Shown here: piece by piece, positions 1 through 23,121 of the stretch
How positions within the stretch are numbered: the first letter of the stretch is position 1
Layout: each line of letters begins with the position of its first letter
IMG/VR virus record: IMGVR_UViG_3300033806_000109
Coordinates: 1-23,121 of that record
DNA from: a virus
Reading direction: 5' to 3' (one strand)
Length of the DNA stretch: 23,121 nucleotides
The notes under the pieces: model-generated
What the model saw: only the letters and a program-made list of their open reading frames with translations
Database searches by the model: none
What the model was told of the DNA's origin: nothing
Translations under genes and position numbers: made by a program

Positions 1-326
1 AGGTGGGGTCGCCCGTTCTGCACCTTGCCCCGCAAGGCATCGGCCAGCGCGTCAATGGCTAGTTGCTCGGGGCGGGCCTTCTTCGGGGCCTGTGGGGCCT
101 CCGGGGCGGGTTCCTGGGCCTGTTCCGGTTCGGTCTCGGATTCCCTCGGTTCCGGTTCCGGTTCCGTTTCCGGGATGTGGTGGGCTTCTCCGACGTCTAC
201 ACACGTGACGTGGACCCAGGCCATGGTCCCGCGGCGGGTATGGAGAACATGGGAGCGGGCGATTCTCTCTCCCACCGATACCGGGCCCCCGCATGCCCGG
301 CACGTTGTGTTCCATCGTGAGGTCAT
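1..326 (-). CDS. Zinc-finger-like protein, C-terminus off left edge
   Basis: Read on the minus strand from ATG at 326, this frame stays open to the window edge (108 codons). Residues C9-x2-C12 and H39-x2-C42 form a treble-clef or PARP-like zinc-binding pattern, with 'RGTMAWVHVTC' before the last Cys. A Glu/Pro-rich linker (about residues 54-80) follows, then a helical stretch rich in Ala, Leu and Lys. A GGGA-type ribosome site lies about 12 nt upstream. The finger-plus-linker layout resembles N-termini of some phage proteins whose large C-terminal domain (for example an AAA+ ATPase) follows, but that part is outside the window. Function is not assignable; the frame is favoured over the other minus-strand and plus-strand frames because it has the zinc ligands and a sensible start. 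Confidence 0.65.
   Translation of the reverse strand, partial: MTSRWNTTCRACGGPVSVGERIARSHVLHTRRGTMAWVHVTCVDVGEAHHIPETEPEPEPRESETEPEQAQEPAPEAPQAPKKARPEQLAIDALADALRGKVQNGRPH
148..171. repeat. GGTTCC hexanucleotide tandem repeat
   Basis: Three perfect GGTTCC units (148-165) and one degenerate unit (166-171). In the leftward gene they encode Glu-Pro repeats of the linker, so copy-number change would alter linker length without a frameshift. Confidence 0.7.
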
Positions 327-407
327 CGTGAGAGGTCCCTTTCTGTCCCGCGCGAGGCCTATCCAGGGATTGAGTGTGGAGGATTCAGCAAAGCAAGCAA
401 AGGGCAT

Positions 408-436
408 GCCATACACCTAACGGCGCGCCGTGTCAA
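408..436 (-). promoter_or_regulatory. Candidate leftward promoter with palindromic spacer
   Basis: On the minus strand TTGACA (436-431) is followed by a 17-base spacer and TATGGC (413-408), a perfect -35 with a weak -10. The spacer contains the 10-bp perfect palindrome CGGCGCGCCG (421-430), placed where a repressor would block polymerase. It sits about 80 bases upstream of the leftward gene at 326. Inference from consensus only. Confidence 0.35.
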
Positions 437-486
437 CGTGAATTCGTATAGTTAGGTTCTATCGAACACGTTTGTAGAAGATTAGA

Positions 487-507
487 AAGTGATGTAGAGT
501 GTCACTT
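487..507. repeat. Operator-like inverted repeat AAGTGA-9-TCACTT
   Basis: AAGTGA (487-492) and TCACTT (502-507) are perfect inverted half-sites with a 9-base spacer, about 15 bases centre to centre. This spacing suits a dimeric helix-turn-helix regulator. No protein can be assigned from sequence. Confidence 0.4.
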
Positions 508-570
508 GGCCGACAAAACGTGGCAAGTTGTGAATTCTAAAGTGGACTTAGATGACCGTATCTGTCACAT

Positions 571-597
571 CGCGATGCGTTATTTTTAACGCGATGC
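571..597. repeat. Hairpin GCGTTA/TAACGC with CGCGATGC direct repeats
   Basis: A perfect 6-bp stem with TTTT loop (577-592) is bracketed by two copies of CGCGATGC starting 19 bases apart (571 and 590). It lies upstream of the helix-turn-helix gene and may be a binding site or a small cruciform. Confidence 0.45.
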
Positions 598-660
598 ACT
601 AGTACCGAAGACTTACGCTTAGAGAATGAGAAAAATCAGGTTGACAGTGGCTCCGAGGTC

Positions 661-900
661 GTGATACCGGCATGGGGCATGGGTCCAACGTGGGTGGATT
701 ACGACGGGGCCGCGCGGTTGCTCGGGGTGAGTCCCTATACGGTGATCTCCTACTGCCGGCGCGGGCAACTTGCCTCGCGCGTCCAACGCTATCGATTCGG
801 GCGGTTCACGCGGGCCAAGCGGATGATCTCCGTGGCCAGTATTGCGGAATTTATCGCCCAACGGGCAGTGCCCAGGCGCCATGGCAAGACGCAAGGGTGA
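661..900 (+). CDS. Small helix-turn-helix (excisionase/MerR-like) protein
   Basis: 79 aa with a GTG start at 661 and AGG five bases upstream; ATG at 679 is an alternative. Residues about 10-60 look like a winged helix-turn-helix of the excisionase/MerR type: 'DYDGAARLLGVSPYTVISYC' is the recognition helix region, followed by an Arg-rich wing (RVQRYRFGRFTRAKRMI) and a helix ending near residue 70. Such proteins bind DNA as recombination directionality factors or small regulators. It is the first gene of the rightward run and overlaps the next gene by 20 bases, which suggests co-translation. A terminase small subunit with a similar fold is a less likely alternative. Confidence 0.65.
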   Translation: MIPAWGMGPTWVDYDGAARLLGVSPYTVISYCRRGQLASRVQRYRFGRFTRAKRMISVASIAEFIAQRAVPRRHGKTQG

Positions 901-1261
901 CGATACGCCGGAGCAGCGCGAGAGGGGAAGGGCTGAACGTCGGCGCCTCTGGGGCGTGAATTCTAAACTCGTGCTGGACCCCAAAGACGTTGACGCCTAC
1001 TCGGCTGATCCCGTGCAATCCCTCGAAGACCTACGAGGGGAAATACTCGCGAGGTTAAAGGCGATCCAGGAGTCAACCGACGATGACAAGTTGGCGGCCT
1101 CCATCGGAATCGCCATGCTAAAGCTCTCCTCCATGGGCGTGGGCAAGGGCGATGTGGCGTTACTGATCGAACGTGAGACGCGGCCGGACGTGAGCCATCT
1201 CTCGGACGCTCAGTTGGAGAAAATTGCCTCGCAAGGGCGGAAGAATGGCACGGGAACGTAA
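881..1261 (+). CDS. Hypothetical protein, basic N-terminus
   Basis: 126 aa from ATG 881, overlapping the helix-turn-helix gene. The first 23 residues are strongly basic; residues about 45-85 are predicted helical (LEDLRGEILARLKAIQES and KLAASIGIAMLKLSSMG), and the C-terminus contains HLSDAQLEKIASQG, a phrase also typical of terminase small subunits. The position upstream of the terminase is compatible with that role, but nearly 2.5 kb of other genes intervene, so it is only a suggestion. An upstream TTG at 842 would add 13 residues; ATG 881 is preferred. Confidence 0.6.
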   Translation: MARRKGDDTPEQRERGRAERRRLWGVNSKLVLDPKDVDAYSADPVQSLEDLRGEILARLKAIQESTDDDKLAASIGIAMLKLSSMGVGKGDVALLIERETRPDVSHLSDAQLEKIASQGRKNGTGT

Positions 1262-1550
1262 CAGCAAACGCCGTGCTTTCGCCGTGTTACAAGATGCACT
1301 TCGCAGAAGAGCTATTATGTTAAATTCGGGAACCGGTATAGACAACCCCCTGGACACGGGTCCCGCGGACCCGATGGGGGGGGCTCGCCGGTCGCACTCG
1401 CGCGAAAAACTTTTGGCTCTCTCCCCCGTTCATTCCTCACTTTTCGGTTGCCCCGTCCTCCTGGATCCCCGCCTCCAGTCTGACGTCGTAGAATTCCGTT
1501 CCACAGATGGAACAACGTTGTGCACCCTGACCAACGTGGGCCGGCCGTGA
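1245..1550 (+). CDS. Hypothetical protein, uncertain
   Basis: 101 aa from ATG 1245, with GGGCGGAAG directly upstream and a 17-base overlap with the preceding gene. The N-terminus is basic (ARERNSKRRAF). The middle is Gly/Pro-rich and has no recognised motif. It contains a G8 run at 1376-1383, so one sequencing indel would change the frame. Its stop overlaps a GTG start of the next gene (GTGA at 1547-1550), the main argument that it is translated. A minus-strand frame through 1437-1520 also looks partly protein-like, so the gene remains doubtful. Confidence 0.35.
   Translation: MARERNSKRRAFAVLQDALRRRAIMLNSGTGIDNPLDTGPADPMGGARRSHSREKLLALSPVHSSLFGCPVLLDPRLQSDVVEFRSTDGTTLCTLTNVGRP
1357..1373. 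repeat. Perfect GC hairpin CGGGTCC/GGACCCG
   Basis: A 7-bp perfect stem with a CGC loop lies inside the doubtful gene at 1245-1550. There is no following T tract, so it is not an intrinsic terminator of the usual form. It may be a binding site or a transcript structure. Confidence 0.4.
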
Positions 1551-1777
1551 GCTCCCCCCTCTCCCGCCGCTCCCGGAAATCGTGGCGAGCCCTCCCGCAG
1601 TACGGCGACGATCCCTTCTGGCGCGACTGCCCACAGAATTTCCAGTCGGTGCGCCTGCACTCCGACGACCCGATGGAGGCCGTGCGGCACACCGGTCCCG
1701 TACGGCATCTCACCCCGGCAGAATACTACGCCAGCACGCACACCAGGGGCGGCGCCTTCGTGAGGATCACGGCATGA
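1547..1777 (+). CDS. Hypothetical protein
   Basis: 76 aa from GTG 1547, overlapping the previous stop; GTG 1520 would add nine residues. The N-terminus is basic and the remainder is mixed and polar, for example YGDDPFWRDCPQNFQ and HLTPAEYYAS. No family is recognised. Its stop overlaps the ATG of the next gene (ATGA at 1774-1777), the coupling pattern seen throughout this run. Confidence 0.5.
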   Translation: MSSPLSRRSRKSWRALPQYGDDPFWRDCPQNFQSVRLHSDDPMEAVRHTGPVRHLTPAEYYASTHTRGGAFVRITA

Positions 1778-1983
1778 GCCGCGCCCGCGCCTCCCTCCTG
1801 GCCACCGTGCTGGACCGCCGGCGGACCGTGTGTAGCTTCACCCCGCAGGATGTGGCCCGCGCACCGTGGAAGAGGGCCTCCGCCGAGAGATTCTGGGAAA
1901 CCGTGGCCATCTGGCTGCACCGCGGGTACGGGGTGGCCATCGAAAGGAACGTCGGCGCATGGATGACGGGGACCGGAACGTGA
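1774..1983 (+). CDS. Hypothetical small protein
   Basis: 69 aa from ATG 1774, with GAGGA about eight bases upstream. The sequence is mixed basic/aromatic (RFWETVAIWLHRGYGVAIERN), most likely a small alpha/beta domain. It overlaps the preceding gene by four bases and the following gene by 25 bases. No recognised family; probably an early or accessory phage protein. Confidence 0.55.
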   Translation: MSRARASLLATVLDRRRTVCSFTPQDVARAPWKRASAERFWETVAIWLHRGYGVAIERNVGAWMTGTGT

Positions 1984-2246
1984 TCGAGCAGGCGACTCAG
2001 CCGGTGCAGGAGCGCCGGCACGGGGAGCAGCCCGGCGAGGTCCACCACTTCGTCCAGGCGTGTCCCATCTCGCACGATGGGGAGGATCTGGTGGCCGTGG
2101 TCCAGGGTATCTCCCGGGCGACCTGCGGGCACTGGGTGACGCGGCACCATCAGGCCCCGGACGGCCGGTGCATCGCCTGCGCGGTCCCCGGAGGGGCGGC
2201 CCGGGCGGAAGGGGTGGCCCCCACGCCGCAGGCTTGCTCAACGTAG
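1959..2246 (+). CDS. Hypothetical Cys/His-rich small protein
   Basis: 95 aa from ATG 1959, with AAAGGAA about nine bases upstream, which fixes the start over the longer frame from 1866. C56, H58, H63/H64 and C71-x2-C74 could bind zinc; an acidic/polar N-terminus precedes them. It is the last gene of the first rightward run; the following 220 bases are non-coding. No family recognised. Confidence 0.5.
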   Translation: MDDGDRNVIEQATQPVQERRHGEQPGEVHHFVQACPISHDGEDLVAVVQGISRATCGHWVTRHHQAPDGRCIACAVPGGAARAEGVAPTPQACST

Positions 2247-2294
2247 TCGCCGCGGCGCGCCCCGGAGCGAAAATCCCGTGGCGCCGCGTACCGA

Positions 2295-2325
2295 ATAGGG
2301 GGGGGTATTTATATATAGGGGGGGG
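2295..2325. repeat. Paired ATAGGGGGGGG elements, 20-base period
   Basis: Identical 11-base elements at 2295-2305 and 2315-2325, separated by TATTTATAT. The 20-base period is about two helical turns, so both G tracts face the same side of the DNA. Confidence 0.6.
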
Positions 2326-2448
2326 CGCTGCGCACTGCGTCATGCCCTCGTAAGAGAACGGATGTTCGTGCAAACATTGAGCGAAATGCTCTCATACTTT
2401 TGGCGTAGTCTTCCTCTAACCTCAGAGAATCACTGAGCGAAAGACTTT

Positions 2449-2461
2449 AACGCGGGGCGTT
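2449..2461. repeat. Inverted repeat AACGC-GGG-GCGTT at translation start
   Basis: A perfect 5-bp inverted repeat with a GGG centre ends five bases before ATG 2467. It covers the place where a ribosome site should be, so it could be an operator or a translational control hairpin. Confidence 0.4.
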
Positions 2462-2466
2462 AACTC

Positions 2467-2667
2467 ATGGAAGACGATTTCGAGGCGGAACGGATCTCCA
2501 CCAGGCTCTTGCCAGAGGTCGTGAAAGTCCCGATGCTGGACCGGCTCACGGGACGCTACCGGCTGGCCGTGATCGGTCCGGGGCTCGTCAACGTCGCGGC
2601 GTGCCCTGAACTCGCCCCGTACTGCATCAGCGCCGAGGTCGCGCGCCGCCTGGAGGCCATGGGATGA
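2467..2667 (+). CDS. Hypothetical small protein
   Basis: 66 aa from ATG 2467. The N-terminus is acidic (MEDDFEAER), followed by a likely beta-rich segment (RYRLAVIGPGLVNVAA) and a helical C-terminus. No family recognised. The ribosome site is weak or hidden in the inverted repeat at 2449-2461. It overlaps the next gene by four bases, so the two are probably co-translated. Confidence 0.5.
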   Translation: MEDDFEAERISTRLLPEVVKVPMLDRLTGRYRLAVIGPGLVNVAACPELAPYCISAEVARRLEAMG

Positions 2668-2951
2668 TGCCCTACCAGACCATCGAGCTCCTGCTGCTGG
2701 CCATCCTCACCGTGTTGCTGATCGAGGGGATTTACTGGCTACGCAAGATTGCGCACGCCATGCGCGACCTGGGGCCGGCCCTCGGGCCGTCGGACGGACC
2801 GCCCAGCCGGTGGGGCGAGGGGATCGTGCGGGCGCGCCGGGGCCTGGCCGGCTTCGGGCCCCCGTCGGGCTCCCACGTGCACGCCCCCTGGGGCCCCCCG
2901 GTGGAGGGGGTGACCGAGAAGAAACCTGAGCCCGAAGAGCCAGAGCCATAA
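2664..2951 (+). CDS. Small single-pass membrane protein
   Basis: 95 aa beginning Met-Met at 2664, with GGAGG eight bases upstream. Residues about 6-25 (TIELLLLAILTVLLIEGIYW) form one clear membrane helix; the rest is soluble, Pro/Gly-rich, and ends with an acidic Glu-Pro tail. One-helix phage proteins of this size include holin-like and spanin-like lysis proteins and membrane regulators, but no lysis gene is nearby and no specific motif is present, so function is open. Confidence 0.6.
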   Translation: MMPYQTIELLLLAILTVLLIEGIYWLRKIAHAMRDLGPALGPSDGPPSRWGEGIVRARRGLAGFGPPSGSHVHAPWGPPVEGVTEKKPEPEEPEP

Positions 2952-2972
2952 CCCTGCGAAAGGAGCGGGCGC

Positions 2973-3293
2973 ATGGGCGATTTCCGCATCGAGATCACGG
3001 CCATCGGAGGCCACGGGTGCCAGCGGGACCGCGGGGACGGCCAGAAGGTGCTGGGATGCCTGCGCGTGGGCTGCCCCGACTGTGAGACGCGGCGGTTCCT
3101 GCAGACGCTCCACCGGTTCGGGGTCTCGATCAAGGCGGCCGAGATCACCCACTGGCCGGGGGATCCCAACGAGGTCCGGGACGATCTGATGACGGCGATC
3201 CGGACGGGCACGTTCCCGGAGCATCCCTCGCGGCGGCCGGCCAAGCTGTCGTCGGAGCCCACGGCATCGAGCGAAGGGCGGGACCCGGCATGA
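2973..3293 (+). CDS. Conserved-looking phage protein with Cys motif
   Basis: 106 aa from ATG 2973, with a strong AAGGAG site. The N-terminal half holds 'AIGGHGCQRD' and 'GCPDCETRRF' (C16, C29, C34-x2-C37), a likely zinc site. The middle reads 'THWPGDPNEVRDDLMTAIRTG', a phrase I associate with small proteins near phage late genes, though I cannot name a family. Its stop overlaps the next start (ATGA). Function unknown. Confidence 0.6.
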   Translation: MGDFRIEITAIGGHGCQRDRGDGQKVLGCLRVGCPDCETRRFLQTLHRFGVSIKAAEITHWPGDPNEVRDDLMTAIRTGTFPEHPSRRPAKLSSEPTASSEGRDPA

Positions 3294-3469
3294 GTTACGG
3301 TCCCTGTGGAACGGGACAGCCCATGAGCGCGTGGCGGGACCCCGACCCCAACCGCCGCTGGCGCGAGACGGCGCAAGACACCGTGAACGCGGGCGAGCCC
3401 TTCCCCGAGGGCTTTGGGGCCTTGGACGTGGAGGCCGTGCAGCCGCAGCCCGAGCAGGAGGCGGCATGA
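3290..3469 (+). CDS. Hypothetical short protein
   Basis: 59 aa from ATG 3290, overlapping both neighbours by four bases. Polar, with Trp/Arg-rich (WRDPDPNRRWRET) and Glu/Gln/Pro-rich segments. An in-frame ATG at 3323 would give a shorter product. No family recognised; support comes mainly from the ATGA overlaps. Confidence 0.45.
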   Translation: MSYGPCGTGQPMSAWRDPDPNRRWRETAQDTVNAGEPFPEGFGALDVEAVQPQPEQEAA

Positions 3470-3747
3470 GCCAGGGCAACGGGGGCGACCGCACGGCCAT
3501 CGAGCGGCGCCGCGTGCGCATCTTGGTCAGCTACGAGTGGCTGGCCGGGCAGCTCAAGATCCCGACACAGGCGATCCGGACGGTCGTGAAGCCCCTGGAG
3601 CCGCGCTACCAGCAGCATCTCTTCGTGGAGATCGTCCTGCCCCAGGCGCCGGAGGTCCCCGAGGGCCAGCCCCCGCCCCTGGTGATGCTGGAGTATCCCG
3701 TGACGATGAAGCCGGTGCAGGACACCGGGATCGTGGTGCCGCAGTGA
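3466..3747 (+). CDS. Hypothetical protein upstream of terminase
   Basis: 93 aa from ATG 3466, with AGGAGG six bases upstream. The N-terminus is basic (AIERRRVRILVSYEWLAGQL); the rest alternates beta-like and Pro-rich segments (LVMLEYPVTMKPVQD). Its stop overlaps the GTG start of the terminase gene, so terminase expression is probably coupled to it. The position would suit a terminase small subunit, but no helix-turn-helix is visible. Unknown function. Confidence 0.55.
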   Translation: MSQGNGGDRTAIERRRVRILVSYEWLAGQLKIPTQAIRTVVKPLEPRYQQHLFVEIVLPQAPEVPEGQPPPLVMLEYPVTMKPVQDTGIVVPQ

Positions 3748-5576
3748 CGGCGGCCGTCAAGCCGGACGCGCTGCTGGCCGCCGTGAAGGCGGAGCAGTAT
3801 CGGCGCGACTTCCCCCGCTTCTGCCGGGAGCAGTTGAAGATCAAGCCCAAGCCGCGGCGGTCGTACAAGCCGACCGGCCGGGACGGCCAGATCGAAGAGC
3901 ACGTCGAGGCCATCGCCGTGGGCTCGCCGCCCGTGCCCTTCACGTTCAACCCCAGCCAGCAGCGCATGGAAGCGGCCGCCCAGGCGCAGCTCAAGAAGTG
4001 GGGCTGGATCCGCCAGGTCTGCCTGAAGTGCCGGCAGCCCGGGGGGAGCACGTACTGGGAGGCGCGGGGGTTCCACGTCGTCAGCTTGAACAAGAATTGC
4101 GCGATGCTGACGATTGCCCAAGATCCCGATACGACGGGGCATATTTTCGGGATCTCCCGCCTCTACTACGACTGCCTCGACCGGGATATCAAGCCCCTCG
4201 AGCGCTACAACTCGAAGAAAGAGCTGACGTTCGAGAACCCCGACGACAAGACGCGCGACCGCTATCCCGGCCTGCGCTCGCGGATCAGCTTCCAGACGGC
4301 CAAGAATATCCACTCCGGGACCGGGACCACCAACGTCGTCCTGCATCTCTCGGAGAGCGCGAAGTATGGCAGCTCGCGCGAGATGGCGGATCTTCTGTCG
4401 GCCTCGCTCCTGCCCTCGGTCCCCGATGCGCCGGGGACCATCATCGTCAACGAGAGCACGGCGCATACGTCGGGCGAGTGGTTCCACGAGCAGTGCGAGC
4501 GCGCGCAATCCGGGAAAGATATTTACGACTTCGTCTTCTGCCCGCCGCACATCCAGCCGGAGTACCAGCTCCCCATCCCCGACGACGAGGAATTCAGGCC
4601 GACGCGCGACGAGCGCCGGCTCATCAAGCATTTTCAGTGCTCCCTCGAATTCCTCCACTGGCGCCGCTATAAAATCCAGCAATTCGGGGGGGACTCCATC
4701 GCCGAGAGCCTGTTCAACCAGGAATACCCCCTGCGCCCGGAAGACGCCTGGATCAGCCTGGGCATGGGCGTGTTCGACGGGCGCATCTTGGAAGAGCTGC
4801 GGCGCGGCATCGTCCCGCCCAAGCAGGTCGCCGATATTTTCCCGGGCCCGAAGATGCTGGACAACCCGACGGGAGATCTCCGGGTGTGGGAGCCGCCTCT
4901 CCCGGGCGCGCAGTACGATATCGGGGTGGACACGGCCCAGGGGCTCGAATACGGCGACTTCTCGACCATGCAGGTCTTGCAGCGGGGGACGCGGGAGCAG
5001 GTGGCGGAATATCGCAGCCACGTCAACGCGGGCGACCTGGCGCCCCTCGTGTACGCCCTCGGGCAGTGGTACAACTGGGCGCACGTCGGCGTCGAGATCG
5101 ACGGCATCGGCTTTTATATCAACGACGCCCTGCAGAAGATGGGCTACCCCAACCTCTACGTCTGGCGCTACCGCGGCCGGGCCGTCCCGACCTTCTCGCA
5201 GCACTCGGGATGGGAGACGAGCAATAAAAGCAAGAAGCTCCTCGTCTCCACCACGCGGCACCTGCTCAATCACCGGCAGCTCCCGATCAAGTCCGAGCTC
5301 CTGCTCAACGAGATGCGGACCTTTCAAGTCGAGGCCACGGAGACGTCGGAGACCTATCGCGCCGCCCCGGGCAAGCACGACGATCTGGTCATGGCCCTGC
5401 TGATCGCGGCGCAGATTCAGGACGACGAGACCTTCGGCATGGCGATGCAAAGCCCCGAGGCAGCGGCCCCGAAGGGCTGGCAGGATCCGGCCACGACCGA
5501 CGACACGGACCTCGAGGAGCTCCGGGCTGTGCACGGGGCCGACCGGATGATCAAGGAATTGGCGGGGGTGAAGTGA
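3744..5576 (+). CDS. terL: Terminase large subunit
   Basis: 610 aa with a GTG start at 3744. This is the ATP-driven motor that cuts and packages phage DNA through the portal. The ATPase domain shows a Walker-A-like KCRQPGGST (95-103), a Walker-B-like segment VVLHLSESAKY (198-208) and a coupling motif NESTA (236-240). The RNase-H-like nuclease domain has D396 in IGVDTAQG, D405, E451 in VGVEIDG and D546/D547 in KHDDLVMAL, the expected metal-binding acids. The length is usual for the family. It overlaps the genes on both sides by one to four bases. A short acidic tail follows the nuclease domain. Confident family call; subtype (headful or cos) cannot be told. Confidence 0.93.
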   Translation: MTAAVKPDALLAAVKAEQYRRDFPRFCREQLKIKPKPRRSYKPTGRDGQIEEHVEAIAVGSPPVPFTFNPSQQRMEAAAQAQLKKWGWIRQVCLKCRQPGGSTYWEARGFHVVSLNKNCAMLTIAQDPDTTGHIFGISRLYYDCLDRDIKPLERYNSKKELTFENPDDKTRDRYPGLRSRISFQTAKNIHSGTGTTNVVLHLSESAKYGSSREMADLLSASLLPSVPDAPGTIIVNESTAHTSGEWFHEQCERAQSGKDIYDFVFCPPHIQPEYQLPIPDDEEFRPTRDERRLIKHFQCSLEFLHWRRYKIQQFGGDSIAESLFNQEYPLRPEDAWISLGMGVFDGRILEELRRGIVPPKQVADIFPGPKMLDNPTGDLRVWEPPLPGAQYDIGVDTAQGLEYGDFSTMQVLQRGTREQVAEYRSHVNAGDLAPLVYALGQWYNWAHVGVEIDGIGFYINDALQKMGYPNLYVWRYRGRAVPTFSQHSGWETSNKSKKLLVSTTRHLLNHRQLPIKSELLLNEMRTFQVEATETSETYRAAPGKHDDLVMALLIAAQIQDDETFGMAMQSPEAAAPKGWQDPATTDDTDLEELRAVHGADRMIKELAGVK

Positions 5577-6076
5577 TGGCGGAGTCCGAGATCGAGGACT
5601 TGGCCCGGACGTTCCACGCCGTCTATCAGGGCCAGGCGCGGCGCAACGCGGAGGCCGGTCACGAGAAGCCCCGGCATCCCGACGCCTACGACGACCTGCC
5701 GGAGCACGTGAAAGAGTACGACCGGGCGCTGGCCCGCTATGTCCTGGAGCAGTACGGCGGCCTGGAGGCGTCCGCCACGCGCGTCCTCGCCTGGCTCTCG
5801 GCCATCGACCCCACCTGGGCCGACCGCCTGCGCGTGCTGAAAGAAGAGCGCGGCTTCACCGAGCTCCAGGCCCTCGGGAGCTGCATCGCCTGGGTGTGTG
5901 ATAACGAGCAGCACATGGTCATCCCGAATCGCGACGAATTCCTGAGCGGGGCCACGGGAGCCCTGCCGCATCCCTGTCCCGTGTGCGATCACGAATTCAC
6001 GCCGTCGTACCCCGGCCAGCCGGTGTGCAGCAACGACTGCGCCGCGGCCTACTACGCGCAGGCGAAGGTCGGCTGA
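5576..6076 (+). CDS. Phage accessory protein with C-terminal zinc knuckle
   Basis: 166 aa from ATG 5576; GTG 5573 is adjacent. Residues 1-60 form a helical module (LARTFHAVYQGQARR, then YDDLPEHVKEYDRALARYVL) similar to small helical modules common in phage proteins. The C-terminal part carries CPVC (134-137) and CSNDC (151-155), a probable zinc site. It starts on the terminase stop (TGATG) after GGGGGTGA. Function unknown; late-operon position between terminase and portal suggests a role in packaging or head assembly. Confidence 0.65.
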   Translation: MAESEIEDLARTFHAVYQGQARRNAEAGHEKPRHPDAYDDLPEHVKEYDRALARYVLEQYGGLEASATRVLAWLSAIDPTWADRLRVLKEERGFTELQALGSCIAWVCDNEQHMVIPNRDEFLSGATGALPHPCPVCDHEFTPSYPGQPVCSNDCAAAYYAQAKVG

Positions 6077-6249
6077 TGCTCCAGGCGCTCTCGCCAGAGG
6101 ACGGTGCACAGAAAGCCGTGGAGCACTTCTGCGGCCCGCCGGGCCACAAGGAGCGGATCCGCGTGCTCCTCGCGCCGTCCTGGGCCTATGACTGGTGTTC
6201 GTCCTGCGGGCAGGCCTGGGCGGCTCGCACGGCCGCGGGGGAGTCCTGA
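6076..6249 (+). CDS. Short Cys-rich protein
   Basis: 57 aa from ATG 6076, overlapping the previous stop by one base and giving its own last base to the portal start. C19, H24 and C41-x2-C44 (WCSSCGQAW) look like a small zinc ribbon. No family recognised. The TGATG junctions on both sides are good evidence that it is translated. Confidence 0.55.
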   Translation: MLQALSPEDGAQKAVEHFCGPPGHKERIRVLLAPSWAYDWCSSCGQAWAARTAAGES

Positions 6250-8087
6250 TGGGCCTCGATCTGAGCAAGTGTCCCCCCGCGAAGGGCAGCGAGAAGACCC
6301 TGCTGACCTTCTTAGACCGCCTGGACGAAGAATCGCGCGCCGCCAAGGACGCCGCCGGCGCCGATCGCTGGGAGGACTGGATCGACCTCTTCCGCGGGCA
6401 GTGGAAGATGCCGGAGATGGAGGGCAATCCCCTCTTCGAGGCCAACGTGATCGGGGCCACGATCGACCGCAAGACCGCCCTGCTCACGGAGCAGAAGCCG
6501 ACCGTCTTCATCGGGCCGCGCAAGGGGGGCCTGAAGGCCACGGCCGACGTCCTGAAAAACGCCTTCGACGCCGCCTGGGATGAGTATTCGATGGAGCTGG
6601 TCCTGGAACGCCTCGCCTACTTCGTCGGCATCCCCGGCGCGGGCTTCGTGAAGCTCCCCTGGGACCGGGAGGCCGACTTCGGGCGCGGCGACGTCGTCCC
6701 GACCGTCCTGGATCCGCGCACCGTCCGGATGGATCCCTCGGTGGTCAGCAGCTATGACCTGGACAAGGCCCAATATGTCTGTGTCGAGACGGCCGAGTGC
6801 CTGTGGGACGTGTGGAACCGCTTTCCCGGCCCGGGGATGATGGTCAAGCCGGACGCGCGCATCACCGATACGGCGAAGAAGCCCTCGGAGCAGCGTCCCG
6901 GGTTCATGCGGCGGCTCACCGGCATGTGGCGGAGCAAGGTCAACCGGGCCGCCCTCGAGCCCGGGGCGATCCCGCGGACCCGCCTGATGGAGTATCAGTT
7001 CCAGGATCCGGCCCTCAACGACGACGGCACGCGCGTCTATCCCCAGGGCCGGCACATCATCCGCGGGGGCTGCGGGGACGGCGACGACGTGATCTTGCTC
7101 GACGAAGCCAATCCCTACTGGGACGGCCAGTGGGATCTCGAAATGCTCGACGGCCGTCCCGACCTCGAACACCCCTGGGGCCGCTCGGAAGTCGCGGCGT
7201 TGCGGCGCGTGCAGGAGAGCCTGAACCGGATCGGGCAGCTCTATCTCGAAAACCGCATCCGGCTGGGCTACGGCTGGATCGTCTACGACGAACAGGCCCT
7301 CACGCCCAAAGATGTCGAGATCCTGCGCAAGTCCGGGGCGATCTGCGTGGCGCGCCGCCGCGGCTTCAGCGTGGAGCGCCAGGCGCCCCTGGCCATGCCG
7401 GCGGACTTTCTGGAGTTCGCCAAGTTCCTCGTCCAGACGGTGGACTACCTTTCGGGCCTGGCCGACGTGAACCTCCAGGGGCGCGGGCGCCTCGAAGTCC
7501 GTTCGGGGGCGCAGCTCGAAGGCCTCCAGCAGGCCGGGCAGACGCTCGTGCGATTTCACGCGCGCCGCCTGGAGGGCTTCTTGCAACGCCTCGGGCAAAA
7601 ATGGATTTCCCGCATCTTTCAGTTCTGGACGGGCGACCGGATCCTGACCTTCCTGGGGCCGGGCGAGCAGTTCCAGCAGTTCACCTTCGAGCGCCAGAAG
7701 CTCATCAGCGAGCTGGTGGGCCTGGCGCAGAAAGACATCCAGGAGAAACTCGCCAAGCAGAACGGCGACGGGAAGGGCCTCGGCGTGGACGAGCTCGCCG
7801 ACGCGATCAAGGACCGCGTGAAGGTCGCGTGGCGCGACTTCACCTTCCGGATCACGCCGGGCTCGAGCCTGGCCGTGACGAAAGTCCAGCGCGCCCTCTT
7901 GTTCAAAGAGCTCTGGCAGGCCGGCCTCGGGCCCGGCAGCGACGTCCTGCGCGCGCTCGGCGAGGCCGACCCCCACGGGAAGATGACGCAGGCGAAAGAA
8001 GAGGCGGCCCAATTCGGCCCGCCGCCGCAGCCGGCGAAGGGCCAGGGCGGCAAGAAGCAGGCCGGACAGCCTGCAGGAGTTGCGTAA
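6249..8087 (+). CDS. Portal protein
   Basis: 612 aa from ATG 6249; the longer frame from 6195 is rejected because ATG 6249 sits on the preceding stop. Portal proteins form the dodecameric ring at the head vertex through which DNA enters and leaves. The N-terminal third (RWEDWIDLFRGQWKMP, then ANVIGATIDRKTALLTEQKP) is typical of P22/podovirus-style portals, followed by a beta-rich wing and 'RRVQESLNRIGQLYLENRI', which fits the stem/clip region. The C-terminus is low-complexity (Gln/Pro/Gly/Lys). Size and place directly after the terminase module fit. The exact portal subfamily is uncertain. Confidence 0.85.
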   Translation: MGLDLSKCPPAKGSEKTLLTFLDRLDEESRAAKDAAGADRWEDWIDLFRGQWKMPEMEGNPLFEANVIGATIDRKTALLTEQKPTVFIGPRKGGLKATADVLKNAFDAAWDEYSMELVLERLAYFVGIPGAGFVKLPWDREADFGRGDVVPTVLDPRTVRMDPSVVSSYDLDKAQYVCVETAECLWDVWNRFPGPGMMVKPDARITDTAKKPSEQRPGFMRRLTGMWRSKVNRAALEPGAIPRTRLMEYQFQDPALNDDGTRVYPQGRHIIRGGCGDGDDVILLDEANPYWDGQWDLEMLDGRPDLEHPWGRSEVAALRRVQESLNRIGQLYLENRIRLGYGWIVYDEQALTPKDVEILRKSGAICVARRRGFSVERQAPLAMPADFLEFAKFLVQTVDYLSGLADVNLQGRGRLEVRSGAQLEGLQQAGQTLVRFHARRLEGFLQRLGQKWISRIFQFWTGDRILTFLGPGEQFQQFTFERQKLISELVGLAQKDIQEKLAKQNGDGKGLGVDELADAIKDRVKVAWRDFTFRITPGSSLAVTKVQRALLFKELWQAGLGPGSDVLRALGEADPHGKMTQAKEEAAQFGPPPQPAKGQGGKKQAGQPAGVA

Positions 8088-8446
8088 TGGACGGCATGCC
8101 GGGAGCGGGCATGGGGATGCCGATGCGCCTGCCGCCGCCGCCAATGGCCGGCGGCGCTGGGGAGGAGGCGGGCGCCGGCGGGGGGGGGTTCCAGTCCATC
8201 CTGATGTTCCTGGCCGGCATGGGCTTCCCCGAGCTGGTCGCCAATATCCAGAAGCTCCGCGGCCCCCAGGCCGCCAAGGGCAAGGGGGGGGCCCAGGCGC
8301 CGGGCCCGGGGGCGCATCCGATGATGGGGGGGCTGCCCCCGCAGATCGCCCAGCTCATGGCGCAGCGGGCGGCCTTGCAACGGCTCTCGCCCCAGGCGCC
8401 GGCCGGGCCCGGGATGCCGCCCGGTATGGCCCTGCCGGGGATGTGA
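8087..8446 (+). CDS. Gly/Pro/Met-rich low-complexity protein
   Basis: 119 aa from ATG 8087, with AGGAG eight bases upstream. It is dominated by Gly, Pro, Met and Ala, with one hydrophobic helical block (FQSILMFLAGMGFPELVANIQKL) and another (QIAQLMAQRAALQRL). The gene contains G9 (8180-8188) and G8 (8284-8291) runs that are prone to length change or sequencing error. No family; the position after the portal suggests a small head-assembly or internal protein. Confidence 0.6.
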   Translation: MDGMPGAGMGMPMRLPPPPMAGGAGEEAGAGGGGFQSILMFLAGMGFPELVANIQKLRGPQAAKGKGGAQAPGPGAHPMMGGLPPQIAQLMAQRAALQRLSPQAPAGPGMPPGMALPGM

Positions 8447-8622
8447 GGAGCAGTGACCGCACGGAGCAGGTCAAGCGCGAGCGGCACACGGGACGGTTTG
8501 CCGCGCCCCGCAGCATAGTGTGCGCCCATTGCCACCGGTTGGGAGGCACGATGGTCAAGGCGGCGGGGTGGTACTTTCATCGGGAATGCCCGAAGGTGAT
8601 GGTGCCCCTACCGGGGAAGTGA
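8443..8622 (+). CDS. Small zinc-finger-like protein
   Basis: 59 aa with a GTG start at 8443 overlapping the previous stop. C27-x2-C30-x15-H46-x2-C49 is a clear zinc-binding pattern (VCAHCHRLGG, WYFHRECP) after a basic N-terminus. The same pattern with wider spacing occurs in the leftward gene at 1-326. Its stop overlaps the GTG of the homing endonuclease. Probably a nucleic-acid-binding accessory; no named family. Confidence 0.6.
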   Translation: MRSSDRTEQVKRERHTGRFAAPRSIVCAHCHRLGGTMVKAAGWYFHRECPKVMVPLPGK

Positions 8623-9128
8623 CCGTGGCGCACATTCTTCACGTTCTCGGCGATCCCTCTTTGAGCGAACCGTTGTCGATGACGGAATTCGAACGGGGGA
8701 TGCTGGCGGGACTGGTCATCGGCGAAGGGACGATAACCCTCTCCTCCATGGGGAAGAAGGGATTTCGGCCCGAAGTGAAACTCAGCAACACCGACCCCCG
8801 TATCATCCAGTGGATCGATGAGCTGCTCACGCGATGCGGGATCAAGCACTTCTGTTCGGTGATGAAGACCCGGCGCCTCCAGAAGCCGACCCACCGCCTT
8901 CAGTATATGATCTCCATCTGGGGCCTTGCGGCTACCCATCGCCTGCTGAAAGACTTACGGCCAGCACTCTTCGTCAAGGGCGAGCAGGCCGACCTTGTCT
9001 TGGGATTCATCGCCCTTCGCCTTTCAGCCTTGAAAACGCATGGGCGCTTCGGGAATCCGCCCCGGCAAGGGGAAGCTGAGGATGCCATCGTTGGAAAGAT
9101 TCGGTTCCTCAACAAGCGAGGCGCATGA
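8619..9128 (+). CDS. LAGLIDADG homing endonuclease, freestanding
   Basis: 169 aa from GTG 8619; GTG 8625 is possible. One LAGLIDADG motif, LAGLVIGEGTI (residues 29-39), in which E36 takes the place of the catalytic Asp as in many family members. It is followed by EVKLSNTDPRIIQWIDELL and further alpha/beta segments of the fold. A single motif implies a homodimer. Such enzymes cut a specific DNA site and spread by repair. Codon use is visibly less GC-biased than in the neighbours, consistent with insertion. It overlaps both neighbours, so it is integrated without breaking the translation chain. No intron or intein boundary is seen. Confidence 0.85.
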   Translation: MTVAHILHVLGDPSLSEPLSMTEFERGMLAGLVIGEGTITLSSMGKKGFRPEVKLSNTDPRIIQWIDELLTRCGIKHFCSVMKTRRLQKPTHRLQYMISIWGLAATHRLLKDLRPALFVKGEQADLVLGFIALRLSALKTHGRFGNPPRQGEAEDAIVGKIRFLNKRGA

Positions 9129-9310
9129 TGGCTGCTCGAGCCACCACAATTAAAACACAGGAGATGGTCCGCGAAGGATACGATCCGAAGGTCGCCGCCG
9201 CCGCCGCGCACTCGATGAAGCGCCGCGGGACGCTGAGCCGCACGGGCAAGTATCGGCGGGTCCACAAGAAGAAGCGGGGCCCGCGAGGACGCCAGCGCGC
9301 GATGAAATGA
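9125..9310 (+). CDS. Small basic protein
   Basis: 61 aa starting Met-Met at 9125, overlapping the endonuclease stop. The N-terminal half is Ala-rich and helical (YDPKVAAAAAHSMKRRG); the C-terminal half is strongly basic (KYRRVHKKKRGPRGRQR). Probably binds nucleic acid or an acidic partner. Last gene before the terminator at 9365-9412. No family recognised. Confidence 0.6.
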   Translation: MMAARATTIKTQEMVREGYDPKVAAAAAHSMKRRGTLSRTGKYRRVHKKKRGPRGRQRAMK

Positions 9311-9328
9311 CGTAGCACAGCACGCCCA

Positions 9329-9351
9329 CGCCCCGTCTTGCTAACGGGGCG
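9329..9351 (+). repeat. Hairpin before the terminator
   Basis: Perfect 8-bp stem CGCCCCGT/ACGGGGCG (9329-9336 and 9344-9351) with a 7-base loop, 14 bases before the main terminator stem. It may slow polymerase or protect the 3' end of the upstream transcript. Confidence 0.5.
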
Positions 9352-9364
9352 GGCGCAGGCCGGG

Positions 9365-9412
9365 AGAGAACGCCTCCATCCCACGTGGGGGGGGTGGAGG
9401 CGTTCTCTTTTT
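9365..9412 (+). terminator. Strong intrinsic terminator
   Basis: Perfect 14-bp stem AGAGAACGCCTCCA (9365-9378) with its complement (9395-9408), extendable inward by CCC/GGG pairs, followed by a TTTTT run (9408-9412). This is a textbook rho-independent terminator. It ends the portal-side operon and implies a new promoter, or antitermination, for the capsid genes downstream. Confidence 0.9.
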
Positions 9413-9527
9413 GGGCTCCCGGAGCACGGACTGCCAAGGGGCCGCCCCGGCTCAGTTCCGTCCGGCCCGTCTGCGATCCTTCGCCGGCACGCAGCGGGGA
9501 GCGGGTGAGCTGAGGACAGCCCGCAGG

Positions 9528-9538
9528 AAGGAGGTGAT
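9528..9538 (+). promoter_or_regulatory. Complete Shine-Dalgarno sequence
   Basis: AAGGAGGTGAT is complementary to the last 11 bases of typical bacterial 16S rRNA. GGAGG lies eight bases before ATG 9543. It decides the start of the 22-residue peptide and predicts very strong initiation. Confidence 0.85.
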
Positions 9539-9542
9539 TCGT

Positions 9543-9611
9543 ATGGCTCGCCACACCAAGAAGATGAAGAAGGTCCGGCGGCGCCGGGGCGTCAAGCACC
9601 GGAAGGTGTAG
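9543..9611 (+). CDS. 22-residue Arg/Lys-rich peptide
   Basis: A 23-codon frame: 12 of 22 residues are Arg or Lys and two are His; the core is KKMKKVRRRRGVKHRK. It starts at ATG 9543 behind the longest ribosome site in the window, so translation is likely despite its size. A protamine-like or RNA-binding role, or a leader peptide controlling downstream genes, are the main options. It lies between a terminator and a perfect hairpin. Confidence 0.65.
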   Translation: MARHTKKMKKVRRRRGVKHRKV

Positions 9612-9636
9612 CGCCCCAGGGAACGCATCGGAGGGA

Positions 9637-9664
9637 GCCCGGAGGGGCACGCGCCCCTCCGGGC
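9637..9664 (+). repeat. Perfect 12-bp hairpin with ACGC tetraloop
   Basis: GCCCGGAGGGGC (9637-9648) pairs fully with 9653-9664. No T tract follows, so it is not a standard intrinsic terminator. It could be an RNA-processing or stability element between the peptide gene and the next small gene. Confidence 0.6.
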
Positions 9665-9707
9665 ACTTCCACGCACGGAGCATCTCCCACACAGGAAAGG
9701 AGCAGTC

Positions 9708-9845
9708 ATGGCGCGGAAGGGTGGAAAAGGCACCCACATCATCAGCCCGGTGGACCCGCGGGGCAAGGCGGCCCCGACCTTCGAGGGGCGCCGGGCGGGT
9801 GGGGGCAGGCGCGGGCGCGTTCGACGCGCGTCCCGGAGGCAGTAG
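9708..9845 (+). CDS. Small basic protein
   Basis: 45 aa from ATG 9708, with AAAGGAG about seven bases upstream. N-terminal MARKGGKGTHIISPVDPRGK, then a Gly/Arg-rich tail (RRAGGGRRGRVRRASRRQ). Probably nucleic-acid-binding. It is the third small basic gene in 720 bases. No family recognised. Confidence 0.6.
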   Translation: MARKGGKGTHIISPVDPRGKAAPTFEGRRAGGGRRGRVRRASRRQ

Positions 9846-9848
9846 GCC

Positions 9849-10139
9849 GTGGCGCTGCCGCCGCTGCCGCCGGGGATCCCGGGGGTGTCCGGGGGGGACA
9901 GGGGGCCCTCCCCGCTCCAGGCACTTGCCCGGCGGCTGAACCAGCGGCCCGAAACGGCCCACCAGAAGATCGCGCGGGCCGTCACCCTGCTGCAGGAGGC
10001 CGCGCGGGAGTACCCGCGCATGGCCGACCGCATCGGGGACCTGATCCGGGGCCTCGTCCAGGCCGAGCCGGAAGATGAAGACCTGGCCAAGGGCACGGGC
10101 GAGAGCCACGGGAATTTCTCGGGGAAGATCACGACCTGA
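9849..10139 (+). CDS. Hypothetical helical protein
   Basis: 96 aa with a GTG start at 9849; GGAGG lies about 10 bases upstream, inside the end of the previous gene. After a Pro/Gly-rich N-terminus, residues about 25-72 are helical (QALARRLNQRPETAHQKIAR, then ADRIGDLIRGLVQAE), and the tail is acidic then polar. Small helical proteins in this position (before the scaffold and capsid) are frequent in phages, but no specific family is recognised. Confidence 0.55.
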   Translation: MALPPLPPGIPGVSGGDRGPSPLQALARRLNQRPETAHQKIARAVTLLQEAAREYPRMADRIGDLIRGLVQAEPEDEDLAKGTGESHGNFSGKITT

Positions 10140-10170
10140 CGGTCAGGACGATCCTCGAACGGAGGACACC

Positions 10171-10491
10171 ATGCGACAGCACCTCCTGGAAAAGCACGAG
10201 AGCGATGAACACGGGCATCCCGCCGGGGGCGCGACCACGGGCGTCGGCCTGGCCATCCAGTGGCAAGACGGGCCGCTGGGCCGAGGGCCGGAGCGGCGGG
10301 AGCCCAACGGGGCCTTCGTGGAGGGCGTGATCCAGGCCGCCATCGGGCGGCTGCAATTCTATCAGGGCAGCAAGTTCCGCTGCCGGGAGAACGCCCTGGC
10401 CCTGACCAAGCTCGAGGAAGCCCTCCACTGGCTGGACCACCGCACGCGCGACCGCGAGACGCGGGAGGTGGAGGGGACGCACGTCCTATAG
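10171..10491 (+). CDS. Acb2/Tad1-like cyclic-nucleotide sponge candidate
   Basis: 106 aa from ATG 10171, with GGAGG before it. Residues 47-66 (GAFVEGVIQAAIGRLQFYQG) and 73-105 (ENALALTKLEEALHWLDHRT, then RETREVEGTH) match the helical-hairpin signature I know from Acb2/Tad1-domain phage proteins, in particular 'ALTKLEEA' and the C-terminal 'VEGTH'. Known members form oligomers that sequester the cyclic nucleotide or cyclic ADP-ribose signals made by CBASS and Thoeris defence systems. The N-terminal 45 residues (His/Gly-rich) are less conserved-looking. The late-operon site is compatible with known family members. The family call is from memory of the motif; ligand specificity is unknown. Confidence 0.7.
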   Translation: MRQHLLEKHESDEHGHPAGGATTGVGLAIQWQDGPLGRGPERREPNGAFVEGVIQAAIGRLQFYQGSKFRCRENALALTKLEEALHWLDHRTRDRETREVEGTHVL

Positions 10492-10505
10492 GAGATCCTA
10501 TAGGA
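10484..10505. repeat. Tandem TCCTATAGGA palindromes
   Basis: Two identical 10-bp perfect palindromes at 10484-10493 and 10496-10505, 12 bases apart. The stop codon of the sponge-like gene (10489-10491) lies inside the first. Likely a protein-binding or RNA-structural element. Confidence 0.7.
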
Positions 10506-10544
10506 CCAACGCACGACGCCGCGGTCCGTGACGGTCCGGGAGTC

Positions 10545-10571
10545 CGGGCAGCCGGGCACGGGCAGCCGGGC
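10545..10571. repeat. Tandem 13-base direct repeat
   Basis: CGGGCAGCCGGGC occurs at 10545-10557 and 10559-10571, separated by one A. It lies in the leader of the scaffold-like gene, 30 bases before its ATG. Confidence 0.65.
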
Positions 10572-10600
10572 GGTCGGCACAGATCCGAAAGGGCAGTCTG

Positions 10601-11455
10601 ATGCCGGAACCGAATCCGCAGGAGAAAAACCAGAACCCCACCCCTCCGGAATACATGAAGCAGTGGGAGGGGAAGAGCCTGCAGGACGTGGCGCAGGCGC
10701 ACCACGAGCTGAGCCAGAAGCTCGGCGAGCAGGGCACGGAGTTGGGCACCCTGCGCGGCCACCAGAAGCTCGTGGAGCGTATCAACGAGCTCGGCGGCCT
10801 GGACGCCGTCGAATACTGGGCCAAGTACGGCGCCGCGGAGTTCGACAAGCAGGAGAAGGCCAGGAAGGCGGGGCCCCCGAAGTCGGAGGGGAAGGCTGGC
10901 GGGGAGGGCGAGTTTGACCCCGCCGCCTTCGAGGCGCAGTTCGATGGGTGGGACCAGCACGACGCCAAGACGCAGGCGCTCCGGATGTTCAAGGCCGTGT
11001 TCGACCTCAATCAACGCTGGCTGAAGGACAACGTGCTGGGGTTCCTCAACACCAAAGAACAGGAGTTCGTCAAGCGGTTCGAGGACACGTTCGGGGGCCA
11101 CCGGCGCGAGTGGGATCTCTTCCGCCGCGCGCTGGGGCTCCATCTCAAGAACCCAAAGATCGACGTGGAGGACCTCCTGAAGCGCAGCCGCGATCTGGCC
11201 ACGGCCGATGCCGAGAAGCTCTTCGAGGTCGCCGCCGGGCAGATCACGGGGCCCGAGGAACAGGCCGCGAATCTCAAGGCCGCCGTGGCCACGGCCGTTG
11301 CCGAGGCCAAGGCGACGTGGGACCAGGAGCAGGCGAACCGGGAGATCACCACGTTGCGCGGTGGGGCGCGCCCCGGCAGTTCCGGTGTGGGCGAGCCGAA
11401 AAACGCCGCGGAGGAGAACGCCGCGATCCTGAAGATCGTCGCAGGACGTCGCTGA
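10601..11455 (+). CDS. Scaffolding-like head assembly protein
   Basis: 284 aa from ATG 10601, with AAGGG nine bases upstream. It is highly charged and predicted almost entirely helical: residues 24-65 (KSLQDVAQAHHELSQKLGEQ) and about 135-245 look like long helices or coiled coil, with Gly/Lys/Pro-rich linkers at 87-105 and near the C-terminus. This composition, and its place immediately before the major capsid gene, are typical of internal scaffolding proteins, which guide procapsid assembly and then leave. No protease is visible next to it. The assignment rests on context and composition rather than on a motif. Confidence 0.7.
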   Translation: MPEPNPQEKNQNPTPPEYMKQWEGKSLQDVAQAHHELSQKLGEQGTELGTLRGHQKLVERINELGGLDAVEYWAKYGAAEFDKQEKARKAGPPKSEGKAGGEGEFDPAAFEAQFDGWDQHDAKTQALRMFKAVFDLNQRWLKDNVLGFLNTKEQEFVKRFEDTFGGHRREWDLFRRALGLHLKNPKIDVEDLLKRSRDLATADAEKLFEVAAGQITGPEEQAANLKAAVATAVAEAKATWDQEQANREITTLRGGARPGSSGVGEPKNAAEENAAILKIVAGRR

Positions 11456-11458
11456 GCC

Positions 11459-11477
11459 GTCCCGGGTCCACCGGGAC
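11459..11477 (+). repeat. Hairpin after scaffold gene
   Basis: GTCCCGG/CCGGGAC, 7-bp perfect stem with a 5-base loop, directly after the scaffold-like stop. It has no T tract; possibly a transcript-stability or attenuation element. Confidence 0.45.
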
Positions 11478-11510
11478 GCCAGCCTGGGCTAGGGTCTGCA
11501 GCCCGAAAAC

Positions 11511-11528
11511 GGCGCGCCCCCTCGCGCC
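11511..11528 (+). repeat. Hairpin in capsid leader
   Basis: GGCGCG/CGCGCC, perfect 6-bp stem with a 6-base loop, 55 bases before the capsid ATG. With the hairpin at 11459 it makes a structured leader for the most abundant virion protein. Confidence 0.4.
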
Positions 11529-11583
11529 GCTGCCCAGCCGGTAAGGGGGACGCCGGAGTGGGGCCGGCGGAGCACGGAGCACC

Positions 11584-12543
11584 ATGGCGCTTCCGGTGAC
11601 CAACGACCAGCTCAACAACGTCGTGACCTCGACGTATGAGGTCAAGCGGAAGCGGGTGGTCTACGATGCCTTCTTCGTGGACAACCCGCTGTTCGTCCGC
11701 CTGAACACCAAGGAAAAGGTCAAGACGATGGGCGGCAGCCCCATCACCTTCCCCTTCATTTACGACAAGCTGCCGGGCGGGTCCTACGGCAAGGGCGACA
11801 AGTTCGGCACGGCCTTCAAGGAATTCATGACGGAGGGCCGGCTGAATTGGAAGCGCTACCGCGCGGAGATGGCGGCCGATGGGCTGGACATCGCCGTGAA
11901 CCGGGGCGAGCTCGCCGTCATCGACTGGATGGAGACCCAGATGCAGGTCGCCGAGCGGACGCTGGCCGAGGATATCGGTCTCGACCTCTATGGCGACGGG
12001 ACGGGCAACAACTCCAAGGCCCTCGACGGCCTGCGGGTGGCCATCGACGACACCCTGAGTTACGGCGGGATCACCCGCGACACCAGCAAGCAGGGCACGG
12101 CCATCAAGGCCTCCGTGAACACCACAGGGGGCGCCTTCTCCTTCGCCATGATCAACACCCAGATGGGGAAGGTGACGTTCGGGAAGCGCAAGCCCGACCT
12201 CCTGCTCATGTCCCAGCGCCTCTGGAACAAGGGCTGGGAGCGGTCGCAGCCCTCCGAGCGGAACGTCGCCGAGGACCTGCGCAAGGTCGGGTTCAACTCC
12301 TGGCAGATCAATGGGGCGGACGCCGTGGTGGACCCGCACGTCACGGACGACGGGACGAACGGGACCATCTACGGCGTGAACACCGACTTCCTCGAGTTCT
12401 GGGTGCTGGAGGGCAACGACTTCCGGCTCCGCGGGATGTTCGAGGTGCACGACGAAGACACCCAGGTCGGGCAGATCATCAACTACTGCAACGTCGTCGT
12501 GCCGGCGCCCCGGTACAACTTCCGGATCGACAACGTGCAGTAA
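11584..12543 (+). CDS. Major capsid protein
   Basis: 319 aa from ATG 11584, behind GGAGCAC. Features fitting an HK97-fold capsid subunit: N-terminal helix (TNDQLNNVVTSTYEVKRKRV), a stretch rich in Gly and aromatic residues (GGSPITFPFIYDKLPGGSYG) like the E-loop region, the long spine helix (QMQVAERTLAEDIGLDLYGD), then a beta-rich P/A domain (LLLMSQRLWN, NSWQINGADAVVDPH) and a C-terminal beta strand region (YNFRIDNVQ). Length, order after a scaffold-like gene, and the structured leader fit. No delta-domain protease signal is visible. The family subtype cannot be named with confidence. Confidence 0.85.
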   Translation: MALPVTNDQLNNVVTSTYEVKRKRVVYDAFFVDNPLFVRLNTKEKVKTMGGSPITFPFIYDKLPGGSYGKGDKFGTAFKEFMTEGRLNWKRYRAEMAADGLDIAVNRGELAVIDWMETQMQVAERTLAEDIGLDLYGDGTGNNSKALDGLRVAIDDTLSYGGITRDTSKQGTAIKASVNTTGGAFSFAMINTQMGKVTFGKRKPDLLLMSQRLWNKGWERSQPSERNVAEDLRKVGFNSWQINGADAVVDPHVTDDGTNGTIYGVNTDFLEFWVLEGNDFRLRGMFEVHDEDTQVGQIINYCNVVVPAPRYNFRIDNVQ

Positions 12544-12558
12544 GGCCCTTCACGGCGC

Positions 12559-12579
12559 CGCGGGAGAGGACCCGCGTTT
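12559..12579 (+). terminator. Possible weak attenuator after capsid gene
   Basis: CGCGGG/CCCGCG, 6-bp stem with a 6-base loop, followed by TTTG. Only three T bases, so termination would be partial at best; it could lower expression of downstream genes relative to the capsid. Confidence 0.35.
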
Positions 12580-12600
12580 GCGGCCCAACAAGGAGAGGAG

Positions 12601-13377
12601 ATGCTGACCCAGAGCTATTACAATCTCGCCAACATGATCCACCTGGCCGGGCCCGACCTGGAGGCGAACGACCTGAGCCCCCGGTTCACGCCGGGCGGCT
12701 TCGGCTTCTTCGCCGACGCGCACGGGCCCCGGTTCATGCAGTATATCAAGAGCGCCGAGACCAGCACGACGCTCGCCCTGGGGGACTGGGTCTGCCGGGC
12801 GGCCGACGTGACGATCAGCTCGATCACGTCGGGGACGACGGTGTCCGTCACCAAGACGGCCGCCGGCCTGACGGCCTCGGCGCACATCGGGAAGGAGCTG
12901 ATCGACGAGACCGAGGCAGTGGCCGGGGGCGCCCCCGAGGGCGAGTCCGGCATCATCGTGGCCAACACGACCACGGTGGTTACCATCGACAGCCTCTATC
13001 CCTTCTCGACCGCGCCGTCCGCGACCGCGAACATGCGGATCCGGTCGGTCTTCCATGGGATCCAGAACACCAGCGCGACCACGAAGTCCCGGAACATGCT
13101 GGGCTCGGTGGTGGCGGCCGGCGGCATCACGGCCGGTTACTACGGCTGGGTCCAGTTCGGGGGCGTGCATCCCAACTGCGGGACGAAGGCGAGCGCGGCC
13201 ATCGTGCTGGGGGTGGCCGTGATCGGCACGACCACGGCGGGGAAGTGCGGAACCTCCAGCTCCAGCGCCGTCGATCTTCTGCTGGGAAGGGCGCTGTGCA
13301 CGGTGGCGTCCACCAACAGCGGGCTGAACCCCGTCGATATCGACTGCAACGTCTTCGGCACCTTAGCCTCGGCGTAA
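12601..13377 (+). CDS. Capsid decoration/stabilisation-type protein
   Basis: 258 aa from ATG 12601, with AAGGAGAGGAG just upstream. It is rich in Thr, Ser, Gly, Ala and Val and apparently all-beta. 'YYGWVQFGGVHP' (about 180-190) followed by alternating hydrophobic strands resembles small decoration or head-fibre domains placed after phage capsid genes. Four Cys are scattered without a zinc pattern. Role inferred from position and composition: it probably sits on the capsid surface and stabilises it. Confidence 0.6.
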   Translation: MLTQSYYNLANMIHLAGPDLEANDLSPRFTPGGFGFFADAHGPRFMQYIKSAETSTTLALGDWVCRAADVTISSITSGTTVSVTKTAAGLTASAHIGKELIDETEAVAGGAPEGESGIIVANTTTVVTIDSLYPFSTAPSATANMRIRSVFHGIQNTSATTKSRNMLGSVVAAGGITAGYYGWVQFGGVHPNCGTKASAAIVLGVAVIGTTTAGKCGTSSSSAVDLLLGRALCTVASTNSGLNPVDIDCNVFGTLASA

Positions 13378-13388
13378 GGGGGTGACCC

Positions 13389-13634
13389 ATGGGCGCTCTC
13401 ACGCCGACCAGCAAGTTCACGCACGTCTTCGGAGACCGCTACGTCGAGCTCTACGCGCTGGGCACCGTGACCGACGGCGACACGCTGGTCACCGGGCTGA
13501 CGACCATCGAGGCCGTCATCGCCACGGGGCAGAGCGCCGCCACGGCCATCGGCGTGACGTTCTCCGGCAGCACGATCACGTTCCACGAGTCGGCCTCGGT
13601 GGCCGGCGCGTACGTCGCGGTCATCGGGACGTGA
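13389..13634 (+). CDS. Small beta-rich structural protein
   Basis: 81 aa from ATG 13389, preceded by GGGGGTGA. Alternating strands (RYVELYALGTV, TTIEAVIATGQS, GVTFSGSTITFHESA) suggest a compact beta-sandwich, as in minor head or decoration proteins. It follows the decoration-like gene by 11 bases and precedes the polysaccharide module by one base. No specific family recognised. Confidence 0.55.
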   Translation: MGALTPTSKFTHVFGDRYVELYALGTVTDGDTLVTGLTTIEAVIATGQSAATAIGVTFSGSTITFHESASVAGAYVAVIGT

Positions 13635-13635
13635 C

Positions 13636-14823
13636 ATGCTCGGCGGCCTGCTCGCAGCCGCCGTCGCGCTGGTCCTGCTCAATCTAGGCCCCTTCGGGCC
13701 CACGGAGCGGGATAAGCGCCACCACTATCTCTGGGTGGGCGCCGGGCTCTTGGTAGCCGGCGCCTGCCCGGAGCGGTGGGTCGGTCTGTCTTTGGCGGTG
13801 ATTGTTCTTTCGGCCCTCCTGAAGCCTCCCATCGCGCACTCGACCCTTTCGCTGCCGCCCATCGTGGCCTGGGGGGGTGTCTACGACCTGTTATCCGTAG
13901 CCCTCCCCAGGCCAGGATGGCACCTGGCCATGGCCGCCGCAGTGGCAGTCTGCTGTCTGGGGATCGTGCTGTCTACGACGCTCCGCGTTATGATTATCAC
14001 CCGGGGGATCGACCCGTTCAATGTGGAGGTCCCCTTGAAAATCCCCTTCACGAGGCTGGCCTACGTCTACCATACGCAATCGCCCAATCTCTGCGCGCCG
14101 CTCGATAACCCCTTCTTCGCCGGACCAGCCTTCGCCTGGCTGCTGCCGTGGGTGGCCGGGATGACATTGCATGCCCAGGGATACCATGTCATCCCCTGGG
14201 CGTTCTTGGGCCTGATCCTCCTCTGGGGCATGTGGCTGACGGGCTCCCGGGGCGCCTGGGTGGCCGCCCTCGTCTCCGCGGGGGTGTACGTGGCCGTCCT
14301 CATGGCCCCGGCCGCTCCTGGCGTCCTAGTGGCAGCCCTGGGGGGTGCTGGCGCGGTGGCCGTGGTTGCCTGGATGGGGCCGACGGGACGGCAGCGGGAC
14401 GCCTGCCTGCGCCAGAGCTTCCTCCGGTGGCAGAAGTTCCCCTGGATCGTCCGCTGGACCGGGACCGGGCCCTGGGGGTGGTGGTTCTGGATGGCCGACG
14501 GGAGACCCCAGCAAGGCCTCGTGCCCACGGAGGAGGCCATACGACTTCGGGAGTACGCCACCCCCGGCCAAACGATCCGGCACCTGCACAACGATTGGGC
14601 ACAGGCGGTCTTCGAGCACGGGCCTTTGATCCTCGTCCCGACCCTGGGCTACCTGGCCACCACGCTGTGGCGCCTGGGCCATTCTCCGGACCCGTGGGCG
14701 CCCGCCATGGCCGCCGGCGTGGCCGGGATCGCCGTCACGTGCCTGTGGGCGCATCCCTTCAGAATGGCCGACACGAGCCTGCTGATTCTCTTATGGCTCG
14801 TCGGGGCCGGACAGGTTCGATGA
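13636..14823 (+). CDS. O-antigen ligase/polymerase-like (Wzy_C) membrane protein
   Basis: 395 aa from ATG 13636. About ten hydrophobic segments are visible. 'WLTGSRGAWVAALVSAG' (200-216) matches the S-R-G motif at the start of the Wzy_C domain; 'WIVRWTGTGPWGWW' (270-283) matches the Gly-rich part; and 'RHLHNDWAQAVFEHGPL' (315-331) matches the HND..Q...E.G motif of the large periplasmic loop in WaaL/Wzy proteins. These enzymes join or polymerise undecaprenyl-linked glycans at the outer face of the inner membrane. Ligase, polymerase and protein O-oligosaccharyltransferase share this domain and cannot be separated here. It is linked to the preceding small structural gene by a one-base gap. A phage-borne copy among head genes is unusual. 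Confidence 0.8.
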   Translation: MLGGLLAAAVALVLLNLGPFGPTERDKRHHYLWVGAGLLVAGACPERWVGLSLAVIVLSALLKPPIAHSTLSLPPIVAWGGVYDLLSVALPRPGWHLAMAAAVAVCCLGIVLSTTLRVMIITRGIDPFNVEVPLKIPFTRLAYVYHTQSPNLCAPLDNPFFAGPAFAWLLPWVAGMTLHAQGYHVIPWAFLGLILLWGMWLTGSRGAWVAALVSAGVYVAVLMAPAAPGVLVAALGGAGAVAVVAWMGPTGRQRDACLRQSFLRWQKFPWIVRWTGTGPWGWWFWMADGRPQQGLVPTEEAIRLREYATPGQTIRHLHNDWAQAVFEHGPLILVPTLGYLATTLWRLGHSPDPWAPAMAAGVAGIAVTCLWAHPFRMADTSLLILLWLVGAGQVR

Positions 14824-14826
14824 CCC

Positions 14827-15726
14827 ATGGCCGATGGGCTGGAAGACCTCCTCAGCGGCCTGGCGGAGGCCTTCCGGAGTCAGACGCCGGGCATCATTCC
14901 CATCGGCCGGGCGCTCATGCGGCTGGCGGCGCCCCCCGCAGGCACGCCGCCGGCCACGGGGCTTCAAGGCCCTTTCACCGGGCGGGCGATTGCGCCCGTG
15001 GCCGCGGGGACGCCCGTCGAGCGGGAGGCCGAGCTGCCGCAGGTGGCCATGGCGCTCTCGATGCTGCTGGGCAGCGGGCCGGGCCAGGCGCGCATCGGCG
15101 TGCTGCCGGAACGCATCCCGATGGCCATGCGCTCCGTACGAGAGGGGATGCCGGAGGCGTGGTTCCACGGCGCGCAGCATCCCGAGAAGATCCTGTCCGA
15201 GGGATTCTCCCCGGCGAAGATCGGGACCGATATCCCGCTCTGGGACTACGAGCCGGCGGGGGTGTCGCTCACGAAAGACCCCCACTATGCCCGCGCGTGG
15301 AGCCTTGGCGGACAGGCGAGTGGTCAGGTCCTCCGCGTCGGCGTGGACATTCCGCCGGAGCAGATTGGGCGCTTCAGCGACCCGGCGTTCCGGAAGCTCT
15401 TTATCAAGCTGGCGGATTTTCACGGTCCCCAGCGGGGCTTCGAGATGGCGCGGGATCTCCAGGAGCGGGGCTATGCGGGGATGCTCTATGGCCGGATGGG
15501 TGGTGCGGAGGAAGAGCTCCGGGCCTTTGACCTGTCCCGCCTGCACCCCCTGGGGCTCCTCGACACGAACACGAAGGATGCCCTGATCCGAAGACTCAGG
15601 CGGCGCCAGCTCAGAGTTCCCGGATACGAGGACGAGACGAGGGACTGGCCGATGCCGATGTCTTCGACCGGTCTGAGCGGCTGGATGGGCAACCTGCCGC
15701 CCGACATTCGCATGGGGGCGAGATAA
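14827..15726 (+). CDS. ADP-ribosyltransferase-like protein (tentative)
   Basis: 299 aa from ATG 14827. Residues about 110-245 have the order of an ART fold of the H-Y/S-E type: 'AWFHGAQHPEKILSEGF' (H114-G115, then helix and GF), 'GVSLTKDPHYARAWSLGG' (145-162, strand-S-x-T-x-D-helix), 'VLRVGVDIPPEQIGRF' (168-183) and 'AEEELRAFDLSRLHPLG' (227-243), with E228-E230 as candidate catalytic Glu. The N-terminal 100 residues are Pro/Gly/Ala-rich with helices and may be an anchor or virion-targeting region. ARTs transfer ADP-ribose from NAD to a target; phages use them to modify host proteins early, sometimes as injected virion proteins. Remote-homology inference; a toxin-like or structural domain is the alternative. 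Confidence 0.5.
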   Translation: MADGLEDLLSGLAEAFRSQTPGIIPIGRALMRLAAPPAGTPPATGLQGPFTGRAIAPVAAGTPVEREAELPQVAMALSMLLGSGPGQARIGVLPERIPMAMRSVREGMPEAWFHGAQHPEKILSEGFSPAKIGTDIPLWDYEPAGVSLTKDPHYARAWSLGGQASGQVLRVGVDIPPEQIGRFSDPAFRKLFIKLADFHGPQRGFEMARDLQERGYAGMLYGRMGGAEEELRAFDLSRLHPLGLLDTNTKDALIRRLRRRQLRVPGYEDETRDWPMPMSSTGLSGWMGNLPPDIRMGAR

Positions 15727-15728
15727 CC

Positions 15729-16766
15729 GTGCGCATCGCCATCACGCTCTATTCCCTCGACGGCGGGGGCGCCGAATTCCAGATGGCGCTCCTGGCCGGC
15801 GGACTGCACAAGCGGGGCCACGAGGTCGAATTCTGGCTCATGGCGTCGAGCGAGAACGAGCGATGGGCGTCCCGCTGGTGCCGTCCGTTGATTCGGCGCG
15901 CGCGCCTCCTGCCCGGGCGCCTGGCCTACGCCGGCATCTTGGGAAGCTGGCGGCGGGCACTCAAGCGCTTCCGGCCCCATGCGGTCATTGGGGGCCTCCC
16001 CCTGCCGCATACGCTGGTCTCGCTGGCGGCCACGGGGCTCGACATCCCCGTCATCGGCCGGCGCTGCGCCTCCTGGGGGGACCTGACGGTGTTCCCCCAG
16101 CACGCGCGGATGCCCCGGAAGCTCCGGGCGATGCGCCGGCTGGCCGCGCGGGGGACGGCCGCCATGGTCTGCAACGCCCAGCACGTCCTGGCCAGCGCGC
16201 GGGACCTCGAGGGCTGGCCGAGGGAGAAGCTGCGGCTGATCCGGAACGGCTGGCCCGAGTCGCCCGCCATCGACCACGAGAATCGCCTCGTGGCCACGGC
16301 CGGCCGGGGGCGGATCGAGAAAGACCACGAAGCCCATCGGCGGATCATGTCCGGCTTGCCCCGGCTCGACGGCCAGCCCGGGACGCGGCAGGAGCACGTC
16401 TTTCATTACGAGGCCGATGTCCCGTGGCACAACATGGGGATTTACGCCCACGTCTCCCGGAGCGAGGGGTGCTCCAACGCCATCGGCATGGCCATGGCCC
16501 ACGGGATCCCCGTGGTCGCCTACGGGACGCTCGGAAATCTCGAGCTCCTGCGGGACCTGCCGACCGTGTGGCCCTACGAAGAAAGCCTCTTTCGGGACCG
16601 GATTCACGTCCTGCAGTCGAGCCGGGAATTGCGGGAGATCCTGGGGGTACGTGGCCAGGAGCTCGTGCGGAAACGCTTCGGCCTTGACCGGATGGTGGAG
16701 GAATGGGAGAGCCTGATCGACGAGACAGCGACTCCGCGGTGCCCGACCTGCGGCCAGCGACCGTAG
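15729..16766 (+). CDS. GT4-like glycosyltransferase
   Basis: 345 aa with a GTG start at 15729, two bases after the previous stop. The N-terminal Rossmann half starts with ITLYSLDGGGAEFQMALLAG (4-23), the Gly-rich acceptor-domain loop of GT-B enzymes. The C-terminal half shows 'HVSRSEGCSNAIGMAMAHGI' (241-260), the nucleotide-sugar site of GT4 families. In the usual E-x7-E pair E246 is present, but the second position is M254, and the linker between the halves (185-225) is short. It may act with reduced or changed donor use, or be degenerate. It presumably adds a sugar to a lipid-linked or protein-linked glycan. The C-terminus carries CPTCG (338-342), possibly an artefact of overlap with the next gene. 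Confidence 0.8.
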   Translation: MRIAITLYSLDGGGAEFQMALLAGGLHKRGHEVEFWLMASSENERWASRWCRPLIRRARLLPGRLAYAGILGSWRRALKRFRPHAVIGGLPLPHTLVSLAATGLDIPVIGRRCASWGDLTVFPQHARMPRKLRAMRRLAARGTAAMVCNAQHVLASARDLEGWPREKLRLIRNGWPESPAIDHENRLVATAGRGRIEKDHEAHRRIMSGLPRLDGQPGTRQEHVFHYEADVPWHNMGIYAHVSRSEGCSNAIGMAMAHGIPVVAYGTLGNLELLRDLPTVWPYEESLFRDRIHVLQSSRELREILGVRGQELVRKRFGLDRMVEEWESLIDETATPRCPTCGQRP

Positions 16767-17368
16767 AGCGGCCGTCCTGGGTGCCCTGGTTCCGGCGCGC
16801 CCTCGCGCGCTACCAGAACCCGTGGGCCTATTTTCTCGATTCCGTGAAATACATGGAACCCGTGTTCGGGCGGATCCGAACGCTCGCGCCCCCGCCGTGC
16901 CGTCTGATCGAGCTGGGCTGCGGGATCGGCATGGCAGCCGCCATCCTCAGCGGCTATGGCTACGATGTCGTGGGTGTGGACGATGACCAGTCCGTCCTGT
17001 GGCTGGCCGCGTCGATGCCCTGGCAGCGGTGCAGCCTCCGGTCGCTCTTGCACCACGGCGACGTCCGCCAGGGCTTCGGTGGCTGGAACGTGGCCACGAG
17101 CCTCGGCGTCATCGAGCATGAAGACCACGCGATGCGCCGGGTCATGCTGGAGCGCCTCCGGGAGGCCGGCAGGGTGCACGTCGTCTGCTGGCCCAGCCCG
17201 TTCGGCCTGGCGCACGACGAGCCCACGATGGGCGAGCGGACACTCTATCTCCAGGAAGTGAGGGACGAGTGCCAGAGCGTGGGGTGGACGGTCATTGAAG
17301 CGTTCGGCTTCGGGGGACCGCTTCCCTCCTCGGCGCCCTGGAGCCATTGCATCATTGGTGGCCGATGA
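16703..17368 (+). CDS. SAM-dependent methyltransferase 1
   Basis: 221 aa from ATG 16703, with GGTGGAGGA immediately upstream, overlapping the glycosyltransferase by 64 bases; GTG 16739 is an alternative start. Class I fold: motif I IELGCGIGMAAA (69-80), acidic strand-2 end VVGVDDDQ (89-96), 'NVATSLGVIEHED' as motif IV and then 'GRVHVVCWPSPFG'. Target unknown; position between a glycosyltransferase and another methyltransferase suggests a sugar. No targeting signal is seen, so it is cytoplasmic. Confidence 0.8.
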   Translation: MGEPDRRDSDSAVPDLRPATVERPSWVPWFRRALARYQNPWAYFLDSVKYMEPVFGRIRTLAPPPCRLIELGCGIGMAAAILSGYGYDVVGVDDDQSVLWLAASMPWQRCSLRSLLHHGDVRQGFGGWNVATSLGVIEHEDHAMRRVMLERLREAGRVHVVCWPSPFGLAHDEPTMGERTLYLQEVRDECQSVGWTVIEAFGFGGPLPSSAPWSHCIIGGR

Positions 17369-18081
17369 AGGAATACGTGTCGTCCTTCGGCTACGAATGG
17401 TCCCGGCACTCCCGGACCCAGTTCGGGGACGAGAGCGACGAGACGTTCCACGTGAAAACCGGCTGGACCCCGGCCGATATTCAGGGGCGGCGCGTCCTGG
17501 ACGCCGGGTGCGGCAGCGGGCGCTTCGCCGATGTGGTCCGGCGGTGGGGGGGCAACGTGACGGCCTTCGACCTGAGCGGCGCGGTGCAGACCGCCGCCCC
17601 GGCCGGTCGCGTGGCGAAGGCCGATCTCTTCGCCCCGCCCTTCCCGCCGCGGACCTTCGACAAGGTCTACTGCCTCGGAGTCCTCCATCATACGCCCTGG
17701 CCGGGCCTCGGCGTGTACGAGCTGTCCCGCCTGGTGAAGCCCGGCGGGGAGCTGGCGATCTGGGTGTACGGCGAGATGGGATCGTGGGCCCGGCGGGCCG
17801 ACCGGCTGCGGCGCTGGACGCCGAAGCTGCCGCATCGGCTCCTGTACGCCCTCTGCCACGCGGCCGTGCTCACCCGGGGGTTCGGGGGGCTGATGCCGGT
17901 CAGCACCCACCCCCGGTGGCGGTGGAGGGTGCTCGACACGTTCGATTGGTACGCGCCGCCCATTCAGAGCCGGCACGACCTGCAGGAGGTCTCCCGGTGG
18001 TTGTGGGCGGCGGACCTGCGCGACCTCGTGCCGGGGGACTTTCCCGTCTCCATGCGCGGCCGGCGGCCGCTGAGAGGGTGA
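17365..18081 (+). CDS. SAM-dependent methyltransferase 2
   Basis: 238 aa from ATG 17365, overlapping the previous stop (ATGA). The N-terminus 'SSFGYEWSRHSRTQF' followed by 'TGWTPADIQGRRVLDAGCGS' is typical of methyltransferases in surface-polysaccharide gene clusters. Motif I is VLDAGCGSG (44-52), the acidic residue is D69, and 'FDKVYCLGVLHHTPWPGLG' (98-116) and 'LVKPGGELAIWVYG' (123-136) complete the Methyltransf_11-type core. The remaining 100 residues are basic and Trp-rich, perhaps a glycan- or membrane-contact region. Probable O-methylation of a sugar; substrate not provable. Confidence 0.85.
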   Translation: MKEYVSSFGYEWSRHSRTQFGDESDETFHVKTGWTPADIQGRRVLDAGCGSGRFADVVRRWGGNVTAFDLSGAVQTAAPAGRVAKADLFAPPFPPRTFDKVYCLGVLHHTPWPGLGVYELSRLVKPGGELAIWVYGEMGSWARRADRLRRWTPKLPHRLLYALCHAAVLTRGFGGLMPVSTHPRWRWRVLDTFDWYAPPIQSRHDLQEVSRWLWAADLRDLVPGDFPVSMRGRRPLRG

Positions 18082-18085
18082 CACG

Positions 18086-18436
18086 ATGCACCTACTCGAT
18101 TGGTTCATGTCCAAGCTCGCCGAGCATTGGGTCGAATACGCCGATTCGCCCGCGGCGACGGTGACGGCGACCCACGCGGCCGTGACCGGGAAGCAGCACG
18201 TCATCGTGACCGTCGATGCGAGCTTCAAGACCTCGACCACCGACGGACAGATCCGGCTCTTCGATGGCACCACGGAGATCGCCTCGAAATACATTCACGG
18301 GGCCGGGGCCATCGACTTCGGCGAGAGCGGGCATCCCTGTACGAAGGGCAATCTGGTCCAGGCCATTCTCACGGGCGGCTCCGGCACCGAAAGCGGGGCC
18401 ATCACCATGAACGGCTTTTCCGTGACGCCGGGATAG
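18086..18436 (+). CDS. Beta-rich small structural protein
   Basis: 116 aa from ATG 18086, with GAGGGTGA upstream. After a short helix (LLDWFMSKLAEHW) the chain is all-beta and Thr-rich (ATVTATHAAVTGKQHVIVTV, GQIRLFDGTTEIASKYI, SGAITMNGFSVTPG), like an immunoglobulin or jelly-roll virion accessory domain. It comes directly after the methyltransferase genes, so the late structural run resumes here. No family recognised. Confidence 0.6.
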   Translation: MHLLDWFMSKLAEHWVEYADSPAATVTATHAAVTGKQHVIVTVDASFKTSTTDGQIRLFDGTTEIASKYIHGAGAIDFGESGHPCTKGNLVQAILTGGSGTESGAITMNGFSVTPG

Positions 18437-18446
18437 CGAGGCAGCC

Positions 18447-18986
18447 ATGGCAGACGAGACGATCCCCCTCGAAGAGGCCCTGACTCTCGCGGGCGGGCTG
18501 GTGAAGCACTTTCATGCCTTCGCGAGGATCCGCGAGGTGCTCGCCGCCGCCGCCGGGGCGGAGCAACGCGAACGCGAGGCCGTGGCGCGGAGGGATCAGG
18601 TCGTCCTCGATGCGGCCGGCAAGGAGCAGACGGCCCGGCAGCGGCTCGATGCCCTGGAAGCCCAGCACACGGCGCGGGTCCGGGATCTCGACCAGGCGTT
18701 CGCGGAGCACAGGGCCAACGTGGACCGCAGCGTCGAGGCCGCCCAGAAGGACCTCGGGGACAAGGAGTCTCGCTTGGCCGTCGTCCGGAAGAACCTGGCC
18801 GATGCGGAGGAAGGCTATCGCCGTCGCGTGCAGGAGATCGCCAACGCCCTGACGGTTCAGCAGGCGCAGGCGGACGAGACCCTGGGGCGCCAGCGCGACG
18901 AGCTCCGGCAGGCCGTGGACGACCTGACCTCCCAGCGGGACACGATCCAGAATGAGATCACGGCCCTGAAGCGCCGGCTGGGCTGA
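18447..18986 (+). CDS. Coiled-coil protein
   Basis: 179 aa from ATG 18447. From about residue 35 to the end it is highly charged with heptad-like spacing (EQREREAVARRDQVVLDAAG, ADETLGRQRDELRQAVDDLT, ITALKRRLG), predicting a long alpha-helical coiled coil of about 140 residues. No Cys, no membrane segment. It may trimerise a tail spike or fibre, or serve as a stalk or internal assembly protein. Family unknown. Confidence 0.65.
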   Translation: MADETIPLEEALTLAGGLVKHFHAFARIREVLAAAAGAEQREREAVARRDQVVLDAAGKEQTARQRLDALEAQHTARVRDLDQAFAEHRANVDRSVEAAQKDLGDKESRLAVVRKNLADAEEGYRRRVQEIANALTVQQAQADETLGRQRDELRQAVDDLTSQRDTIQNEITALKRRLG

Positions 18987-19006
18987 GCGGCACACCGAAG
19001 GATTCG

Positions 19007-20050
19007 ATGGAGCTCTACCTCTCCACCATCCTTGGCGACGGCACGCCCACGGGCTTGCCGAAGGCCAACCCCTTCGTCCCCGTCGGCTCGGACCAGGACG
19101 GATGGGGCATGATCGACCTCCGCCCCGACTGCACCAAGGCTTCCGGGTACTGCCTCCTCTCACAGCCTAAGCGCAACGACCAGCCGGGGATGACGTACCT
19201 CGGGCCGGACGTGGGCTTGGACGCGCCCTCGCTCGCCGTCCAGACGGCAGTGTCGTCCAAGCTCGGTCTTAACCTGAGCGGGACGACGCTTCGCCAAATC
19301 ATTTCGGGGCTGCTCCTCCAACAGGGCGCGTGGGACGGCACGCGCTGGAAGCCGCTTCTGCCGATGAGAACCCCTGGGCCGGACATCTACCACATCTGGC
19401 TCGGCGGGCAACTCCTCTACCAGCTCGTCGCCGTGCAGGGCGGCGCCCCCGAACTCTCCGAGTCCTTCAACAAGGCCAACAACGGCCTCGGCCCGGACCA
19501 GACGTGGACGACTGGTGGCGGGACGTGGGCGGTGCGGTCGCTCAAGGGCGAGATCACGGCGAGTGGGACGAACTCGTGGGCTTTTGTCGTAGCTACGTTA
19601 TCGCAGATCAACCATTGGGTACAGTGGACCATCAACAGCGGGAGCGTCGCCAACTACCACAACATCGGCGTCATCTTCCGAAAAGACCCAAACAGCGGCA
19701 CGCAGACGTACTACGATGTCATCGCCATCTTCGACACACAGAAAATCCACCTCGCGAAGTTCGTCAGCGGGTCCGAGACGACGTTGGGGTCGGACATTGC
19801 GGCTACGCTAAACGCCTCGACGGACTACGTACTGAAGGGCCAAGTCAACGGCTCGACCCTGACGAGCTACCTGGGTGGGGTGCAGCAGCACAACCTGACC
19901 GACACGGCCATCGCCGAGAACACCCACGTCGGCATCACCGGCTATTCCAGCGACGGGGCCACAGGGGTCGTGACGGGTAAGCTCTGGAGCGCGGACGTGC
20001 TGGTGAAGGCGGGTGGGGGCGCTCCCATGTTCTCGCGCCAAGGGTACTAA
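19007..20050 (+). CDS. LamG/concanavalin-like virion protein
   Basis: 347 aa from ATG 19007, with AAGGA six bases upstream. The first 130 residues are mixed and include 'SLAVQTAVSSKLGLNLSGTT' and 'GPDIYHIWLGGQLLYQLVA'. Residues about 150-335 have the strand pattern of a LamG/concanavalin-type jelly roll (ESFNKANNGLGPDQTWTTGG, TWAVRSLKGEITAS, NIGVIFRKDPN, KIHLAKFVSG, HVGITGYSSDGATG). Such domains bind carbohydrate, so a receptor-binding or adhesin role is plausible. Base and codon use are a little less GC-extreme than in the head genes. Confidence 0.65.
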   Translation: MELYLSTILGDGTPTGLPKANPFVPVGSDQDGWGMIDLRPDCTKASGYCLLSQPKRNDQPGMTYLGPDVGLDAPSLAVQTAVSSKLGLNLSGTTLRQIISGLLLQQGAWDGTRWKPLLPMRTPGPDIYHIWLGGQLLYQLVAVQGGAPELSESFNKANNGLGPDQTWTTGGGTWAVRSLKGEITASGTNSWAFVVATLSQINHWVQWTINSGSVANYHNIGVIFRKDPNSGTQTYYDVIAIFDTQKIHLAKFVSGSETTLGSDIAATLNASTDYVLKGQVNGSTLTSYLGGVQQHNLTDTAIAENTHVGITGYSSDGATGVVTGKLWSADVLVKAGGGAPMFSRQGY

Positions 20051-21088
20051 GTGGCAACCCAACTGTCAGAGTGGCCGCAGTCCATCGCGCGCACCGTCGT
20101 CTGTAAGGCGTATCTCGCTAGCGATCATATCTCCCCAGCGACGGGCAAGACCATTGCGCTGAAGATTTCCAAGAACCATGCGGCGTTCGGCGACCCCTCG
20201 GCGGGCGCAACGAACCTCACGGAAATCTCGAATGGCTGGTACTACTGGACTTCTTCCACGACGGACACTGGCACCATAGGCCCCGTCATCGGCCGCGGCA
20301 CGGAAGGCACCATCGACGACGTAGAGTTCTTCTTCGATGTGGTCGATGCGAACAAGGGGAACCTGGCAAATCTCGACGCGGCCATCTCCTCGCGCAGCAC
20401 CTACGCGGGAGGCGCAGTCGCGTCCGTGACGGGCGACGTGGGAGGCAAAGTGCTCGGCGGCGGGGCCTCGGCCCTCAGCGGCGTGGGGGTGCAGGCGGAC
20501 GTGGAGCAGTGGAAGGGCGGCACACCGGATGCCCTCTCGTCGGGCAAGCTCCCCGCCGACGTGAAGCTCTGGCTTGCGACGGCTCCTGCGGCGCTGACGG
20601 CGAGTGGCTACCTCCAAGTCGCCTTGCTGCGCTGGCTCACGGACAATGCGGCTGGGACGCCGAACGCACTCTCCAGCGGCCTCGTCGACGCGATCCTGAG
20701 CGCCGCTGGGGCGTTCGCGCAGGGTGCCGCCGATAAGGTGTGGGCGACGGCGGCGCGGGCGCTCACCGACAAGGCTGGCTTCGCTTTGACGGCCGCCTAC
20801 GACCCCGCCAAGACCGCCGCGCAGGCCGGGGATGCGATGGCGTTGACGGTAGGGGAGCGGAATAGCCTCTATGCGCGCCTGTTCCAGCAGGCCATGACCG
20901 AGGGCTACGCCGCCCTAGGCGCCGCGCCCACGGCGGAGCAATTCTTCTTCATGCTCCTGCAGGGGCTCGTGGAGTTCTCCATCGCGGGTACGACCATCAC
21001 CGTCAAGAAGCTTGACCGGGCGACCACGGCGGAGACGTTTACCCTGGACGATGGCACGAATCCCACCTCTCGCACGCGGGCAAGCTGA
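20051..21088 (+). CDS. Tail-appendage/baseplate-like protein
   Basis: 345 aa, GTG start at 20051 immediately after the previous stop. The N-terminal 110 residues ('RTVVCKAYLASDHISPATGK', 'ALKISKNHAAFGDPSAGATN', 'EISNGWYYWTSSTTDTGTIG') are a beta domain that I associate with phage appendage proteins resembling the baseplate upper protein N-terminal domain. The middle is Ala/Gly-rich with short repeats ('TPDALSSGKLPADVKLWLAT', 'TPNALSSGLVDAILS') and the C-terminus has a strand pair before 'NPTSRTRAS'. Probably connects tail or head to a fibre. The TGATG overlap with the next small gene supports the stop. Confidence 0.6.
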   Translation: MATQLSEWPQSIARTVVCKAYLASDHISPATGKTIALKISKNHAAFGDPSAGATNLTEISNGWYYWTSSTTDTGTIGPVIGRGTEGTIDDVEFFFDVVDANKGNLANLDAAISSRSTYAGGAVASVTGDVGGKVLGGGASALSGVGVQADVEQWKGGTPDALSSGKLPADVKLWLATAPAALTASGYLQVALLRWLTDNAAGTPNALSSGLVDAILSAAGAFAQGAADKVWATAARALTDKAGFALTAAYDPAKTAAQAGDAMALTVGERNSLYARLFQQAMTEGYAALGAAPTAEQFFFMLLQGLVEFSIAGTTITVKKLDRATTAETFTLDDGTNPTSRTRAS

Positions 21089-21225
21089 TGGTGAAATTCA
21101 TTCTGTGCAAGGGCATTGGATTTTCGCCGGGGAGTGTCAAGTACCTGCCGACGCACGGCTTTGTCTCAGGGGCAGCGCCAGCCGTGAGTCCCTATCGCTG
21201 TTCGCGGCGCCGTTGCCGGCGATAA
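21088..21225 (+). CDS. 45-residue protein after the appendage gene
   Basis: 45 aa from ATG 21088, overlapping the previous stop as TGATG. The first 30 residues (MVKFILCKGIGFSPGSVKYL, PTHGFVSGAA) look like a small protein that often follows this type of appendage gene. The last 11 residues are Arg/Cys-rich (SPYRCSRRRCRR) and look unlike the start, so the 3' end could be frameshifted or shortened. Function unknown. Confidence 0.6.
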   Translation: MVKFILCKGIGFSPGSVKYLPTHGFVSGAAPAVSPYRCSRRRCRR

Positions 21226-21229
21226 ACGC

Positions 21230-22165
21230 ATGAGCCTCACCCTCACGCAGATGAAGACGCGCATCCGGATCCTGACCGGCGAGCTGGTGGACGCCGGCGA
21301 GGCCGAAGTCCTCCTTCAGGACCGCTACAGCGAGCTGCTGGATAACTATTCGTGGTCCCAGGCCAAGAACGAAACGACCATCAATACCATCCCCCAGCGG
21401 GGCGACGGGACCATCGCCATTTCTTCCGGGACGCCCACGCTGGTCCAGGGGACGGGGACGAGCTTCTCGACCAACGACGTCGGCGGCTTCTTCCGCGTGG
21501 GGACGGATATTGGCTTCTTGAAGGTCAACAACGTCGATCCCGTGGGCCAGATCCTCACGCTGGAGGCGCCGTACCCGAACCCGCCCGTGGCCTCGGGCAG
21601 CTCCTACACGCTCTTCTTCACTTTCTATACGATGCCGGCGGACCTGCGGCGCATCGACAACATGGTCGAATGGTTCGACATCACCGAATGGTCCGTGGAC
21701 GACCTCATGCGGGCCGACCCCCAGCGGACCTTCACGGGCAGCGACCCGCTCCACTTCGTCTACCGCGGGCTGGCCGCGAACAACTGCGTCCAGATCGAGC
21801 TGTGGCCGATCCCCACGGGCGCCGTGACCGTGCGCATCCCCTATTACAAGCGGGTGAGCCCCCTGACGGAGATCGGCACGGCGAGCGATACCGGCATCAT
21901 CCCGTCGTCCCTCCTGATGGACGTCACCATGCCCGACGCCCTCGCCCTGGCCATCGTGAAGGAGAAAGACCAGAAGAAGCTCATGGCCCTGAGCAAGGTC
22001 CTGGACCGGGCGGAGGCGAAGGCGACCCGGAGCCTCGAGGAAGCCCAGCACATGGACCTGGGACTGCAAGGGGCGATTCGGAAGTGGATGCCGATGGGGC
22101 GGCCGGCTTGGATGCTGGATGACTTTTTGCCGGTTCACGATGCCGAAAGTTTCGGACTCCCATGA
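21230..22165 (+). CDS. Head-tail connector/adaptor-like protein
   Basis: 311 aa from ATG 21230. The N-terminal helices (LTLTQMKTRIRILTGELVDA, AEVLLQDRYSELLDNYSW) are followed by a beta-rich insert and by helices near the C-terminus (LALAIVKEKDQKKLMALSKV, RAEAKATRSLEEAQHMD). The overall plan, with 'VQIELWPIPTGAVTVRIPYY' in the middle, resembles adaptor or connector proteins that extend the portal ring in podo- and siphoviruses. It precedes a related-looking gene at 22735, with the HNH gene inserted between them. The final residues are polar. Confidence 0.6.
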   Translation: MSLTLTQMKTRIRILTGELVDAGEAEVLLQDRYSELLDNYSWSQAKNETTINTIPQRGDGTIAISSGTPTLVQGTGTSFSTNDVGGFFRVGTDIGFLKVNNVDPVGQILTLEAPYPNPPVASGSSYTLFFTFYTMPADLRRIDNMVEWFDITEWSVDDLMRADPQRTFTGSDPLHFVYRGLAANNCVQIELWPIPTGAVTVRIPYYKRVSPLTEIGTASDTGIIPSSLLMDVTMPDALALAIVKEKDQKKLMALSKVLDRAEAKATRSLEEAQHMDLGLQGAIRKWMPMGRPAWMLDDFLPVHDAESFGLP

Positions 22166-22210
22166 ATGATTTTCTTCCTACACACGATGAATCTATGATA
22201 CGTTGTGAGC

Positions 22211-22738
22211 ATGGATACCGCAGCGGAACACAAACGGCGCCGCGACCTTGCTTGGAAGAAACGCAACCGCGCCAAGTGCAATCGGTGGCTTCGTCGGTGG
22301 AGGCGAAAGAACCTCAAGCACTCATTGGCGTGGCACCGTCGCTGGCGGCAGGAGAACGCGGAGCGATGCGCGGAGTATCACCGACGCGACTACACAAAAC
22401 ACAAGGCGAAGCGGCGGAAGACGAACAATCGCTGGCGAGCCGTGCATCCAAAGGAGACCAATGCGGCGAATCGACAGGGCTACCGACGGCTTCGCCAGCA
22501 GGTTCTGGACCATTACGGCGGAAAGTGCCGATGCTGCGGAGAGAAACGGCTGGAGTTCCTCGCCCTTCACCACCTAAATGGAGGTGGCAGGCAGCACCGA
22601 AAATCTCTCGGCCTCTTTTCTTTGACCCCTTCCTGGTACAGGGTGCGCGGGTTCCCCAAGGGATTCGGAGTGCTTTGTCATAATTGTAACTTTGCGCTGG
22701 GACGGTACGGGTACTGTCCGCACAAGAACAAGCCATGA
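22211..22738 (+). CDS. HNH homing-endonuclease-like protein
   Basis: 175 aa from ATG 22211; GTG 22205 would add two residues. The N-terminal 100 residues are Arg/Lys-rich helices (WKKRNRAKCNRWLRRWRRKN), probably for DNA contact. The nuclease core has C106-x2-C109 (KCRCCGEK), 'FLALHHLNGGGRQHR' (116-130, with H120/H121 and N123 as the HNH residues) and 'LCHNCN' (C156-x2-C159) completing a zinc-stabilised beta-beta-alpha-metal fold. It is preceded by 45 AT-rich bases, uses less GC-biased codons than its neighbours, and ends on ATGA with the next gene. Likely a freestanding mobile endonuclease. Confidence 0.85.
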   Translation: MDTAAEHKRRRDLAWKKRNRAKCNRWLRRWRRKNLKHSLAWHRRWRQENAERCAEYHRRDYTKHKAKRRKTNNRWRAVHPKETNAANRQGYRRLRQQVLDHYGGKCRCCGEKRLEFLALHHLNGGGRQHRKSLGLFSLTPSWYRVRGFPKGFGVLCHNCNFALGRYGYCPHKNKP

Positions 22739-23121
22739 ATTTCGGCCAGATCAAGCAGGCCGCGCTGAACGCCCTCGCCGAGCAGGGGACGACCCCCCTC
22801 GTCTGGACGGATCCCATTCTGTCGCGGGGCATCAATGAGGGGCAAAGCATGTTCGCCTTGCTGGCGGGCCGGCCCCAGGGGAGCACGAGCCTGACTCTCA
22901 CGCCCGGGCGCACGATGGTTCCGTTCCCTGCTGGCATCCTCCAGGTCCTCGAGCTGAGGATCGCGGGGGCGCTGCTCAGCCGGGGGGATATCCAGGCGCT
23001 GGGGGCCGTCCATCCGAGCTGGATGAGCGACGGACCGGGAACCCCGAGACAATGGTTCCCCATCGGCCGGTTCCGCTGTGGGCTCTACCCGCGGCCGAAC
23101 GCGGCCTATACACTGGCGGTG
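22735..23121 (+). CDS. Second connector-like structural protein, 3' truncated by edge
   Basis: The frame is open from ATG 22735 to the window end (129 codons). N-terminal helices (MNFGQIKQAALNALAEQGTT, LSRGINEGQSMFALLAGRP), then strands 'TSLTLTPGRTMVPFPAGILQ' and 'VLELRIAGALLSRGDIQALG' followed by 'HPSWMSDGPGTPRQWFPIGR' and 'LYPRPNAAYTLAV'. This is the common plan of phage connector or stopper proteins that sit below the portal. It resembles in outline the gene at 21230. It overlaps the HNH gene stop by four bases. Confidence 0.65.
   Translation, partial: MNFGQIKQAALNALAEQGTTPLVWTDPILSRGINEGQSMFALLAGRPQGSTSLTLTPGRTMVPFPAGILQVLELRIAGALLSRGDIQALGAVHPSWMSDGPGTPRQWFPIGRFRCGLYPRPNAAYTLAV

Follow-up and report, generated by a model that had tools for sequence, protein, structure and literature searches.

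The open reading frame at positions 10171-10491 raises the question of whether this virus produces a protein that sequesters the nucleotide signals of Thoeris or CBASS defense, and to which side of the Acb2/Tad1 family such a protein would belong. The window (the whole stretch of DNA analyzed, 23,121 bases) corresponds to the full length of one virus record. On the plus strand, the reading frame starts with ATG, ends with TAG and encodes 106 amino acids, and a strong Shine-Dalgarno-like GGAGG lies immediately 5' of the start codon (CGGAGGACACCATG). The GC content at its three codon positions (0.77/0.45/0.90) resembles that of the portal, scaffold-position and capsid genes. When compared with close homologs, the gene differs mainly at third codon positions (e.g. 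23/17/53 at first, second and third positions for the copy L010). Given the Shine-Dalgarno sequence, the neighbor-like codon composition and conservation of the protein in unrelated phages, the reading frame is a genuine gene, referred to here as tad1-like. An antisense or out-of-frame origin was rejected from the codon statistics and the homologs, the antisense frame scoring -0.8 against known Tad1 proteins. Chance similarity to Tad1 was also rejected, given that the real protein scored 74 bits in this comparison and the best of 200 shuffled sequences reached 6.3 bits. The features of the locus are collected in the table below.

Features of the tad1-like locus, in window coordinates
Feature	Position	Strand	Basis
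tad1-like gene, 106-aa sponge protein (predicted)	10171..10491	+	phmmer 8kbb/7uav, phrog_2428, tblastn SBSphiJ7, AlphaFold2, Foldseek
Ribosome-binding site GGAGG, 5' of ATG	10160..10170	+	sequence
N-terminal beta-sheet domain, residues 1-46, loops GNPAGG and WQ(N/D)GPLGRG..R.EPNG	10171..10308	+	AlphaFold2 strands; conservation, 65 relatives
Hairpin helix 1, residues 51-65, ends Y64-Q65	10321..10365	+	AlphaFold2; alignment
Hairpin helix 2, residues 72-97, with N74, R91, R95	10384..10461	+	AlphaFold2; alignment
C-terminal tail, residues 98-106, with V-E-G-T-H	10462..10488	+	conservation, 65 relatives
Inverted repeat, perfect, overlaps tad1-like stop codon	10483..10506	+	without T run, absent from relatives

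Searches of the PDB with phmmer recovered every Tad1 chain and nothing else credible, with E-values of 3e-14 for CmTad1 (8kbb) and 2e-9 for CbTad1 (7uav, 7uaw and 8smd) over residues 32-104. With a profile built from 65 sequences, the Tad1 match improved to 1.6e-17 over residues 29-104. No Acb2 chain in the PDB was matched up to E=10 by either phmmer or the profile. By tblastn, the protein was 51% (50.6%) identical to Tad1 of Bacillus phage SBSphiJ7 over residues about 28-104, which form the hairpin half; the SBSphiJ7 homolog (UPI13470.1) carries the annotation Tad1. Homologs were present in 38 annotated phage records, including SBSphiJ7, Vibrio Ackermannviridae (47%) and other Herelleviridae, and PHROG 2428 (phrog_2428) was matched at E=1e-22. 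The Pfam Acb2/Tad1 hairpin family PF24729 was matched over residues 68-88 with 24 bits (E=4e-5), which is 3 bits short of the curated gathering score of 27 bits and was counted against a Tad1 assignment. The lack of any family hit, which an earlier, sequence-only reading of this DNA had named as refuting, was not observed, although the Pfam hairpin model itself fell just below its cut-off.

An AlphaFold2 model built with 65 homologs (pLDDT 84, pTM 0.74) consists of an antiparallel N-terminal beta sheet (strands at residues 5-11, 17-24 and 27-31) followed by two long helices (residues 51-65 and 72-97), which is the Tad1 layout. Tad1 proteins combine an N-terminal beta sheet with helices, and Acb2 has a short helix where the sheet stands (PMC12043709). 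In a Foldseek search of the PDB, all 20 matches with E≤0.001 were Tad1 chains. Alignment of the model to gcADPR-bound CbTad1 (8smd) by VIA-align gave a Z score of 8.2 and an rmsd of 2.8 for 91 residues spanning model positions 1-104; unrelated structures in this comparison were generic helical hairpins with Z scores of at most 6.5, mostly covering the hairpin only. A Z score of 8 is modest taken alone and was weighed as such. The best matches in BFVD were phage proteins named 'Acb2/Tad1 hairpin domain-containing'. Given the Tad1 layout of the model and the restriction of the Foldseek PDB matches to Tad1, the protein is Tad1-like rather than Acb2-like. By sequence and fold, the product of this gene is a homolog of the experimentally solved Tad1 (Thoeris anti-defense 1) proteins. 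The sequence-only reading had named an Acb2/Tad1-type sponge, for which family homology and a predicted helical hairpin would be needed; both were found, and it is the Tad1 part of the proposal that holds, by phmmer, profile and fold, and the Acb2 part that falls away. The same reading described a His-rich N-terminal extension as a difference from characterized members. This segment is instead the conserved Tad1 beta-sheet domain, in a form shorter than that of tested members, and its histidines are variable: H9 is found in 29 of 65 relatives, and H4, H14 and H16 are largely confined to the window copy.

Alignment to CbTad1 (chain numbering minus one) placed Y64 at the position of F82 and N74 at that of N92, two residues that we take to be essential for gcADPR binding. 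The F82 position is Tyr or Phe in all 65 relatives and the N92 position is Asn in 64 of 65. The Tyr of the window protein is a conservative change and was counted against the Tad1 assignment. R60, R91, T92, R95, E101 and G102 are invariant among the 65 relatives. The ENALALTKLEEALHWLDHRT segment and the VEGTH motif singled out in the sequence-only reading are both present in the translation, and the VEGTH tail is nearly invariant, with V100, T103 and H104 each retained in at least 90% of the 65 relatives in addition to the invariant E101 and G102. In Tad1, this tail forms part of the wall of the ligand pocket (PMC12043709).

Comparison with individual Tad1 proteins defines the extent of this likeness. 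CbTad1 (PDB 7uav, 7uaw, 8smd and 8kbf) is 31-32% identical and shares the full-length fold, and its residues N92, R109, R113, G120 and T121 are conserved in the window protein, F82 being replaced by Tyr. With SBSphiJ7 Tad1 and CmTad1 (PDB 8kbb-8kbd), the protein shares homology over residues ∼28-104, the fold and the tail WLxxRTxxRExxxVEGTH, but its N-terminal domain is shorter and Tyr again stands for Phe82. The window protein also has a longer loop from the last strand to helix 1 (GPLGRGPERREPNGAFVE), whereas SBSphiJ7 Tad1 and CmTad1 have GP(V/I)xExGxNGVxNE. The short N-terminal domain was also held against the Tad1 assignment, the protein having 106 amino acids, whereas the annotated genes of Bacillus and Lactococcus encode 117-142.

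Taken with what is established for tested family members, these data make a Tad1-type sponge the very likely product of this gene; the present analysis provides the gene, its homology to Tad1, a predicted protomer fold and the conservation of pocket positions, and the hexamer, ligands and anti-defense effect would follow by analogy with the tested proteins. Tad1 is an oligomeric sponge in which pockets between protomers take up gcADPR or cyclic dinucleotides and separate sites take up cyclic trinucleotides (PMC12043709). By this analogy, six copies of the window protein would assemble as three dimers. To each inter-protomer pocket, one chain would contribute its C-terminal tail and the loops of its beta sheet, and the partner chain its helices. 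Six such pockets would hold gcADPR or cyclic dinucleotides, and two further sites, located at the trimer interfaces, would accept cyclic trinucleotides. The bound signal would be sequestered stoichiometrically rather than cleaved, such that Thoeris and CBASS effectors would stay inactive and the infected cell would not kill itself. The target could be either Thoeris or CBASS. As the sequence-only reading implied, the host lineage may carry such defenses.

The distribution of relatives was assessed in IMG/VR, where 143 stretches fitted the search patterns, 127 encoded relatives and 80 were retained, the last being 52-71% identical to the window protein. Few other reading frames of the window matched the relatives' loci, each in one or two loci, and a conserved operon partner was therefore rejected. 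An IMG/VR search for relatives of the window's capsid protein found none, and the best annotated phages encode capsid proteins 23-28% identical to it. The sponge is thus far better conserved than its carrier, which fits an accessory, horizontally moving counter-defense gene. The relatives are flanked by a varied set of genes that includes terminase, portal, HNH endonuclease and recombination genes. Where a terminase was detectable (16 relative records), the gene lay within 5 kb on the same strand in 7; in the remainder it was separated from the terminase by 3.5 to 97 kb or lay on the opposite strand. In SBSphiJ7 and other Bacillus phages, tad1 adjoins a RecA-like gene. A phylogenetic tree placed the tested Tad1 proteins in one clade with support of 99/100 and the window gene outside it with environmental copies, the order within this environmental group being unresolved; that all tested members lie outside the window's own branch was counted against the Tad1 assignment. 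A few copies come from contigs assigned by binning to Planctomycetes, Phycisphaerales, Lentisphaerae, Omnitrophota, Amesbacteria and Actinomycetes, and the eight such metagenome-assembled contigs, from very different phyla, are probably phage contigs. TIR_2 domains above the cut-off were observed in 3 of 7 of the metagenome-assembled genomes with copies and in 4 of 14 control genomes; given that the controls carry TIR_2 too, these counts are uninformative on host defense.

The head-morphogenesis cluster in which the gene resides, with portal (6249-8087) on one side and capsid (11584-12543) on the other, raises the alternative of a Tad1-fold virion or head-assembly protein in which the hairpin would serve assembly and signal binding would be lost or secondary. 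The 65-relative profile also picked up gp184 (PDB 8y6v, chain I) at E=2e-7, the C terminus of which forms the same hairpin. We take this chain to be gp184 of phiKZ, an inner-body interactor and virion protein that is injected into the cell; it differs from the window protein in its length of 230 amino acids and its long N-terminal region. Some relatives are annotated 'structural protein', namely Lactococcus phage 1706 orf71, Bacillus phage P59 and a Klebsiella Eowyn protein. Because the gene sits in the head cluster and the same hairpin occurs in gp184, which is injected from the phiKZ virion, a small probability was kept for a virion role. It is opposed by the occurrence of relatives in unrelated phages, by their dispersed positions relative to terminase and the RecA-like neighbor in Bacillus phages, and by conservation of the pocket positions beyond the needs of a mere helix hairpin. 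A combination of both functions, in which proteins of this branch would be made late from the head cluster, packaged with the capsid and delivered into the cell together with the DNA, appears very unlikely; if true, the alarm signal would be soaked up ahead of any phage gene expression. The structural annotations of the Tad1 homologs of Lactococcus phage 1706 (orf71, L004:2896-3249) and Bacillus phage P59 (L095:1363-1725) raise, together with gp184, the question of whether some sponges ride in virions; a search of the accessible literature found no evidence of 1706 orf71 in virions.

Two further alternatives concern the ligand. Separation of the branch from the tested Tad1 proteins (99/100), the change of F82 to Tyr and the branch's own conserved loop WQ(N/D)GPLGRG..R.EPNGAF would be compatible with a Tad1-fold sponge that mainly binds a nucleotide signal other than those of tested members. 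The two groups nevertheless have the pocket Asn, the Arg residues and the C-terminal tail in common, and the tested homologs are reported to be alike in conserving gcADPR and cyclic trinucleotide binding (PMC12043709), leaving only a slim chance for a different main ligand. An Acb2-type sponge, restricted to cGAMP and cA3, would share the C-terminal helical hairpin (family PF24729) that is common to Acb2 (T4 Vs.4, PDB 7uq2; PaMx33 Acb2) and Tad1, and T4 Vs.4 does fit the hairpin of the model with a Z score of 6.2 over residues 37-100. By contrast, the sequence searches that found all Tad1 chains returned no Acb2 match, and the predicted N terminus is a beta sheet in place of the short helix that accompanies the two antiparallel helices of Acb2, which makes this assignment extremely improbable.

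The predicted Tad1-type sponge is a clear new member of an already known family. From one query, the 127 relatives add to the Tad1 family a large environmental branch from uncultured phages in which no member has been tested. If these proteins are active, this would suggest that the pressure of nucleotide-signaling defenses on phages extends far outside the Bacillus, Vibrio and Pseudomonas models. The branch also supplies compact candidate sponge proteins for comparison of ligand range.

The surroundings of the gene contain further features. The inverted repeat at the tad1-like stop codon is probably not part of the sponge system, given that it lacks a T run and is not common to the relatives. 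It is one of three strong inverted repeats within 1.2 kb near small genes, the others lying at 9365-9408 and 9637-9664, none of them with a T run. Perfect inverted-repeat arms of at least 10 numbered 2 in the window versus 0 to 2 in simulations, and an Rfam search of the window gave no match. Between the portal gene and tad1 lie a LAGLIDADG_3 homing endonuclease-like gene (8550-9128) and, beyond it, tiny, very basic reading frames with good ribosome-binding sites (9125-9845). The latter encode 61 amino acids (9125-9310), 22 amino acids (MARHTKKMKKVRRRRGVKHRKV, inside 9411-9611) and 45 amino acids (9708-9845), and are possibly protamine-like or head-related.

A 177-amino acid basic protein (22205-22738) with CRCCGE and CHNCNF motifs that appear by eye typical of HNH endonucleases had no Pfam match at 0.01. 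In the structural region, 13636-14823 encodes a 395-amino acid polytopic membrane protein that by eye resembles an O-antigen ligase or polymerase, also with no Pfam match. A glycosyltransferase (GT4-like) gene and two SAM methyltransferase genes (15729-18081) lie within the late gene region and are possibly morons for surface or tail modification.

Follow-up and report, generated by a model that had tools for sequence, protein, structure and literature searches.

A phage-encoded distant relative of the O-antigen ligases and its neighboring genes for putative surface-glycan remodeling

Whether a gene lying among the structural genes of an uncultured tailed phage encodes a relative of the O-antigen ligases, and what such a membrane protein may do together with the products of its neighbors, are the questions raised by the locus described here. 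The window, meaning the whole stretch of DNA that was analyzed, is a linear record of 23,121 bases that comes without a completeness estimate and is possibly a fragment. In addition to the capsid and adaptor genes listed in Table 1, it contains genes for the large subunit of a terminase (weak match in Pfam) and a P22-like portal protein (8.1e-13). The open reading frame (ORF) of interest, at 13636–14823, runs from an ATG to a TGA on the plus strand and specifies a product of 395 amino acids, called P0001. Its GC content by codon position (0.67/0.53/0.84) follows the same pattern as that of the adjacent phage genes, so that the ORF is a real coding gene; the coordinates and coding status given in the preliminary description are thereby borne out.

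Table 1. Coordinates of P0001, its active-site codons, the genes of the block and the flanking phage genes
Feature	Positions	Strand	Basis
Major capsid protein, left flank	11584..12543	+	phrog_9953, E 1.3e-44
Conserved follower of the capsid gene, shared by related phages, left flank	12601..13377	+	common to L174, L198, L199
O-antigen ligase/Wzy_C superfamily membrane protein, P0001, 395 aa	13636..14823	+	profile, hhalign, codon GC
Arg205 codon (SRG), corresponding to E. coli WaaL R215 and C. metallidurans WaaL R191	14248..14250	+	alignments; PMC3643930, PMC10920833
Ser261 codon, at the column of the invariant Arg that binds diphosphate (E. coli R288, C. metallidurans R265, D3 R270)	14416..14418	+	MAFFT, hhalign; HMMER: R254
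His318 codon, at the position of the putative catalytic His (E. coli H338, C. metallidurans H313, D3 H300)	14587..14589	+	alignments
ORF, second gene of the block, no family assigned	14827..15726	+	no Pfam, PHROG or NCBIfam match
GT4-type glycosyltransferase (Glyco_transf_4/Glyco_trans_1_4)	15729..16766	+	Pfam-type family match
SAM-dependent methyltransferase	16703..17368	+	weak match
SAM-dependent methyltransferase (Methyltransf_11)	17347..18081	+	family match
SU10-type head–tail adaptor, right flank	21230..22165	+	PF24175

Relationship of P0001 to the Wzy_C superfamily

By profile comparison, P0001 is a distant member, by descent, of the O-antigen ligase/Wzy_C superfamily (CAZy clan GT-C1), in agreement with the homology first proposed from its motifs. 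The comparison relied on a full-length profile of 26 bacterial Wzy_C proteins from many phyla, from which P0001, E. coli WaaL and Wzy-beta of Pseudomonas phage D3 were left out. Against this profile P0001 scored 39.6 bits over residues 6–389, E. coli WaaL 63.5 bits and D3 Wzy-beta 27.6 bits, while the best control scores were about 6 bits for 300 shuffles of P0001, about 10 bits for a reversed family member, about 3 bits for 26 E. coli polytopic membrane proteins and 8 bits for the best reversed one. In hhalign against the ligase profile, the probability was 97.4% for P0001 (E 1.2e-11), 97.5% for E. coli WaaL and 95.0% for D3 Wzy-beta, with RodA at 73%, FtsW at 63% and the other control membrane proteins at or below about 10%. 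RodA and FtsW are known fold relatives of the ligase family. Assignment of P0001 to these SEDS proteins was considered and rejected, the 63–73% values being the expected fold kinship and P0001 being far closer to the ligases.

The sequence motifs agree with this placement. Proceeding from the N- to the C-terminus, P0001 has NPFFAG (158–163), SRG (with Arg205), the Gly-rich GTGPWG (276–281) and HND..Q...E.G (with His318), so that the motifs named in the preliminary description (SRG, Gly-rich and HND..Q...E.G) all occur in order, and the profile score set against shuffled and membrane-protein controls places them beyond chance. The hydropathy profile displays seven strong segments. AlphaFold2 models had mean pLDDT values of 46 and 40 (one made without an alignment, the other with a shallow alignment in which the loop was misaligned) and were both unusable.

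Standard family models are less sensitive to this sequence. In a six-frame search, PF04932 gave 16.1 bits (E 1.1e-4 for the record) over model positions 3–143 of 149, under the Pfam cut-off of 31.7; the experimentally tested polymerase D3 Wzy-beta is also under this cut-off, at 25.4 bits. No match was returned by hmmscan of P0001 against Pfam, PHROGs and NCBIfam, probably owing to biased-composition filters. The PglL_A (PF15864) and PglL_B motifs around Wzy_C likewise gave no Pfam match at E ≤ 10, in a scan that also missed Wzy_C and is therefore insensitive here. When P0001 was combined with bacterial ligases in one profile, the search of the PDB found the WaaL structure 7TPG (E 5.6e-14); P0001 alone did not find it.

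Relatives were sought in bacteria and in mobile elements. A phmmer search with P0001 alone, run over 199 genomes from the phylum of G014 (Elusimicrobia) and 297 from that of G023 (Edaphobacter), gave weak matches in 20 genomes. Nine of the matched loci were examined, and the ORFs at all nine scored 134–228 bits against the ligase profile; some other, weaker loci have stops. The nearest sequences found are ligase-like proteins from the same two phyla (Elusimicrobia and, for Edaphobacter, Acidobacteriota), which are 23–25% identical to P0001 over about 240 residues, with BLAST E values of 1e-12 and 9e-11 that hold within a ten-sequence set. Unlike P0001, these are products of bacterial genes, are often longer and all have the invariant loop Arg discussed below. 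A phmmer search of 299 Pseudomonadota genomes yielded no match at E 0.001, tblastn against phage and plasmid records gave no relative (one plasmid match at E 10), and scans of IMG/VR and of bacterial genomes by peptide patterns, which reveal close relatives only, found none. A narrow motif scan of IMG/VR ([FIL][TNS][FKG][TS]RG[AG]W[VLM][AG]) recovered one Wzy_C gene, apparently in host LPS DNA. Contig L202 (IMGVR_UViG_3300048861_000209) has host-like LPS genes at 3185–4459 (glycosyltransferases, waaL-like, MsbA-like), that is, host DNA in a virus record.

Active-site residues and the catalytic status of P0001

Residues that matter for function are R215, R288 and H338 in E. coli WaaL (PMC3643930) and R254, R270, R272 and H300 in D3 Wzy-beta (PMC4815439); R191 of C. 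metallidurans WaaL binds the Und-PP phosphate (PMC10920833). The corresponding columns were read from three full MAFFT alignments with 38 family proteins, a small set picked by the Wzy_C and ligase profiles. Arg205 of P0001 stands at the SRG Arg column in 3/3 alignments, and His318, Asn319 and Gly329 are kept (HX10G, within the family pattern HX9–10G).

The loop is different. Its Arg column, occupied by Arg in 38/38 relatives, holds Ser261 in P0001 in all three alignments, and the same was found in earlier MAFFT alignments and with hhalign; HMMER alone puts Arg254 there, with local posteriors of about 0.5. At the column of another Arg that is common in the family (E. coli R265, D3 R254), P0001 has a gap, and its loop is shorter than in relatives. 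From these alignments, the invariant loop Arg of P0001 is probably not at its place. The preliminary description had made the conserved periplasmic-loop His and Arg a check on its proposal. The outcome is mixed: P0001 has the His as well as the SRG Arg, while the loop Arg probably is not where it should be, and the serine at this column had not been anticipated.

Since the residue found in 38/38 relatives aligns to Ser261, the activity of P0001 is uncertain. One explanation is that P0001 has lost the diphosphate-binding Arg, is non-catalytic and blocks the host ligase or polymerase in the manner of a decoy or a dominant-negative partner. The serine and the shortened loop would fit such a protein, and phages do inhibit host polymerases, as exemplified by the small D3 protein Iap, which works by another route (PMC12373910). 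However, the retention of Arg205, His318, Asn319 and Gly329 is not predicted by loss of function, Ser261 has Arg259 and Arg264 as neighbors within one helical turn, and the HMMER alignment offers Arg254, so that a decoy is considered unlikely. By its sequence, P0001 may be a ligase, a polymerase, an oligosaccharyltransferase or a non-catalytic decoy. The protein would offer a natural test of whether the ‘invariant’ Arg of the WaaL active site is dispensable.

The gene block and its phage setting

The P0001 gene heads a block of same-strand genes that overlap or sit a few bases apart (Table 1); its own start is one base past the preceding stop, and the next start is three bases past its end. 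For the GT4 glycosyltransferase, the best NCBIfam matches include exopolysaccharide-type GT4 models, all far under their cut-offs. The second gene of the block gave no more than chance-level matches in the PDB; an ADP-ribosyltransferase domain, suggested by a resemblance seen by eye, was rejected, PF18760 giving no match. No flippase, acetylase or polymerase inhibitor was recognized in the 23,121-base record.

The capsid gene and its conserved follower lie on one side of the block, the tail-side genes on the other. The capsid protein is 23–31% identical to those of Myxococcus phages Mx8 and Mx9 and other podovirus-like phages, and about 40% identical to those of contigs L174, L198 and L199; its best match (43%), followed as a clue to the host, is on a contig assigned to one Pseudomonadota genome, perhaps through a binning error. 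L199 has the same gene order as the record (terminase, portal, capsid, follower and adaptor), and among the ORFs tested between its follower and adaptor genes no glycosyltransferase, methyltransferase or Wzy_C family was recognized. In fifteen related loci, none of the ORFs of at least 80 codons matches the ligase profile. The block therefore looks like an accessory insertion. The small genes that flank it (13389–13634 and 18086–18436) have no significant homology to their L199 and L174 counterparts, which leaves its borders approximate. In L174, a glycosyl-hydrolase-like ORF (10680–11468; PF14885, E 7.4e-5) lies past the capsid genes, where the record has the glycan block.

These flanks also bear on a technical explanation, namely that the locus is an assembly chimera or a host gene misplaced in the record. 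A linear record may be a fragment, and contig L202 demonstrates that a host waaL-like locus can occur in IMG/VR. Yet the two flanks come from a single phage lineage with the gene order of L199, only a few bases separate the genes at the junctions, and the codon usage of the block differs slightly, not clearly, from the rest (RSCU r 0.966; fraction of random partitions at or below this value, 0.06), which makes an artifact very improbable.

Other genes of the record, and of related contigs, deserve mention. A LAGLIDADG-type homing endonuclease gene (8604–9128; PF14528, E 3.2e-7) lies between the portal and scaffold genes, and its GC3 of 0.73, clearly lower than the 0.83–0.96 of the structural genes, suggests a recent arrival. 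Past the adaptor gene, an HNH-endonuclease-like gene (22205–22738) has a GC3 of 0.69 and 36% identity over 88 residues to a sequence in phage L003. In L200/L201, a methyltransferase-like stretch (5018–5326) between terminase and portal matches the second methyltransferase of the record (E 1.4e-5).

Proposed role and comparison with known phage systems

The favored reading, to which a probability of about one half is assigned, is that P0001, the GT4 enzyme and the two methyltransferases form a late-made set that remodels the surface glycan of the host. What is observed in its favor is the homology of P0001, the gene neighborhood and the presence of R205 and H318, with the effect of D3 Wzy-beta on its host as a precedent. 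Counting against it are the serine at the loop Arg column, the gap at the other common Arg, the Pfam score under the cut-off, and the lack of a recognizable flippase, acetylase or polymerase inhibitor in the record. P0001 would be a polytopic glycosyltransferase homologue of the inner membrane, with a topology that is predicted. In the cytoplasm, the GT4 enzyme would add a sugar to an undecaprenyl-linked glycan (the lipid-linked substrate being presumed), which the methyltransferases would then cap or decorate. On the periplasmic side, P0001, if active, would form a new inverting linkage from the undecaprenyl-diphosphate glycan, a reaction assigned to clan GT-C1 (PMC10920833), and so polymerize repeats or move them to an acceptor. 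That these proteins share one pathway is suggested solely by gene position. Expression of the block with the late genes is deduced as well, because promoter- and terminator-like sites around it are not above chance; the in-line capsid and tail genes and the lack of a recognizable promoter of its own point to late synthesis. A receptor glycan altered late might prevent progeny from rebinding to debris and keep competitors out, a presumed benefit.

The position of the block could also mean that the targets are virion proteins. The substrates of Wzy_C enzymes are lipid-linked glycans, handled at the periplasmic face of the membrane, a place that virion proteins do not reach before lysis. Decoration of the virion by the GT4 enzyme and the methyltransferases, with the Wzy_C-like gene as an unrelated neighbor or one serving another purpose, would suit a location between head and tail genes, and capsid glycosylation has been suggested for mycobacteriophages with putative glycosyltransferases (PMC11256854). 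This explanation leaves the Wzy_C-like gene without a role, and periplasmic-side substrates would be out of reach of virion proteins until lysis; it is thus judged even less probable than a decoy.

What is known of serotype conversion by phages comes mostly from the prophages of a small number of well-studied hosts. Lysogenic seroconversion of the classical D3 kind, in which a temperate phage expresses the block from the prophage, would be in line with the membership of P0001 in the same superfamily as D3 Wzy-beta, and a gene at 661–897 for a MerR/HTH_17 protein with a weak excisionase match is the sole hint of a temperate lifestyle. On the other hand, no integrase was recognized in the 23,121-base linear record, so that the temperate nature assumed at the outset did not find confirmation; no promoter rises above chance, and the block is in line with the late genes, whereas D3 wzy-beta and VG_p25 of Variovorax phage VarioGold run against theirs (PMC9658991). 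Lysogenic conversion accordingly ranks among the doubtful explanations, at a level with the decoy. Returning to late remodeling of the host glycan, a bolder version is advanced only tentatively: P0001 would be a Wzy_C homologue with a moved or lost diphosphate-binding Arg that is made late and, together with the GT4 enzyme and the methyltransferases, serves the host glycan machinery as an inhibitor or as a partner of altered specificity, amounting to serotype conversion in the lytic phase instead of in lysogeny. A Wzy_C homologue set in a late structural gene order, with a glycosyltransferase and methyltransferases of its own, would in this uncultured podovirus-like lineage carry serotype conversion into the lytic phase and into further hosts.

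A ligase or polymerase homologue next to capsid genes had been called uncommon. That none was found in the nearest related loci partly supports this, but phage-encoded Wzy_C proteins are already known from D3 (PMC4815439) and VarioGold (PMC9658991), and 20 IMG/VR contigs carry the D3 type. P0001 differs from these by its large sequence distance, the position and strand of its gene among the late genes, its partner genes and the Ser261 anomaly. Compared with WaaL (E. coli; C. metallidurans, PDB 7TPG/7TPJ), P0001 has near full-length profile similarity and equivalents of R215/R191 and H338/H313; unlike WaaL, it has Ser261 for R288/R265 in most alignments, and its gene lies outside an LPS core locus. 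D3 Wzy-beta (386 aa), which changes the O-antigen of its host (PMC4815439), is likewise a phage-encoded polytopic Wzy_C protein of similar length with an essential His, but P0001 is only 14–18% identical to it, and the D3 protein keeps the essential loop Arg R270. D3 wzy-beta runs opposite to the late genes of its phage and has iap and an acetylase gene close by, whereas the P0001 gene is in line with the late genes, beside the GT4 and two methyltransferase genes; the layout of the D3-type conversion unit (polymerase, iap and acetylase, against the late genes) does not occur at 13636–18081. VarioGold VG_p25, set beside P0001 by its published description (PMC9658991), is also a phage-encoded protein of the O-antigen ligase family with a Wzy_C motif; it has 10 predicted TM segments, is 31% identical to the D3 type and belongs to a block that runs against the late genes.
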